64,000 nt of DNA from Qipengyuania psychrotolerans. GTDB lineage: Bacteria > Pseudomonadota > Alphaproteobacteria > Sphingomonadales > Sphingomonadaceae. The stretch is taken from NCBI RefSeq assembly GCF_019711355.1, contig NZ_CP081297.1, positions 186,001 through 250,000 of the forward strand, in the 5' to 3' direction. Made by a program: the position numbers and the translations under genes. The notes under the pieces were generated by a model that saw only the letters and a program-made list of their open reading frames with translations, made no database searches and was not told where the DNA came from. This document shows, in pieces, positions 1-64,000 of the stretch; the stretch's first letter is position 1; each line of letters opens with the position of its first letter.

Positions 1-278
1 TCGGTTCGCTGGAGGTTCCGGTAAAGCGCGGCGATAGCGTGGCTGTCGATCCGAAATTCGTCCCTTATGGCGCGCCGGTCTGGCTCGATCTGGACCGGGA
101 TGTGGCGGATGGCCTGTGGGTTGCTCAGGATACCGGCGGCGCGATCAAGGGCGCGAACCGCTTCGATACGTTTTGGGGCAATGGCCTGGACGCGCGCGAT
201 ATCGCGGGCGGCATGAGCGGACGCGGGAAAGCCTATATCTTCCTGCCCAAGGGCACGCTCGCGCGCACGGGGCAATGA
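1..278 (+). CDS. mltA: Membrane-bound lytic murein transglycosylase A, C-terminal part (5' truncated by window)
   Basis: The open frame enters from the window edge (frame starts at base 3) and ends with TGA at 276-278, leaving about 91 C-terminal residues. They match the 3D domain of MltA enzymes, with AQDTGGAIKG holding the conserved Asp of the active cleft, then RFDTFWGNG. MltA cleaves peptidoglycan glycan strands to 1,6-anhydro-MurNAc ends in the outer-membrane/periplasm compartment. The stop overlaps the next start (ATGA), so the two genes are probably co-transcribed. N-terminal lipoprotein signal and barrel domain lie outside the window. Confidence 0.9.
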   Translation, partial: GSLEVPVKRGDSVAVDPKFVPYGAPVWLDLDRDVADGLWVAQDTGGAIKGANRFDTFWGNGLDARDIAGGMSGRGKAYIFLPKGTLARTGQ

Positions 279-835
279 GCGCACCGCGCGGCCTTTCAGA
301 CGAAGAAGCGCAGGCGTGGGAGAAAGTCGCGGCGACTGTCAAACGGCTGCACCCAGCATCTACAGCGCCGAAGGCCAACGCGCCAACGGCCCCACCGGCT
401 CCGCGCCCGCCCAAGCCTGTTCCAAAGCCGCGCAAGGTAAGCCCGGCGCCCCGTCCTTTAGCTCCGCCGCCCAAGCCGGCAGCAGGCGGGAATTCCCTGG
501 ATTCGCATTGGGATCGGCGGCTCAAATCAGGGGTGGTCCAGCCGGACTTCACGCTCGACCTGCATGACCACGGTCTCGATGCGGCTTATGACCGGCTGAT
601 GAGCGGCGTGGGACAAGCCCGCGCGATGGGCGCGCGCACTATTTTGCTGGTAACTGGCAAGTCCCGTCCCGTCGATCCGGCCGACCGGGCGACCAAGCGC
701 GGCGCGATCCGTGCGAAGGTGCTCGACTGGCTGGCCGCCTCGAGCCACCATTCCGCGATCGCTGCAGTACGCCGCGCGCACCAGCGGCACGGCGGGGACG
801 GTGCACTCTACATCGTTCTCAGGCGAGAGCGCTGA
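275..835 (+). CDS. Smr domain protein
   Basis: A 186-residue protein whose ATG overlaps the mltA stop. The first ~75 residues are Pro/Lys/Ala-rich and probably disordered. The C-terminal half is an Smr domain: LDLHDHGLDAAYDRL (the LDLHG-type motif), a core ILLVTGKSR (TGxG-like motif), and GGDGALYIVLR at the end. Smr domains bind or cleave nucleic acids; in bacteria stand-alone versions are linked to ribosome rescue or RNA cleavage, so the substrate here is unknown. The mltA-smr order is common in alphaproteobacteria. A longer upstream frame from 116 is rejected because it would overlap mltA by 160 bases. Confidence 0.88.
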   Translation: MSAPRGLSDEEAQAWEKVAATVKRLHPASTAPKANAPTAPPAPRPPKPVPKPRKVSPAPRPLAPPPKPAAGGNSLDSHWDRRLKSGVVQPDFTLDLHDHGLDAAYDRLMSGVGQARAMGARTILLVTGKSRPVDPADRATKRGAIRAKVLDWLAASSHHSAIAAVRRAHQRHGGDGALYIVLRRER

Positions 836-1433
836 CAGCCCGGCGCACGCCCAACAGCGCAGCGCCAAACAGCATGAAGGCAATCGCCAGGCCGATGATA
901 TTCAGCATGACCTGTGCGATGCCGAACTGCGGCACGTCGAGGAAGAAATAGGGATAGAATCCGCTCATGTATCCGTATCCCAGTGCAAATACTGTGTAGA
1001 TTACCGGAGCAATCGTAACCACCGGCAGGCTCTTCCATCCACCCGATTGCGGTCCGGTAAACACGATCCACCAGACGATGGCGGTGGCCGGAATGATCGT
1101 GTGATGCATCTGATTGGTGTGCCAATCCCAGCCGACGGGAAAATGATCGGCGGCCAGCAGCAGGTGATAGACGACCGCGATTATGGCCAATGCTGTCGCC
1201 AGCGCGAATGGCACTGCGCGCTGGATAGACCCCCTGATCGCTATCCAGCCCAGCACGAGGCCTGCCGCAAGATTGCCCCAGATCGTGAAATACCGGAACA
1301 GCAGGGCGAAGGCGACCAGCGGGCTACCATCGCGTTCGAGGTTCAGAGTGCTCTGGACTGCAAGTGCGGCGAGCGCCGAGATCGAAATAACGCCTGCGAT
1401 AATGCGGGCAGTTTGTGAGAATGTCGTAGCCAT
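819..1433 (-). CDS. Pr6Pr family integral membrane protein
   Basis: A 204-residue polytopic protein with about six hydrophobic segments. It resembles the Pr6Pr (FAR-17a/AIG1-like) family: the conserved FRYFTIWGN near residue 46 and WHTNQMHHTIIPATAIVWW in the middle, with paired His residues in the membrane core. Function in bacteria is not known. Its 3' end overlaps the 3' end of the Smr gene by 17 bases, a convergent overlap. Confidence 0.75.
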   Translation of the reverse strand: MATTFSQTARIIAGVISISALAALAVQSTLNLERDGSPLVAFALLFRYFTIWGNLAAGLVLGWIAIRGSIQRAVPFALATALAIIAVVYHLLLAADHFPVGWDWHTNQMHHTIIPATAIVWWIVFTGPQSGGWKSLPVVTIAPVIYTVFALGYGYMSGFYPYFFLDVPQFGIAQVMLNIIGLAIAFMLFGAALLGVRRAVSALA

Positions 1434-1472
1434 CGCAGCGCCCTAGCGCGCTCACCTTGCCAGTCCACCACG

Positions 1473-1501
1473 AAAAAGCCCCCGACATTCCTGCCGGGGG
1501 C
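1473..1501 (-). terminator. Rho-independent terminator of katG
   Basis: On the minus strand a GCCCCC...GGGGGC stem extends by GGCA/TGTC (one G-T pair) around a GGAA loop and is followed by five T. It lies about 35 bases after the katG stop. Confidence 0.85.
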
Positions 1502-1534
1502 TCCTTCTGCGGCCCATTGGGCATCGGAGTTTCG

Positions 1535-3751
1535 TTACTTATGGTATTTGGCGTATTCGAGGTCGAAACGATCAGCGTCCATGACCTTCGTCCAGGCCTT
1601 GATGAAGTCGTTCACGAACTTCTCCTCGTTGCCGTTCTCGGCATAGACTTCGGCGACAGCGCGCAGACGCGAGTTGGAGCCGAAAACGAGGTCGGTGCGG
1701 GTTGCGCGCCATTTCTCTTCACCAGACTTGCGGCATTTGCCGACGAATTCCTCGTCGCCGCTCTCGTCAACCACTTCCCAGACCGTGCCCATTTCGAGCA
1801 GGTTGACGAAGAAGCTGTTGTCGAGCTTGCCGGGCGTTTCGGTCAGAACGCCGATCTTGTTGCCGTGCTTGGCGTGTTTGCTAACAGCGCCCAACGCACG
1901 CATCCCGCCGACCAGTGCGGTCATTTCGGGGATCGAAAGGCCGAGCAAGTGAGCCCGGTCGATCATCATGTCCTCGGTTTTCACCGATGCCTTGGTCTTG
2001 AGGTAGTTGCGGAAACCGTCGGCGAAAGGCTCGAGCGGCTCCCAACTTTCGGCATCGAACTGGTCACTGGTCGCATCGCCGCGGCCGGTGGTGACCGGAA
2101 CGCTGACGTTGAAGCCGGCATCCCTTGCTGCCTTCTCGACAGCAGTCGAACCGGCAATGACAATCGCGTCGGCCATCGAAATGCCGCCGCGAAGCTCGTC
2201 GAGCTTGTCCAGCACCTTGCCCAGTTCCTCGGGATCGTTGACCGCCCAATTACGCAATTCGTCGAACCGGATGTGCGCGCCATTGGCGCCGCCGCGGTGG
2301 TCCGAATTGCGATAGGTCGAGGCCGAAGCCCAGGCCGCTTTCACGAGCTCGCGAACCGACAGACCACTATCGAGCACCTTCGACTTGAAGGCGGAAAGAT
2401 CACTGTCCGACACCTGCGTTCCAGCCGGAACCGGATCCTGCCAGATCAGGTCTTCGCTTGGAACTTCGGGGCCGAGGTAACGCACTTTGGGGCCCATGTC
2501 GCGGTGGCATAGCTTGAACCATGCGCGTGCAAAAGCATCGTCCAATGCCGCCTGATCGTCGCGGAAGCGTTCGGAAATCTTGCGATATTCCGGGTCGCGC
2601 TTCAGCGCCATGTCGGCGGTGGTCATCATGGTCGGGACCTTTTTGCTCGGGTCCCGCGCATCAGGTGCCATATCTTCCGGATCGGGATTGATCGGCTGCC
2701 ACTGGTTCGCGCCTGCCGGGCTTTGCACGAGCTCGAAGTCGTATTTGAACAGCAAGCGGAAGTAGTCGCCGCCCCACCGGGTCGGATTGGGCGTCCAGGC
2801 CCCTTCGATACCTGACGTGGTGATGTGGCCCTTGCCGATTTCCTCGGGGTCGGTCAGCCAGCCGAAGCCCATTGATTGCAGGCCTTCGCCTTCGGGCGCT
2901 CCGCTGAACGTGTCGGACGGCTTGGCGCCGTGCGCCTTGCCGAACGCGTGGCCGCCTGCGGTCAGCGCGACTGTTTCTTCGTCGTTCATGGCCATGCGGC
3001 TGAAGGTTTCGCGCATGTCGCGGGCCATGCCTTCGGCATCGTGGGGATTACCGCCCGGGCCTTCGGGATTGACGTAAATGAGGCCCATCTGGATCGCCGC
3101 GAGCGGGTTCTCCAGCGCCTTGCCAGCGTCGGGCTGGATGCGCGTTTCCGCGCCCGTATCCACCCACTGCTCTTCCGTTCCCCAATACACAGTTTCGGGA
3201 TCGTAGACGTCCTTGCGACCACCGCCGAAGCCGAAGACGGGACCGCCCATGCTTTCGATCGCGACATTGCCGGTAAGGATGAACAGATCGGCCCAGCTGA
3301 TATGCTTGCCGTACTTCTGCTTGATCGGCCACAACAGGCGGCGCGCCTTGTCGAGGTTGCCGTTGTCCGGCCAGCTGTTGAGCGGGGCAAAGCGCTGCTG
3401 GCCGCTGCCGCCGCCGCCGCGTCCGTCGCCGGTCCGATAAGTACCGGCTGCGTGCCATGCCATGCGGATGAAGAAGGGGCCGTAATGACCATAATCGGCA
3501 GGCCAGAAATCCTGGCTGTCGGTCATGAGGTCGAGAAGATCTTTCTTCAGCGCGGTGTAATCGAGCGCGTTGAAAGCCTCGCAATAATCGAAATCTTCAC
3601 CCATCGGATCGGCTGCGCGTCCGCCTTCGGTAAGGATTTCGAGGTTCAGCTGATCAGGCCACCAATCGCGGTTCTGGCGGCCGAGCAGCGAGCGCATGCC
3701 CCCGTCGCCGTGAAAGGGACAACCGCTGATGTCTCCGGTTTTAGCGTCCAT
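1535..3751 (-). CDS. katG: Catalase-peroxidase
   Basis: A 738-residue bifunctional haem enzyme that removes H2O2 (catalase and broad peroxidase activity). The distal site [17 protein letters not shown] holds Arg96, Trp99 and His100. The proximal haem ligand is in [25 protein letters not shown] carries the Tyr of the Met-Tyr-Trp adduct, and the C-terminal non-haem copy of the domain is complete. Length is normal for the family. The ATG at 3751 is chosen over an upstream in-frame start (3913) because GAGGAGAG sits just before it and [15 protein letters not shown] is the usual KatG N-terminus. Its neighbours ahpF and ahpC make this a peroxide-defence cluster. No oxyR gene is seen nearby. Confidence 0.97.
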
Positions 3752-3895
3752 GAAATAGCTCTCCTCAAAAAAAGACTCGGTCTCCCGTCCGAGAAAGCAA
3801 TGAGGATGAACCTCGCCCGGTAATTCGTCCAATCGATTAAACGGTTCAAATAGATTGCCGAAAGCGATTGAGCGACGAACCGTGCTTCCCATACG

Positions 3896-3926
3896 AAAAA
3901 CGCCGCCATCCACTTGGAATGGCGAC
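3896..3926 (-). terminator. Rho-independent terminator after ahpF
   Basis: On the minus strand GTCGCCAT pairs with ATGGCGGC (8 bp, one G-T) and is followed by GTTTTT. It starts about 27 bases after the ahpF stop and separates ahpF from katG transcription. Confidence 0.75.
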
Positions 3927-3952
3927 GTTTCGTGGGTTCGATTTGACTTACA

Positions 3953-5542
3953 TCAAGCCGCTTGGGCGATCTCGGCAACTGGTTCGGTGCGGATAAGATA
4001 GTCGAAGGCCGAGAGACCTGCTTTGGAGCCTTCACCCATCGCAACGACGATCTGCTTGTACGGAACGTCCGTCACGTCGCCAGCGCCGAATATGCCGGGC
4101 AGATTGGTGCGCCCTTCATCATCGGTCGCGATTTCGCCGTGCTTGGTCAGCTCCAGACCGCTACCTTGCAGCCATTCGGTGTTGGGCACGAGGCCGATCT
4201 GCACGAAGACGCCTTCCAGCTCGATCCGGCGTTCTTCGCCCGAGGACCGGTCCTTCAGGACAAGGCCGTCAACCTTACCGTTGTGTCCCGTGATCTCGGT
4301 CGTCTGACCGCTCGTGACGATCTCGACGTTCGCCATGCTACGCAGTTTCTTTTGCAGGACTTCGTCTGCACGCAGCTTGTCGTCATATTCGACCAGCGTG
4401 ACGTGGCCGACGATCTTGGCCAGGTCGATGGCAGCCTCGACGCCCGAATTGCCGCCACCGATGACCGCGATGCGCTTGCCCTTGAACAGGGGGCCGTCAC
4501 AGTGCGGGCAGTAGGCTACGCCCTTGTTGCGGTATTCCGCTTCGCCCGGGACACCAAGATTTCTCCAGCGCGCGCCGGTAGCAAGGATGAGGCTGCGAGC
4601 CTTGAGGCTGGCGCCATTGCCCAGTTCCACCGTGTGAAGGCCGCCTTCTTCCGTGGCCGGGACAAGCTTGACCGCTTTGGCGAGGTTCATCAGGTCGATG
4701 GCGTTTTCGCCAACCTGCCGTTCCAGCTCACCTGCCAGCTTCGGGCCTTCGGTATACATGGTGCCGGGAAGGTTCTCGATGCCAAGCGTGTCATGCAGCT
4801 GGCCGCCGAAACGTTCGGCCGCGATGCCGGTGCTGAAACCTTTGCGTGCAGTGTAGATACCGGTCGCAGCCCCGGCGGGACCGCCGCCAACGATGAGCAC
4901 TTCGAACGGGTCCTTGGCGGACAGCTTTTCTGCTGCCTTCGCGTCGGAACCGGTGTCGAGCTTGGCCAGAATCTCTGCCAGCTCCATCTTGCCGTTGTAA
5001 AACGGGTCACCGTTCAGGAAGGTCGCAGGCACAGCCATGATGTCGCGCGCGTCGACTTCTTCCTGATACGTGCCGCCTTCGATCAGCGTGGCAGTGATGC
5101 GCGGATTTTCCAGCGCCATCAGTGTCAGTGCCTGCACCACGTCGGGGCAATTGTGGCACGACAGCGAGAAATACATCTCGAAATTGAAATCGCCTTCCAG
5201 CCCGCGAACCTGTTCCAGCAGGTCTGCGTCGACTTTCGGCGGATGCCCGCCTGCCCACAGCAGGGCGAGGACGAGGCTGGTGAATTCGTGTCCCATCGGC
5301 AGGCCGGCAAACCGGACCCACTTTTCAGCATCGCTGGCGCGGCGGATCACGAAGCTGGGCTTGCGGTCGTCGGTACCGTCAAAACTGGCTTCGACCATTT
5401 CGTGGAGGTCCGCGATCTCTTCCAGCAGTTCGCGTGTCTGGGCGGACTTGGAATCTTCTCCCAGCGAGGCAACCAGTTCGATCGGCTCGCGCAGGTTGGC
5501 GAGGTAGGTCGAAAGCTGCTGCTTCATCGCGGTGTCGAGCAT
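3953..5542 (-). CDS. ahpF: Alkyl hydroperoxide reductase subunit F
   Basis: A 529-residue flavoprotein disulfide reductase that passes electrons from NADH to AhpC. The N-terminal ~200 residues are the tandem thioredoxin-fold domain with redox pair C129-H-N-C132. The FAD motif [14 protein letters not shown] follows, then the second redox pair in YCPHCDGP, the NADH-binding motif [14 protein letters not shown], and the C-terminal [18 protein letters not shown] signature. GGAGAC before the ATG supports the start. It lies downstream of ahpC on the same strand, with a 143-base gap holding three stable hairpins that probably lower its expression relative to AhpC. Confidence 0.96.
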
Positions 5543-5576
5543 GGAAGTCTCCGGAAATGTGGCGCGGGGAAAGGAA

Positions 5577-5674
5577 AAGGCCCGGGGCGGAGGGGAGGGG
5601 GGTGCCCCGGGCCTTCAATGACCCGAGCCGCTGGCTCGGGCTTCAAGGCAGCGCGCCAGGGTGGGCGCGCTGCC
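5577..5674 (-). promoter_or_regulatory. Three consecutive stable hairpins between ahpC and ahpF
   Basis: Read in the transcribed (minus) direction: 5674-5647 is an 11-bp GGCAGCGCGCC stem; 5640-5622 is an 8-bp CCCGAGCC stem with a 3-base loop; 5615-5577 is a 12-bp AAGGCCCGGGGC stem with a G/C-rich loop. None is followed by a clear T-run. Partial termination or RNA processing/stabilisation between the two genes is inferred. Confidence 0.7.
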
Positions 5675-5685
5675 GAAGTGTATTT

Positions 5686-6252
5686 TTAGATCTTGCCGAC
5701 GAGGTCGAGCGAAGGAGCCAGCGTGTCGCTGCCTTCTTCCCATGCTGCCGGGCAGACCTGGCCAGGGTTCGCACGGACGTACTGTGCGGCCTTGATCTTG
5801 CGGGCGAGTTCGTTGGCATTGCGGCCGACGCCTTCGCAGGTCTGTTCCATGATCTGGATCACGCCATCGGGATCGACGACGAAGGTTGCGCGGTCAGCAA
5901 GGCCGACACCTTCACGCAGCACGTCGAAATTGGTGGCGAGCTGGTGGTTCTGGTCGCCGAGGAACGGGAAGGTCAGCTTGCTAATCTTGTCCGAAGTATC
6001 GTGCCATGCCTTGTGGCTGAAGTGCGTGTCGGTCGAAACGCCGTACACTTCGACGTCCATCTTCTGGAGCATGCCGTACTGCTCGCCCAGGTCTTCCAGC
6101 TCGGTGGGGCAGACGAAGGTGAAGTCGGCAGGATAGAAGAAGAATACGGCCCACTTGCCCTTCACGTCTTCGTCGGTGACGTCGAAGAAGTCCTTGCCAG
6201 CCTGAAATGCAGTGGCTTTGAACGGTTTGATTTCGCTTCCGATGATACCCAT
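5686..6252 (-). CDS. ahpC: Peroxiredoxin, alkyl hydroperoxide reductase subunit C
   Basis: A 188-residue typical 2-Cys peroxiredoxin that reduces organic hydroperoxides, H2O2 and peroxynitrite and is recycled by AhpF. The peroxidatic Cys is in [11 protein letters not shown] (residue 48) and the resolving Cys in VCPAAW (about residue 167). The start [11 protein letters not shown] is the canonical AhpC N-terminus and follows GGAGAAAAACC; upstream in-frame residues are not AhpC-like. It is the first gene of the ahpC-ahpF unit. The 290 bases upstream should hold the peroxide-responsive promoter, but I could not identify an operator with confidence. Confidence 0.97.
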
Positions 6253-6545
6253 GGTTTTTCTCCGTTGTTCGGGTTGAATTTCGTGAAGCCCAAATAGGGT
6301 GTGCTGCGCTGCACAAAAGCGACTTTGTGCGATTGCGAGCATCGGAATTATCAATCAGTGGCGTGGAACTTTCGGGAAGTCCTGAGAATGATGCTTTCCA
6401 CTGGTCTCGTGGCCCTGGTGCTGGGCGTTGCCTTTTTTGCAACGGGCGCCCGAACATGGTATCTGACGCGCACCGGGTTGCTTGTCAGATTGGTGGCACC
6501 AAGCCGTATGCATGATGCGCCAATCTCTTTTGAAGGATGGGCTCC

Positions 6546-7016
6546 ATGAAGAAATTTGCATTAGGAACAGCTATTTGCGCCTCGGCTTTGCTGGGAAGCG
6601 CCGCAATCGCGCAGAGTTTCACCTATGAGGTTGTCTGGCAGCCTGTCGAGTCGGTTGGCGGCATGACCGGGCCGGACGGGCCTCGATATGGCGGCGGGAC
6701 CGTCACGGGCTCCTACACCACCACCTACGCCGACGGCCGTGTCGCAACCGGAACGGTAAAGTGCGTCGGTATGCGCCAGCCAGAAGCCAGCATGTTCGCA
6801 ATTCATATGGCGTGCTCAACCTCGGAAGCCGAAGGCAGCGGTGCTCTGGTCTACGGCTGCAACTACCTCGGTGAACCCGGACCGAATACCGCCTTGGGCT
6901 GTGTCGGCGGTGTCGAGGGCAAGGAAGGTCCGCTGGCAGGCCGCCGGGGATCGCTCACGATGGAATGGTATTCCCCAACGAACTCGCGGGGCACCGGCCA
7001 ATGGTACGGTGAGTAA
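6546..7016 (+). CDS. Secreted hypothetical protein
   Basis: A 156-residue protein with a clear signal peptide (MKKFALGTAICASALLGSAAIAQ, cleavage after AQ). The mature part is Gly-rich with five Cys spread through its C-terminal two thirds (VKCVGM, MACS, YGCNYLG, LGCVGG), which suggests disulfides in the periplasm. I do not recognise a domain. AAGGA lies about 9 bases before the ATG at 6546; an ATG 9 bases earlier is in frame but overlaps that site. It is monocistronic with its own terminator. Confidence 0.7.
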   Translation: MKKFALGTAICASALLGSAAIAQSFTYEVVWQPVESVGGMTGPDGPRYGGGTVTGSYTTTYADGRVATGTVKCVGMRQPEASMFAIHMACSTSEAEGSGALVYGCNYLGEPGPNTALGCVGGVEGKEGPLAGRRGSLTMEWYSPTNSRGTGQWYGE

Positions 7017-7080
7017 AAAGCTCTGGCCGCGTCCCTCGTTTCGCGTTGGATGACGGTATTTTAGTGCAAGAATTTGGACG

Positions 7081-7113
7081 GAGGCCCTGCGGATGATCGC
7101 GGGGCCTCTTTTT
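7081..7113 (+). terminator. Rho-independent terminator
   Basis: GAGGCCC...GGGCCTC with an inner GCG/CGC extension, followed by TTTTT. It ends the secreted-protein gene 64 bases upstream. Confidence 0.85.
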
Positions 7114-7170
7114 GCGTGTTCCCGCAGCTTGTCAGACTACATCAAAAAGAGCTGGCGCCGCGCTGATCGC

Positions 7171-8244
7171 TTACCCGCACTGCGCCCGGTGGAGCAGTTT
7201 GTGATCCGCCAGCACCAGCGCCATCATCGCTTCGACCACGGGCGTTCCGCGAATGCCGACACAAGGATCATGGCGGCCCTTGGTGCGGACCTCGGTTGCA
7301 TTTCCTTCGCGGTCGATGCTTTCCACCGGCGTCAGAATCGAGCTGGTCGGCTTGAACGCCACGCGGCACGTGACGGGTTGGCCGGTCGATATTCCGCCGG
7401 AAATGCCCCCCGCATGGTTCGCCTCGAAGCGCGGCCCATCACCGCTTTCACCCGGGCGCATCGGGTCGGCGTTCTGTTCGCCCGTCAGCCGGGCAGCATC
7501 GAAACCGTCGCCGATTTCCACGCCCTTGACTGCATTGATGCTCATCATTCCGGCAGCCAGATCGCTGTCAAGCTTGGCATAGACCGGTGCGCCCCATCCG
7601 GCAGGCACACCGCTGGCCACGCATTCCACCACCGCGCCGAGCGATGATCCGGCCTTGCGGGCATTGTCCACCAGCGCTTCCCAGCGCCTAGCTGCCTGTG
7701 CGTCAGGACACCAGAAGGGGTTGCGGCCGATTTCCTCGACATCGAAATTGGCGGGGTCGATCCGGTCGCCGCCGATTTCCGCGACATAGGCGAGGATGGA
7801 AACCTCGGAAATCACCTTGCGCGCCACGCCGCCTGCCGCCACGCGCATCGCCGTTTCGCGCGCGCTGCTGCGCCCGCCGCCGCGGTAATCGCGAAAGCCG
7901 TACTTCGCGTCATAAGCATAGTCGGCGTGACCAGGGCGGTAGGTGTTGGCGATGTCGGAATAATCCTTGGACCGCTGGTCGGTGTTCTCGATCAGGAGCG
8001 AGAGCGAGGTTCCGGTGGTCTTGCCTTCGAACACGCCCGACAGGATGCGCACTTCGTCCGCTTCCTTGCGCTGCGTGGTGAATTTGTTCTGCCCCGGCTT
8101 GCGCGCGTCGAGGTAGGGCTGGATATCGCTTTCGGCCAAGGTCAGGCCCGGAGGGCATCCGTCCACCACTGCGCCAATCGCAGGACCATGGCTTTCGCCC
8201 CAGGTGGTGAAGCGCAGTACGCGTCCGAATGTATTCCAGCTCAT
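7171..8244 (-). CDS. aroC: Chorismate synthase
   Basis: A 357-residue enzyme catalysing EPSP to chorismate, the last shikimate step, with reduced FMN. The family signatures are present: [18 protein letters not shown] at the N-terminus, [15 protein letters not shown], and [17 protein letters not shown]. The C-terminal [17 protein letters not shown] is intact. The start [12 protein letters not shown] is the conserved N-terminus; a 12-residue in-frame extension to 8280 is not supported. It is divergent from ruvA. Confidence 0.97.
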
Positions 8245-8359
8245 GCGCCCTGTCTGTCTCAACTGTGGGCGCAAGTCCATCGGCGCTGGACCAAATCCTT
8301 CTTGTGCCGCAAGAACAAAAGGCGCTCAAGCAGCGAAGCGCCAGCGCGGAAAGAGACTA

Positions 8360-8962
8360 ATGATTGCAAAGTTGAAAGGGCTGCTCGACGAAACTGGCGC
8401 CGATTGGGCGGTGATCGATGTGTCGGGCGTGGGTTACCTTGTGCATTGCTCGTCCAAGACCCTCGCCGCGCTGGGCGAAAAGGGCGAAGCGTGCACCGTC
8501 TATACAGACCTGCAAGTGTCGGAAAACGACATGCGCCTGCTTGGTTTTGCCGATGGGTCCGAACGCGACTGGTTCCGCTTGCTCACCCAGGTACAGGGCG
8601 TGGGCAGCAAGGTCGCTCTGGCCATTCTTTCCGCTCTTTCCACTTCCGAAGTTCAGACCGCCTGCTCCAATGGGGACGCCGCCATGGTGGCCCGTGCGCA
8701 AGGTGTGGGCCCGAAACTGGCGGGGCGTATCGTCAATGAACTGAAGGACAAGGCAGGCGCATTGCCGTCATCGGGCGGGGGCATCGGCGTGGCGGCCATA
8801 CCGGCGGGCGGAGCAAGCGCGGATGCAGTCAGCGCGCTCGAAAATCTCGGCTTCAAACCCGCCACTGCCGCGCGCGCCGTGGCGCTGGCACAGGGCGAAC
8901 TGGGCGAAGGCGCGGGCGAAGGTGATCTGATCCGCGTGGCGCTGAAGAAGGCGGCTGGATGA
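8360..8962 (+). CDS. ruvA: Holliday junction branch migration protein RuvA
   Basis: A 200-residue protein that binds four-way junctions and loads the RuvB motor. The OB-fold begins MIAKLKGLLDETG. The helix-hairpin-helix region has GVGSKVALAIL and GVGPKLAGRIVNELKDK. Domain III at the C-terminus (AVSALENLGFKPATAARAV) contacts RuvB. GGAAAGAGA precedes the ATG. It starts a co-directional stretch ending with ruvB; ruvC is not adjacent. Confidence 0.96.
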   Translation: MIAKLKGLLDETGADWAVIDVSGVGYLVHCSSKTLAALGEKGEACTVYTDLQVSENDMRLLGFADGSERDWFRLLTQVQGVGSKVALAILSALSTSEVQTACSNGDAAMVARAQGVGPKLAGRIVNELKDKAGALPSSGGGIGVAAIPAGGASADAVSALENLGFKPATAARAVALAQGELGEGAGEGDLIRVALKKAAG

Positions 8963-9354
8963 CGCAGCGATCGACAGGCTTCTGGCTTTGCCTGGCAAGT
9001 CTGGCCGGGTTGGCGCTACTGATCCAGCTTACGGCAGCGGATCGCTACGATGACTGGGCGCGCTTGGCCGACACGACCGCCTGGGTGTTTGCGCTTATCG
9101 GCGCAGGGCTGGCAGGTGCATGGAGCTTCGTCAGTTTCATCATGGGGACTGCCATGCCGTCGGACTATGGCCGCAAGCTATTTTTTGGTTTGGGGCTGGT
9201 TTATCTGATAATCGCGGCATTGGTCGCGCATGACATCGTCGATGACGACGGTGTTGCTTCGGGGGTATTCATGTTTCTGTGGTTCCCGGTGGTATCGACC
9301 ATTGTCATGGGGCCGCTGGTCCTGCTGACAGGCTGGTATGGCCGGAAAGCATGA
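8959..9354 (+). CDS. Small integral membrane protein, ruvA-ruvB interval
   Basis: A 131-residue protein with four hydrophobic segments (about residues 8-26, 40-62, 74-92 and 103-125). Its ATG overlaps the ruvA stop (ATGA), so translation is probably coupled. No recognised catalytic motif. The gene at 9954-10358 has the same overall topology and may be a distant paralogue (shared FxxGLxYLI-type and SxIVMxPxxL segments), which is inference from eye comparison. Confidence 0.75.
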   Translation: MTQRSTGFWLCLASLAGLALLIQLTAADRYDDWARLADTTAWVFALIGAGLAGAWSFVSFIMGTAMPSDYGRKLFFGLGLVYLIIAALVAHDIVDDDGVASGVFMFLWFPVVSTIVMGPLVLLTGWYGRKA

Positions 9355-9399
9355 AACGTCGGTGCGGCAAAATCTGCCCTGCATGAAAGGCACGAACTC

Positions 9400-9915
9400 A
9401 TGAAACCATTTGCTCTTGGCGCCATCTTGCTGCTGTTTCCCGGCGCTCTTGCCGCGCAAGATCTGAGCGCATTTGAAACCGGCCCGGTCTTTTCCCAGTT
9501 CGGACCGCACGCGCCGGTCGCAGGTATCGGCCAAGTGGACGCCGACACCGAATTCTCGCATTCCTTCGATGTCTCAAAGCCGGCTGATCCGGATGCCTCG
9601 AACAAGGGCTTCGAAAGCGCCGCGCGTTTCATCAACATGCACGTCGCGCACGGAGTGCCCGAGGACAACATCCGCATCGCTGTGGTCGTCCACGGCAAGG
9701 CCGTGATGGACCTCCTGGCCAAGCCCGACAACACGTCCGCCGATATGGTGCAGGTGATGCTGGACCACGGCGTGCGCTTTATCGTCTGCGGCCAGAGCGC
9801 GGCGGCTTACGGCGTTACGCAGGAGGACCTGCTGCCCGGTGTCGAGATGGCGCTCTCCGCCATGACCGCCCACGCCCTGCTCCAACAGCGCGGATATACG
9901 GTGAACCCGTTTTGA
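9400..9915 (+). CDS. Periplasmic DsrE-family protein
   Basis: A 171-residue protein with a signal peptide (MKPFALGAILLLFPGALAAQ). The mature part has a DsrE/F-like fold signature: segments of the type FINMHVAHGVPEDNIRIAVVVHGKAV and GVRFIVCGQSAAAYGV, the latter holding the single Cys usual for this group. Such proteins are linked to sulfur-relay chemistry, but the exported versions are uncharacterised. It sits inside the ruvA-ruvB interval; AAGG lies about 10 bases before the ATG. Confidence 0.8.
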   Translation: MKPFALGAILLLFPGALAAQDLSAFETGPVFSQFGPHAPVAGIGQVDADTEFSHSFDVSKPADPDASNKGFESAARFINMHVAHGVPEDNIRIAVVVHGKAVMDLLAKPDNTSADMVQVMLDHGVRFIVCGQSAAAYGVTQEDLLPGVEMALSAMTAHALLQQRGYTVNPF

Positions 9916-9953
9916 GCGGAGCCGCGCCGACTCCCCATGTGCAGGGTAATGTC

Positions 9954-10358
9954 ATGCTTTGCCTTCTCGGGTGGATCGCGCTGACCGTGCTGATGCAATA
10001 CGCAAAAGCGACGAGGTTTGAGGCGCGTGGCGGAGTGTGGCTCGCAGAGTTTGCCGATTTTGGTAGCTGGCTCTGGACGGCGGTGTGCGCAGCATTCTAC
10101 GGGTTGTGGGGTTATTTCGCGATCTTGGTCGGTGGTCGGAGAAAGTCTAGTCTCGGCCAGAACATCTTCCCGGCGGTTGGCATAATCTACCTTATCTGGA
10201 TGGCAGCGGTGGCATGGCAAGATTACGGAAGCGCCGGATTTCTCACCCAGTTTTTCGAAAACTTCATCGTGGTGCTGGCTTCGGCTATCGTAATGGCACC
10301 AGTGATGCTGGTGTGTGCAGTGATCACGAAGGCGTCAGAGACTGTCCCGCATGACTGA
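9954..10358 (+). CDS. Small integral membrane protein upstream of ruvB
   Basis: A 134-residue protein with about four membrane segments. The ATG at 9954 is chosen because AGGG lies 9 bases before it; a TTG at 9912, overlapping the previous stop, would add 14 residues but lacks a ribosome site. Its end overlaps the ruvB start. Function unknown. It may be related to the membrane protein at 8959-9354. Confidence 0.7.
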
Positions 10359-11379
10359 ACCCGTCCCCCTCCATTCGCCCGACCGGCAGCCGGAAGATCC
10401 GGATGCGGCGCTGCGGCCCAAATCGCTCGATGAGTTCGTCGGGCAGAAGGGCGCGCGAGAAAATCTGCGCGTCTTCATCCAGGCGGCCAAGGGACGCGGC
10501 GAAGCGATGGACCACGTGCTGTTCTTCGGGCCGCCGGGGCTGGGCAAGACCACGCTGGCGCAGATTGTTTCCAAGGAGCTGGGTGTCGGGTTCCGCGCTA
10601 CGTCCGGCCCGGTCATCGCCAAGGCAGGCGATTTGGCCGCGCTGCTCACCAATCTCGAACCGAACGACGTACTCTTTATCGACGAGATCCACCGGCTTAA
10701 TCCGGTGGTCGAGGAAGTGCTCTATCCCGCGATGGAAGATCGCGCGCTCGACATCATTATCGGCGAAGGGCCCTCGGCGCGCAGCGTCCGGATCGACTTG
10801 CCGCCGTTTACGCTGGTCGGTGCGACGACGCGCCAGGGATTGCTGACAACGCCGCTCCGCGACCGCTTCGGCATTCCGGTCCGCCTCAATTTCTATACCG
10901 AGGACGAACTGCTCAAGGTCGTCACGCGCGGCGCTGGCCTGCTGGGCATGGGTATCAATGAGGGCGGCGCGCGCGAGATTGCTCGCCGGTCACGCGGTAC
11001 GCCGCGTGTCGCTGGCCGGTTGATGCGGCGCGTGCGCGATTTCGCCAGCGTGCTTGGCGAAGCGGTCGTCACAACGAAGGTCGCCGACGAAGCGCTGACC
11101 CGGCTGGAGGTCGACAGGCTTGGCCTCGATGCGATGGATCGCCGCTATCTCACCATGATTGCAACCACTTACAAGGGCGGTCCGGTGGGCGTCGAAACGC
11201 TCGCCGCAGGCTTGTCCGAACCGCGCGATACGGTGGAAGAAGTCATCGAACCTTACCTCATACAGCTTGGCCTGATTGCCCGCACAGCGCGCGGACGAAT
11301 GCTCAACGATGGCGGATGGGCGCACCTCGGCATGATGGCGCCGGGTCCGACGGGCCAACCAAACATGTTCGACAAATAG
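10351..11379 (+). CDS. ruvB: Holliday junction DNA helicase RuvB
   Basis: A 342-residue AAA+ motor that drives branch migration with RuvA. Walker A is [11 protein letters not shown], Walker B is [10 protein letters not shown], and sensor 1 is in [20 protein letters not shown] (Arg finger region). The C-terminal winged helix includes [20 protein letters not shown] and ends normally. The ATG overlaps the previous membrane-protein gene by 8 bases, consistent with one transcript running from ruvA. Confidence 0.97.
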
Positions 11380-11572
11380 GCTGAATCGCTCAGTAACATT
11401 CGCGTAAAATCGGGTCCCATAGCGGGACATGACCTTTGCATGCCTCGCATTTGCGGCGATAATCTAGTTTTATGGCAGGGTAAGGAAGTGTAGTTTCACT
11501 GGCCGGGGGATTCGCAAAAGTAAGCGTTTCCGGTCAATGCGGGGAAAGCCCGCGTAACAGGAAGTGCAGGAT

Positions 11573-12667
11573 ATGTCGGTCAAAGCAGCGCTTGCAAAAC
11601 TGTCAGCCACCGCCGCAGGCGGTGCGCTCGTCGCAGGCGGTGCGGTTCACGTTGCGGAACGCCCGATCACCGACTCTCCCAGCTACAAGAGCCAGAGCGT
11701 CAAGCAGATCAAGCCGACACCGATCAAGCGGCCCAAGCCCAAACCTCCGGTGCGCGCAGAACGCGTAATCCCGAAGCGGGTGCTGGAATGCGTTCCGTCC
11801 GATTCGCCCGAAGCGGCCTATGATCCGGAAAATGTCTGCCCGCCGATCCAGCGTGTGGTGATGGCACCTGTGCCGCTGCCTCCGCTTCCTTCGGCAGCAC
11901 CGCCTTCGGGCGGCGGCGGTTCCCGCTCGATCCCGGGCGGCTACGGCGGCGGTTATGGCGGCGGTTACGGCGGAGGCTTCTTCGGCGGTTTCTTCGGCGG
12001 CGGATCGAGCGGTGGCAGCGTCATCGTCAATTCGACCACGACGACTGGCGGCGAAATTCCCGATATCGATATCGAAGTTTCTACCTCCACGAGCAGCGGC
12101 GGTAGCTCCACCAGCACAAGCACGGGTGGTAGCTCGTCGAGCACGTCGACAGGTGAAGTCAGCACGACGACCGGCTCGGTAAGCAGCTCAACCGGCGAAG
12201 TTTCGACTTCGACTTCGACATCGACCAGCACGGGCGCGGTTTCCAGCTCGACGGGCGAAGTCAGTTCGACCACGACTTCTTCGAGCGGCACGGTCACCAG
12301 CACCTCATCGACATCGGGCGATGTTTCAAGTTCGACCTCCACCTCTACATCCGGCGACGTATCGAGTTCGACCTCTACCTCGACTTCTACATCCGGCGAT
12401 GTATCGAGCTCGACCTCAACATCCACTTCGACGAGCGGTGACATAACTTCGAGCACCAGCAGTTCGACCAGCACGTCGACCAGCTCGAGCTCCTCCAGCT
12501 CCAGCTCGAGCAGTTCCTCGTCTTCGTCCAGCACGAGCAGCAGCACCAGTAGCGGTACCGAAGTGCCCGCACCGCCGATGATGGCGCTGTTCGGTATGGC
12601 AGTCGCAGCTATCTTCGGACGCCGCCGCTTCCGTTTCCGCCGCGGTGCACAGGGCGCCAAGGCTTAA
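11573..12667 (+). CDS. Ser/Thr-rich repeat surface protein with PEP-CTERM-like C-terminal signal
   Basis: A 364-residue low-complexity protein. After a short hydrophobic N-terminal stretch comes a Lys/Pro-rich part, then a Gly/Phe-rich block (GGYGGGYGGGYGGGFF), then ~170 residues almost only Ser, Thr, Gly, Val, Asp. The last 30 residues read VPAPPMMALFG, a hydrophobic helix, then an Arg-rich tail (RRRFRFRRG). That is the layout of PEP-CTERM sorting signals cut by exosortase, with VPAP in place of VPEP. ATG 11573 is preceded by AGGAA at 9-10 bases; an in-frame GTG at 11564 is too close to it. Ser/Thr-rich PEP-CTERM proteins are often glycosylated matrix proteins; the role here is inferred. Confidence 0.75.
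   Translation: MSVKAALAKLSATAAGGALVAGGAVHVAERPITDSPSYKSQSVKQIKPTPIKRPKPKPPVRAERVIPKRVLECVPSDSPEAAYDPENVCPPIQRVVMAPVPLPPLPSAAPPSGGGGSRSIPGGYGGGYGGGYGGGFFGGFFGGGSSGGSVIVNSTTTTGGEIPDIDIEVSTSTSSGGSSTSTSTGGSSSSTSTGEVSTTTGSVSSSTGEVSTSTSTSTSTGAVSSSTGEVSSTTTSSSGTVTSTSSTSGDVSSSTSTSTSGDVSSSTSTSTSTSGDVSSSTSTSTSTSGDITSSTSSSTSTSTSSSSSSSSSSSSSSSSSTSSSTSSGTEVPAPPMMALFGMAVAAIFGRRRFRFRRGAQGAKA
12311..12452 (+). repeat. In-frame tandem repeats (36-42 bp units) in the Ser/Thr-rich gene
   Basis: Three and a half copies of a unit beginning ACATC-C/G-GGCGA and encoding TSGDVSSSTSTSTS. The first is 36 bp, the next two are 42 bp; they differ only at third codon positions and short Ser/Thr runs. The length differences suggest slippage or unequal recombination. 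Confidence 0.8.
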
Positions 12668-12682
12668 GACCGGCAAACGAAC

Positions 12683-12720
12683 AAAAAAAGGGCGCCCCCT
12701 TTCGGGAGGCGCCCCTTTTT
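12683..12720. terminator. Bidirectional terminator between convergent genes
   Basis: A run of A, then GGGCGCC...GGCGCCC around a TCGGG-containing loop, then CTTTTT. It can serve the plus-strand Ser/Thr-rich gene and the minus-strand gene at 12738-13016. Confidence 0.85.
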
Positions 12721-12737
12721 CGTAACTATTGACCGGC

Positions 12738-13016
12738 TCAGTTGCCGGGTTCAAACCCGCGCTTGGTCTGCATGAGACTGGCGGCATCTTGCCCGCGCTG
12801 GGCCATCTGGTCCCAATCGTCTTTCGTGCCGCAAATCTTTTTCTTGAACTTCGATCCGATAATCTGCGTGCGCTTGCAGATCATCCGATCTTCATCCTCT
12901 GCCTCAGCTTCAGATGCCTCGTCAGATGCCTGAGCCGAAGGCTCGGCGTCCTGCGCGATCGAAGCGATCGGCGCAAAGACCAGTGATGCGGCAAGCAAAA
13001 GTGCGGTTTTCTTCAT
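12738..13016 (-). CDS. Small secreted two-Cys protein
   Basis: A 92-residue protein with a signal peptide (MKKTALLLAASLVFAPIASIAQ) followed by an acidic linker. The core has CKRTQIIGSKFKKKIC then GTKDDWDQM, a small two-cysteine motif of the form C-x(14)-C often seen in exported sphingomonad proteins of unknown role. AAGGATAG precedes the ATG at 13016; an in-frame start 27 codons upstream is not signal-like. Confidence 0.75.
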   Translation of the reverse strand: MKKTALLLAASLVFAPIASIAQDAEPSAQASDEASEAEAEDEDRMICKRTQIIGSKFKKKICGTKDDWDQMAQRGQDAASLMQTKRGFEPGN

Positions 13017-13202
13017 ATCTATCCTTTTTGCCCCGAAAATCTTTGCGGAGCGTCTCAAATGCAGGTCCGTTGAATGGCTGCATTTATGCATATTCACGCG
13101 CGATTAGCAAAGTCGCTCGTCGATACCAGCTGGCAGTATGACTAACCCGGTCGGGCTTTACAGAAGCTGAAGGCCGAATTTTCAGCCGCAGGATCTTGTG
13201 TA

Positions 13203-13228
13203 GGGTGGGGGGATTTAGCCCCCCCACT
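13203..13228 (-). terminator. Possible acnA terminator hairpin (no T-run)
   Basis: GTGGGGGG and CCCCCCAC arms around a CTAAAT loop, about 20 bases after the acnA stop. There is no T-run, so it may stabilise the 3' end rather than terminate alone. Confidence 0.5.
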
Positions 13229-13245
13229 CCCAATCAGAAATTGCC

Positions 13246-15921
<2,676 letters not shown>

Positions 15922-16149
15922 GCGGGCATTCGTCCTTGTTCTAGAATTGGGGCCTTATCCGACCAATGGACGGGCGGGCTAAATGTGCCGCGCATCTGCG
16001 CCGAAGACGGCAGAAAATCAAGGCCCGCCGCTCCCTCGGCACCTCTCGGCGGGAACATTTTAGGCGCTTCATCCCTTATTAAGGCAAAATTGGGGCAAAA
16101 ACGCGGGACGGCCAAAATGCCTGGAGCGCGGCCCGATAAGGAGTTTTCG

Positions 16150-16317
16150 ATGAGTGCCACCCAGAATATGCGCCGCGCTTCGCGCCGTACAGTCCGATTT
16201 GCCACCATTGCCGCCGCGCTCGGCGTCGCGGGATGTTTCACAGCCGCATTCACGTTTTCCGGCAGCGAAGCGCAGGCCAGCGCTCCCGCCGAAACCCAGG
16301 TCCTCGCGCAGCGCTAG
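16150..16317 (+). CDS. Small exported hypothetical protein
   Basis: A 55-residue product preceded by a strong AAGGAG. A basic N-terminus (RRASRRTVR) leads into a hydrophobic segment with a Cys in GVAGCFTAAF, then a short Ala/Ser-rich tail. It could be a signal-anchored or lipoprotein-like peptide, but the lipobox is imperfect. Its stop overlaps the end of the convergent transporter gene by 4 bases. Function unknown. Confidence 0.6.
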   Translation: MSATQNMRRASRRTVRFATIAAALGVAGCFTAAFTFSGSEAQASAPAETQVLAQR

Positions 16318-17198
16318 AGCGCGGTCTGCTCCGTTCGCCGCCGGGACGCGGTCCAGCAGCCAATCACGATCAATCCGGCACCGGCAACGGTGATCGGCTG
16401 GATCGGCTCGGCAAAGTATATCCAGCCGAACAGCGCTGCCCACAGAAACCCGGTATACTCGATCGGCACCAGTCTCTGCGTTTCGCTGCGGGCATAGGCC
16501 CAGATGAACAGCATCGCGGCAAGGATCGCCAAGACAGATCCAAGGGCCAGCAAGCCCCATGTCTCGCGGTCGGGCAGGACCAGTAGGAACGGCGATCCCA
16601 AGCCCAGCACCAATGTTACAACCCCGTTCTGGAAGGTGCTCGCCTCCAGCGGCGAAGATACCATTGCTTGCTGGCGTTGCAGGATGAGGTTCCAGGCGAA
16701 CAATACAGCCGACATCAGGACAAGGCCGATGCCGGTCGCCGCCTCGCTGTCGAGTTGCTGCGTCCCTACGCGTCCGCCGACGATCACCAGCACGCCTGCG
16801 AGTCCCATCAAGGTGCCGACAATGGCGCGCGGCTTGATGATCTCATTCAGGAGAAGCCGGGCGAGATAGAGTGCGATAAGCGGGGCGATGAAGCTGATCG
16901 CAATCGCCTCGGCAAGCGGCAGGCGGATGAGCGCGGCAAAAAAGCTCCACCCCATGAAGGAAATGACAGTGCCCCGCACGAGGTGAATGCGGAGCGTCCG
17001 GCCGCGCGGGAACTTGCGTGTCCTCCACCACCAGATCGGTGCAACGAGCGCTGTCCCGATCAAACAGCGCAGCAGGAATGCGCTGTAGGCTCCGATGGCC
17101 AGGGCGCCCCCCTTCATCACTGCATCCATGGCGGCAAACAGCGCAATGCCAAGGATTGCCGCGAAAACGGGCCGGTTGGAATGGTCGGGCGCGGTCAT
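16314..17198 (-). CDS. DMT-superfamily EamA transporter
   Basis: About 294 residues with ten predicted membrane helices in two EamA repeats, a topology typical of drug/metabolite exporters. Features include FAAMDAVMKGGAL in helix 1 and PIEYTGFLWAALFGW in the second repeat. Substrate cannot be read from sequence. The ATG at 17198 is preferred; a GTG two codons upstream is also in frame and there is no strong ribosome site before either. Confidence 0.85.
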   Translation of the reverse strand: MTAPDHSNRPVFAAILGIALFAAMDAVMKGGALAIGAYSAFLLRCLIGTALVAPIWWWRTRKFPRGRTLRIHLVRGTVISFMGWSFFAALIRLPLAEAIAISFIAPLIALYLARLLLNEIIKPRAIVGTLMGLAGVLVIVGGRVGTQQLDSEAATGIGLVLMSAVLFAWNLILQRQQAMVSSPLEASTFQNGVVTLVLGLGSPFLLVLPDRETWGLLALGSVLAILAAMLFIWAYARSETQRLVPIEYTGFLWAALFGWIYFAEPIQPITVAGAGLIVIGCWTASRRRTEQTAL

Positions 17199-17339
17199 TT
17201 GCACTCGGCATAGGACGGAGCGTGAGCGCCGTCACGCCGGTTCAGCCTCCGGCAAGCAGACATCATGGATATTCCCACAAACAATTGGTAATAATCGCAA
17301 GTTCGCGCGACAGGGTGCGAACTGCAACTGGTGGGCTGA

Positions 17340-18779
17340 ATGACTATCAAACGGATTCTTCTTTGTGGCGCGGCTGTAGCCGGAATTTTCGCAGGCACAG
17401 CGCAGGCGCAAACGTCGGCGCCCGAAAGCATTCTTCCTCCCTCGTCGGAGAAGGTCGAGCAACCGATACCCGGCTCGAACCGGGATGCGCCAGCAACTGC
17501 CGCACCCAAGCGCGCGCAGAACGTCGATGAAGCGTTCGGCGATATGCGGGTGCAGAGCGGCGAGATCGTGCAGGAAATCCCCTCGCTCGAAGGCGAATGG
17601 AGCCTCGAACAGGTCGAAGCCTTGCTCGCCTATATTCCCGGCGTCGCAGCCGAGGGCCTCAATCCCGGCGATTACCGCGCCGACGAGCTCAGCGCTATGC
17701 TTACCCGGATGGGTCCGGGAGCGGATGTGAACCGGCTCGCCAGCGAAACCTTCGTGTGGCTGGTCGAGGACCTGCGCGACGGGCGTACTCCGATGGAATC
17801 GCGCCGCCAGTGGTTTGTCGTCGATCCCGATGCTGACCGTATGCCGACATGGAAGCTGCTCGAAGATGCGCTGACAAGCGGCGATATCGGCGGCACGCTG
17901 GACAGCCTCAATCCCGTCCACCCCGATTACGCCGAACTGCGCGATGCGCTGGCGACCGAAACCGACCCCGAAGCGATCAAGCTGATTCGGGCCAATATGG
18001 ACCGCTGGCGCTGGCTCCCGCAGGAACTGGGCAAGCAATATCTTGTCACCAACGTCCCCGAGTTCATGCTGCGGCTGACCGTGAACGGCAAGATCATCAA
18101 GAGCTATCGGACCGTTGTTGGCAAGCCGGGCCGCACTGCGACCCCGCAACTGGCCGAAATGGTCGAAGCCGTGATCTACAATCCGACGTGGACAGTCCCC
18201 CAATCCATCGTGAAGGGAGAAGGCCTCGGCGCGAAGGTTCTCAACAATCCGGGTTGGGCACAGAGTGCCGGATACAAGGCAACCAAGGGTTCCAATGGCT
18301 GGGTCACCGTGGTCCAGCAGCCGGGACCGCAAAACGCGCTCGGCCTGATGAAGCTCGACATGCCCAACGAGCATGCCATCTTCCTGCACGATACGCCGAG
18401 CAGGCACCTGTTCGCACAGGACAACCGGGCCCTGAGCCATGGTTGCATCCGCGTTCAGGGTGCGCGCGAACTGGCTATGACCATGTCGTTGCTTGGCAAT
18501 GCCAGCTCTAAAGAAGACTTCCCGAGCATCATCCAGGAAGTCTCCGAGATCACCGGCGGCGGCGAATATACCCGTTATGCTATGGAGAAGCAGTGGCCGG
18601 TGTATATCACTTATTTCACCATGGCGACCGACGTCGACGGTGAGATGAAGGCGTTCAAGGACATTTACGACCGCGATGCACCAGTGCTGGCAGCGCTCGA
18701 TGCGTCGCGCCAGTCGGATCGCGCCCGGGAAACTAGTGAAGAAGCCGTCGAGATTATCGACGACATGCAGATCTCGTAA
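17340..18779 (+). CDS. YcbB-type L,D-transpeptidase
   Basis: A 479-residue periplasmic enzyme with a signal peptide (cleavage near AQAQ, residue 24). A long scaffold region (residues ~70-220) resembles the YcbB/LdtD helical domain, with the peptidoglycan-binding-like stretch LEGEWSLEQVEALLAYIPG. The YkuD catalytic domain follows, with HAIFLHDTPSRHLF and the catalytic SHGCIRV (nucleophile Cys near residue 370). It would make 3-3 cross-links or attach proteins to peptidoglycan. It ends 3 bases from the end of the convergent second L,D-transpeptidase gene. Confidence 0.92.
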   Translation: MTIKRILLCGAAVAGIFAGTAQAQTSAPESILPPSSEKVEQPIPGSNRDAPATAAPKRAQNVDEAFGDMRVQSGEIVQEIPSLEGEWSLEQVEALLAYIPGVAAEGLNPGDYRADELSAMLTRMGPGADVNRLASETFVWLVEDLRDGRTPMESRRQWFVVDPDADRMPTWKLLEDALTSGDIGGTLDSLNPVHPDYAELRDALATETDPEAIKLIRANMDRWRWLPQELGKQYLVTNVPEFMLRLTVNGKIIKSYRTVVGKPGRTATPQLAEMVEAVIYNPTWTVPQSIVKGEGLGAKVLNNPGWAQSAGYKATKGSNGWVTVVQQPGPQNALGLMKLDMPNEHAIFLHDTPSRHLFAQDNRALSHGCIRVQGARELAMTMSLLGNASSKEDFPSIIQEVSEITGGGEYTRYAMEKQWPVYITYFTMATDVDGEMKAFKDIYDRDAPVLAALDASRQSDRARETSEEAVEIIDDMQIS

Positions 18780-18782
18780 GAC

Positions 18783-19490
18783 CTAGTAAGCGCTAGGGCT
18801 GACTTGTTCGAAGGTTCCGCCGCCCAGGCCGCGGATCAGGTCGGTCTGGGCGATTGGCGGCGTCCTGTGGCTGCCATCCGCTTGAATGCCGAGGCTTTCG
18901 GCATAGAGCAAACGGCCGCCGCTCAATTGAAGTAGCACCTTTGCAAACTGGTCCGGGCCAAGTGCCAGGCAGCCGTTCGAACGACCAAGCCTGCCCCAGC
19001 GAGAGATATGTTCGGGCCGGGCGTATTCCGCCGGATGCATGACAATGGCGCGCGGCAGCGCGTTGGAATTGGTGGGATCCAGACCGTCGAGGCGGATCGA
19101 GGTGCCATATTTCCCGCGATACCAGCTGCGCGTCATGTAGGCGCCGCGGCTGGTCGCCTCGCTCCCCTCGATGTTGGAATAGCGCTTGAGCCAGCCGTCA
19201 TGCTCGCTGTCCGAACCGGTTCCATGCGTCACGAAGAAGCTTTCCACCCGTTCATTGTCGAGGTCGACAAAGTGAAAGCGCTCGCTGCCCGAGTGGAGGC
19301 CGAAATCGGCGATGCCGACGATATCCTTCTTCCAGATATTCGAGCCGACACGGGCCAATTGATCGCGCGCGATCTCGATCAGCTTGCGGTCGCGTGCCGA
19401 AGTCGGATTGACCTGCGCGAACAGGCGCGATGGCAGCGCGACAGCTGCGCTTGCGGCTAGGGTGCCCTTGATAAGATCGCGGCGATTCAT
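18783..19490 (-). CDS. Murein L,D-transpeptidase catalytic domain protein (YkuD_2 type), Tat-exported
   Basis: A 235-residue protein beginning MNRRDLIKGTLAASAAVALP, a twin-arginine signal. The body matches the YkuD_2 family, with the Cys nucleophile in GRSNGCLAL rather than the usual SHGC, and the His-containing AIVMHPAEY upstream. It may cut or form cross-links in murein. GAGGGACG before 19490 fixes the start; an upstream in-frame start is ignored. The start overlaps the end of the histone-deacetylase gene by 4 bases, so the two are probably translated together. Confidence 0.85.
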   Translation of the reverse strand: MNRRDLIKGTLAASAAVALPSRLFAQVNPTSARDRKLIEIARDQLARVGSNIWKKDIVGIADFGLHSGSERFHFVDLDNERVESFFVTHGTGSDSEHDGWLKRYSNIEGSEATSRGAYMTRSWYRGKYGTSIRLDGLDPTNSNALPRAIVMHPAEYARPEHISRWGRLGRSNGCLALGPDQFAKVLLQLSGGRLLYAESLGIQADGSHRTPPIAQTDLIRGLGGGTFEQVSPSAY

Positions 19491-20437
19491 CGTCCCTCGC
19501 TTGTAGCATAAGTTGTGCTTCGGGAAAATGAACGCGCAGCGCGCGAATTCGTCTCGGCGCAATTAATCATCGACCGGGCGTGACGGGCGGCCACTTCTCG
19601 CGGATCCTTGCCGTATCCCCCGCCAAGCGCGCTCGCGATCGGAAGGGCGCGGCGGCGCACCTCGCTCACAACGAAACGGTCGCGCCTCGCGATACCGTCA
19701 TCGGTCAAAGCCAGGCGGCCAAGCCGGTCATCGCCGTGCAGATCCACGCCTGCCTGATACAGCACGAGGTCGGGTGCGAACTGATCAAGCACGCCAGGCA
19801 GATGCCGGTCCAGCGCTTCGAGATAGCCATCGTCGTCTGTTCCATCCGCCAGCGGGACATCCAGGCTGGAGCGGGCCTTGCGCACGGGGAAGTTCTTCTC
19901 GGCGTGGAAGGACATCGTGAAAATGTCATCCCTTCCGGCAGTGAGGCTGGCAGTGCCGTCGCCCTGATGCACGTCCAGGTCGACGACCAATACCCGCGCG
20001 GCGTCTCCTTCGGCGATCAGCCGGTTTGCAGTCACGGCAAGGTCGTTGAACACGCAATATCCCGCGCCGGTATCGTGCAATGCATGATGGCTTCCCGCAG
20101 CAGAATTGGCAGCATAGCCATGCTCCATCGCAAGCTGCGCGGCCAGCCACGTCCCGCCATTGGTATGGGCAACGCGCTGCGCGATATGCGAGGTGACCGG
20201 AAAGCCGATCCGGCGTTCCTTTTCCTGCGGGACTGAAGCGGTGAAGACCTGCTCGACATATTCGGGACAATGCACCGCTTCCAGCCATTTGCGCGGACAG
20301 GGGGCGGGGGCGTGCTCTGTCACCGGGTATCCGCTTTCGCGCAATTCCGTCATGACCAGCTGGTACTTGTCGAAGCGAAACGTGCCCCGCGTCGGTGCGG
20401 GTGCCATGTAATCTACGTGGTGGACGACGTGGAGAAT
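19487..20437 (-). CDS. Histone deacetylase family protein (acetylpolyamine/acetoin-type), possible AUU start
   Basis: About 316 residues of the arginase/HDAC fold: GSHHALHDTGAGYCVFND with the catalytic His pair, VLVVDLDVHQGDGTA with the zinc-binding Asp/His, and the late GGGYGKD. In bacteria these deacetylate small amines or lysines. The start is a problem. Family homology begins at ILHVVHHVDY, but no ATG, GTG or TTG lies in frame there. An ATT at 20437-20435 follows AGGAAG at a normal spacing, and the next ATG (20407) would delete the conserved HHxxY segment. The annotated start is therefore a proposal. It follows the flavoprotein gene with overlapping signals. Confidence 0.8.
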   Translation of the reverse strand: MLHVVHHVDYMAPAPTRGTFRFDKYQLVMTELRESGYPVTEHAPAPCPRKWLEAVHCPEYVEQVFTASVPQEKERRIGFPVTSHIAQRVAHTNGGTWLAAQLAMEHGYAANSAAGSHHALHDTGAGYCVFNDLAVTANRLIAEGDAARVLVVDLDVHQGDGTASLTAGRDDIFTMSFHAEKNFPVRKARSSLDVPLADGTDDDGYLEALDRHLPGVLDQFAPDLVLYQAGVDLHGDDRLGRLALTDDGIARRDRFVVSEVRRRALPIASALGGGYGKDPREVAARHARSMINCAETNSRAARSFSRSTTYATSEGR

Positions 20438-20447
20438 TTCGCGCTTC

Positions 20448-21863
20448 CTATCCGTGGTCGGCCTGTGCCTTGGCGGCGAGCCGCTGGAGGTTCGGCATCG
20501 CCGCCATGCTCGCTGCCTGCATTTCGCCGAGGATCGCGAGGCGCTCGGGCGCATTGGCCTGGAGCCAGCGGATGGTCGGCGCTGCCGGATCGAGGCGGGA
20601 GGCTGACAGGAACTTGGAGACTTGCGGATTTTGCGCCCACAGGAACCGGTTCATTCCGGTGCCTGCCAGCGTTCCCGCATAACCGTCGATATGGTCGACG
20701 AAGGACACCGGCTTGCACAGCGCGTTCTTCTCCTCGTCGCTATCGAAGTTCGCTTCGATAAAGGCGCTCACAGCCGCGTTCAGAGTGACCAGCGGCACAT
20801 GGAGGAGTTGCAATACGATGCGATCTTCCTGCCATTGCGGGGCGACTGGTTTGGGACGCACAGCCGAGGCGGTGCAATCGATGTAGAGCGTATTTTCCGC
20901 CATCTTCTCGTCGCCGTGCTGCAAGGTCATGCGGCCTGCCTCGATCTTTACCACTCGGCCTTTGCGCACGACATTCCTGATATGCCGCAGCCGCTCGACC
21001 TCGCCCTGCGAGATAGTGGCATAATGGAACATCTCCGGCTCCACGTCCGTGTCGATGCGCAGCATGACCGTGTCCTGCTCGAGCTGCTCGAAGATGCCCG
21101 AAACCGTCTCGGCGCTGCCAGCAGCCTTCATGATCGCGATCTGACCCTTGAGCGTTTCTTCGAAGAATTGCTCGCCGGGCTGAACGAAGGCGCGATTGAG
21201 CAGCCAGCTTTCGCGCGGCTTTACCCAAGTGATCTGTTCTGCCGGAATACCCGCCTCCAGCAGCCAGACGCCGGCATCCATCGCTGTCTTGCCAGCACCG
21301 AGGATGCAATAGTGGTCTGGTAGGTCGCCGCTTTTCCAGAGGTCGGGCAGTGCGCCCGGCACGACTACACGAACACCTTCTTGTACGTCGAACTTGCGCT
21401 TGTGGGTCGATGGCACGGAGGTTTCGAAATAAGTCGTGTCGACCAGCTTGCGCCGGACTGTCACTTCGGTTTCCTCGCCGGAGAAGATGTTCCGGAAACG
21501 ATTGTCGCCAAGGTAATCGCTGTTCGCAAAATACTGGACGCGCCCGGTCGGCAGCAGGTGGTCGCGCATGACCGATTGGAAATAGGCGGACACTTCCGCG
21601 CCGCTGGCGAGCTCGAAATAGCCCTTGTTGGGGCCGTGTTCGTCGATGCGGTCATGGCCCAGCGGCACGCCTTCCACGCCGTAGACCGCGCTGGGCTGGT
21701 GCAGGGCGACAAAGGAATATGCGTCGTTCCAGTGGCCGCCCGGTGAAGCATGACGATCGACGAAAACGACTTCGGCCTTGTCGTCCTGTGACAATAGCGT
21801 GTCGACAAAGGACAGCGCCGTCGCGCCAGCTCCAACAACCAGATAGTCAGTTTCGATCGGCAT
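20448..21863 (-). CDS. FAD/NAD(P)-binding flavoprotein oxidoreductase
   Basis: A ~471-residue protein with an N-terminal Rossmann motif YLVVGAGATALSFVDTLL for FAD and a second nucleotide site YCILGAGKTAMDAGVWLLEAG. It resembles flavin-dependent monooxygenase-like proteins but lacks an obvious canonical FMO fingerprint, so the reaction is unknown. GAAGGGA precedes tandem ATGs; 21863 has the better spacing (7 bases) than 21869. Its stop overlaps the AGGAAG used by the next gene. Confidence 0.8.
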   Translation of the reverse strand: MPIETDYLVVGAGATALSFVDTLLSQDDKAEVVFVDRHASPGGHWNDAYSFVALHQPSAVYGVEGVPLGHDRIDEHGPNKGYFELASGAEVSAYFQSVMRDHLLPTGRVQYFANSDYLGDNRFRNIFSGEETEVTVRRKLVDTTYFETSVPSTHKRKFDVQEGVRVVVPGALPDLWKSGDLPDHYCILGAGKTAMDAGVWLLEAGIPAEQITWVKPRESWLLNRAFVQPGEQFFEETLKGQIAIMKAAGSAETVSGIFEQLEQDTVMLRIDTDVEPEMFHYATISQGEVERLRHIRNVVRKGRVVKIEAGRMTLQHGDEKMAENTLYIDCTASAVRPKPVAPQWQEDRIVLQLLHVPLVTLNAAVSAFIEANFDSDEEKNALCKPVSFVDHIDGYAGTLAGTGMNRFLWAQNPQVSKFLSASRLDPAAPTIRWLQANAPERLAILGEMQAASMAAMPNLQRLAAKAQADHG

Positions 21864-21899
21864 GGTCATTCCCTTCGGACGCGGTGCGACTCGCTTCTT

Positions 21900-22400
21900 C
21901 TAACCTGCTTTGCCGCTGAGAGCGGACAATTCTGCATAGATTACATCTTCGCTGCGGCTTGCGGCATTGCGCCAGCTGGTCGCGCTGTCAGCGTTCAGAA
22001 GATTGCCGCCCGCGTCGATCACCAGCAGGTTCGGCGTGCCGGGCAGCGTTGCCAGGCCGAAGCGCTGGGCAATATCCAGATTATGTCCGTCGCCGGTCTG
22101 CGGCATGCCCACGTTTACGAAAACCAGTTCGTAGTTTGCCTCGACCAGCTCGGCGAAACGCTGTGTTTCAAGCCATCCGGCAAGCGCGCGGCTATCGTGG
22201 CACCAGTTAGCCCCCATGACGAGCAGCACGCGCGTTTCGCGCTGGCCCGCGCGGGCCAAGGCGGCATCGACCTGTGCCATCGGATCGGGACTGACCGCGA
22301 ACGACCGGGCTTCAGGATAAGCATGCTCAGCGGCTTCGGGAACTGTCGCACAAGCGGCGAGGGCGAGCGGCGCAAATGTTGCGATTGCGATGCGGATCAT
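21900..22400 (-). CDS. Thioredoxin-like lipoprotein
   Basis: A 166-residue protein with a lipoprotein signal (lipobox LAAC, Cys about residue 17). The mature part is a thioredoxin fold with a single-Cys-type active site GANWCHDSRAL in place of CxxC, and the cis-Pro region LPGTPNLLVID. This WCHDS form is usual for the periplasmic thioredoxin_7-type group, whose partner is unknown. Located on the outer or inner membrane facing the periplasm. A member of a minus-strand gene series including ispG. Confidence 0.85.
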   Translation of the reverse strand: MIRIAIATFAPLALAACATVPEAAEHAYPEARSFAVSPDPMAQVDAALARAGQRETRVLLVMGANWCHDSRALAGWLETQRFAELVEANYELVFVNVGMPQTGDGHNLDIAQRFGLATLPGTPNLLVIDAGGNLLNADSATSWRNAASRSEDVIYAELSALSGKAG

Positions 22401-22449
22401 CGCGCAGACATAGCGAGGGCTGCATCGGACCGATAGGCCCCTGCGCAGA

Positions 22450-22995
22450 TTACATATTCGAGAGGATCATCTGTCCGCCGCGAATTTCGACACTGCGGAC
22501 ATGGCCCAGATAACTCTGGCCGAGCAATGACACGTCTAGGCCGTGGGGGATGACGATCGCGTCGACATTGTGGGCGACAATCCCGCCGACATCGATCTGG
22601 GGAATGCGCCGGATTACGCCGTGCACGTCCCCGCTTGCTCCGCGTCCGACAACGCTGACTTCGCTCGGGTCCCAGATAAGTCCGGCGGCGCGGGCATCCG
22701 CTGCAGTCAGAGCGACTACCGACGCGCCGGTATCGACCATGAAGTCTACCCGCGCACCGCCGATGTTGGCAGCGGAATAATAGTGACCGTCGCCAGCTCT
22801 ATCGAGCCGGACTTCGCCGTACCAATCGCCGCCCTGCTGAGCGGCAATCACCTCGTCGCTCGACCACGCATTGGGCGAGGAGTGGAAGCGTTTGACCTCC
22901 TGCGCAGGCGCTGGTTCGAGACCGGGGTGGTCTTTCACCGAATAGGCGGCAATGCCGGACACGAGGGCGACAATGACGAGAAGCGGCCTGATCAT
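22450..22995 (-). CDS. Retropepsin-like aspartic protease (TIGR02281 type), membrane-anchored
   Basis: A 181-residue protein with one N-terminal membrane segment followed by a retropepsin-like domain. The catalytic motif is DFMVDTGASVVALT; the flap region RGASGDVHGVIRRI and the C-terminal LLGQSYLG (second conserved turn) are in place. It presumably works as a homodimer in the periplasm; substrate unknown. It lies 49 bases after ispG on the same strand. Confidence 0.88.
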   Translation of the reverse strand: MIRPLLVIVALVSGIAAYSVKDHPGLEPAPAQEVKRFHSSPNAWSSDEVIAAQQGGDWYGEVRLDRAGDGHYYSAANIGGARVDFMVDTGASVVALTAADARAAGLIWDPSEVSVVGRGASGDVHGVIRRIPQIDVGGIVAHNVDAIVIPHGLDVSLLGQSYLGHVRSVEIRGGQMILSNM

Positions 22996-23044
22996 GACAG
23001 GCAGCTTAGTACGCAGGCATTAATCGCGCGTAAAATCGCTTGCT

Positions 23045-24184
23045 TTACTCGGCAGCCACCGCGTGGGGATCGAACGCTGTCGCATTGCCAGCATCGATTG
23101 CGGCGGCCTTTTCTTCGACCAGGCGAACGATGTGATCGAGCATGTCCTCGTTCTCGATGTGGTGGTCCTTGACGCCCGACAGGTAGACCATGTGCTTGCC
23201 ATTGCCGCCGCCCGTCAGGCCGATATCGGTTTCGCGCGCTTCGCCGGGGCCGTTGACCACGCAGCCAAGGACTGAAAGGCTCATCGGTGTCTTGATGTGT
23301 TCGAGCCGCTTTTCCAGCGCCTCGACCGTCCGGATCACATCGAACCCCTGACGCGAGCACGAAGGGCAGGACACGACGCGCACGCCGCGGGTTCTGAGGC
23401 CGAGCGCCTTGAGCATCTCGAAACCTACTTTGACCTCCTGCTCGGGCTCGGCGGACAGCGAAACACGGATCGTATCGCCGATACCTGCCCACAGCAGTGA
23501 GCCTATGCCGATGGAGGATTTGACCGTTCCGCCGATCAGGCCGCCTGCTTCCGTGATGCCGAGGTGCAACGGGCAGTCCACCGCCTCCGCCAGCCCGTGA
23601 TAGGCGGCGACGGCAAGGAACACATCGCTGGCCTTCACTGCCACTTTGTATTCGTGAAAGTCATGATCCTGCAGCAGCTTGATATGGTCGAGCGCGCTTT
23701 CGATCAGCGCTTCCGGACACGGTTCGCCGTATTTTTCCAGCAGGTCCTTTTCCAGGCTGCCCGCATTCACGCCGATGCGGATCGCGCAGCCGTTCGCCTT
23801 GGCGGCGCGCACCACTTCGGCGACGCGGTCTGACGAGCCGATATTGCCGGGATTGATGCGCAGGCAGGCTGCGCCCTTGTCGGCCGCCTCGAGCGCGCGT
23901 TTGTAGTGGAAATGAATGTCCGCCACGATCGGCACATTGGCCGCGCGCGTGATCTGGTCGAAATTCGCGGTCGATTCCTCGGTCGGGCAGGACACGCGGA
24001 TAATGTCCGCGCCGACTTCTTCGCAGCGGCGGATCTGGTCGATCGTCGCGGCGACATCTTCGGTCGGGGTGTTCGTCATGGTTTGCACGGTGATCGGCGC
24101 ATCCCCGCCGACCGGAACGTTACCAACCATGATCTGGCGTGACTTGCGGCGCTCGATATCGCGCCAGGGGCGTACTGAAGACAT
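23045..24184 (-). CDS. ispG: 4-hydroxy-3-methylbut-2-en-1-yl diphosphate synthase (flavodoxin)
   Basis: A 379-residue enzyme of the MEP isoprenoid pathway converting MEcPP to HMBPP using a [4Fe-4S] cluster. N-terminal TIM-barrel signature [12 protein letters not shown]; cluster Cys ligands in [12 protein letters not shown] and [11 protein letters not shown]. The GITEAGG motif is intact and length is normal for the bacterial two-domain form. The start [18 protein letters not shown] is typical of alphaproteobacterial IspG. Confidence 0.97.
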
Positions 24185-24346
24185 GAGCGGGATATAGAGG
24201 GCCTTCGATGAAGGAGCAATGACAGGCTTCGATCCTCCAGCGGTTGACAGCCGGGGGCCACTGCCCGCATCCCTGCATCACAACAAAACGGGATTTCGCA
24301 TAGCCAGGGTCGCAAACCTGGCCCAGGCCTGCTCAGGGAGAGCACG

Positions 24347-25660
24347 GTGTTTGCAAATCCTAACATGACCGACGGGCGCGGGATGCGCCTGTTCACGATC
24401 CTCATACTATATATTGCTCAGGGCCTACCCATCGGCCTGCTCGAATTCGCCGTGACGGGGTGGATGGCGGCCAAGGGCGCCACAGTCGGCGAGATTGGTT
24501 ATGTCATCGGGATGGCCGTTGCGCCATGGAGTCTCAAGTTCATCAACGGGGCGTTGATGGACCGTTATGCCTATTTGCCGATGGGCCGCCGCCGCGCCTG
24601 GATCCTGGCTGCGCAGCTGGTGATGGTCATTTCCCTGTTGCTCGCCGCGCTCGTCGATCCCGGCCCGCGAGACGCCGCAATCATTGGCGGCATTGCGTTT
24701 GCCGTCAACATGGCCACGGTTTTCCAGGACGTGGGTGCCGATGCGCTGGCCGTCGATATCGCCGAGGAAAAGGAACACGGGATAGTCTCCGGCCTGATGG
24801 CAGGCGGACAAGCCCTCGGCATTGCCATTTCGGCGGCGATTTCGGGGCTGATCATCTACAATTTCGGAACAGGTACGGCTTACACGACCTGTGCGATCCT
24901 CGTGACTTGCACCAGTCTCTACCTGGTCTGGGTGCGCGAGCGGGCCGGAGAGCGCCGTCTGCCGTGGAGCAAGGGCGAGGCTCATGCGATCAGCCTGGCG
25001 GTACAGGCGCACAGCTGGATAGGACTGCTCAGCCATGCATTCCGCCAGCTGTTTCGCAAGGACAGCCTTGTCTGGGTTGCGCCGCTGTTCCTGCGCGGCA
25101 TGGGCTATGGCACCATGGGAGTGGCGGCCCCTTTCATTGCAGCCAATTATGGCGGCTGGAACGAAGCCCAGATCGGTGCAGCTAATGGGACCGGCCAATT
25201 CGTGGCGGCCATCGCAGCCATGACCCTGGGCAGCTTTCTGTGTGTCAAATTGGGCAGCAAATTGGCACAGATCCTGACCTTGGGCCTGTTCGCCGGAGCG
25301 GCCGCATTGCTGGCCTTGACCGAACCCTTCTGGTCCAGTGAGGCGGTGATCTGGGCGGTTATTCTGGGATGGCCCATCCTGTATTACCTGACCGGCGTTC
25401 CCATGCAGGCCATCACGCTCGCCTTCAGCGATCCCGAGACCGGGGCGACGCAATTTTCGATCTACATGGCGTGTATCAATCAAGGGACAAGCTTCGCAGG
25501 TTTCACCTTTGCGCTCGTTTCCGGGGTCGGCGGCATCGAACTCGTCATCGGGCTTCTTGCCCTCGTGTTCACGCTGGCTCTTACCATCACGTTGCTGGTG
25601 AATGTGCCGTCAAGGCAGATCGAGGTGCCGGATGAGCCGCGAAATCCGCAAACGGCGTAA
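24347..25660 (+). CDS. AmpG-like MFS transporter
   Basis: A 437-residue, ~12-helix transporter related to AmpG permeases that import anhydromuropeptides. Conserved features: ILYIAQGLPIGLLEFAVTGW in helix 1 and FQDVGADALAVDI in the middle, where AmpG proteins carry a QD(I/V)xxDAL motif. The GTG start at 24347 is supported by AGGGAG six bases upstream; later ATGs lack it. The link to murein recycling fits the L,D-transpeptidases and MltA nearby but is inference. Confidence 0.85.
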   Translation: MFANPNMTDGRGMRLFTILILYIAQGLPIGLLEFAVTGWMAAKGATVGEIGYVIGMAVAPWSLKFINGALMDRYAYLPMGRRRAWILAAQLVMVISLLLAALVDPGPRDAAIIGGIAFAVNMATVFQDVGADALAVDIAEEKEHGIVSGLMAGGQALGIAISAAISGLIIYNFGTGTAYTTCAILVTCTSLYLVWVRERAGERRLPWSKGEAHAISLAVQAHSWIGLLSHAFRQLFRKDSLVWVAPLFLRGMGYGTMGVAAPFIAANYGGWNEAQIGAANGTGQFVAAIAAMTLGSFLCVKLGSKLAQILTLGLFAGAAALLALTEPFWSSEAVIWAVILGWPILYYLTGVPMQAITLAFSDPETGATQFSIYMACINQGTSFAGFTFALVSGVGGIELVIGLLALVFTLALTITLLVNVPSRQIEVPDEPRNPQTA

Positions 25661-25720
25661 CCTGCGCGTATCCTAACCGTTTCTCTTGCACTACGCCGCG
25701 ACAGGCGCTTGGGAGGGAAC

Positions 25721-26722
25721 ATGATCGACGCGACCGAAGAGACAAGTACGGAAACCCCTCTCCTTTTCGGGCGAGTGCTCGATGGGAATGGCGGGGCGCG
25801 TGAAATCACGTGGGACGAAGCGCAAGGGTGGGCACCCCAGGCACCGGGAGAGGTCCTGTGGTTGCACCTGTGCCGCAACCGTGAAGGCGTGCAAAAGTGG
25901 CTCGAAGCAGAGCTTCAGATGCCTGAACCGACCGCGGAACTACTCACCAGCGATGCCAACCGTCCGCGTGCCTTTCGCGACGGTGAAACGCTGGTTGCGA
26001 CCTTGCGCGGGATCAATTTCAATCCCGGGGCACAACCCGAAGACATGATTTCGATGCAGCTATGGTGCGACGGTGACCGGCTGATCACCTTGCGCCGCCA
26101 CCCCATGCAGACCCCGCGCGAGGTCATGGCGATGCTCGACCGCGGCCATGGCCCGTCCGATGCTGGGGCCACCATTACCTTGCTGGCGGAGCTGCTTATT
26201 ACGCGGATGAGCCAGTCCATCGTGGACATGAATCACGTGCTTGACGATCTCGAAGATGAAGATCCCGAAAAAGACCCAGAAGGCATGCTGGGCCGCATTT
26301 CCACGATCCGCCGCAACTGCCTCAGTCTGAAACGGCACATGGCTCCGCAGCACGAGGCGCTGGAGCAAATCAGCCGCGATTCCCCCGATTGGTTCGAGGA
26401 AGAAGACAGGCGCGAAATCGCTGAGAGTATTGCGCGGCTGCGCCGCTATCTCGACGATATCGACATCAGTAAGGAAAGCGCGGTCGTGTTGCAGGACGAA
26501 CTGCGTGCTCGCAGCCTCGCCAGCAGTGAACACGCGACCTACATGCTCACCATCGTGGCGGGGATCTTCCTGCCGCTGGGCTTCCTGACCGGTCTGCTGG
26601 GTATCAATGTCGGCGGAATGCCGGGCATGGAAGACCCGGATGCATTCTGGCTGGTGGTTGGCCTGTGCCTGGTGCTCTTCGTAGCGCTGATCGTGACCTT
26701 CCGCCGCCTGCGCTGGCTCTGA
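25721..26722 (+). CDS. zntB: CorA-family zinc transporter ZntB
   Basis: A 333-residue protein with a large acidic cytoplasmic domain and two C-terminal helices. The loop between them reads LLGINVGGMPG, the GxN signature in the ZntB version rather than the YGMN of Mg-selective CorA. It would move Zn2+ or other divalent ions. A GGGAGGG before ATG 25721 sets the start. It converges with nrsF with 4 bases between stops. Its place next to a metal-stress bufferin locus may be meaningful. Confidence 0.88.
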   Translation: MIDATEETSTETPLLFGRVLDGNGGAREITWDEAQGWAPQAPGEVLWLHLCRNREGVQKWLEAELQMPEPTAELLTSDANRPRAFRDGETLVATLRGINFNPGAQPEDMISMQLWCDGDRLITLRRHPMQTPREVMAMLDRGHGPSDAGATITLLAELLITRMSQSIVDMNHVLDDLEDEDPEKDPEGMLGRISTIRRNCLSLKRHMAPQHEALEQISRDSPDWFEEEDRREIAESIARLRRYLDDIDISKESAVVLQDELRARSLASSEHATYMLTIVAGIFLPLGFLTGLLGINVGGMPGMEDPDAFWLVVGLCLVLFVALIVTFRRLRWL

Positions 26723-26726
26723 CGAT

Positions 26727-27380
26727 CTACCAGCGCACCAATGGCGGCACAGCAAAGCGGCCGACGAGTGCCATCAGCACAACCGGCGCGGCGTGCCAGA
26801 TGCCAAGGTGGCCGATCGTGTCGATCGGGCATGCCAGGCCGTAAGCAAAGCTTCCGATTGCACCTGCCGCGATACCGGTGAAGGTGCCTGCAGCGCCGAG
26901 CGATACGGGCGCCCCGCGGCGCAGCCACATGACCAGCGCGCCAGCCGTCACCAATCCGAATGCTGATCCGGCAAGGAAGCACTCGAACCCGTACATATCG
27001 CTCGAAACCGAGGCGAACAGCCCGCTGGCGCCAAGCACCAGCAAGGCCGTCAGCGGCAATAGGCCAAGCATGATAGCGGACCAGCGCGCGCCGTCGTGAG
27101 TGTTGCCTACACGCGGACTGGCCATTCGCAGGACGGCAATTGCCGAAGCCGTTCCGGCCAGGCCCAGCATGCCGTTCGCAAGGAAGAACACCCCAGAGGC
27201 CTCGCCCGCCGCGATGCCGCGCCAAAGGCCGTCGAGCAGTTCGACGAGCACCACCGTGACTGCAGCGGAAAGAGCGACCAGGGCCGCACCGTGCCACAGG
27301 CGGATTGGCGCCACGGGTGCCAGATCGCCAGCAAGCTCGTCGATGAGGGAGTTGGGAAGTCTGCCGCGTTCGGGGTTCAT
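26727..27380 (-). CDS. nrsF: NrsF-type membrane anti-sigma factor (DUF1109)
   Basis: A 217-residue protein with six predicted membrane helices, matching the NrsF/DUF1109 family that holds SigF inactive at the inner membrane. Two Cys, at about residues 134 (YGFECFL) and 184 (YGLACPID), are 50 residues apart; as I recall, the Caulobacter NrsF has two Cys with the same spacing that are needed to sense stress. It lies one base after the sigF stop. It closes the minus-strand operon bufA1-doxX-sigF-nrsF. Confidence 0.9.
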   Translation of the reverse strand: MNPERGRLPNSLIDELAGDLAPVAPIRLWHGAALVALSAAVTVVLVELLDGLWRGIAAGEASGVFFLANGMLGLAGTASAIAVLRMASPRVGNTHDGARWSAIMLGLLPLTALLVLGASGLFASVSSDMYGFECFLAGSAFGLVTAGALVMWLRRGAPVSLGAAGTFTGIAAGAIGSFAYGLACPIDTIGHLGIWHAAPVVLMALVGRFAVPPLVRW

Positions 27381-27381
27381 T

Positions 27382-27912
27382 CTATTCGGCCTTTTCTACG
27401 AGCGCGGACAGCTTTTTCAGTCCGCGATGGATATTCACTTTGACCAGGCTTTCGCTCTGGCCGGTCTTGGCGGAGGCTTCTGAAATGGTCAGCCCCTCGA
27501 TCTTTACGAGTTCGATGGCTTCGGCCTGTTTTTCCGGCAGATGGACGAACAGGCGTTCCAGGCTCATGCGCGCCATCACGGCTTCTTCTTCGCTGTCTTC
27601 GGCCGCGTCGTGATCACCGAGTTCGTCTTCGGCAGAGCGATAGACTTTGCGCAGGTGGTCGATCCACCGATAGCGTGCGATGGCGGCCAGCCAGGGGTAA
27701 AACGCACGGGCGGGGTCCCAGGTTGCCCGTTTGGAATGGACTGCCATCATCACTTCCTGCACCAGGTCGTCGAGCTGGGCCGGGGCGACACGCCTCCTGA
27801 AATAGCGTTCCAGCCAAAGCTGAATTTCAGTGAGTAGCGCGCGGTACATATCGCGGTCGCCCTTTTGCGAGGCGGCCATCATCTGCGCCATGGTGGCTTC
27901 ATCGGCGATCAT
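27382..27912 (-). CDS. sigF: ECF sigma factor SigF
   Basis: A 176-residue sigma-70 of the extracytoplasmic type. Region 2 includes AQLDDLVQEVMMAVHSKRATWDP and PWLAAIARYRWIDHLRK. Region 4 has LPEKQAEAIELVKIEGLTISEASAKTG followed by ESLVKVNIHRGLKKL, the DNA-reading helix. Paired with nrsF directly downstream. The two divergent bufferin promoters carry the motif expected for SigF, so the operon is probably autoregulated. GGAGGAC precedes the start. It controls responses to metal and oxidative stress in Caulobacter; the same role here is inferred. Confidence 0.92.
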   Translation of the reverse strand: MIADEATMAQMMAASQKGDRDMYRALLTEIQLWLERYFRRRVAPAQLDDLVQEVMMAVHSKRATWDPARAFYPWLAAIARYRWIDHLRKVYRSAEDELGDHDAAEDSEEEAVMARMSLERLFVHLPEKQAEAIELVKIEGLTISEASAKTGQSESLVKVNIHRGLKKLSALVEKAE

Positions 27913-27937
27913 CGCGCGTCCTCCACGTGCATTGCTA

Positions 27938-28396
27938 TCACTTGGCCCGGCGCGAGGCGAGGAGCGCGTCGAGCGACAGCATTCCGCCGCCGCGCGAAAC
28001 CAGAATCGCTGCCATCGCTACCCAGAGGATATGCGTGGTCCACCAGGCTTCCGGATAGACGAAGATCTGGATCACGAGCGTCATGATCAGCAGCGACAGC
28101 GCCGCAAACCGGGTAAAGAGACCGGCGGCCAGCAAGATTGGAAACAGATGCTCCGCATAGGTGGCCATCGGGACTGCGATATCGGGCGAAATTGGCAAGC
28201 CGGTATATTCGTATTCGAACAGGAAATAGGCGTTCTCACTAATGGACAGTGCGCTGCCTTCCTCCACCTTGGTTCTGCCAGAGCGCCAGAAAATTCCGGC
28301 CAGCGCCGCGCGGGTGACCAGCAGAGCCAGACCTTCGGGCAAGCGCGAGGCGAGCCAGGCGGTCAGGCGGTCGTAGGGGGTCAACAGTTTCTGCAT
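27938..28396 (-). CDS. DoxX-family membrane protein of the bufferin operon
   Basis: A 152-residue DoxX/TQO-small-subunit-like protein with four helices: LLVTRAALAGIFWRSGRTKVEEG, then AEHLFPILLAAGLFTRFAAL and a long C-terminal pair. DoxX proteins are frequent partners of bufferin and MNIO operons (called BufD in some descriptions), perhaps with a redox or quinone role. It sits between bufA1 (57 bases upstream) and sigF (25 bases downstream). Confidence 0.85.
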   Translation of the reverse strand: MQKLLTPYDRLTAWLASRLPEGLALLVTRAALAGIFWRSGRTKVEEGSALSISENAYFLFEYEYTGLPISPDIAVPMATYAEHLFPILLAAGLFTRFAALSLLIMTLVIQIFVYPEAWWTTHILWVAMAAILVSRGGGMLSLDALLASRRAK

Positions 28397-28453
28397 AGGT
28401 CACCTTGCTTCATCAGCGTGGGCTGGCCGGAGGGAGGGACGGGAAAGGTCGTC

Positions 28454-28741
28454 TCAGCGCTTGATCGCGGTGAGCGAACCCTTGCCCTTGGGGGTCTCGA
28501 TCTTTTCGCAGGTGCCCTTCTTGACCAGCTTCCACGCATCGCCCTGGTAGTCGCGGGTGGAGGTGCCTGCGCAGCTGGTGCCGGGTCCGGCGGCGCAGTC
28601 GTTCTCGCCTGCCTTGGCGACGCCGTAGCACTTCTCCATTGGCGGACGCTTTTGCGCGGCGGCCGGGCTGGCGACCATCGTGGTTGCAACGCCGGCAGTC
28701 AGGGCAAGACCCGCGAGACGGGCGATAGATTGGCTGTTCAT
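28454..28741 (-). CDS. bufA1: BufA1-type bufferin precursor (DUF2282)
   Basis: A 95-residue precursor with a Sec signal peptide (cleavage after AAAQ, about residue 29). The mature part matches DUF2282/BufA1: [19 protein letters not shown], then TSCAG, then [12 protein letters not shown], giving four Cys in the family pattern. In characterised bufferins the MNIO enzyme converts selected Cys to thiooxazoles and the product buffers copper in the periplasm. The start [11 protein letters not shown] is chosen over an upstream in-frame ATG that would lie before the promoter -10. First gene of the SigF operon. Confidence 0.92.
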
Positions 28742-28797
28742 GGCAATTCTCTCTCGAATGATGCGCCCCGACGATTGTCGCCGGGACTGGCCTGTCA

Positions 28798-28823
28798 TTC
28801 GGGAGGAATTCGAAACCGGTTAC
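28798..28823 (-). promoter_or_regulatory. SigF-type promoter for bufA1-doxX-sigF-nrsF
   Basis: On the minus strand GTAACC (28823-28818), a 16-base spacer, then CGAA (28801-28798). Transcription would begin roughly 50 bases before the bufA1 ATG. Identical in both elements and in spacing to the divergent promoter of bufA2, and to the SigF consensus of Caulobacter as I remember it. Confidence 0.82.
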
Positions 28824-28847
28824 TCGGCCACCAAAATTTTTCTCGCT

Positions 28848-28873
28848 GTAACCACCGGGTCCGGGGCGGCGAA
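28848..28873 (+). promoter_or_regulatory. SigF-type promoter for bufA2-bufB-bufC
   Basis: GTAACC (28848-28853), 16-base spacer, CGAA (28870-28873), about 50 bases before the bufA2 start. Only 24 bases separate it from the opposite-facing copy, so both operons should fire together when NrsF releases SigF. Confidence 0.82.
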
Positions 28874-28923
28874 CGGTCTTGTGTGCACCGACGCACATTC
28901 GAGATCACAAGGAACTGGATGCC

Positions 28924-29211
28924 ATGACGATTACCGCCCGCAAAACTGCCACTGCAGCAGCCGCTGCAGCTTTCGCTCTCAGCTCGATGAGCGCATTCGC
29001 CGCGCCCGCCCCTGCCGGAAGCAGCGGTTCGGCGATCGCTGCCGAAGACACTGTCCATTGTTACGGCGTCCACAGCTGCAAGGGCCAGGCAGACTGCGCC
29101 ACCAGCGAAAACGCCTGCAAGGGCCAGAACGAATGCAAGGGCCATGGCTTCAAGGCGATGAAGGCCGGTGAATGCCTGACCAGGGGCGGAACCATCGGCG
29201 ACATCGGCTGA
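28924..29211 (+). CDS. bufA2: BufA2-type bufferin precursor
   Basis: A 95-residue precursor with an Ala-rich signal peptide (cleavage after AFA, about residue 26). The mature part carries six Cys in the BufA2 pattern: HCYGVHSCKG, ADCATSENACKG, QNECKGHGF and a last AGEC. Such peptides are modified at Cys by an MNIO enzyme and bind copper in the periplasm. AAGGA precedes the ATG at 28924. It leads the plus-strand operon with bufB and bufC. It differs fully in sequence from bufA1 opposite. Confidence 0.92.
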   Translation: MTITARKTATAAAAAAFALSSMSAFAAPAPAGSSGSAIAAEDTVHCYGVHSCKGQADCATSENACKGQNECKGHGFKAMKAGECLTRGGTIGDIG

Positions 29212-29216
29212 TCCGA

Positions 29217-29240
29217 ACACCGCGCTTGGCGGCCCGGTGT
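29217..29240 (+). promoter_or_regulatory. Hairpin between bufA2 and bufB
   Basis: ACACCG and CGGTGT arms (6 bp) around a 12-base loop, just after the bufA2 stop. It could partly reduce read-through so that precursor exceeds enzyme, as is usual in RiPP operons. Weak stem, no T-run. Confidence 0.4.
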
Positions 29241-29322
29241 GAGGAGGCGAGCACCCCCCTTCGTCCGCCTCCGAAAACCCTCACCGGGTCGCCATTTCCC
29301 GCCATTTAACGGACATCAACAG

Positions 29323-30156
29323 ATGCACGATATCGCACCATTTTCCGGTTTCGGGCTCGGCCTTCGCCGTACCCACTACACCGACTTTCTGGACGGCGAT
29401 GTGCCCGTCGATTTTGTCGAGGTGATCTCGGAAAATTACATGGTCGAAGGCGGCATGCCGCTGCGCCTGCTGGAACAGATCCGCGCGAAACATCCCGTCA
29501 TTCTCCACGGGGTGTCCATGTCGATCGGTTCGGCGCATGGGCTGGATGCGGACCATCTTGTGCGCCTCAAGCTGCTGGCCGACCGGATCGACCCACTGTG
29601 GGTTTCCGACCATCTGTGCTGGACCCGCACCAGCGCGCACAATTCGCACGACCTGCTCCCGCTGCCGCTGACGCAGGAAGCGATGGATACGGTGTGCGAG
29701 AACATCGACCGCGCGCAAACAGCGCTGGGGCGGGCGATGCTGTTCGAGAACCCTTCCAGCTATCTCACTTTCCCGGAAGACGAGATGGCCGAATGGGAAT
29801 TCCTGTCCGCGATGGCGCGCCGGACCGGATGTTACCTTCTGCTGGACGTGAACAACGTTTATGTCAGCGCGCAGAACCACGGCTTTTCAGCCGCCGAATA
29901 CGTGGGCGGTCTCCCGCTCGATAGAGTGCGCCAGATTCACCTAGCCGGACACACGCCCGGAGAAATTTTGATCGACACGCATGACCGTGAAGTCTGCGAC
30001 GAGGTCTGGGCGCTATATGCTGATACCATCGCCAAAACCGGCCCTGTCGCCACGATGATCGAACGCGACGACAAGATTCCGCCGGTTGGCGAACTCCTGT
30101 GCGAACTCGAACGCGCCCGCAGCCTCTCGGCGAGCCATCAGGCAGTAGCGGCATGA
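29323..30156 (+). CDS. bufB: MNIO-family (DUF692) bufferin maturation enzyme BufB
   Basis: A 277-residue TIM-barrel enzyme of the multinuclear non-haem iron oxidative (MNIO, DUF692) family. Metal-ligand segments in order: FVEVISENYM, ILHGVSMSIGSA, WVSDHLCW, LFENPSSYL, LLDVNNVYVSAQNHG, IHLAGH and IDTHDREV. With BufC it installs oxygen-dependent thiooxazole-type changes on Cys of the precursor. The start MHDIAPFSGFGLGLR is the usual family N-terminus. It overlaps bufC (ATGA). It is the only MNIO gene in the window, although there are two precursors. Confidence 0.94.
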   Translation: MHDIAPFSGFGLGLRRTHYTDFLDGDVPVDFVEVISENYMVEGGMPLRLLEQIRAKHPVILHGVSMSIGSAHGLDADHLVRLKLLADRIDPLWVSDHLCWTRTSAHNSHDLLPLPLTQEAMDTVCENIDRAQTALGRAMLFENPSSYLTFPEDEMAEWEFLSAMARRTGCYLLLDVNNVYVSAQNHGFSAAEYVGGLPLDRVRQIHLAGHTPGEILIDTHDREVCDEVWALYADTIAKTGPVATMIERDDKIPPVGELLCELERARSLSASHQAVAA

Positions 30157-30923
30157 GCGCCCTTGCGCAGATGCAGGAGGCCATGCTTTCCAACATCCTC
30201 GATGAGGATTTGCCGTTGCCCGGTCATTGGAACAAGCGCCATGCGGCGGGTCTTGCCATTTATCGTAACAACTATCGCTCGGCCTTGATCGATGCGCTCA
30301 GATCCACTTTCGAGCGCACCGAGAGATTGGTGGGCGAAGAAAGCTTCGCCCGCGCTGCAGCGCATCACCTGATTGCCAAGCCCCCATCCAGCTGGACGCT
30401 CGATATGGCCGGTGCAGGTTTTGACGAAACCTGTGTGCAACTGTTCGCTGGCGATCCCGAGGTTGCCGAACTCGCGTGGCTCGAATGGGCCATGCACTGC
30501 GCCTTTGTTGCCCGCGATGTAGCGCCGCTAGAGATGGCAGACTTTGCCACGGCCACTGCCGCGTTCAGCGAACAGGATTGGGCAGGTCTGCGGCTGGAAA
30601 TCGTACCAGGGACAGGGTTGCGGACCGTGCATCACGACCTGAAGCCCTTGTGGACCTCACTTGCCGCAAATGACGTTCAGCCCGACATCCAGCGGCTGCC
30701 ATGTGCCATGTGCGCGGTCGTCTGGCGCGAAGGCGAACGGCCCGTATTCATCCTGATACAGGAGGAAGAGGGCGATGCGCTGTCCGCCATGATGCAGGAT
30801 GCCACCTACGGCGAGGCGTGCGAAATGCTGGTGGACCGAATGGGCGAAGAGCAGGCAATCACGCTTGCAGGCGCCATGCTGGGCCGCTGGCTATCCGAAG
30901 GGCTTGTTACCAGAGCCGCCTAA
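30153..30923 (+). CDS. bufC: BufC/HvfC partner protein (DUF2063)
   Basis: A 256-residue protein: the N-terminal DUF2063 domain includes GLAIYRNNYRSALIDALRSTFERTERLVGEESF, the signature of the MNIO partner that recruits the leader or signal part of the precursor. The C-terminal half is the looser recognition domain. Its ATG overlaps the bufB stop, so production is coupled. It ends 4 bases inside the convergent SDR gene. Confidence 0.92.
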   Translation: MSALAQMQEAMLSNILDEDLPLPGHWNKRHAAGLAIYRNNYRSALIDALRSTFERTERLVGEESFARAAAHHLIAKPPSSWTLDMAGAGFDETCVQLFAGDPEVAELAWLEWAMHCAFVARDVAPLEMADFATATAAFSEQDWAGLRLEIVPGTGLRTVHHDLKPLWTSLAANDVQPDIQRLPCAMCAVVWREGERPVFILIQEEEGDALSAMMQDATYGEACEMLVDRMGEEQAITLAGAMLGRWLSEGLVTRAA

Positions 30924-31882
30924 TAGGCGAAAGTTTCGCCGACCATCTCCTCCGAAATGGACCACAAGCGTTCCGCATTGTCTGGATCGATCGCATAGCT
31001 GCGCACCCCGCCGCTGGGACTTTCATCGTCCTGGTCCGCGACGTGGCAGTTTTCGCAGTACAGCCCGCCTGCGCCCTGCAATTCATCGGCCGTCGCGGCC
31101 CAGCAAGTGGTCGCCGCGCCTTGCGGTATGGTCTTGAACGGTTCCGGCGTCTGGCCGGCGGCCTCCGCATTCTTGCGGATACGCTCCATCAGGTCCGCCA
31201 TGTCCTGCTGGCTCATGTGGCGACTCAGATTGGTCATGATCCCGCCGGGATGCAGCGAATATGCGTGAATACCCTTGTCGGCGAGCCGGTTTTCGAGGCC
31301 CACCGCAAACAGCACGTTGGCGGTTTTCGACTGGCCGTAACTGACCCATTTGTCGTAATCGCGGCTTTCGAAGTTCGGATCATCGAAGTCGACGGGCGCG
31401 ATATGGTGGCCGCGGCTCGACAGGTTCACGATGCGCGCATCTTCACCCTTCTCCAGCAGCGGGACGAGGTGATTGGCCAGGACGAAATGGCCAAGGTGGT
31501 TGGTCCCGAACTGCATTTCGAAGCCATCGGCAGTTTGCGCCTGATCGCAGGCCATAACGCCCGCATTGTTGATCAGCAGGTCGATCTTGTCGAACCGTTC
31601 GTTCGCTTCTGCGGCCGCCTTGCGGACGCTGTCCAGCGAAGCGAGATCGCAGGCGAGTGTCTCGACCTTCGCGCCGGTTTCTTCAGCAATTTGCGCCGCG
31701 GCTTCGGCCAGCTTGGTTTCATCGCGTCCGGACAGGATGACATGCGCACCCTTGGCGGCCATCGCACGGGCAGTTTCGCGGCCAAGCCCGGAGTAGCCAC
31801 CTGTGATCAAGGCCGTTCGGCCCGACAGGTCCTTGTCCGCCAGCACATCGTCTGCAGTGCTTTCAAAACCAAACTCGCCCAT
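30920..31882 (-). CDS. SDR-family NAD(P)-dependent oxidoreductase
   Basis: A 320-residue short-chain dehydrogenase of the retinol-dehydrogenase-like group. Coenzyme motif TGGYSGLGRE, LLINNAGVM, and catalytic YGQSK after the Ser in NLSSRG. Residues around 265-300 contain a CxxC-bearing insert (YCENCHVAD) absent from minimal SDRs. Substrate unknown. GGGAGAGAA precedes the ATG. Confidence 0.9.
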   Translation of the reverse strand: MGEFGFESTADDVLADKDLSGRTALITGGYSGLGRETARAMAAKGAHVILSGRDETKLAEAAAQIAEETGAKVETLACDLASLDSVRKAAAEANERFDKIDLLINNAGVMACDQAQTADGFEMQFGTNHLGHFVLANHLVPLLEKGEDARIVNLSSRGHHIAPVDFDDPNFESRDYDKWVSYGQSKTANVLFAVGLENRLADKGIHAYSLHPGGIMTNLSRHMSQQDMADLMERIRKNAEAAGQTPEPFKTIPQGAATTCWAATADELQGAGGLYCENCHVADQDDESPSGGVRSYAIDPDNAERLWSISEEMVGETFAY

Positions 31883-31920
31883 CGCAATTCTCTCCCTTTA
31901 CCGCAACCAGCCTAGCACAA

Positions 31921-31960
31921 AGAAAAGGGGGCGCGAGAGCTTTCGCCTCGCACCCCCTTC
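31921..31960 (-). terminator. Rho-independent terminator of the mechanosensitive-channel gene
   Basis: AAGGGGG-x-GCGAG pairs with CTCGC-x-CCCCCTT (one mismatch). On the minus strand it is followed by TTTTC. It lies 34 bases after the stop. Confidence 0.85.
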
Positions 31961-31993
31961 CTGCGTCCCCTTGGGGTCTCGTTATAGTTTTGC

Positions 31994-33202
31994 TTATGCG
32001 CCCGGGGGCAGTGGATCACTGCTTTTCGGAGCCGCGGCCTTGCGCGGTTTCGGCTTCGGAGCCGATGCACTGCCGCCGCCCAGATCATTGTCCATCTGGT
32101 CAAGCTTGCGTGCGGCCCAGTCACGTCCGCCAAGCCCGAAGGCCAGGGCGCCCGCCACTGCAACACCGGCGATCAGGATCGTCAGCGCATTGGCCGGGAT
32201 CATTCCGCCGATGCCGGTGAACTGCAGGCCCATGAACACGAACAGGATGATCGTCGCCCAGCGCACAATGGTCGCTGCGGTCGAGTTTTCATCGTCACCG
32301 GCAATCAGCCTTGCCAGCATGTTCGCAATCAGGAAACCGAAGGCAATCACAACTGCACCGAAGATCACGCGCCCGCCCAGCTCAAGCAGCTGGTCGAGGA
32401 TTGCGGTAAGCTCCGGGAAGCCGAGGATGCGCGTGGCAGCGATGGCAAAGAACAGTATGATTGCCACCTGTGCGACACGGGCAATAATCCCGCTCGCCGT
32501 GGTGTTTTCGGCAACCAGTCCGCTTTCGGCCAATGCCCGGTCCACGCCGAGGCCCGGAAGCACTTCCTTCACGATCTGGACCACGAACTTGCTGATCAGG
32601 TAGCCGATGCCGAGCAGGATCGCGGCTGCGATAATGTTCGGGATGGCGGCAAAGATCATCCGCAGCATGTCCGATGCAGGTTCGCTGATCGACTGGATTT
32701 CCAGCTGTTCAAGCGCGGCGATGGCAACCGGAATGGCGATCAGGACATAGACAATCGTGCCGATCGTCTTGCTGATGGCGGTATTGCCAGTGACATTGTC
32801 CACGCCGCCCCTGTTGGCCCATTTGTCGAAATCGACTGTCTGCAATGTGGTGACGACCAGATCGCGGACAATCCGCGCCACCATCATGCCGATGAAGAAG
32901 ATCAAGCCCGCCCACAGCAAGTTGGGCACGAAGTCGACGACATTCTCGAGCAAGCTGTCGATCGGTCCTGCGACCCCGCCCAGTTCGAGTATGTTGAGTA
33001 CGATCAAAAGGCCGAACAGCCAGATAAGCAGGCCAACGATCTTGCCCAGGGATTCTCCCAGGCTGGCACCGCTTCCGGTGCCGCGTTTGAAAAAGGCGAC
33101 GTTGTCTACGAGCTTGGCAAATGCCCATTTGGCGGCGCGTGCCACCAGCCATGTAACGACCAATGCGACGACCGCGTAGATCAGCTTCTCTCCAAGCTGC
33201 AT
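31994..33202 (-). CDS. Mechanosensitive ion channel family protein (TM-helix repeat type)
   Basis: A 402-residue membrane protein built from repeated pore-helix units of the PF05552 conserved-TM-helix kind (for example NLLWAGLIFFIGMMVARIVRD and NIIAAAILLGIGYLISKFV, then VIFGAVVIAFGFLIANML). About eleven hydrophobic segments and a short basic, Pro-rich tail. The usual MscS beta domain is not visible, so gating is uncertain. The start at 33202 follows AGGAGGT; an upstream in-frame ATG lacks one. Confidence 0.82.
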   Translation of the reverse strand: MQLGEKLIYAVVALVVTWLVARAAKWAFAKLVDNVAFFKRGTGSGASLGESLGKIVGLLIWLFGLLIVLNILELGGVAGPIDSLLENVVDFVPNLLWAGLIFFIGMMVARIVRDLVVTTLQTVDFDKWANRGGVDNVTGNTAISKTIGTIVYVLIAIPVAIAALEQLEIQSISEPASDMLRMIFAAIPNIIAAAILLGIGYLISKFVVQIVKEVLPGLGVDRALAESGLVAENTTASGIIARVAQVAIILFFAIAATRILGFPELTAILDQLLELGGRVIFGAVVIAFGFLIANMLARLIAGDDENSTAATIVRWATIILFVFMGLQFTGIGGMIPANALTILIAGVAVAGALAFGLGGRDWAARKLDQMDNDLGGGSASAPKPKPRKAAAPKSSDPLPPGA

Positions 33203-33352
33203 CGCGACCTCCTGGTCAAATCTGTATCTGTCGAAAATCACGAAACCTCTCCCCTATTGGTTTCCGTAACGTCGAGGCCTAGCACGATGGCGCTTTCTTA
33301 CAAAAAACGCGGAAGGGGTGGAGTGGATAACTTTGCCTGCTATCACAAGCTG

Positions 33353-34450
33353 ATGAGACGATTCCTTACCGCATTCGCCCTGTCGCTAACGGGCCTCGCG
33401 CTCGCTGGCACGGCTCCCGCAATCGCCCAGGCACCCGTCGAAACTAGCTGGTCGCTGGCCATCCACGGCGGCGCCGGGACCATTGCGCGGGAGAATATGA
33501 CCCCGGAAGAAGATGCGGCTCACCGGGCATCCTTGCAAGCCGCGCTCGATGCCGGGGCCAAGGTTCTGGACGATGGCGGAACGGCGATGGATGCGGTCGA
33601 GGCGGTCATCCTGATCCTTGAAGATGATGCCCGCTTCAATGCTGGCCGCGGTGCGGTTTATACTTGGGAAGAGGGTCACGAACTCGACGCCTCGATCATG
33701 GACGGGCGTACACGCGATGCGGGGGCGGTCGCCGGGGTGAAGGCGGTGCGCAATCCGATCCTGCTGGCGCGCAAGGTCATGACCGATAGCCCGCACGTGA
33801 TGCTTTCAGGCGATGGGGCCCAGGATTTTGCAGTCGAGCAGGGTATCGAGATTGTCCCGTCCAGCTATTTCGACACCGAACGCCGCCGCGAAGCGCTGGA
33901 ACGGATGAAGGCCGACAAGCTCTCTGCGCTCGATGTTGATATCAAGTTCGGCACAGTCGGCGCGGTGGCGCTGGACGGGGAAGGCAATCTGGCAGCCGGA
34001 ACTTCCACCGGCGGGATGACCGGCAAACGCTGGGGCCGGATCGGAGATGCGCCGATTATCGGGGCAGGCACCTATGCCGACAATCGCAGCTGCGCGGTCT
34101 CGGCCACCGGCTGGGGCGAATATTTCATTCGCGTCGGCGTGGCGCACGAGATTTGTGCGCAATTGCGTTTCGCAAAAATGCCGGCTGATGGAGTCGTTGA
34201 GGAAATCGGGAATTTCCTGAGGAAGCAGATTTCGAACGGCGAGGCGCGGGCAATCCCGGGAATGGCCGAGCAAGCGCAGAAAATCAGCGACGAAGTAATG
34301 GCCGATGTAAAGGAACTGGGCGGCGACGGCGGGATCATTCTCGTCACGCCCGAAGGTCATGCCCTCTACAGCTTCAACACTGCGGGCATGTACCGCGGCC
34401 GTGCGACCAGCGGCGGCATCAAAGAAGTGGCGATCTACGGCGACGAATAG
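33353..34450 (+). CDS. Isoaspartyl peptidase/L-asparaginase (plant-type), exported
   Basis: A 365-residue N-terminal-nucleophile hydrolase with a signal peptide (cleavage near AIAQ). WSLAIHGGAGTIAREN starts the mature enzyme. Autocleavage would occur before the Thr of KFGTVGAVALD, freeing the catalytic Thr. TSTGGMTGKRWGRIGDAPIIGAGTYAD is the family active-site loop. It hydrolyses L-Asn or isoaspartyl peptides in the periplasm. The first ATG of the frame (33257) is upstream of the signal and is not used. Confidence 0.93.
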   Translation: MRRFLTAFALSLTGLALAGTAPAIAQAPVETSWSLAIHGGAGTIARENMTPEEDAAHRASLQAALDAGAKVLDDGGTAMDAVEAVILILEDDARFNAGRGAVYTWEEGHELDASIMDGRTRDAGAVAGVKAVRNPILLARKVMTDSPHVMLSGDGAQDFAVEQGIEIVPSSYFDTERRREALERMKADKLSALDVDIKFGTVGAVALDGEGNLAAGTSTGGMTGKRWGRIGDAPIIGAGTYADNRSCAVSATGWGEYFIRVGVAHEICAQLRFAKMPADGVVEEIGNFLRKQISNGEARAIPGMAEQAQKISDEVMADVKELGGDGGIILVTPEGHALYSFNTAGMYRGRATSGGIKEVAIYGDE

Positions 34451-34471
34451 GCGTACGCCCCGGCTCGCTTG

Positions 34472-35365
34472 TCAGCCGCGTTTGCGTGCCTGGGCATAGC
34501 TGCCGAGCAGGCGGACCGAATTGCACTGGAACGCCAGTTCTTCCAGCGCTGCATCGACACGCGGATCGCCGGGTGCGCCTTCGATATCGGCATAGAACAT
34601 GGTCGCGGCAAAGCTCGCGCCCTTCTGGTAGCTTTCCAGCTTGGTCATGTTGACACCGTTCGTGGCAAAGCAGCCCAGCGCCTTGTACAGGGCGGCAGAC
34701 ACGTTCTTCACCTCGAAGATGAATGTAGTCATCGCCTGCTCGCCCGCCAGTTCCGCTGCGTTGCGGGCGTCCTTGGCCAGCACCACGAAGCGGGTGGTAT
34801 TGTCATGCGCATCCTCGACCGCGTCTTCGACAATCCTGAGGCCGTAGAGCTCGGCTGCCATCGGCGGGGCGAGGGCGGATATCGTCGGGTTCTGCTGCTC
34901 GGCGACATAGGCCGCAGCGCCGGCCGTGTCTGCATGGCTCATCGGAACGATGCCCCGCTGACGAAGGTATTCGCGTGACTGGCCCAGCGCCTGCGGGTGG
35001 CTGTACGCAGCCTCGAACGGTCCGGGTCCGGTGGCCATCAGCGCATGAGTGATGCGCATGAAATGTTCGGCCACAATCGAAAGACCGCTTTCGGGAAGCA
35101 GGAAATGAATGTCCGCGACCCGGCCATGCTGGCTGTTTTCGATCGGGATCATCGCGCAGCCCGCAGTTCCGTTTTTCACTGCATCCAGCGCATCCTCGAA
35201 GCCGAGGAACGGCAGCGGCAACGCGTCGGGCGCAAACTGCATGGCAGCCTGGTGCGAATTCGAACCGGGCGCGCCGCCAAATGCGATGGCGCTTGCCGGC
35301 TGGGCGGTGGCGGCACGGCGCATGGAGTCGACCATGGCGAGCGCGGGTTGGGCGAAATTACGCAT
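34472..35365 (-). CDS. pheA: Prephenate dehydratase
   Basis: A 297-residue stand-alone enzyme converting prephenate to phenylpyruvate in Phe biosynthesis. N-terminal catalytic domain with IAFGGAPGSNSHQAA, the motif MIPIENSQHGRVAD and the catalytic Thr in DNTTRFVVL. A C-terminal ACT domain (TTFIFEVKNVSAALYKAL, then GVNMTKLES, the ESRP-like Phe-binding motif) implies feedback by Phe. No chorismate mutase domain is fused. Confidence 0.95.
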   Translation of the reverse strand: MRNFAQPALAMVDSMRRAATAQPASAIAFGGAPGSNSHQAAMQFAPDALPLPFLGFEDALDAVKNGTAGCAMIPIENSQHGRVADIHFLLPESGLSIVAEHFMRITHALMATGPGPFEAAYSHPQALGQSREYLRQRGIVPMSHADTAGAAAYVAEQQNPTISALAPPMAAELYGLRIVEDAVEDAHDNTTRFVVLAKDARNAAELAGEQAMTTFIFEVKNVSAALYKALGCFATNGVNMTKLESYQKGASFAATMFYADIEGAPGDPRVDAALEELAFQCNSVRLLGSYAQARKRG

Positions 35366-35510
35366 AGGCCGACGCTGCTAGGGCGCAGGTTTGCCCATCG
35401 CAAGCGCATTTGCACTAACTGTTGCGCAAGGCGCACTTGCACAGCGGCGCTCACGGCACTAGAGCCACGCCCAACCTTAGATATCTCGGATTCTCACAGG
35501 CTTTCACGCA

Positions 35511-36188
35511 ATGGACGATCGTTTCAACACCGCCGCCGGATGGGTTCTCTTCGCTGGCATCGTGGCTCTCGGGGCGTCGATCGCCTCTGGCATGTTTTTC
35601 CACGCCGATTCACACGATTACCCGGAAGGCCAGGATTACGGCTATTTCGTAAAGGGTGAAGAAGTAGGCGCGGAAGAGTCCGGCCCCGACCTTGGCACCG
35701 TTCTGGCCAGCGCCGACGCGGCAGCAGGTGAAAAGGTTTTCGCCAAGTGCACCGCTTGCCACACCATCGATCAAGGTGGTGCCAATGGCATCGGCCCCAA
35801 CCTTTACGGTGTGATGGGCACGCCGATCGGCGCTCATGCAGCAGGTTTCGCCTACAGTTCGGCCCTGTCCGACAAGGGCGGCGAGTGGAGCTGGGAAAAC
35901 ATGAACGCCTGGCTGACCAGCCCGCGCGGCTTTGCCAACGGCACCAAGATGAGCTTCGCGGGTCTTTCCAAGCCCGAAGATCGTGCCAATGTGATGGAAT
36001 TCATGGCGACCTATGGCGGTGCGCCGGCCAAGCCTGCACCTGCGGCGGTCGAAGAAGCTGTGGCTGAAGATGCGCCCGGCGCCGGCCCCGGTCCGGTTGA
36101 AGGTGTCGCGGCCGACGGTGCAGAAGCTGCTGGCGCGATGAGTGCCGACCAGCCGGTCGCTGCCGCAAACAGTGCTGCTGAAAACTAG
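35511..36188 (+). CDS. Membrane-anchored cytochrome c (c552 type)
   Basis: A 225-residue protein with one N-terminal membrane anchor (VLFAGIVALGASIASGMFF), a linker, and a class-I cytochrome c domain. Haem-binding site CTACH near residue 80; distal Met ligand probably in GTKMSFAGL. The C-terminal 50 residues are Ala/Pro/Glu-rich and disordered. It would carry electrons between the bc1 complex and terminal oxidase, or to a stress peroxidase. Monocistronic with a following terminator. Confidence 0.92.
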   Translation: MDDRFNTAAGWVLFAGIVALGASIASGMFFHADSHDYPEGQDYGYFVKGEEVGAEESGPDLGTVLASADAAAGEKVFAKCTACHTIDQGGANGIGPNLYGVMGTPIGAHAAGFAYSSALSDKGGEWSWENMNAWLTSPRGFANGTKMSFAGLSKPEDRANVMEFMATYGGAPAKPAPAAVEEAVAEDAPGAGPGPVEGVAADGAEAAGAMSADQPVAAANSAAEN

Positions 36189-36230
36189 GACGCAGCCGGG
36201 TCGCACGACCCAGCTACTGAAAAGATGATG

Positions 36231-36258
36231 GAAAGACCCCGCTTCCCGCGGGGTTTTT
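36231..36258. terminator. Bidirectional terminator
   Basis: ACCCCGC/GCGGGGT stem with TTTTT on one side and AAAG on the other, between the convergent cytochrome c and rlmE genes. Confidence 0.85.
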
Positions 36259-36269
36259 CTTGTCTTCGA

Positions 36270-36932
36270 TCAGTCGCCCTTGAAGCCCTGGGCAATGACG
36301 TACCACTCGCTGGAATCCTTGCGGCTGGCGGGGGGCTTGGCATGCTTGACCGTCTTGAAGTGCTTCTTGAGCAGGTCGAGCAAGTCCTTGTCGGTTCCGC
36401 CCGCCAGCACCTTCGCGATGAAGGTGCCGTCCTTGTCGAGATTCTCGACCGCAAACCATGCACCGGCTTCAACCAGTCCCATGGTGCGCAAATGGTCAGT
36501 CTGTTTATGACCCACGGTGTTGGCGGCCATATCGCTCATCACCAGATCGGCTTTTCCGCCCATCGCCTCTTCGAGGATGCGCGGCGCATCATCGTCCATG
36601 AAATCCATTTCGAAAATGGTGACGCCTTCGATGGGCTCGGTCGGGAGCAAATCGATCCCGACGATGCTGGCCTTGGGTTTCACCTTGCGCACGACCTGGC
36701 TCCAGCCGCCGGGCGCAATGCCGAGATCGACCACACGCGTCGCGTTCCTGAGCAGGCCGAATTTCTCGTCCAGCTCGATCAGCTTGTAGGCCGCACGGCT
36801 GCGATAGCCGTCCGCCTTTGCCTGCTTGACATAGGGATCGTTCAACTGCCGCTGCAGCCAGCGCGTGGAGGATGCCGTGCGTTTCTTGGCGGTGCGCACC
36901 CGCGTGTCGCGATCCTTACCCGACCTGCTCAT
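36270..36932 (-). CDS. rlmE: 23S rRNA 2'-O-ribose methyltransferase RlmE
   Basis: A 220-residue FtsJ/RrmJ enzyme that methylates U2552 of 23S rRNA. SAM site VVDLGIAPGGWSQV. The K-D-K-E tetrad is visible: SRAAYKL, the Asp of DLVMSDMAAN, the Lys of IAKVLAGG and the Glu of SSEWYV. The N-terminus is Arg/Lys-rich for RNA binding. It lies just downstream of the ppx/gppA gene on the same strand (61 bases). Confidence 0.95.
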   Translation of the reverse strand: MSRSGKDRDTRVRTAKKRTASSTRWLQRQLNDPYVKQAKADGYRSRAAYKLIELDEKFGLLRNATRVVDLGIAPGGWSQVVRKVKPKASIVGIDLLPTEPIEGVTIFEMDFMDDDAPRILEEAMGGKADLVMSDMAANTVGHKQTDHLRTMGLVEAGAWFAVENLDKDGTFIAKVLAGGTDKDLLDLLKKHFKTVKHAKPPASRKDSSEWYVIAQGFKGD

Positions 36933-36993
36933 GGAAGAATCTTTCTGTTGGCTGCCGCGATCGGCGGCAACAGACAGCCGGGATTAAAAGCTC

Positions 36994-38214
36994 TCATACG
37001 TCCTGCTCCCGCATTGGGTAGAGCGAGGCCTTGCTGCGCGCGGCCTCTACATCTGCTGCCATCAAGCTGCGCAAAATCCCTTCGCGGATGCCGCGGTCGG
37101 CCACGCCCAGCGTTTCCGAGGGCCAGATGTCGAGAATCGATTCCAGGATGGCACAGCCTGCCACCACCAGATTGGCGCGGTCATCGCCGATGCAAGGCAA
37201 GAGCTGTCGTTCAGCCCCGCTCATATGCGACAGCTTGGTGGAGATGTCGCGCATCGCCTGCGATTCCAGGATCAACCCGTCCACCGCGCGTCGATCATAT
37301 TGCGGTAGCTCAAGATGCAGGCTGGCAAGTGTAGTCACCGTGCCGCTGGTGCCCAGCAGCCGGATAGGATGCTCGCAGCGGGCGTTGGAGGCGATCCGTT
37401 CGGCGAACGGCCTGAAGCTGTCGGAAACCGTCTTGCGCATGCGCCCGTATCGGTCCAGCCGCGCTTCCATGCTCTCGTCCGACCCGCTGACCGTATCGGT
37501 CAGCGAAACCACTCCCCACGGGACGCTCATCCAGTCGAGGATCCGCGGGACCGCGCCGCTCGGCTCGACCAGCACCAGTTCGGTCGAACCGCCGCCAATG
37601 TCGAAGATAACCGCCGGGCCGGGACCCTCTTCGAGCAGGACATGACATCCCAGCACGGCAAGCCGGGCCTCTTCCTGGGCAGAGATAATGTCCAGTACGA
37701 TGCCGGTTTCTTCGCGCACGCGCTCGATGAAGGCTTCGCCATTGGACGCGCGGCGGCAGGCTTCCGTGGCAACCGATCGCGCCAGATAGACGTGACGGCG
37801 GCGCAGCTTTTCCGCGCAGACATTGAGCGCGGCAAGCGTTCTGTCCATCGCGTCATCGGACAGCTTTCCGCTTGCTGCCAAGCCTTCGCCAAGGCGCACG
37901 ACGCGGCTGAAAGCATCAATGACGGTGAAGTTTTCGCCCGAAGGGCGGGCGATCAGGAGCCGGCAGTTGTTCGTGCCCAGATCCAGCGCGGCATAAGCTT
38001 GTCGCCGGTTTTGGGGGCGGCCAATGTTCGGTGTGAATTTGGATGCACTCGGATCCGCAGCGCGCGGCTGTCCACCGCGCGGAGCCGGTTTGCGGCCGGT
38101 CTTGCCATCGGGCCGGGAGGGGCGCTTGTAGCGGAAATCGGCTACGTTGCCGGACGGTCCGCCCCTCTTTTTTCCGTGCCCCCTTTTACTGTCCGGCGGA
38201 GTTTGATCCGCCAT
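36994..38214 (-). CDS. Ppx/GppA-family phosphatase with basic N-terminal extension
   Basis: A 406-residue protein. Residues ~72-385 are the actin-like exopolyphosphatase/pppGpp phosphatase fold: YAALDLGTNNCRLLIARP, FDIGGGSTELVLVE and LGTSGTVTTLAS. The first ~70 residues are a Lys/Arg/Pro/Gly-rich disordered tail not found in E. coli Ppx or GppA, possibly for binding polyphosphate or nucleic acid. It would act on polyphosphate or pppGpp. Grouped with rlmE. Confidence 0.9.
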   Translation of the reverse strand: MADQTPPDSKRGHGKKRGGPSGNVADFRYKRPSRPDGKTGRKPAPRGGQPRAADPSASKFTPNIGRPQNRRQAYAALDLGTNNCRLLIARPSGENFTVIDAFSRVVRLGEGLAASGKLSDDAMDRTLAALNVCAEKLRRRHVYLARSVATEACRRASNGEAFIERVREETGIVLDIISAQEEARLAVLGCHVLLEEGPGPAVIFDIGGGSTELVLVEPSGAVPRILDWMSVPWGVVSLTDTVSGSDESMEARLDRYGRMRKTVSDSFRPFAERIASNARCEHPIRLLGTSGTVTTLASLHLELPQYDRRAVDGLILESQAMRDISTKLSHMSGAERQLLPCIGDDRANLVVAGCAILESILDIWPSETLGVADRGIREGILRSLMAADVEAARSKASLYPMREQDV

Positions 38215-38387
38215 GGGGTGTCATCTTTCTATCCTCCCGCACGAACGAGTGCGCACGGGGACTTGCCTGCAACGCTAGCCGCGAAGGCGCTTTGGGGCAA
38301 GCACAAGGGTTGACCGCCGCCCTGCGCGAAACTAAGTGCGCCCCTCTTCCGGCTTTGGTTGCGATTCTACAGCCCGGCCGTTGGTGA

Positions 38388-38461
38388 TGCCCCGTCGTCT
38401 AATGGTAAGACTACGGACTCTGACTCCGTCAATTGAGGTTCGAATCCTCACGGGGCATCCA
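38388..38461 (+). tRNA. tRNA-Gln (anticodon CTG)
   Basis: A 74-base cloverleaf: acceptor TGCCCCG/CGGGGCA, D arm with AATGGT, anticodon stem ACGGA/TCCGT around loop CTCTGAC (anticodon CTG), and T arm GAGGT-TCGAATC. The discriminator is T, and CCA is encoded in the genome. It lies between the ppx gene and a convergent secreted-protein gene. Confidence 0.95.
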
Positions 38462-38525
38462 TTTTCTCACAATTACAGAGCATCGCCGGCTGCAGGCATG
38501 GCGCGGCGCGTCTGGGCTGCGCACA

Positions 38526-38563
38526 CAAAAAACCGGCAGGTCGGGACTGACAACCTGCCGGTT
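38526..38563 (-). terminator. Rho-independent terminator
   Basis: AACCGGCAGGT/ACCTGCCGGTT (11 bp, perfect) with TTTTTT following on the minus strand. It ends the gene at 38631-39107. Confidence 0.85.
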
Positions 38564-38630
38564 CTTTGTCGGCAACTGCACCTAAAAGAGCAGCGCCAGG
38601 GGTTCGGCCCGGGTCGCGTGGGCCGAATTA

Positions 38631-39107
38631 TCAGTCCACGAAGGTGACTTCGCGAACGTGGTAAGAACCCGTCAGGCGGCGGATCTTGTTATAGACATCG
38701 CGGACAACGCGCTGGCTGCGCTCTTCCTGCTGGGCGCCGTATGCCGTCATGAATTCGGCATAACGCTGCTTGCTGGGGCCCATGTCTGCAGTCTTGGCGA
38801 ACTTGATGACCAGCAAGAGGTCGAATGCTTCGCCCTCTCCGTTCATATTGGTATAGATCGCATAGTCTTCGATGTGGCCGAGGCGCTTGGCCACTTCGTT
38901 GCCGGCCACCCAGGTTGACCGCAGGTTTTCGAGATAGTTTTCCCACTCGCCCGCGTCGATGTCGACGGTGACCATCTCGTAGACCGAATCCGAAACCTCG
39001 TAATCCTCGTATATACTGATCTCGGCGGCAGCCGGTGCGCTGGCGAGCAGAGCGCCGCCTGCAAGGGTGAGCGCCAATGTCCGTGCGTTTGCAATTGTCT
39101 TGATCAT
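38631..39107 (-). CDS. Secreted hypothetical protein
   Basis: A 158-residue protein with a signal peptide ending near PAAAE. The rest is mixed alpha/beta with no Cys; a central stretch (WENYLENLRSTWVAG) and the tail GSYHVREVTFVD are notable, and the size is similar to a small ligand-binding domain. No family recognised. Tandem ATGs exist; 39107 has AAAGGAC at the better spacing. It is divergent from the CadC-like regulator, so the two may be functionally linked. Confidence 0.7.
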   Translation of the reverse strand: MIKTIANARTLALTLAGGALLASAPAAAEISIYEDYEVSDSVYEMVTVDIDAGEWENYLENLRSTWVAGNEVAKRLGHIEDYAIYTNMNGEGEAFDLLLVIKFAKTADMGPSKQRYAEFMTAYGAQQEERSQRVVRDVYNKIRRLTGSYHVREVTFVD

Positions 39108-39253
39108 GGTCATGTCCTTTTGTTGGTATTTTTCAGTCCAAAAGATTGCCGGGTTATCCCGCGACCTGATTGATGGGCGATCGGAAGAAATGATACCTTC
39201 CCAATTTCTTAGGGTTTGTTTAGGAATGCCCTCAGGGCGCTGGACAATCACTG

Positions 39254-41104
39254 TTGGGGACTGGGTTGGCTTGCTTTCGCGTTGGGGACGCGCGCATCGA
39301 TTTTGTTGCACGAACGATCGAGCGTGAGGGCGAAAGCCATTCGCTCGAACCCAAGGTGATGTCCGTTCTCACGATACTGGTCGAGCGCTGCGGGCAGGTC
39401 GTGTCACGGGACACGCTGGTCGAAGCCATCTGGTCAGTTCGGTTTGGCGGAGACGAACGCCTGTCACGCGCGATATCGTTGCTGCGCACCGCGCTCGGCG
39501 ATAGCGGGGGCAAGCAGGGCGTCATCAAGACCATTCCGAAAGAAGGTTATAGCCTGGTTGCCGAAGTGGAGCCGATAAGTCCTGCGACCGGCCCCTCATA
39601 TGGTGATCCCTCGGAACCCTCGGTCTACGTGCCCGCTCCGCCGAATTCCGTGGCGGTACTGCCCTTCGATGACATGAGCAGGCAGGGGGATCGGCGCTAT
39701 CTGGGTGACGGGATCGCCGAGGAAATCATCAACGGGCTTGCCCAGATCGAAGGCGCCCATGTGACGGGCCGCGTGTCGTCTTTCGCGGTCCGCGATGCCG
39801 GGATGGACACAACCCAGATTTCCCGAAAACTTGGCGTTGCCTTTGTAATGGAAGGATCGGTCAGGCTGCAGGCCGACCAGCTCCGCGTCACTGCCCAGTT
39901 GGTCTCGGCAGAGGATGGTTTTCACCGTTGGTCGCGCGAGTTCAACGGCCAGCCCAGCGACTTGTTTGCGTTCTACGATGAGGTCGCTGCCGAAGTGGTG
40001 TCCGCATTCGCCGACATGATGGGCTTGCAAGTGAATATGCCCGTAGAAAGCGGCAAGGCGCTCACCCGCGATACGGACGCCTATCAACTCTTCCTGGAGG
40101 GTCGCAATGCGACTCACCAGCAGGACGGCAAGCACACCCTGCCCAAGGCGATTGCGTTGCTGGGTGAGGCGGTCGAGCGCGATCCCGAATTCGCGCAGGC
40201 ATGGGCCTTCCTGTCGATCGCCCATTTCTTCATGCTTGAATACTCAAGCACGCCCGAATGGCGCCATCATCTGGCCGAAGGGCGCAAGGCAGCTGAGCAT
40301 GCTTTCCGGCTTTCCCCTCACGAGCCGGTCACGGCTGTTCCGCGATTTTTCGTGGCCGCTCACGATGTGCGGTTCGACAGGCACTGCGAACTGGCACAAA
40401 CGCTGTTTGACCGCGCACCGAATTCTCCGATGACGCATTATTACCTCGCCGTCGTGTTGATTGCGTGCGGGCTGATGAAAGAGGGATTGGGGCATCTCGA
40501 GCAGGTGTTGCGCTCCGAACCGCTTTCTATCGCGGGTCAGTCGCTGGTCAGCACGGCCCGGTTCACGCTGGGCGAAACGGAGCAATCGGAAGAGCCGTAT
40601 CTGCGCGCTTTCGATCTGGGAATCCTGCCATCCGGCATCACGGCAATCTGGTTGCTGGTGGAGCGCGGCGAAACCGCCGAAGCCGAAGCCCTGCTGCACG
40701 CGCGATACCATGAACTTGCGCCGCTTTTCGCCAATCTGTTCGGCGTGATCGGGAGCCGGTTCCTGATCATCAAAGCAGTGGTCCACGGGAAGGAATGGGC
40801 GCGAACAATTCTCGCCTCATCCATGCGCCGCCGGATGGAGAAGGGCCTGATCCAGCCCAATGCAGGCGCCCTTATCATGCCGGTCATACTCGCCCGGCCG
40901 AAACTTTTCATGGACGCCTGCCGCAAGGTTTCGGCAACTTATTTGCCAGGAGCACTGGCGCAGATCTGGGCGGACACCCGGAATGCAAGACTGGTCCGCG
41001 AGCACGATGAGTTCCCCCAGTTCGCAAGCGAAATCGGCCTCGTCGAAGTCTGGAAAAGACGCGGCTGGCCCGATGGCATCGATCCTGCGAATTTCGTCAT
41101 TTAA
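39254..41104 (+). CDS. Winged-helix (CadC/ToxR-type) regulator fused to FlgO-like and TPR domains
   Basis: A 616-residue soluble protein. Residues 10-105 are an OmpR-type winged helix (LEPKVMSVLTILVERCGQVVSRDTLVEAIW, then LSRAISLLRTALGD). Residues ~130-265 match the FlgO/TolB-like sensor module (VAVLPFDDMS, YLGDGIAEEIINGLAQ). Residues ~280-600 are TPR-like helices. Unlike CadC there is no membrane segment. The reading frame begins with TTG at 39254; no better start is seen upstream. It probably controls nearby genes such as the divergent secreted-protein gene at 38631-39107; the signal is unknown. Confidence 0.82.
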   Translation: MGTGLACFRVGDARIDFVARTIEREGESHSLEPKVMSVLTILVERCGQVVSRDTLVEAIWSVRFGGDERLSRAISLLRTALGDSGGKQGVIKTIPKEGYSLVAEVEPISPATGPSYGDPSEPSVYVPAPPNSVAVLPFDDMSRQGDRRYLGDGIAEEIINGLAQIEGAHVTGRVSSFAVRDAGMDTTQISRKLGVAFVMEGSVRLQADQLRVTAQLVSAEDGFHRWSREFNGQPSDLFAFYDEVAAEVVSAFADMMGLQVNMPVESGKALTRDTDAYQLFLEGRNATHQQDGKHTLPKAIALLGEAVERDPEFAQAWAFLSIAHFFMLEYSSTPEWRHHLAEGRKAAEHAFRLSPHEPVTAVPRFFVAAHDVRFDRHCELAQTLFDRAPNSPMTHYYLAVVLIACGLMKEGLGHLEQVLRSEPLSIAGQSLVSTARFTLGETEQSEEPYLRAFDLGILPSGITAIWLLVERGETAEAEALLHARYHELAPLFANLFGVIGSRFLIIKAVVHGKEWARTILASSMRRRMEKGLIQPNAGALIMPVILARPKLFMDACRKVSATYLPGALAQIWADTRNARLVREHDEFPQFASEIGLVEVWKRRGWPDGIDPANFVI

Positions 41105-41377
41105 GGCAGATCGATAGACAGGGCCGCTTCACGCGCGTTGTTCTTTTGTATCAACTGCTTGCAGGTGCGCGCGATCTTGGCGGATATTTCCTAGACGCAG
41201 CCCGTGCTTGGTTAGCAATTGGTAACTTGTTGAGGCCAAGGATCGCATCTGTTCGCCGTCTCCCGACGAGATGTCTCTTGCCCCTTGGAGCGGCAGCGAC
41301 GGCGCTGCTTCGCCGGTTTAACCAGAAAGGCGATTGATTGCCCGTAATCGATTGCCCGTAGATAGAAAGTGCCCGCA

Positions 41378-42064
41378 ATGCATATCAGACTGATAATCGC
41401 AGCCTTTGTCGGACTTTCATCGCCTGCTGCAGCGCAGCTCTACTTCGGCCAGGCGACAGCGCTCGACGGCGATTCCCTGCAAATGACGGGGGCCACCTTT
41501 GCGCTGGCGGGCATCGATGCACTGGAGGCGCGCCAGACCTGCCTGCGCGGCGACAAGGTGTGGAACTGCGGTGAATATGCGAGCGCTGCGCTTAAGGCGC
41601 TTGTTGACGGAAAGCGGGTCAAATGCACCCAGCGCGGAACCGATGCGCTTGGGCAGGTCATTGCGACCTGCACGGTGGACGGCCGCGATCTGGGCCAGGA
41701 GATGGTCCGTATGGGCCTTGCCGTGGCGCTCGAGGGCACCGACCCCGATTATGGCGAGTGGGAGGATCTCGCGCGCCTGAACTCAGCAGGCATCTGGTCC
41801 ACCGAGTTTCAGGCCCCGGCTGAATTCAGGGAGAGCGACCCTTTGGCCGCCCAGGAAATGCGGGCCATGCTGGCAGAGCGTGAACGCCAGCTCAAAGCGA
41901 TGGAGGCGGTGCGCAATGCTCCACGTACAGTCTACTATTCTGGCTGCCGCCAAGCTCAGGCTGCGGGCGCGACACCGCTTCACCGAGGCGAGCCAGGCTA
42001 TCGGATCGAAATGGACGGCGACGGTGACGGCGTCGCCTGTGAGCGTTACCCCAGCCGGCGCTAA
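41378..42064 (+). CDS. Thermonuclease-family protein with excalibur domain, catalytic Arg residues missing
   Basis: A 228-residue exported protein (signal ends near AAAQ). Residues ~25-135 follow the staphylococcal-nuclease fold: LDGDSLQM, AGIDALEARQTC, DGRDLGQEMVRMGLAVAL. The family's IRLxGIDAPE and YGR motifs read FALAGIDALE and LGQ, so the equivalents of Arg35 and Arg87 are Ala and Gln while Glu43 is kept. The C-terminus is an excalibur Ca-binding motif (DGDGDGVACE). Nuclease activity is therefore doubtful. ATG 41378 is used rather than a GTG at 41369. Confidence 0.85.
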   Translation: MHIRLIIAAFVGLSSPAAAQLYFGQATALDGDSLQMTGATFALAGIDALEARQTCLRGDKVWNCGEYASAALKALVDGKRVKCTQRGTDALGQVIATCTVDGRDLGQEMVRMGLAVALEGTDPDYGEWEDLARLNSAGIWSTEFQAPAEFRESDPLAAQEMRAMLAERERQLKAMEAVRNAPRTVYYSGCRQAQAAGATPLHRGEPGYRIEMDGDGDGVACERYPSRR

Positions 42065-42133
42065 TCTTGCGGCCGCGATTGCCGATGACGGCGCTGGATT
42101 CCTGCCGCTGCCTCGGCTAGACCGCCTGCATCC

Positions 42134-44644
<2,511 letters not shown>

Positions 44645-44685
44645 GGATCGCACCTGCTGCAAGGTGAGATAGGCAGGAAGCATGC

Positions 44686-44838
44686 GACTTCGGCGCCAAG
44701 CAGAACCAGAGCGCCGACGGCTTCCTCAAAAGCGAGAAGTGGAGCGGGGACAACGCCGAAGCGAGCCGCAAGGCCGCCGAGGAAGGAATATGCGAGATGA
44801 GCAAGGTCTATAAAGACATCGGCGAGCGGTTGTATTAA
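44686..44838 (+). pseudogene. Duplicated 3' end of thiC (remnant)
   Basis: About 50 codons, open to TAA at 44836-44838, reading [19 protein letters not shown] and later [21 protein letters not shown]. They are collinear with the last ~55 codons of thiC at 44168 and about 80% identical in DNA, with two exact runs of 27-28 bases. There is no start or upstream part. The stop arises where thiC has TTG; the next bases still resemble thiC. It is a relic of tandem duplication, recombination or element excision around RidA. Confidence 0.88.
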
Positions 44839-44885
44839 CCGGAGGACTAGGATTGGGCCCCCTCGCATAGCGTTGCGGATTGACG

Positions 44886-45365
44886 CTAGAAGGTTTGCCC
44901 TGCCTCCTCAAGTCGTCTCATTAGCATCGAGATGAAGCTCAGGTGCTCTAGACAGAGTGACTGCTCATCGCGAATGGAAGCGTCGTGACCTCTCGGATTC
45001 CGTATCGCCCAAACGAGCCCTACAAACAGTGACATGTAGCCTTTTTGCTCAGTCTTCTCGGTTTCGTTCGAAAGGGCGTTTAACGCCATTTTTGGATTCT
45101 TGTCGTTAAATGCCTGCTGCATAAGGGCCGCACCGGACAACTCTAGACCTGACATTTTCGCAACGCGCCGGTCTACAAACTTTGCGGCATGAAACGTGGC
45201 TTCAGCATAGTGGGCGTCATCGAAGAGCTTAGTTACTTTTTTTGGTAGCTTGGTGTGAATGTCCCTAATGACGAAGGGGTGTTGGTCTCCTTCTTGGGAG
45301 GCTGGCTCGTCCGTGAAGAACGATACATTTCTGACAACCCATTCGAATTGCTCAAGAATTGCCAT
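44886..45365 (-). CDS. TIGR02391-type (Ymh) HEPN-domain protein
   Basis: A 159-residue helical protein. Motifs such as FDDAHYAEATFHAAKFVDRRV and AIRNPRGHDASIRDEQ, then LEHLSFISMLMRRLEEAG, match the TIGR02391 group in the HEPN fold. R122-x4-H127 (RNPRGH) fits the HEPN ribonuclease motif, so it may be an RNase toxin or effector. It overlaps the DUF5343 gene by 14 bases. Codon and base composition are much more AT-rich than flanks. Activity not shown by sequence. Confidence 0.85.
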   Translation of the reverse strand: MAILEQFEWVVRNVSFFTDEPASQEGDQHPFVIRDIHTKLPKKVTKLFDDAHYAEATFHAAKFVDRRVAKMSGLELSGAALMQQAFNDKNPKMALNALSNETEKTEQKGYMSLFVGLVWAIRNPRGHDASIRDEQSLCLEHLSFISMLMRRLEEAGQTF

Positions 45366-46026
45366 CGATCAGATTCTTTTTAATACTAGCGAAGATATGA
45401 TCGTAAGCATCTTTTGAAGCATTCGCCGGCAGGTTGACCTCAACACGAACCGTAAGCGCTACGTCCGATCCGCTTCGCGGAACGACGACTTTTTCGGCAG
45501 GTTTTGGCGGCTTTTGAGCTCCCTCATTCACACGCGGTTCTAGAGTTACCTTCTTTTTTGAGACTTTGTTTGGCCCTCGCGGTCCGCGCGTGAGAATTTC
45601 CTCTTCGCGCTTCCCACTCAGCGAGGCCAAAGTCTGGAAAGTAATAGCCTGCCTCTTCCCGACAACTGCGCTAGTACCGTCGGAACGTCTGAAGAAAGAA
45701 ATCAGATCATCTTGATTTGCGTTCCAAGCTCCGTTCGACCTGAGTTCGAATAGATCAGAATATGCAGATTCAACTAACTCTGAGAGTTTTTCACCAAATT
45801 CTTGATCGTCATGCAGCGAAAATAGATCTTGCCCGATTTGAGTGCGTTTGTTTTCTTGGTTCACCGCTTCGAGATACTTTAGCACATTTATGACGCCGTT
45901 TTCATTGCCAGAAGCAATCGCAAGCTTCTTCAATGTGTCCGAGTCAATTTTAGCTGGGAACGATTGTCGAAATTGACTGATGGCTGATTGAAGAATTCCG
46001 CCACTTGGCACATATGGGTGAGACAT
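45352..46026 (-). CDS. DUF5343-domain protein, partner of HEPN gene
   Basis: A 224-residue protein. The N-terminal ~140 residues match DUF5343: PYVPSGGILQSAISQFRQSF, the VINVLKYLEAV segment, and ESAYSDLFEL. A Lys/Pro-rich linker follows, then a C-terminal domain (VALTVRVEVNLPA, then AYDHIFASIKKNLID) seen in other defence-associated proteins. It may sense a signal and control the overlapping HEPN protein, inferred from order and overlap. GAGGAA precedes the ATG; a palindrome lies in the leader. Confidence 0.82.
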   Translation of the reverse strand: MSHPYVPSGGILQSAISQFRQSFPAKIDSDTLKKLAIASGNENGVINVLKYLEAVNQENKRTQIGQDLFSLHDDQEFGEKLSELVESAYSDLFELRSNGAWNANQDDLISFFRRSDGTSAVVGKRQAITFQTLASLSGKREEEILTRGPRGPNKVSKKKVTLEPRVNEGAQKPPKPAEKVVVPRSGSDVALTVRVEVNLPANASKDAYDHIFASIKKNLIDGNS

Positions 46027-46045
46027 TTTTAGAATTCCTCGATGT

Positions 46046-46110
46046 AAAAGTGCAGCCGCTGCACTTTTTTAGCACTGAGTTATAAAGTGAGATGAAGTTG
46101 CTATAGTCAA
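46046..46110 (-). promoter_or_regulatory. Promoter and 23-bp palindromic operator of the DUF5343-HEPN unit
   Basis: On the minus strand TTGACT (46110-46105) and TTTATA (46086-46081) are spaced 18 bases. Just downstream lies the perfect inverted repeat AAAAGTGCAGC-N-GCTGCACTTTT (46068-46046), about where transcription starts, 20 bases before the ATG. It suits a repressor operator; a 23-base hairpin in the leader RNA is the alternative. Confidence 0.6.
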
Positions 46111-46331
46111 GGTTGCGCCGCCAACCCCTCCACTGACGCCGTAGCTCATCCGTCATTGTGTCCCCCCGCGATTACATCGCGAAAGCCGGAATCTGCTTTT
46201 CTCAGCGCTTCCTTCTTTACCGCGTTCCGGGCGGTGTTGCTTTCGTGAGGATGGATTACTTGTTATTTTGACGCGTGCACCAACCGGTACTGCGAATTAA
46301 GCCTACAAAAGCACGGTATGGACAAAGGTAC
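46111..46331. other. Gene-free AT-rich stretch inside the island
   Basis: Between the promoter region above and the end of the GIY-YIG gene. No reading frame with a plausible start and ribosome site, no direct repeat and no T-run hairpin were recognised. A weak inverted repeat (CGCGAT...ATCGCG near 46165) is present. It may be decayed sequence. Confidence 0.4.
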
Positions 46332-46805
46332 TCAAACAAGAAATTCTTTTCGATAGCTGTCATAGGCTAGAAGGCGCGGGAATTTGGGGAGAACGTCAAC
46401 CGGCTCCTCTCCATCTTCAGCGCTGAAGAATCTCGAAAAAACAACGCAGCAATCGGCAAGATCCTTCTTGCTCAGGTTCTTGTTCAGTGGGGGCCGCAGA
46501 TATGCGATTAGAGCGTGTTCAGCGGCAGCGTGGTCGGTGCGATGCCGCTTGATTCGGCGCCCGCTTGCTCCGCGTGTCCTAACCTCCCCGATGTAAAACC
46601 GTTTGTTGTCGGGATGCGCGAGTTTCTCGTGATTGTTAAATCGTGAGTTTGGTCTCTCAGTCAATCCTATGTATCCGATCCGGTTGTGAGACTGGACTGA
46701 CATATAAAGACAACAAGTCCCGTCGTCGAAATCGGTTGCTTCGCGTTTCAGTTCATCCTTGGAATGGTACGGACCGTACCAATCGACTATGATCGCTTCA
46801 GGCAT
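46332..46805 (-). CDS. GIY-YIG nuclease-like protein
   Basis: A 157-residue protein. CLYMSVQSHNRIGYIGLTERP carries LYM (33-35) and GYIG (44-47), spaced like the GIY and YIG motifs. Arg55 follows in NSRFNNHEKL, Glu96 in AAAEHALIAYL and Asn108 in RPPLNKN, which fit the family's catalytic Arg, Glu and Asn. No DNA-binding tail. Target unknown: could be a homing-type, repair or defence nuclease. It shares the minus strand and AT-rich composition of the HEPN pair but is separated from it by ~300 bases. Confidence 0.72.
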   Translation of the reverse strand: MPEAIIVDWYGPYHSKDELKREATDFDDGTCCLYMSVQSHNRIGYIGLTERPNSRFNNHEKLAHPDNKRFYIGEVRTRGASGRRIKRHRTDHAAAEHALIAYLRPPLNKNLSKKDLADCCVVFSRFFSAEDGEEPVDVLPKFPRLLAYDSYRKEFLV

Positions 46806-46889
46806 AATGTGACCTAGAAATTATTGACTTAATTTCCGTAGCGAACCTCCAGCTTTCCTACACTAATAAAATCTGCCCTATCCTTGCCA

Positions 46890-47573
46890 ATGAGCAAGCA
46901 TGATCCCTCAATCACTCCGGCCAGCCGCCGCCATGATGGCTGGTCGCTCGCCAAGCAGGCGGCGTTCTTGCGCCAGCTTTCCGCCACGCACTCGGTCTCG
47001 GCGGCGGCGAAGTCGGTGGGGATGAGCCGCCAGTCGGCCTATCGCTTGCGCTCCAAGCTGAAGGGGCAGGCGTTCGATCTTGCGTGGGAGGTGGCGTTTC
47101 ATCATTCCTACGATGTGCTCGCCCATGCGGCGCTCGACCGGGCGCTGAACGGGGTGGAAGTGCCGGTGTTCTTCCAGGGCGAGCAGGTCGGCAGCTATCG
47201 CAAATATGACGAGCGGCTGACGGTGGCGCTGCTGGGCAAGATGACACTGGGCGGCAATCCGGCGCTGGGGCGGCTCGCCCCGCAGGCGGAATGTCATGCG
47301 CGCGATTTCGAAGGACTGCTGGCGCAGCTGGAAGCGGGGGATGCGGTGTGCACCGGCGCACCCGGGCCGGACGATCCGGGCGAGCTGGCCGCCTTGCGCC
47401 AGTTCGGGAGCGGACGGGCGCTGCGTGACGCGCTGGACCACGATGGCGAGGATGATTGGGCCGAGGACGAGGATGAGGGTGAGAGCGGCGCCCCGATCCA
47501 CTGTCCGTCCGCCCTTGGCGACGAGGAATTAATCGAGATTTTGCAGCAGGGTAGCGCCCGCCGGGAAAAGTGA
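46890..47573 (+). CDS. Helix-turn-helix protein of unknown function
   Basis: A 227-residue protein with an N-terminal HTH (FLRQLSATHSVSAAAKSVGM then SRQSAYRLRSK, residues ~28-60). The middle is helical with conserved Trp, and the C-terminus is very acidic (DDWAEDEDEGES). It resembles HTH proteins common in sphingomonads whose targets are unknown; the layout recalls terminase-small-like folds but there is no phage context. GC-rich again, so it marks the right edge of the island. Confidence 0.75.
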   Translation: MSKHDPSITPASRRHDGWSLAKQAAFLRQLSATHSVSAAAKSVGMSRQSAYRLRSKLKGQAFDLAWEVAFHHSYDVLAHAALDRALNGVEVPVFFQGEQVGSYRKYDERLTVALLGKMTLGGNPALGRLAPQAECHARDFEGLLAQLEAGDAVCTGAPGPDDPGELAALRQFGSGRALRDALDHDGEDDWAEDEDEGESGAPIHCPSALGDEELIEILQQGSARREK

Positions 47574-47622
47574 CACGGTGTCACCTTCGTCCGGCGGGCG
47601 GGTTATGTCGGCGTGATCGCTA

Positions 47623-48075
47623 TTACTGCGGAATGTCGAAATCGCCTTCGTCCTCGCCGTCCCAATAGGCGGCGCGGGTCGAATGGACGTGCAGCATGAC
47701 CATGCCTTCGGTGTCCACGCCGTTTTCGAACCAGCGTTCGAGGTCTTCGACCCAGTGCTGTTTGAATGCATCCTTGTTGCGGACGACCTCGGCCTTGCCT
47801 TCCACCGAGATGAAGATGCCCGGTGCGCCTTGCGGGGAAGGTGCGCCCTGGAAGGACAGGCCGACTTTGGGGTTGGACTTGATATCGTCCACCATGCGGC
47901 AATCTTCCCACGTGAAATAATAGCTGTCGCCATCGAAATCGACCTGGCGGTTATTGCTCATCGGGCGCGCGCCGATCTGGCCGTCTGCCGTGTGCGTGTT
48001 GAGCATGGCAAAATCGATATCTTTCATCGCCTTGGCGATGTGGTCCAGATGCTGTTGCGGGGTCTTGTCTGTCAT
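47623..48075 (-). CDS. Pyridoxamine 5'-phosphate oxidase-family protein (general stress type)
   Basis: A 150-residue split-barrel flavin-binding protein like general stress protein 26: IDFAMLNTHTADGQIGARPM, YYFTWEDCRMVDDIKSNPKVGLSF, and the FMN-contact stretch WVEDLERWFENG. It is not the vitamin B6 enzyme, since the substrate loops are missing. AGGAGCG sets the start at 48075. Confidence 0.88.
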   Translation of the reverse strand: MTDKTPQQHLDHIAKAMKDIDFAMLNTHTADGQIGARPMSNNRQVDFDGDSYYFTWEDCRMVDDIKSNPKVGLSFQGAPSPQGAPGIFISVEGKAEVVRNKDAFKQHWVEDLERWFENGVDTEGMVMLHVHSTRAAYWDGEDEGDFDIPQ

Positions 48076-48211
48076 GGTGCGCTCCTGAGTTGGTGTTACA
48101 TCGACAGCGGTTGAGCCATGTCGCCGTTCCCCGGATCGCGGGGTATCCACCAAAGCGCTGTCCCCGCAGCGCATCTGCCGCTAGGGCGCACGCCTACTCG
48201 CAGGAGACATC

Positions 48212-48373
48212 ATGGCCGACCTTTACCGCAAGAACCTGGAATCCGAACGCCGGCAGCTGTGGGCCACGTGCCGGCTCAAGGGTTTGGCGAAAGACACGCC
48301 GCAGCGCCTGCGTATCGTTGAAATCGACCGGCTATTGGCGGAACACAAGGCCAAGCAGTCCAAGCCGGATTGA
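48212..48373 (+). CDS. Small conserved hypothetical protein
   Basis: A 53-residue product with CAGGAGA before the ATG. It is helical and charged: MADLYRKNLESERRQLW then LRIVEIDRLLAEHKAK. No Cys, no signal. Coding potential is supported by the good ribosome site and codon pattern. Function unknown. Confidence 0.6.
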   Translation: MADLYRKNLESERRQLWATCRLKGLAKDTPQRLRIVEIDRLLAEHKAKQSKPD

Positions 48374-48478
48374 GACTTCGCGCAAATCCTGCGGCGTCTT
48401 GCGGACCTGCCGGATTTGCGTTGGAAGGCGCCGCGCAGTATTCATGCGGCAGGGTCGCTCCGGAAGGAGGGCCATGTC

Positions 48479-48868
48479 ATGCTTGGCAAATACACCTATC
48501 TGCAGGTCGCACTGTTCGTATTCGGCGTTATTTTCTGCCTGATATATCCGCTCGCGCTGGTCTGGCCCGCGGGATGGGCGTGGCACGAAGGTGCGCCGCT
48601 GAGCAATAATTACTACGCCATGATTGTCGGCGTATATGCGACGCTGGGCATCTTCCTGATCCGCGCGTCCGCCCAGCCTTCTGCCCACCGCTCGCTGATC
48701 TGGTTCACCATCTGGTCGAGCGTGGTCCACGCGGCGGTCATGGCGATACAGGCTGTCCAGCAACCCATGCATGGGGGCCATCTTCTGGGCGATGTGCCGG
48801 CGCTCTTGCTGGTGGCAGTAGTATTGGGCGTGCTGCAACGAGGCGGTGCAGCGGCCGACGCAAGCTAA
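48479..48868 (+). CDS. DUF6632-type membrane protein
   Basis: A 129-residue protein with four helices. The third segment HRSLIWFTIWSSVVHAAVM with a following His is typical of the family. AAGGAGG at 8 bases fixes the start at 48479; an upstream in-frame ATG is not used. Role unknown. Confidence 0.75.
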   Translation: MLGKYTYLQVALFVFGVIFCLIYPLALVWPAGWAWHEGAPLSNNYYAMIVGVYATLGIFLIRASAQPSAHRSLIWFTIWSSVVHAAVMAIQAVQQPMHGGHLLGDVPALLLVAVVLGVLQRGGAAADAS

Positions 48869-48934
48869 GCACATGGCCAGCTAGAAGTAACGATCCGACT
48901 GGCGCTTGCACTGCAGGCGCCAGTCGATCAGCTC

Positions 48935-49066
48935 TTACGAGTTCTTCATGTTCTCAAGCCCCTTGATCGTCCCGGCCTTCAGGCTGGGGTTCGATGCGTT
49001 GGTCTTGACCTTTTCTTTCTTGGGTTTGCGCGCTTCACGGGTTTTCTTCTGTTGGCCTTTGGCCAT
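48935..49066 (-). CDS. Small basic protein
   Basis: A 43-residue, Lys/Arg-rich product beginning MAKGQQKKTREARKPKKEK. Short basic proteins with this start (MAKGQKRSNRE type) recur across alphaproteobacteria, perhaps binding RNA or the ribosome. A longer frame upstream (to 49135) is not supported. Confidence 0.7.
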   Translation of the reverse strand: MAKGQQKKTREARKPKKEKVKTNASNPSLKAGTIKGLENMKNS

Positions 49067-49168
49067 GATCGGTTCCAATCGGGGCGGTATGCCCCCGCCG
49101 CCAGCGATACTCGCAATCATGGCGCTACCCTGCATGAATTCGGCAGAATGGGCGAAGGATCCGCTGCC

Positions 49169-49477
49169 TTAGCGCTTCTTCACGAACTCCGCGCGCAGCA
49201 CCAGGCCCTTGATCCCGGGGTATTTGCAGTCGATTTCCTGTGCGTCGCCGGTCAGACGGATAGAGGGGATCAGCGTGCCCTGCTTCAGCGTCTTGCCCGC
49301 GCCCTTCACGGTAAGATCCTTAATCAGCGTGACCTGGTCGCCATCGGCCAGCAGATTGCCCACCGCATCGCGAACCTCCACCTGATCGGCTTTCGCCTGG
49401 AGGGCAGCGAGTTCCGAAGCGGGCAGCCATTCGCCGCTGTCTTCGTCATAGACATAGTCTTCATCGGGAGTGCTCAT
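49169..49477 (-). CDS. PhnA/YjdM-family protein, zinc-ribbon Cys lost
   Basis: A 102-residue protein matching the C-terminal PhnA domain: VRDAVGNLLADGDQVTLIKD, VKGAGKTLKQGTLIPSIRL, GIKGLVLRAEFVKK. YjdM proteins usually start with a CPxC zinc ribbon; here that part reads YVYDEDSGEWLPASEL with no Cys before it. Biochemical role of the family is unclear. The start at 49477 is the first Met fitting the family. Confidence 0.85.
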   Translation of the reverse strand: MSTPDEDYVYDEDSGEWLPASELAALQAKADQVEVRDAVGNLLADGDQVTLIKDLTVKGAGKTLKQGTLIPSIRLTGDAQEIDCKYPGIKGLVLRAEFVKKR

Positions 49478-49527
49478 CGCCGCGCTGTGCGCTGGCACGG
49501 GCGAAAAGTCGAGAGGGCGCAGTCTCG

Positions 49528-50097
49528 TTAGTTGGCTGGCTGCTGCGTCATGCGGACCAGCCCCCAGTCATAGCCCAATTCCTTTACGCGGCGTTCCAGC
49601 AGGGAGCGGGTCGCCGCATCGGGCTGCGCATCGCGGGTCAGCATCCACAGGTAGCGTCCGCTCGGTTCGCCGACGATCGACCAGTCATAAAGCCCGTCTG
49701 CGCCTTGCGGCCCCCGGTCGAGAACCCAGTAATCGCCGTAAAACGGACCGAAGAAGCTGACCTTCAGTTTTGCCCCGGCACTGTCCTCGACAATCTTGGC
49801 CTTGCCGGTGGACTGATCGAATTCGCCATCCAGACTGTCCTTGAAGCAGGAGTTGACCACCTTGATCTTGCCATCGTCGCGGCGCGAATACTGTGCCGTC
49901 ACGCCTTCGCAGCCCTCCTGGAAGGGCGCTTCGTATCGGCCATACTCGTACCATTTGCCGAGATAGGCATCGATCGCCACCGCCTGTGCAGGCTGCGGAA
50001 CAGATGCATTGCCGACCGGGCCGGGCGAACCGGCACAGGCGGATATGGCCAGCATGGCAGGAGCAAGGGCGAGCGCGGCGAGGGTTTTGCGGTTCAT
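49528..50097 (-). CDS. blc: Bacterial lipocalin (outer-membrane lipoprotein)
   Basis: A 189-residue lipocalin with a lipoprotein signal (AISAC lipobox, Cys near residue 21). The fold signature YLGKWYEYGRYEAPFQEGC (GxWYE motif) is followed by TAQYSRRDDGKIKVVNSCF and a late YLWMLTRD. Such proteins bind lysophospholipids or fatty acids and are induced by envelope stress. Its start is followed by the convergent dodecin on the other strand. Confidence 0.93.
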   Translation of the reverse strand: MNRKTLAALALAPAMLAISACAGSPGPVGNASVPQPAQAVAIDAYLGKWYEYGRYEAPFQEGCEGVTAQYSRRDDGKIKVVNSCFKDSLDGEFDQSTGKAKIVEDSAGAKLKVSFFGPFYGDYWVLDRGPQGADGLYDWSIVGEPSGRYLWMLTRDAQPDAATRSLLERRVKELGYDWGLVRMTQQPAN

Positions 50098-50217
50098 GGC
50101 GTCAGAACTTCACGAGCGATCTGCGGTTCCTGCACGGCGCTTGGGACCAATAGCCTCGGAACAACCACCTCAGGCAGCGCTTGGTTAAATATCAATCAGT
50201 TATTTTAGGAAGATATC

Positions 50218-50421
50218 ATGTCCGTCGCTAAGGTCACAGAAATCATCGCATCGTCGCCCACCAGTGTTGAAGACGCGGTGCGCGAAGGCGTGAAGCGCGC
50301 GTCCAAGACGATCAAGGACATCCAGGGTGTCTGGGTCAAGGATACCAAGGCCACCGTCAGCAATGGCGAGATTACCGAATGGCGCTGCACGCTGAAGATC
50401 ACATTCGTCGTTAACGACTAA
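50218..50421 (+). CDS. Dodecin-family flavin-storage protein
   Basis: A 67-residue dodecin: VAKVTEIIASSPTSVEDAVREG at the N-terminus, then IKDIQGVWVKDTKATV with the Trp that stacks on flavin, and ITEWRCTLKITFVV. Twelve copies form a hollow flavin or CoA store that protects cells from photo-reactive flavins. Followed by a terminator. Confidence 0.93.
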   Translation: MSVAKVTEIIASSPTSVEDAVREGVKRASKTIKDIQGVWVKDTKATVSNGEITEWRCTLKITFVVND

Positions 50422-50462
50422 GGGCTTCGCATAGTGCAAGCGCCCGTTTGATCGGGCGACTG

Positions 50463-50489
50463 AGGGCGGCCGTTTCGGCTGCCCTCTTT
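50463..50489 (+). terminator. Terminator after dodecin
   Basis: AGGGCGGCC/GGCTGCCCT (9 bp, one G-T) around GTTTC, then CTTT. A smaller CGCCCG/CGGGCG hairpin sits just before it. Confidence 0.6.
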
Positions 50490-50556
50490 GCATGGGCGGA
50501 TTGTGCTGGCGAGCTCTTTGGGGCCCGCCTCTTTATCTACCGTTATGGCGGCGATG

Positions 50557-51015
50557 TTAGCGCCCCAGCTTCACCAGCACGCTGTCGAGCGACTGGAGGA
50601 AGCGGGAACGGTCAGCCTTGCTGAACGGGGGCGGGCCGCCGCCTATGCCGTCCATACCGGCGCGCAGGTCTTCCATGATTGCGCGGACGGCCACCGCGCT
50701 ACCGATGCTCGCCGCATCGAACGGTTTGCCATTGTGGGCAAGAACCTGCGCTCCCGCCGCGATGCAGCGCTCGGCCAGCAAGATGTCGCCGGTGATGACC
50801 ACACTGCGCTGCCCCGCATTTTCGGCAATCCAGTTGTCGGCGGCGTCGAAGTCGTCATCGACCAGCACGCGCTTGACCCTGTCGCTGACCGGAATGCGAA
50901 AAGGGCTGTTGCTGACGACCCGGACATGCGCGCGGTGACGCTGCGCAACGCGGTATATCTCCTCCTTCACCGGGCAGGCGTCGGCATCGACGAGGATGGT
51001 GACGGGATCGGACAT
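50557..51015 (-). CDS. YaiI/YqxD family protein (DUF188)
   Basis: A 152-residue protein starting MSDPVTILVDADACPVKEEIY, a PIN-like fold; VVITGDILLAERCIAAGA and NGKPFDAASIG follow. Residues such as DADACP and DDFDAADNWI hold acidic positions. Function unproven; a nuclease is suggested by the fold. The start at 51015 matches the family; an upstream in-frame ATG is ignored. Confidence 0.92.
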   Translation of the reverse strand: MSDPVTILVDADACPVKEEIYRVAQRHRAHVRVVSNSPFRIPVSDRVKRVLVDDDFDAADNWIAENAGQRSVVITGDILLAERCIAAGAQVLAHNGKPFDAASIGSAVAVRAIMEDLRAGMDGIGGGPPPFSKADRSRFLQSLDSVLVKLGR

Positions 51016-51146
51016 ATACGGGTGGGTAGCGCGAAATCGCAAAGGTGTCTCGCTTCGCAGCAGGCAGCTCCGATTTCGCTGGTAACCGGCTGGAAACTCC
51101 CCATCTTGGATGAGAGAGAAAACAACGATCGAGAGGAGCATTCACA

Positions 51147-51491
51147 ATGCAGTTCCAGTTCAATTCCGACAGTTCGGTCATGGGTACGGAAAATGTTGCC
51201 GAGAGGATCGAAGCGCAGCTGCGCGAACGTCTCGCACGATTCGAGGACCGGCTTACGCGGCTTGAAGTCCACGTACGCGACGTCAACGGTTCCAAGCACG
51301 GCGCAGACGACAAGCATTGCACCATCGAGGCTCGTATTCGCGGGGACAAGCCCATCGGTGTGACCGGCAAGGCTGACAAGGTGGATGATGCCGCACGCAA
51401 GGCCGCAAGCACGCTGGTTCAGCGGTTGGAGAGGCATTTCGGCAAGGCCGATCGCCACAGCCATGACGCCCGGCCCGACAAGGTTTTGTGA
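51147..51491 (+). CDS. HPF/RaiA-family ribosome-associated protein
   Basis: A 114-residue protein similar to the short hibernation-factor domain: beta strands with LARFEDRLTRLEVHVRDVNG and CTIEARIRGDKPIGVTGKADKVDDAARKAAS. It would bind 30S ribosomes in starvation. The C-terminus is short with Arg/His residues; the dimerising domain of long HPF is absent. The leader has GAGAGGAGC before the ATG. Confidence 0.85.
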   Translation: MQFQFNSDSSVMGTENVAERIEAQLRERLARFEDRLTRLEVHVRDVNGSKHGADDKHCTIEARIRGDKPIGVTGKADKVDDAARKAASTLVQRLERHFGKADRHSHDARPDKVL

Positions 51492-51726
51492 GCCGGAGCA
51501 GAACGCCGATCTCCGAATAGGTTAGGTGATCTGCCATACCCGTGCTAGTGCGCCCGCGCTGACGTCGAAATTTGCGACGGACTTCGGATTTTGACGACCG
51601 CCGCTTGCCCATTCCAACGGGCCCCGGCGTTAACCAGACGACGACTTCCTTTCATCGGACGATTTGATGCACGACCGGCGCGTAATTCGCGCGGCGGCAA
51701 CACTACGTTCTCGAAAGGAACACACC

Positions 51727-51939
51727 ATGAGCAAGACTGGCACAGTCAAATTTTTCAACACCGACAAGGGCTATGGCTTCATCCAGCCCGACGACGGTTC
51801 GGCTGACAGCTTCGTCCACATCAGCGCAGTACAGGCCGCCGGCATGCACTCGCTCGACAAGGACCAGCGCCTCAACTTTGACGTTGAGCAGGGCCGTAAC
51901 GGCAAGGAAAGCGCCGTGAATCTGTCGGCTGCCGACTGA
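51727..51939 (+). CDS. Cold shock protein (CspA family)
   Basis: A 70-residue single CSD domain: TGTVKFFNTDKGYGFIQPDD with RNP-1, SFVHISAV with RNP-2. It binds RNA and melts structure. AAAGGAAC precedes the ATG; the ~230-base gap upstream may contain a long structured leader, typical of csp genes. Confidence 0.95.
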   Translation: MSKTGTVKFFNTDKGYGFIQPDDGSADSFVHISAVQAAGMHSLDKDQRLNFDVEQGRNGKESAVNLSAAD

Positions 51940-52027
51940 TCCGCGCTTGAAACTATCCTGCGTGCCGCCGCCTTTCCTGGCTGGCGGCGCGCGGGTTTTC
52001 GCCGTTTAGCCCGCACGAGGAGTGCCC

Positions 52028-52243
52028 ATGAGCCAATCCTACGAATTTTACTCCGCCCGCGCAAAAGAAGCCAAGGCCGAAGCCAAGGCAGCAACGCTCG
52101 ACAATGTGCGCGACCGCGCATTGCGTTCCGAAGCGACCTGGCGCGGACTTGCCGACCAGGCACGGGCAGTGGCCAAACGACGTGAAAAACTCGAGCTGGA
52201 AAAGGCAGCAGAGCGGGAAGCCGCCGCAGCCACACTCAATTAG
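52028..52243 (+). CDS. Small helical hypothetical protein
   Basis: A 71-residue charged coil: YEFYSARAKEAKAEAKAATL then NVRDRALRSEATWRGLADQA. Similar short proteins with YxxxAxEAxxEA and LDNVRDRALRSExxW recur in sphingomonads. GAGGAGTG sets the start at 52028. Function unknown. Confidence 0.72.
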   Translation: MSQSYEFYSARAKEAKAEAKAATLDNVRDRALRSEATWRGLADQARAVAKRREKLELEKAAEREAAAATLN

Positions 52244-52529
52244 CTCCAGACTGCGGACCGCTTGAGTATGAGGCTCCGGACCCCGCCGTGTTAACTTCGC
52301 TCCTAGGGAGCGCGTCACGGCAAGTTGGGGAATTCCGCGATACTTGGTGCGGGCTGTTCAAATGAAGATCTGACGCGTGGTTCGCGTCATTCGTCGCAGC
52401 TCAAATGCAGCTGGCCACAATTTTGACAAACTCGGAACAATCCAAACTCGCCCTGCGTTCGTAACTTGAAGCGGCAGCCGGAAACGCTGGCTGTTTGAAC
52501 GCTGAATTTTCGAATAAAAGGGTATAATT
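52244..52529. other. Gene-free interval before fasciclin gene
   Basis: About 285 bases. No credible start or long frame. The end carries the ribosome-site region of the next gene; the rest may hold its promoter, but I could not define one. Confidence 0.4.
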
Positions 52530-53108
52530 ATGAACAAGCTGACTATCGCGCTCGCATCCGCCGCATCGCTGGCGATTGCTGCCTGCGCCGAAGCGCCGGC
52601 TGACACAAGCGCTGCTGACGAAGCGGCGATGGCCGATCAGATGGCCAATGACGATGCCGCACGCGGCACAATCGTCGAAGTGGCTCAGGCTGACGAAGGA
52701 TTTTCGACACTCGTGAGCGCTGTCACTGCAGCCGGTCTCGGTGAAACGCTTTCGGGCGAGGGACCGTTCACGGTCTTTGCACCGACAAATGATGCATTTG
52801 CCAAGATTCCCGAAGCGACCTTGACGGAACTGACCACCAACGACACCGAAACGCTTGGAAACATCCTCAAGTATCACGTGGTGGCGGGCAATGTTGACGC
52901 AGCCACGCTGACCCAGGCGATCACGGATGCCGGTGAAGGTGGCTATACCATCACTACCGTCAACGGCGGCACGCTGAACGCCAGCGTGGTAGACGGTAAC
53001 GTCGTGCTGACCGATGGCGCAGGTGGTACTTCGATGGTGACTGCGACCGATGTCGCCGCATCGAACGGTGTCGTGCACGTCATCGATACAGTCCTGATGC
53101 CGCAGTAA
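52530..53108 (+). CDS. Fasciclin-domain lipoprotein
   Basis: A 192-residue FAS1 protein with a lipobox (LAIAAC, Cys about residue 19). Conserved FAS1 segments: FSTLVSAVTAAGLGETLSG, GPFTVFAPTNDAFAKIP, LKYHVVAG and VVHVIDTVLMP. It probably binds surfaces or other envelope proteins. It ends with its own terminator. Confidence 0.92.
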   Translation: MNKLTIALASAASLAIAACAEAPADTSAADEAAMADQMANDDAARGTIVEVAQADEGFSTLVSAVTAAGLGETLSGEGPFTVFAPTNDAFAKIPEATLTELTTNDTETLGNILKYHVVAGNVDAATLTQAITDAGEGGYTITTVNGGTLNASVVDGNVVLTDGAGGTSMVTATDVAASNGVVHVIDTVLMPQ

Positions 53109-53131
53109 CAGGCATCGACCTCCAATACGAG

Positions 53132-53162
53132 AAAGGCGGCCCTTTTCGGGGCCGCCTTTTTT
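53132..53162 (+). terminator. Rho-independent terminator
   Basis: AAGGCGGCCC/GGGCCGCCTT stem around TTTTC, then TTTTTT; it lies 25 bases after the fasciclin stop. Confidence 0.9.
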
Positions 53163-53199
53163 GTTTGTCAGCTTGGTATGTCAGCGAAGTTCGAAGTTT

Positions 53200-53781
53200 C
53201 TACTTACCCTGGCTCGCCAGTGCGGCAGCAACATCAACTACCTTGGCATTACCGACTTTACGCGAGGCGGTTACAGGCGATGCTGCGACCTGTTCTGGCG
53301 GTGCAAGCGGAGCAGATCCTGCGCTGGGCGATTGTCCTGCTGCATGGCTGTCCGAATAAGCGATGTCACCGTTCGCATCCTGCAACTTGGGCTCTGATGC
53401 GGTATACGCGATAAGCGCTTTCTCGCGCGCCAGGCGGTAGAGATCGTCATCGCTATATTCGATGTCGTTGTACGCGGCCAATTGATTGCCTTCCCCGTCA
53501 TCCCCACGCATCCAGTGGGCGTGCGCGCTATCCCGAAGGCGTCCACGCAGCGCAAGCTCGGCTACTGGAACGGTGCGCTCAGGCGTGACAAGTGGATAAT
53601 GGTCCGGCGGACGCTCGGAAGAGCCCGCTGAAGGGTTGGATGCCATGATGATTGGCGCTTCGGGGAGGCTATCGCGCGCTTCGCGTTCAAGCACCGGACT
53701 TGTGCCGATATACGCTCCGCTGACCGCCCCGCCAAAAGTGACAAGCGCCACGGCGCCAATGATGTGCGGTGTGAACTTCAT
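53200..53781 (-). CDS. Hypothetical protein, membrane-anchored
   Basis: A 193-residue protein with one N-terminal hydrophobic segment (IIGAVALVTFGGAVSGAYIG) and a Pro/Ser-rich, mostly polar body. Residues ~95-130 include NDIEYSDDDLYRLAREKALIAY, a short helix. No family recognised. GGGAGG is close to the ATG at 53781, so the exact start is uncertain. Confidence 0.55.
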   Translation of the reverse strand: MKFTPHIIGAVALVTFGGAVSGAYIGTSPVLEREARDSLPEAPIIMASNPSAGSSERPPDHYPLVTPERTVPVAELALRGRLRDSAHAHWMRGDDGEGNQLAAYNDIEYSDDDLYRLAREKALIAYTASEPKLQDANGDIAYSDSHAAGQSPSAGSAPLAPPEQVAASPVTASRKVGNAKVVDVAAALASQGK

Positions 53782-53971
53782 GCCTCCCAAACGGGCTCAT
53801 GCTTGTCGAGGTTCCCGATCCTGTTCGCCGGGTTAAGGCTTTGGGTGCTTCACCCCACCTTAACGACTTACGGTAAGCGGGCTTCAAAGGTTCAGGCCTA
53901 GAGTTAACGGCATGGTTAGAATTGACGGCTAAGCCCTGCCGCAGCCGAATAGAGACCGATTGGAAACGTCG

Positions 53972-54868
53972 ATGCACGAGTTGGAACGCCTGTTCGCCAG
54001 TGGCGAAGGTGAAGCGCGCTGGGAAGCCGAGCTGCGCATGCTTTTCGAATCCGGCGATCTGGACGCGGCCCACGGATTGCTTGCGGCCGCTCTGGATGCT
54101 CTCGGCACGGACCTGTCACGCGAATGCCTCGCGACTTCACCTGAAAGCGTTACGCTATCTGGCTGGTCGGAACTGGTCGAAGCGATTGCCCTTAACGAAG
54201 GCGACCCGATTACCGGCGTCACTCTCGCCATTGCGAATGAAGCCGACAACGCCTTTGAAAAGGGGCAGATCCACCGTCCCTACATGATGCTCGGCCTGTA
54301 TTCCGATGAAGGTTATGCATTCAGCCGAGCAAATTCCTCAGACCTTATCGCCCAGACGAAGGCGCCGGACGGCCCAGCGTGGGCAGGCCATGATGAGGAT
54401 ATCGAGGTCTATCTCGAATGCGACGGGCTGGAACAGATCAACACGCGCCTGATCTTTCACAAGCAGCGTCACTTTTTCCGCGACGGAAACCCGGCCAGCG
54501 CGCCGACCCGCTATGTCGAGTATGTTCTGGCATGTTGGTGGCGTGCACTGCTGTTTCATCAGGCAATTGCCAGCGAGTGCGCCATTCACGGCTTGCCGGG
54601 CGGCATCCCGGTCCTTGCAGGGATGGTCGAAATGCGTCCCGAGGCAGTCACGGTGCACGGCATCGGTGCGCGCAACCCTGAAGCCGATCGCGAGAACGAG
54701 CAGGCCAGAGGAGTGGCAGAAATCCTCCCGGCAAACTTCGTGTCGCGCCGCGTGGTCCACGAGGAGAAGGAATTCTCCGGTGCCGACCTTCGTCGCCGCG
54801 TGGCTGAAACCGGCCAGGAAGACGCTCCCGTAAAGAAAGGCTTTGTGGCCCGGCTTTTCGGGCGCTGA
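53972..54868 (+). CDS. Conserved hypothetical protein
   Basis: A 298-residue soluble protein. The N-terminal ~60 residues are helical (HELERLFASGEGEARWEAEL). The middle has a conserved-looking sheet region: RPYMMLGLYSDEGYAFSRA, then DEDIEVYLECDG. A Trp/Cys stretch EYVLACWWRALLFHQAIASEC follows. No family recognised; no signal peptide. ATG 53972 is preferred to a TTG 12 bases upstream. Confidence 0.65.
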   Translation: MHELERLFASGEGEARWEAELRMLFESGDLDAAHGLLAAALDALGTDLSRECLATSPESVTLSGWSELVEAIALNEGDPITGVTLAIANEADNAFEKGQIHRPYMMLGLYSDEGYAFSRANSSDLIAQTKAPDGPAWAGHDEDIEVYLECDGLEQINTRLIFHKQRHFFRDGNPASAPTRYVEYVLACWWRALLFHQAIASECAIHGLPGGIPVLAGMVEMRPEAVTVHGIGARNPEADRENEQARGVAEILPANFVSRRVVHEEKEFSGADLRRRVAETGQEDAPVKKGFVARLFGR

Positions 54869-54946
54869 GCAACACCGATCTATCACATTGGTAAGAGGCG
54901 CCGACCTGCGCTAGGCCTTCGCAGGCAATTTGCGAGGGGAATTACA

Positions 54947-55870
54947 ATGGTCAGTCTAGGCGCGCGATTTGTCGAATTCGCGCTACCGCTTCTCGGGATC
55001 AAGCGCTTCTTCTCGCAGCCCCACAAGATGGACCAGCGGATCGCAAAGATGCGCCGACAGGCTTCTCTTCGCCCGGGCAGGAAGTGGCGCGAGAAGTTCG
55101 ATATCGCTGAAGAGACCGAGCGCTCTTATCCGCTAGTCACCGTTACGCCCAAAGGAGGCGCGAGGCCGGAAGCACCGCACCTGCTATATTTCCACGGCGG
55201 CGGATACGTCATGGATATTGCATCACTTCATTGGGACGCAATCGGGACCCTGTGCAACGAACTTGGCGCTGCCGCCAGTGTTCCGATCTACCCCCTTGCG
55301 CCCGAGGTCACGGCCGAGACGACCCTCCCTGCCATGCGGGCGCTGTATGACGAATTGGCAGACCGATACGGCGCGCAGAATATCGCGATTGCAGGAGATA
55401 GTGCGGGCGGAGGAATGGCGCTCGCACTGGTTCAGGATCTAATCCGCGGCGGCAAGCCTCTTCCAGGCAGCATGGTCCTATTCTCGCCGTGGGTTGATGC
55501 CACCGCATCCGGCGAAGGAATGGCCGCCATTGCGCCGCGAGACAAGATCCTGGCCCCGGTCGGGCTTGAGGCCTGCGGCCAGCGTTATGCGGGAACCCTG
55601 CCGCTGAACGATCCCAGGCTGAGCCCGCTGTTCGGAGATTTGACTGGCCTACCGCCGACCGCGATTTTCGTTGGCACATCGGATATCCTGCTTGTCGATG
55701 CGCGCCGGTTAAAAGATCGGCTCGAACAGATCGGCGAGCCGCCTGCACTTTACCGGGAAGCGGACAGGATGCAGCACGTGTGGATGTTGTTGCCTATCCC
55801 TGAAGGGAGGGCGGCCCTGAGCGAGACGGCCCAGTTCCTGCGCGCCCAACATGGAGCAAATAAGAAATGA
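54947..55870 (+). CDS. Alpha/beta hydrolase of the hormone-sensitive lipase family
   Basis: A 307-residue esterase-type enzyme. Oxyanion motif YFHGGGYVMD, nucleophile elbow GDSAGGGMAL, acid in the TSDILLVDARRL region and catalytic His in MQHVWMLLP. It likely hydrolyses short-chain esters or storage lipids in the cytosol. Its stop overlaps the ATG of the following lipoprotein (ATGA), so they are linked. Confidence 0.92.
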   Translation: MVSLGARFVEFALPLLGIKRFFSQPHKMDQRIAKMRRQASLRPGRKWREKFDIAEETERSYPLVTVTPKGGARPEAPHLLYFHGGGYVMDIASLHWDAIGTLCNELGAAASVPIYPLAPEVTAETTLPAMRALYDELADRYGAQNIAIAGDSAGGGMALALVQDLIRGGKPLPGSMVLFSPWVDATASGEGMAAIAPRDKILAPVGLEACGQRYAGTLPLNDPRLSPLFGDLTGLPPTAIFVGTSDILLVDARRLKDRLEQIGEPPALYREADRMQHVWMLLPIPEGRAALSETAQFLRAQHGANKK

Positions 55871-56286
55871 AACAATTCCTCCTCGCTGCCTTGATTCCCC
55901 TGCTTGTTTCATGTGGGGGAAGCGCTGACGAAGCCGCCCAGAGCGAAGCGTTCGATGGCATTGCCGAGACTGAAATTGTCTATCTCACGGGTACCGAACC
56001 TTTCTGGAATGCCGAAATAGCCGGTGGGACCGCAGTCTACTCCACTCCTGAAAACATCGATGGCAGCCGGTTCACGGTCGAGCGATTTGCCGGACTAAAC
56101 GGAGTGAGCTTCTCCGGATCGCTCAACTCATCGCGCTTCGACGTGACCGTAACTCCGGGAGAATGCTCCGACGCGATGAGCGACCGTGTCTATCCCTTTA
56201 CGGCAACCCTGATGGTTGGCGAAGAGCAGCGCGCAGGATGCGCGTGGACTGACGCGCAGTCTTTCACCGGACCCGCAGCACCTTAA
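55867..56286 (+). CDS. Small lipoprotein (COG3650-like)
   Basis: A 139-residue lipoprotein with lipobox LVSC (Cys about residue 16). The mature part has GTEPFWNAEIAGG, a motif typical of this family, and later GECSDAMSDRVYPFTATLMV. Role unknown. Coupled to the esterase gene. Confidence 0.8.
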   Translation: MKQFLLAALIPLLVSCGGSADEAAQSEAFDGIAETEIVYLTGTEPFWNAEIAGGTAVYSTPENIDGSRFTVERFAGLNGVSFSGSLNSSRFDVTVTPGECSDAMSDRVYPFTATLMVGEEQRAGCAWTDAQSFTGPAAP

Positions 56287-56331
56287 GGGCGTTTCGGGCC
56301 TGTCTTCCACCATGATCGAGGATTGAGCGAT

Positions 56332-56784
56332 ATGGGTAATGTCCCGCATTTGCCGCGCATGCTTGGACTTGCCGGTCTCTTGCCGCAAATGGCGTGTCTG
56401 TTGGCAGTCTGGTTCGGCCCAGAAGAATGGCTCGTCCCGGCGAGGCTGATCGCGGCAGCCTATGCTGCGCTGATCCTGAGTTTCCTGGGCGGGATGTGGT
56501 GGGGCATTGCCGCGGGAAATCCTGCAACCGAGCGGCCTGGCACATTGGGTTGGTTATGGATCGCCGCTGTGCTTCCAAGCCTGATCGCGCTGGCCTGCTT
56601 TCTCCCGTGGATATTCGGCTGGGCGTGGCCGACGCCTTCTCTCATCATGCTGGGCGTGGCCTTGCTTCTCAGCCTCGGCGTAGACGCGCGGCTGAAGGGG
56701 TATGCGCCCCTATGGTGGATGCAGCTCCGCATACCGCTCTCCGCAGTGCTCGGGGCCGCTACGATCGCAATCGCGCTCAGCTGA
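56332..56784 (+). CDS. DUF3429-type membrane protein
   Basis: A 150-residue protein with five helices. The GGMWWGIAAG segment and WWMQLRIPLS tail are family-like. ATG 56332 is chosen over a TTG 9 bases before it. Function unknown. Confidence 0.75.
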   Translation: MGNVPHLPRMLGLAGLLPQMACLLAVWFGPEEWLVPARLIAAAYAALILSFLGGMWWGIAAGNPATERPGTLGWLWIAAVLPSLIALACFLPWIFGWAWPTPSLIMLGVALLLSLGVDARLKGYAPLWWMQLRIPLSAVLGAATIAIALS

Positions 56785-57047
56785 AGCATATCGGTGACGG
56801 TGCCCTCAGCCCTTTTCAGCTCTAATTTTGCCTCCGGTAGAAGCCCTCGGGCGAGCCTATAAATAGGGCGCCGAGCCCTCGTAGGGCGAAAGCAAAGCGG
56901 GGCGCGGGTCTCTTTCAGTGGAAAAGAGCCGCATTTCGCCTCGAAAACGGTGCAAATTAAGGTGGGTGCAGTGGCCTTTCCCTCCGTGCTGTGCCTAGTC
57001 TTTCCCCGTAAAGCGCGTTTTACGCATAGATGACGGAGTTTTGATTA
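56785..57047. other. Gene-free interval
   Basis: About 263 bases without a plausible gene. It includes GCCCTCGTAGGGC and an A/T-rich TATAAATA block near 56860; no clear terminator. Possibly a promoter for the PEBP gene. Confidence 0.4.
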
Positions 57048-57629
57048 GTGAGTACGGGCGTGCCCGCATGGATCCAGCAAGCGGTCGGTGAGGCTGAAGT
57101 GAAGGCTTCGCTTACTGCGGCAATTGTTGCTGACGAAAAAGCGCTTGGACGAGGTGGCTTCGCGCTGACCAGTCCGGCATTCAAGCATGGCGGTGAGCTG
57201 GATCCCAGTTTTACGGCCTGTGAAGACGATGCTGTTGCTCCGCCGCTTGAATGGACCGCGCCGCCTCCCGGCACACAGGAACTGGTCCTGGTGGTCGAGG
57301 AAATTGAAAGCGGCGATGTCCACTGGCTGGTGTGGGGCCTCAAGGGGCAAAAGGGTGCACTCTTCGAAGGCGAAGTGCCGCCGCGCACTGGCAAGAATGC
57401 AAAGGGCAATTCCGAATGGCTCCTGCCCGATCCGGGTGTCGGGGTGGAGCATCGCTATGCATTCCAATTATTCGCGGTAGACCTTCCGTTGACCTTGATG
57501 CCCGGCGCCAAGCACGCCGACCTGCTCAAGAATTTGAAAAATCATGTCACAGCTCTCGCGATCCTCACTGCTCGCTTCGAAGGGCATGAGATCGAAGAAT
57601 GGGATGCCGAAGACGAATTCGACATCTGA
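57048..57629 (+). CDS. YbhB/YbcL-family (PEBP-like) protein
   Basis: A 193-residue protein with a PEBP core: FALTSPAFKHGGELDPSFT, ACEDDAVAPPLEWTAPPPGTQ, and VHWLVWGLKG. The family binds anionic ligands and in bacteria has unknown partners. It starts with GTG at 57048 following an A/T-rich leader. It is followed by the SWIB gene. Confidence 0.88.
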   Translation: MSTGVPAWIQQAVGEAEVKASLTAAIVADEKALGRGGFALTSPAFKHGGELDPSFTACEDDAVAPPLEWTAPPPGTQELVLVVEEIESGDVHWLVWGLKGQKGALFEGEVPPRTGKNAKGNSEWLLPDPGVGVEHRYAFQLFAVDLPLTLMPGAKHADLLKNLKNHVTALAILTARFEGHEIEEWDAEDEFDI

Positions 57630-57664
57630 CAATACCAAGTAAAGCCAAGTGAAAGGAACTTTAA

Positions 57665-57916
57665 ATGGCTGGCAAGAACAACGCACTGCAGAAGCCGGTA
57701 AACCTCACGCCGGAGCTCGAAAACGTGGTTGGCAAAGGTCCGATGACTCGCGCACAGGTCACGTCGAAGGTCTGGGATCACATCAAGGCGAACGACCTTC
57801 AGGATTCGAAGGATCGCCGGATGATCAATCCCGACGACAAGCTTGGCGCGGTAATCGGCAAGGAGCAGATCTCCATGTTCAAGATGACCGGTGCTGTTTC
57901 CAAGCACATGAGCTAA
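57665..57916 (+). CDS. SWIB/MDM2-domain protein
   Basis: An 83-residue SWIB domain: LTPELENVVGKGPMTRAQVTSKVW, DHIKANDLQDSKDRRMINPD and DKLGAVIG. Chromatin-factor-like domain; in bacteria (chlamydiae, alphaproteobacteria) it is thought to affect DNA topology. A co-transcribed position after the PEBP gene. Its end overlaps the convergent DoxX gene by 4 bases. Confidence 0.93.
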   Translation: MAGKNNALQKPVNLTPELENVVGKGPMTRAQVTSKVWDHIKANDLQDSKDRRMINPDDKLGAVIGKEQISMFKMTGAVSKHMS

Positions 57917-58320
57917 TCTGAGGAGCGGCGGCGGCGCGGCCAGTCCGTGACGCCGCCGACCCACAGCGCCAGCCAGATGATTACTGGCTGAGCAACCATG
58001 CGAGGCAAATGGTACGACAGACCAAGGCCCGCATCCTCACGCGCCATGTCCATCACGAAATGATTGATGTTGGCCGGAAAAACGCAAACTGCGTAAAGCG
58101 CAAGCCCGATCCCGCCGGCTTTGCGCATATTGTCCGACCACGGTTGTACCAGGGCTATGGCCCCGAGGATTTCTGCCACACCCGTCAGGAAGACTATTGC
58201 TTCGGCAGCCGGGATCGCACCGGGCATGATCGACAGGAACGGCTCCGGATTCGCGATATGCGCATACCCTGCAGCCGCGTAAAATATCGCTAGCGCCCAG
58301 CGCAGGATGCCGCGGATCAT
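57913..58320 (-). CDS. DoxX-like membrane protein
   Basis: A 135-residue protein with four helices: ILRWALAIFYAAAGYAHIANPEPFLSI, ending Arg-rich. DoxX-family topology. It follows the DUF427 gene with a 4-base overlap. Confidence 0.82.
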   Translation of the reverse strand: MIRGILRWALAIFYAAAGYAHIANPEPFLSIMPGAIPAAEAIVFLTGVAEILGAIALVQPWSDNMRKAGGIGLALYAVCVFPANINHFVMDMAREDAGLGLSYHLPRMVAQPVIIWLALWVGGVTDWPRRRRSSD

Positions 58321-58607
58321 TCCTCAACGATCTCTACACCGCCGCCAAACGCGATCCTGTCTTTGATCGAGGCAGCTTTTTCCTTGGGCGCAGGGTAATA
58401 CCAGGCTGCATCCTGATTGATCGCACCCCCGGCATTAACCGAGTGGTACTGCGCAGTACCTTTCCACGAACACACGGTTGTCTTTTCGCTTGGTACCAGC
58501 GCGCTTCTCGCGACTGAGGCGGGCGGGAAATAGTGATTTCCTTCGACCACTACCGTGTCATCGCTGCGCGCAATCTCTTCGCCGTTCCACCGTGCGCTGA
58601 CCGTCAT
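58317..58607 (-). CDS. DUF427-domain protein
   Basis: A 96-residue protein with the DUF427 core: VSARWNGEEIARSDDTVVVEGNHYFP, then TVCSWKGTAQYHSV. The Trp-Lys-Gly-x-A motif is typical. GGAAGGA precedes the ATG at 58607. Role unknown, possibly sugar or nucleotide binding. Confidence 0.85.
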   Translation of the reverse strand: MTVSARWNGEEIARSDDTVVVEGNHYFPPASVARSALVPSEKTTVCSWKGTAQYHSVNAGGAINQDAAWYYPAPKEKAASIKDRIAFGGGVEIVEE

Positions 58608-58686
58608 TGTCTCTTCCTTCCAAATTGCTGTTTCTTCGCTAGAAGAGCCACCAAAGGAGCATAGAGTTCCGATGGGAGAAAATACA

Positions 58687-59961
58687 ATGATCCGGATCGC
58701 CGCAGCAGCCCTCGCTTCAACCGCCCTTCTTGCCGGCCCGCTTGTCGCGCAGGACAACGCCGAAGAAGTTGCCGCAGCAGCGCTTGAGAGCGCACCTGTC
58801 TGGGATGGTCACAACGACGTCCCGATCCAGCTGCGCAGCCGCATGGGCAATGTGATCAACGACTTCGACTTCGTTGATACGCTCGATACCCAAACCGCGA
58901 CGCGCGCCGCAATGCACAGCGATATCGTTCGCCTGAGGCAGGGCAAGGTCGGGGCACAGTGGTGGTCGGTCTATGTCAGCCCCTCTCAGACCGAGCCGGA
59001 AGCCGTGCAGGCCACGATCGAACAGATCGACGTTACCAAGCGGCTTATTGCCGCCAATCCGGGGGCACTTCAGTTGGCGCTTACCGCAGACGATGTCGAA
59101 GCGGCGATGGAGAACGGAAAGATCGCCTCGCTGATGGGTATGGAAGGCGGCCATTCGATCGGCAACAGCCTGGCAGTTCTTCGCCAGATGTACGAAATGG
59201 GTGCGCGCTACATGACCCTGACGCACGGCCGGACGCTGGATTGGGCGGACAGCGCCACCGACAAGCCGCGGCATGGCGGTTTGAACGCGTTCGGCATGGA
59301 TGTCGTGCGAGAGATGAACCGCATCGGGATGATGGTAGATCTGAGCCACGTTAGCGAAGAAGCCATGCATGATGCCCTCGATGTCGCGGGCGCTCCCGTA
59401 ATCTTCAGTCATTCGGGCGCGCGGGCGGTGACTGGGCATCTGCGCAACGTTCCGGACAGCGTCCTCAAACGGCTTCCGGAAAACGGCGGCGTGCTGATGG
59501 TGGTAGCGCTGCCCTGGTTCATTACCGAAGATCTGCGGCAGCACGCAGCTAACCGAACTGCGGAGCAAGCGCGGCTCGAGGCTTTATTGCCGGGACTGCC
59601 CGATGAAGTGGCCGCCGGTCTGGCCAAGTGGGATGCGGAAAATCGCCCGCCCGTCTCGACGATAGAGGACATGGCCGACCATATCGATCACATCCGTGAC
59701 GTGGCTGGGATAGATCATATCGGGATCGGCGGTGACTACGACGGCATGCCTACTGGCCCAGTCGGCATGGAAGATGTGACGGGGTATCCGGCCCTGTTCG
59801 TCGAGTTGGCCAAACGCGGTTACTCGCAAGCTGACCTGGAAAAAATTTCAAGCCGCAACATGATGCGCGCAATGCGTGCTGCCGAAGCTTATGCCGAAAG
59901 CCGCAAGAATATGGCGCCGATAGAATACCCGGCCGGTGCATCGCGTGATGAGGAAAGCTAG
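58687..59961 (+). CDS. Membrane dipeptidase (peptidase M19), exported
   Basis: A 424-residue zinc dipeptidase with a signal peptide (cleavage near VAQDN). Metal and substrate motifs: VWDGHNDVPIQL, MGMEGGHSIGN, YMTLTHGRTLDWADS, MVDLSHVSEEAM, IFSHSGARAV and IGIGGDYDGM. It cleaves dipeptides, possibly D-amino-acid ones, in the periplasm. The start at 58687 follows GGGAGA. Confidence 0.94.
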   Translation: MIRIAAAALASTALLAGPLVAQDNAEEVAAAALESAPVWDGHNDVPIQLRSRMGNVINDFDFVDTLDTQTATRAAMHSDIVRLRQGKVGAQWWSVYVSPSQTEPEAVQATIEQIDVTKRLIAANPGALQLALTADDVEAAMENGKIASLMGMEGGHSIGNSLAVLRQMYEMGARYMTLTHGRTLDWADSATDKPRHGGLNAFGMDVVREMNRIGMMVDLSHVSEEAMHDALDVAGAPVIFSHSGARAVTGHLRNVPDSVLKRLPENGGVLMVVALPWFITEDLRQHAANRTAEQARLEALLPGLPDEVAAGLAKWDAENRPPVSTIEDMADHIDHIRDVAGIDHIGIGGDYDGMPTGPVGMEDVTGYPALFVELAKRGYSQADLEKISSRNMMRAMRAAEAYAESRKNMAPIEYPAGASRDEES

Positions 59962-59969
59962 ATATTGTG

Positions 59970-59997
59970 GGCAGGGCGCGGTCAAAGGCGCCCTGCC
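59970..59997 (+). terminator. Hairpin after the dipeptidase gene
   Basis: GGCAGGGCGC/GCGCCCTGCC (10 bp) around an 8-base loop. No T-run; likely a 3'-end stabiliser or weak terminator. Confidence 0.55.
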
Positions 59998-60021
59998 GCA
60001 AAGCGATTATGAGGGCCGCAT

Positions 60022-60249
60022 CTAGTCCTGAGCTTCGAGCTCGGAGCCCAGCTTCAGGACTTCGTCGCCGTCTTCCTGTTTGATGAGATAGGCCGGATTG
60101 TCCTCGCTGCCGTCGCGGGTGACTTTCGAGCCTTTGAGAGTGCGGGTGACCTCGCGTTCGAAGCGTTCCTTGATCTGGCCCTTGCCGGTGCCATTACCCC
60201 AATCCCACTTGACGTACTGATTGGTCTGGAAACTGTTCGAACTGCTCAT
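60022..60249 (-). CDS. DUF2945 small protein
   Basis: A 75-residue protein: VKWDWGNGTGKGQIKERF is the Tudor-like core of DUF2945. Such hypervirulence-associated or stress-linked proteins are of unknown role. It lies downstream of a small membrane protein on the same strand. Confidence 0.88.
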   Translation of the reverse strand: MSSSNSFQTNQYVKWDWGNGTGKGQIKERFEREVTRTLKGSKVTRDGSEDNPAYLIKQEDGDEVLKLGSELEAQD

Positions 60250-60266
60250 AGGATCACCCTAGCGCC

Positions 60267-60599
60267 TTAGTTTTCAATAACTTCGATGCCATCCTCAGAG
60301 GTGGCCTGGTCATCGTACGGCTCCGATGCGACCTGGTCGTCTCCAAGGTCGGTTGCGCTCGGTACCCCGACGATGCTGTCGGTGCTGTCGCCATCTTCTT
60401 CCATCGAGGATATTTCACCGCTCACGGTGGCTTCTTCCTCGACATCGCCCTGCATCAGGGCAGGTATGATCCAGACGACCGACATGAGGATGATGGCAAG
60501 AATCAGTCCGCCGGCGAGGACCCAGCGCACAACGCCTTCCTTGGATCCGCCGCTTACTTCTTCTTCGCTGATGTGAACTTCGTCACCTTCCTTGTGCAT
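60267..60599 (-). CDS. Small single-pass membrane protein
   Basis: A 110-residue protein. N-terminal MHKEGDEVHISEEEVSGGSKEGVVRWVL leads into one helix (GGLILAIILMSVVWIIPALM) with an acidic periplasmic tail. This N-terminus recurs in sphingomonads. Function unknown. Precedes DUF2945 by ~17 bases. Confidence 0.8.
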   Translation of the reverse strand: MHKEGDEVHISEEEVSGGSKEGVVRWVLAGGLILAIILMSVVWIIPALMQGDVEEEATVSGEISSMEEDGDSTDSIVGVPSATDLGDDQVASEPYDDQATSEDGIEVIEN

Positions 60600-60700
60600 G
60601 GTCGAATTCCCTTTTCATTACGATCCCGCTGTCAGGCCAGCTTCTCAGGCCCGCGTTTCTGGGCTTTCTACGGTCAGAACTAACTTATGTTCCGCTCAGA

Positions 60701-61525
60701 TCAGTCCCGCAAAAGGTCGTTGATGCCCGTTTTTTCGCGCGTTTGAGCATCAACGGTTTTCACGATCACGGCGCAAGCAAGGCCAGGGCCACCGTCCTTG
60801 CCCGGCAGCGAACCGGGCACGACAACGGAATAGGGCGGGATGTGCCCGCGAATTACCTCGCCGGTGTCGCGGTAAACGATCTTGGTCGATTGGGTAATGA
60901 AAACGCCCATTGCCACGACACTGCCTTCACCGACGATGACGCCTTCAACGATCTCGCTGCGAGCGCCGATGAAGCAGTTGTTACCGATAATCGTCGGATT
61001 GGCCTGCATGGGCTCAAGGACGCCGCCGATCCCAGCACCTGCGGAGATGTGGCAGTTTTCGCCGATCTGCGCGCAGGAGCCGATGCTGGCCCAGGTATCG
61101 ACCATCGTGCCCTTGCCGACATAGGCACCGATGTTCACGAAACTGGGCATCAACACACAGCCGGGCGCGATGTAGGCACCTTCGCGTGCGATAGCGCCGG
61201 GCACTACGCGGAAGCCTGCCTCGCGGAACCGGGCATCGGTCCAGCCAGCAAACTTGCTGGGCACCTTGTCGAAAGCTGGGTGGCCAGCGCTGCCACCTTC
61301 GACCAATACATTGTCATTGAGCCGGAAGGACAGAAGGACCGCCTTCTTCAGCCACTGGTTGACGGTCCATCCGCCTTTGCCATCGGGCTCTGCGACACGG
61401 CCTTCGCCGCTGTCGAGCAAGGCCAGGCCAGCCTCCACCGCCTCGCGTACATCGGCGCTTTGTGGGGTGACGTTGGCGCGGTCATCCCACGCGGCTTCGA
61501 TGCGGCTTTCGAGGTCGGCGCTCAT
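60701..61525 (-). CDS. dapD: Tetrahydrodipicolinate N-succinyltransferase
   Basis: A 274-residue left-handed beta-helix enzyme transferring succinyl from CoA in the Lys/DAP pathway. Hexapeptide repeats such as [21 protein letters not shown] and [13 protein letters not shown] are in place. The N-terminal helical domain is typical. The start MSADLESRI at 61525 is family-like; a longer frame is not used. It supplies meso-DAP for murein. Confidence 0.96.
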
Positions 61526-61574
61526 GCTGGTCTCCGTAAGAACTTTCGGAGAGGTCGTTAGCAGCGTTGGCGCA

Positions 61575-62666
61575 CTAGTCCATCCCTGCGGCGACAGCGA
61601 AATCATAGGCGCGGTCGACCAGCGGTCCTACCCGCTCGCTCATGTCTTTGGCATGGGCAGAGGACGCTGTTCCGTCGATCACGCGCTTTTTGATCCCCTG
61701 CATGATCCCGGCGAGCCGGAAGAGGTTATAGGCGAAATACCAGTCCATCGGGGGAACCGGATATCCGGTCCGCGCGACATATCGTTCAACCGCCTCGTCC
61801 TGGGTTGGGATACCGAGAGCTTCGAGATCCAGCCCGAGAACGCCGGCCCGGCCGTCTGCCGGGTTGTGCCAGTTGAGCATCAGATAGCTGAAGTCGGCAA
61901 TCGGATCGCCCAGTGTCGACAGTTCCCAGTCAAGCACGGCCAGGACCTTGTTCTGGTCCTTCTCGAAGATGAGATTATCGAGCCGGTAGTCGCCGTGCAC
62001 CACGCTGCTTTCGTGCTGCGGCGGGATGGTTTGCGGCAGCCATTCGATCAACCGTTCCATCTTGGGCATGTGTTCGGTTTCGGACAGCTTATACTGCTTT
62101 GACCAGCGCGCGATCTGGCGCGCGCAATAGTCGGTTGGCTTACCGTAGTCACCCAGGCCGATTTCATCCGGCTTGCGCAGGTGAAGTTCGGCCATGGTGT
62201 CGATCATAGCATTGTATATTTCGCGGCGATCGGCAGGTTCGACGCCGGGAAGGGCACCGTTCCAGAGCGAGCGGCCATCGGCGAGGCCCATGACGAAGAA
62301 CTTGCTGCCCAGAACCTCGGGATCTTCGCACAGGCCGTAGGTCGTCGGTACCGGGAAACCGGTCGGCCCCAAGGCATGCATCGCCTTGTATTCGCGGTCG
62401 ACCGCGTGGGCGCTCGGGAGCAGTTTTCCGAACGGTTGGCGGCGCAGGACATAGGACCGCGAAGGCGTGTCGATCCGGTAGGTCGGGTTCGATTGACCAC
62501 CCTTGAATTTCGAATAGGAAATCGGCCCCTCGAAGCCTTCGACATTGGCTTCGAACCAAGCGGTGAGCTTGTCCATGTCGAGCTGGTCACGCTCGGGCAC
62601 TTCGATGGTGCCGACCATTTCCTTGTCGAAATCGATAGCCTGTTCGGTCTTCGCGTCCTCTGACAT
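61575..62666 (-). CDS. Phosphotransferase family protein of an acyl-CoA catabolic operon
   Basis: A 363-residue APH-fold kinase-like protein: [24 protein letters not shown] (P-loop/Lys region), [13 protein letters not shown] (catalytic HGD) and [14 protein letters not shown] (metal-binding DxD). This group is usually encoded next to acyl-CoA dehydrogenases (ACAD10/11 type), where it phosphorylates 4-hydroxyacyl-CoA. It begins one base after the alcohol dehydrogenase stop. Confidence 0.9.
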
Positions 62667-63754
62667 CAGTCGAACACCACCACGCTGCGGGCCGAGGTGC
62701 CCTGTTTCATCTTCTCGAACCCGTCATTGATCTGCTCGAGCGGCATGCGTTCGGCAATGATGGTGTCCAGATCAAGCAGGCCGCGCATGTAGAAATCGAC
62801 GAGGCGCGGCAGGTCGACCGGGAAATGGTTCATGCCCATGATCGCGCCTTGCAGCTTCTTGCCGGACAGAAGGTCCATCGCACCGAGGCCGACCTTGCAG
62901 TCCAACGGCATCATGCCGAGGATCGTGGCCGTCCCGCCGCGGCGAAGCAGTTTCACGGCGAGATCCGCCGATGCCTGCCTTCCGACAGCTTCGATCGCAT
63001 GATGCACGCCGCCGCCGGTCAGCTTCATCACCTGGTCGACCGCATCACCTGCCATGGCATCAATCGCATGGGTTGCCCCAAGCACCATGGCCAGCTCGCG
63101 TTTTTCAGGAATTGGATCGAGAGCGATTACCTTGCCGGCGCCTGCGATCTTGGCCGCATTGATGGTGGCCAGGCCGACGCCGCCGCAGCCCACGACTGCC
63201 ACTGTCTCTCCGGGTACGACCGAACACGCATTGAAAATCGCCCCGGCACCCGTTGTTACCGCGCAGCCGATGATGGCTGCACGGTCGAGCGGCATGTCCT
63301 TGTCGATGGCCACGCACGCGTTTTCATGAATCAGCATCTGTTCGCAGAACGCCGACAGGTTCAGCATCTGCGCGACGGGTCCGCTGCCATCGGCGCGCAT
63401 GATCCTTGGCGAAGCACCCTGCGCACGGCGGGTGTCGGCGCCCATGCACAGCGCCATCCGTCCGGTCACGCAGAATTCGCAGTGACCGCAAAAGGCGGAC
63501 AGGCAGGAGACCACGTGATCTCCCGGCTTCACCGTTTTCACTTCGCTGCCGACGGCGCGCACCACGCCGGCCGCTTCATGGCCCGGAATGGCGGGAAGCG
63601 GGTGCGGATAGGTGCCTTCGATGAAGTGCAAGTCCGAATGGCACAGGCCGCAGGCCTTGGTGTCGATCAGGACTTCGTGCGGGGCCGGATCGGCGAGTTC
63701 GACCTCGCCGATCGTCAACCCGCCAACCTGTTCGAGGATTGCAGCCTTTGCCAT
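62666..63754 (-). CDS. Zinc-dependent alcohol dehydrogenase
   Basis: A 362-residue MDR enzyme. Catalytic zinc ligands in GLCHSDLHF and GHEAAG; structural Cys in FCGHCEFC and CMG; NAD site VGCGGVGLATI. Likely oxidises an alcohol intermediate from the adjacent acyl-CoA pathway. It overlaps both neighbours by a base. Confidence 0.93.
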   Translation of the reverse strand: MAKAAILEQVGGLTIGEVELADPAPHEVLIDTKACGLCHSDLHFIEGTYPHPLPAIPGHEAAGVVRAVGSEVKTVKPGDHVVSCLSAFCGHCEFCVTGRMALCMGADTRRAQGASPRIMRADGSGPVAQMLNLSAFCEQMLIHENACVAIDKDMPLDRAAIIGCAVTTGAGAIFNACSVVPGETVAVVGCGGVGLATINAAKIAGAGKVIALDPIPEKRELAMVLGATHAIDAMAGDAVDQVMKLTGGGVHHAIEAVGRQASADLAVKLLRRGGTATILGMMPLDCKVGLGAMDLLSGKKLQGAIMGMNHFPVDLPRLVDFYMRGLLDLDTIIAERMPLEQINDGFEKMKQGTSARSVVVFD

Positions 63755-64000
63755 CAGCGCGTCGCTCCCATGTCGCCCGAACTCAGGCGCTCGTCTGCGC
63801 CCACCGGACCGCTACCGTCACGCAATGCGTTTGCGGTCGGCCCTTCCTTGGGCAGGTGCTTGGCAAATTCCATCCGTGCGATCGAGCGTGCGTGCACCTC
63901 GTCGGGACCGTCTGCCAAACGCAGGGTACGCTGGTGAGCATAGGCATTGGCGAGACCGTAATCGTCCGAAACACCGCCGCCGCCATGAGCCTGGATGGCA
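63754..64000 (-). CDS. Acyl-CoA dehydrogenase, C-terminal part (5' cut by window)
   Basis: The last ~81 residues, with the stop at 63754-63756. [42 protein letters not shown] is the C-terminal FAD/acyl-CoA domain, including the GPDEVH segment typical of ACAD10/11-type enzymes. With the adjacent phosphotransferase it suggests catabolism of hydroxyacyl-CoA. The full gene continues beyond the window. Confidence 0.9.

Follow-up and report, generated by a model that had tools for sequence, protein, structure and literature searches.

One BufB-BufC pair beside two bufferin precursors in Qipengyuania psychrotolerans: a candidate dual-substrate system

The window analysed here is a 64,000-nt stretch of Qipengyuania psychrotolerans contig NZ_CP081297.1, to which all coordinates refer, and it carries a bufferin locus at 26727-30923. 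Two divergent operons make up the locus, bufA1-doxX-sigF-nrsF on the minus strand and bufA2-bufB-bufC on the plus strand, with the following features (profile cut-offs in brackets):

26727..27380, minus strand: nrsF, membrane anti-sigma factor; Pfam NrsF 121.9 bits (26.8)
27382..27912, minus strand: sigF, ECF sigma factor; Pfam Sigma70_r4_2 49.3 bits (25.7), TIGR02937 77.5 bits (42.9)
27938..28396, minus strand: doxX, membrane protein; Pfam DoxX 57.9 bits (23.6)
28454..28741, minus strand: bufA1, DUF2282 precursor, 95 aa, four Cys; Pfam DUF2282 90.3 bits (22.4)
28798..28823, minus strand: sigmaF promoter of bufA1-doxX-sigF-nrsF; exact GTAACC-N16-CGAA, 56 bases upstream of the bufA1 ATG
28848..28873, plus strand: sigmaF promoter of bufA2-bufB-bufC; exact GTAACC-N16-CGAA, 50 bases upstream of the bufA2 ATG
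28924..29211, plus strand: bufA2, Buf2 precursor, 95 aa, six Cys; NCBIfam NF050166 101.8 bits (60)
29323..30156, plus strand: bufB, 277 aa MNIO of the Buf2 lineage, candidate maturase; PF05114 (MbnB_TglH_ChrH) 357.5 bits (25), NF050167 375.4 bits (310)
30067..30072, plus strand: codons of BufB Asp249 and Asp250, from alignment and translation; roles proposed in PMC13097082
30153..30923, plus strand: bufC, DUF2063 partner protein, 256 aa; Pfam DUF2063 65.3 bits (27.2)

Pfam, NCBIfam and the translations bear out the positions, order and strands that an earlier note on this DNA had given for the seven genes. By inspection, the preferred starts are ATG 28741 for BufA1, ATG 29323 for BufB and ATG 30153 for BufC, the last overlapping the BufB stop; for BufA1 the choice was made because the ATG of the longer reading frame (28798) falls on the final base of the sigmaF -10 element. 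DoxX membrane proteins are a usual component of bufferin clusters. The match of NrsF to the NCBIfam equivalog NF042994 is weak and below the cut-off (25.8 bits, cut-off 300). DUF2063, in the N-terminal part, is the sole Pfam domain matched by BufC, which matched no NCBIfam model and, in a sequence search at E 0.1, no solved structure; neither Pfam nor the structure search brought out the RRE-type second domain of PME-type 1 partners. BufB has relatives among the solved structures (3bww, 8hci and 7fc0).

The divergent, paired sigmaF sites, absent from the earlier note, are separated by 24 bases. Both are exact, where 0.11 exact sites would be expected in the window, and none of 100 shuffles gave two. 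Of 45 distinct merged loci, 44 have a site with at most one mismatch before the bufA1 operon and 44 before the bufA2 operon; the reversed control gave such a site in 0 of the 45. As a genome-wide regulon finder the motif was rejected: there are 16 exact sites vs 14 for the reversed pattern, so that most genomic sites are chance matches. Outside the buf locus, promoter-like matches lie at only two places, one being a site 128 bases upstream of a methionine sulfoxide reductase-like ORF and the other a pair of sites between oxidoreductase-like and epimerase-like ORFs (Pfam, 90-residue pieces).

The ECF sigma factor gene adjoins nrsF, whose product contains Cys134 and Cys184, conserved in all 66 NrsF rows and likely a sensor pair; the conserved Caulobacter NrsF cysteines given in PMC3511200 are C131 and C181. 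As a sigmaF site stands at each operon and sigF-nrsF lies within the bufA1 operon, free sigmaF should raise precursors, enzymes and itself together. The locus is reminiscent of the Caulobacter sigmaF regulon (CC3254-CC3257 and CC2907-CC2905) as set out in PMC3511200: in each, a single sigmaF together with NrsF governs both precursors, and promoter motif and gene families are the same. It differs in that each of the two Caulobacter bufferin operons includes an enzyme pair, each precursor thus having its own DUF692/DUF2063 proteins at a separate locus, as the earlier note had stated, whereas here there is one pair and a 76-base promoter region common to both operons. Sigma/anti-sigma genes belong to Buf1 and not to Buf2 clusters in the account of PMC12452194, whereas one set serves both here.

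By inspection, both precursors appear to have a signal peptide, that of BufA1 consisting of a basic start, a hydrophobic stretch and ASPAAA-Q. The mature parts possess a common core (hhalign probability 80, pairwise E 1.3e-5), in which Cys1-4 of BufA1 align to Cys1, 3, 4 and 6 of BufA2, so that calling them two unlike precursors, as had been done, overstates the difference. The four Cys of BufA1 (spacing 11-8-21) are present in all 63 rows beside a BufB-lineage enzyme, and dN/dS vs 10 relatives is 0.03-0.37 (dN/dS and pN/pS being pairwise Nei-Gojobori values on domain segments).

The genome (one contig, 99.99% complete) contains one MNIO, one DUF2063, one DUF2282 and one BufA2 match, and therefore a second bufBC pair, sought across the whole contig, was not found. 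What had been said of the window, that it has no other BufB or BufC, hence extends to the genome, and the second DUF692/DUF2063 pair that had been named as able to refute a dual role was not found on the contig. The layout itself, for which a comparison among relatives had been suggested, is common rather than exceptional: among 149 family genomes searched, 18 of the 48 with an MNIO have one MNIO match and both precursor classes. Where a family genome has two complete systems (L101), there is an enzyme pair for each precursor. In a class sample, 140 of 142 DUF2282-bearing genomes carry an MNIO. Two family genomes, G051 and G128, which belong to a single genus, have DUF2282 without any MNIO, and their DUF2282 proteins lack the central two Cys.

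These counts cover all 60 family MNIO matches (one being the window itself) and, in the genus sample, loci from the best 30 of 63 MNIO matches, with "Buf2-type" in the genus tables meaning at least 340 bits and assigned by hand; a further 54 named loci, found via exact words of the window BufB, are biased to close relatives. Search profiles were seeded with the window's own proteins, and rows of one genome may carry two locus ids. Dropped from the counts were BufB fragments <600 nt and identical BufB sequences (141 rows reduced to 126), the loci L001, L002, L003 and L014 as repeats of the window, and BufA domains scoring 40 bits or less in our profiles; loci L214-L216 were left out of the analysis.

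A BufB-lineage enzyme occurs in 46 genomes of one genus sample, and 34 of these are without BufA2 and have BufBC beside BufA1. Each of the 34 (30 at least 90% complete) has one MNIO, with a divergent DUF2282 gene 326-591 bases off. Several independent losses of bufA2 were considered and rejected: the best tree has 3 changes and 0 of 200 bootstraps had one, but an AU test, on a smaller tree omitting L101, keeps a single clade (p 0.33), and the bufA2-less lineages may go back to a single loss event.

The position of Asp250 is Asp in 72 of 76 BufA2-associated rows vs 9 of 20 rows of bufA2-less enzymes, while Asp249 is Asp in 125 of 126 aligned rows and Gly in one. PMC13097082, in its treatment of captophorin MNIOs, proposes the Asp249 equivalent as the base and the Asp250 equivalent as the contact to the Lys of the BufA2 Cys-Lys motif. 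Those MNIOs are of the same enzyme class, and the Asp marking Cys-Lys enzymes is present as Asp250; however, they are assigned one substrate class each in that treatment, whereas the DUF2282 precursor of this locus has no enzyme at its disposal other than one of the Cys-Lys type. The bufA2-less enzymes leave 85 of 96 conserved columns unchanged. The BufB alignment also has 17 columns that separate enzyme groups, picked by a majority rule (at least 70% per group). The change of residue 46 from Pro to Gln is more complete in the bufA2-less enzymes than that of Asp250, for which we offer no explanation.

Of several possible explanations, we favour one, with a probability of roughly 0.78, in which the only BufB-BufC pair, of the Buf2 lineage, acts as maturase for BufA1 as well as BufA2. 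We do so because the genome holds one MNIO and one DUF2063, because sigmaF sites are common to both promoters, because bufA2-less relatives retain BufBC beside BufA1 and have relaxed Asp250, because the BufA1 cysteines are invariant and dN/dS of the gene is low, and because DUF2282 genomes nearly always carry an MNIO, the central Cys being absent from the MNIO-less proteins. An earlier statement had left the choice between a dual-substrate system and an orphaned BufA1; this comparative evidence favours the former, although the layout is common, the precursors are related and the question is already in print. Several points count against a dual role: L101 keeps a separate pair per precursor, the bufA2-less lineages perhaps represent one loss, both Cys-less genomes come from one genus, the residue-46 change outpaces that of Asp250, and Asp250 is retained in some rows despite the absence of BufA2.

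It is unlikely that BufBC modifies BufA2 only, with BufA1 remaining unmodified and functioning as a thiol or disulphide protein. In tree and alignment, BufB groups with Buf2-type enzymes and not with enzymes in operon with BufA1, which is what would be expected of such an enzyme; the Discussion of PMC12452194 allows for unmodified precursors in single-enzyme genomes, and the DUF2282 proteins of G051 and G128 persist without any MNIO. However, the 34 genomes that retain the enzyme have no BufA2 for it to act on, and the persisting proteins are without the very Cys that all 63 BufA1 rows possess.

It is even less probable that BufBC of the bufA2-less relatives serves an unrelated, unrecognised precursor, which would make those genomes uninformative on BufA1. 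Precursors outside the known families do exist among those described in PMC12452194, and a hidden small precursor was considered, since most gaps of these loci contain possible small ORFs with Cys. The candidates were rejected: they vary by locus and, across the 20 distinct gaps, match neither our BufA1 nor our BufA2 profile (best E 0.49), and no BufA-like ORF was found in any of the 28 gaps (20 distinct). Moreover, a second DUF2282 gene lies at a distance in most bufA2-less genomes, and 28 of 37 such loci have an exact sigmaF site, which fits DUF2282 substrates. That a different MNIO encoded elsewhere matures BufA1, as the enzymes of the second Caulobacter operon (PMC3511200) might suggest, is highly improbable given one MNIO and one DUF2063 in this nearly complete genome, even allowing for an unassembled replicon.

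If the pair does act on both precursors, metal stress would release sigmaF from NrsF via the two conserved Cys of the latter, and free sigmaF would raise both precursors, BufBC and itself jointly. BufBC would bind BufA1 and BufA2, probably via the signal-peptide region, and BufB would convert Cys residues to copper-binding heterocycles, namely the central two in BufA1 and the modifiable ones in BufA2; the heterocycles of Caulobacter bufferin 1 are thiooxazoles. The Sec machinery would export both peptides, which would hold excess copper in the periplasm, and Asp250 may aid modification of the BufA2 Cys-Lys motifs while being dispensable for BufA1.

Whether one MNIO-partner pair matures different bufferin classes is a question stated in the Discussion of PMC12452194, which describes genomes where one MNIO/PME-type 1 pair accompanies several bufferin precursors, exactly the present situation, and leaves open the possibility of a shared enzyme that it raises. 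Beyond that discussion, precursor loss, a relaxed residue, Cys decay without an MNIO and a common promoter region bear on the question here; the locus, together with its relatives that lack bufA2, opens it to direct testing and singles out one residue. We see about even chances for a wider proposal, that a broad-range Buf2-lineage maturase serves the whole sigmaF-switched set (periplasmic Buf1 and Buf2, plus a distantly encoded, membrane-anchored lipoprotein Buf1 in relatives), with precursors lost and gained while the enzyme stays and Asp250 tracking the use of Cys-Lys substrates. On this view the common core and the signal peptide, and not operon pairing, would determine the range of substrates. 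If one pair indeed matures both precursors, operon neighbours do not reveal substrates, and orphan-looking precursors would become assignable to an enzyme.

The bufferin locus comprises two divergent operons, and family matches confirmed the gene order and strands that the earlier note had described at 26727-30923.

26727-30923, both strands: buf locus, divergent operons
ending at 26722: CorA gene, bordering the buf locus
28741-28454, minus: bufA1 (DUF2282 precursor, four Cys), then doxX, sigF and nrsF on the same strand
28798-28873 (76 bases): pair of exact sigmaF sites in back-to-back orientation, 24 bases apart
28924-29211, plus: bufA2 (six-Cys precursor)
29323-30156, plus: bufB (MNIO maturase)
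30153-30923, plus: bufC (DUF2063 partner), its start overlapping the bufB stop
opposite border: convergent 320-residue ORF, its 3' end sharing four bases with bufC

We favour a process where one BufB-BufC pair matures both BufA1 and BufA2 (probability roughly 0.78), the precursors being recognised, as we envisage it, via their signal peptides; the available part of PMC12452194 contains a preliminary statement on such recognition. The enzymes in the window, described earlier as its only BufB and BufC, are also the only ones in the genome: its one contig (2,743,956 bases, 99.99% complete) has a single match each to PF05114 (MNIO), PF09836 (DUF2063) and PF10048 (DUF2282), and no second DUF692/DUF2063 pair. 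The closest BufB relative found is that of Qipengyuania gaetbuli (85% over 260 columns).

Strong sequence evidence indicates that both operons are co-regulated by sigmaF. With the motif given in PMC3511200, the two sites end 56 bases ahead of the bufA1 ATG and 50 ahead of that of bufA2. Of 45 distinct merged loci (BufA2 upstream of one BufB, with BufA1 divergent), 44 carry a site ahead of bufA1 and 44 one ahead of bufA2 when up to one mismatch is allowed (exact in 23 and 35, respectively); the reversed motif scores 0 and 0. Among BufA2-only loci, such a site lies before bufA2 in 5 of 30. The signal would reach sigmaF via the membrane anti-sigma factor NrsF, as in Caulobacter; NrsF has two Cys in all 66 rows. 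Genome-wide, exact sites are no commoner than the reversed control. Two loci outside the window could be regulon members, judged by their sites: one exact site lies 128 bases ahead of a methionine sulfoxide reductase-like ORF (L013, about 1450-1530), and exact sites lie face to face between oxidoreductase-like and epimerase-like ORFs (L176, about 1480-1610).

The comparison of layouts across the family did recover the state with one pair and two precursors, yet as the commonest one rather than a rarity. MNIO was found in 48 of 149 Sphingomonadaceae genomes, DUF2282 in 46 and BufA2 above the cut-off in 30. One MNIO match accompanies both precursor classes in 18 of the 48, DUF2282 as sole class in 15, BufA2 only in 2 and neither in 2, while 11 have at least two MNIO matches (G018 being counted via two contig-edge fragments); the arrangement of the window is thus the most frequent of these states in the sample. 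Two divergent layouts recur, that of the window and one where bufA1-doxX faces sigF-nrsF-bufA2-bufB-bufC (e.g. L069 and L084; also L070, L071, L090, L093, L094 and L100). A Lys follows the second BufA1 Cys in 7 of these 8 loci, but in none of the 36 merged loci that share the window's layout. In L101 (5229-9658), two complete divergent systems adjoin, bufA2-bufB-bufC and bufA1-bufB-bufC-doxX, each precursor having its own enzyme pair, one enzyme of each type; this is a possible picture of the state preceding the merged layout. Cupriavidus necator A5-1 carries bufA1-doxX and bufA2-bufB-bufC on a single strand (L037, 4989-8556), with a BufB that groups among sphingomonad enzymes, possibly through gene transfer.

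By adjoining precursors, 141 BufB rows were sorted into BufA2 upstream with BufA1 divergent (52), BufA2 only (30), BufA1 divergent without BufA2 (28, “bufA2-less”), BufA1 upstream (18), none (11) and other (2). A tree of the 126 distinct rows places the window BufB in a supported set of 54 (33 merged, 20 bufA2-less, 1 BufA2-only). Of the 19 enzymes preceded directly by BufA1, 14 group apart with one precursor-less row (SH-aLRT 94) and 5 lie elsewhere. A set of 17 columns distinguishes BufA2-only enzymes from those with their own BufA1; the window BufB carries the residue of the Buf2-type majority at 16 of them, the sole exception being residue 60 (Ile, as in most merged loci; mostly Val in BufA2-only rows); bufA2-less rows have it at 15, all but residues 60 and 86. 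MNIO-partner pairs with neither precursor recognised nearby (L083, L102, L103 and the second BufB of L045, L048 and L057) form two supported tree groups and possibly serve novel precursors.

As for the precursors, BufA1 has the Cys spacing 11-8-21 in 44/44 merged and 19/19 bufA2-less rows; according to the available part of PMC12452194, the central Cys of Buf1 undergo modification and the outer two are joined by a disulphide. Against 10 relatives, dN/dS is 0.03-0.37 for BufA1 and 0.04-0.16 for BufA2. An hhalign comparison of their mature parts shows them to be related (probability 80, pairwise E 1.3e-5, from shallow alignments). In the family sample, DUF2282 occurs without MNIO only in G051 and G128, where the protein (L140, L141) lacks the two central Cys and keeps the outer pair, perhaps through one event, as both are of one genus; L140 has a clear lipobox. 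Across 387 Alphaproteobacteria genomes, 140 of the 142 with DUF2282 also have MNIO (exceptions G414 and G600).

Solitary DUF2282 genes distant from any MNIO occur at 37 loci in the genus of G041 (L177-L213; also L127-L130 and L138), 32 of the 37 in bufA2-less genomes. An exact sigmaF site lies upstream in 28, and their 77,437 bases hold 28 exact sites vs 1 reversed. The proteins of 30 loci show a lipobox by pattern and those of 3 more by eye (L181, L186 and L187), followed by an acidic linker and a four-Cys core. They appear to be lipoprotein Buf1 precursors under sigmaF control and would need a maturase encoded elsewhere.

Among 100 genomes of that genus, 60 have MNIO, 64 DUF2282 and 13 BufA2 above the cut-off; a Buf2-type MNIO, assigned by hand, is present in 46, 12 with BufA2 and 34 without. 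These 34 (30 at least 90% complete) all have one MNIO match, with DUF2282 326-591 bases upstream on the opposite strand. In the gaps of 28 bufA2-less loci (20 distinct), no ORF matched the BufA1 or BufA2 profiles (best E 0.49), and Cys-bearing ORFs differed between loci. With up to one mismatch allowed, all 20 distinct loci have a sigmaF site before bufA1 and 15 of the 20 have one before bufB, against 0 and 1 for the reversed motif; the site is exact in 17 and 3, respectively. Purifying selection continues to act on BufA1, BufB and BufC in these loci (median pN/pS 0.13, 0.19 and 0.41; 136 pairs, 17 loci). How many losses of bufA2 took place is uncertain: the best tree has three changes, the starred branches force two and 0 of 200 bootstrap trees have a single change, yet a single clade is compatible with the AU test (p 0.33).

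According to the available part of PMC13097082, Cys-Lys MNIOs carry Asp at the position of FonB Phe250, with a modelled contact to a BufA2 Lys, and the base is proposed to be FonB-Asp249; in the window BufB these two positions are Asp249 and Asp250. Residue 250 is Asp in 42/45 merged and 30/31 BufA2-only rows, and Thr, Asn, Ser or Ala in 19/19 rows with their own BufA1; the 20 bufA2-less rows have Asp (9), Glu (8), Ala (2) or Gly (1). The tree requires 9 changes there when bufA2-less rows are included and 4 when they are left out. The 76 BufA2-associated rows have 96 columns with at least 90% conservation; 85 of these are wholly kept in bufA2-less rows, where site 250 is the most varied and second most changed, after residue 46 (Pro to Gln), for which we offer no explanation. 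This pattern fits release from a BufA2-specific constraint on an enzyme still in use.

Thiooxazole chemistry and copper binding are predicted by family only. The available part of PMC12452194 reports tandem precursors and genomes with several precursors and one enzyme pair, urging their study; that of PMC12538549 adds nothing on one pair serving several. The former places sigma and anti-sigma genes in Buf1 clusters but not in those of Buf2; in this family one set of them serves both bufferin classes. A literature search covering few subscription papers brought up no publication that we recognised as describing the divergent layout or the loss of bufA2 in the family. The bufA2-less relatives provide the control hitherto missing for the question of a shared enzyme.
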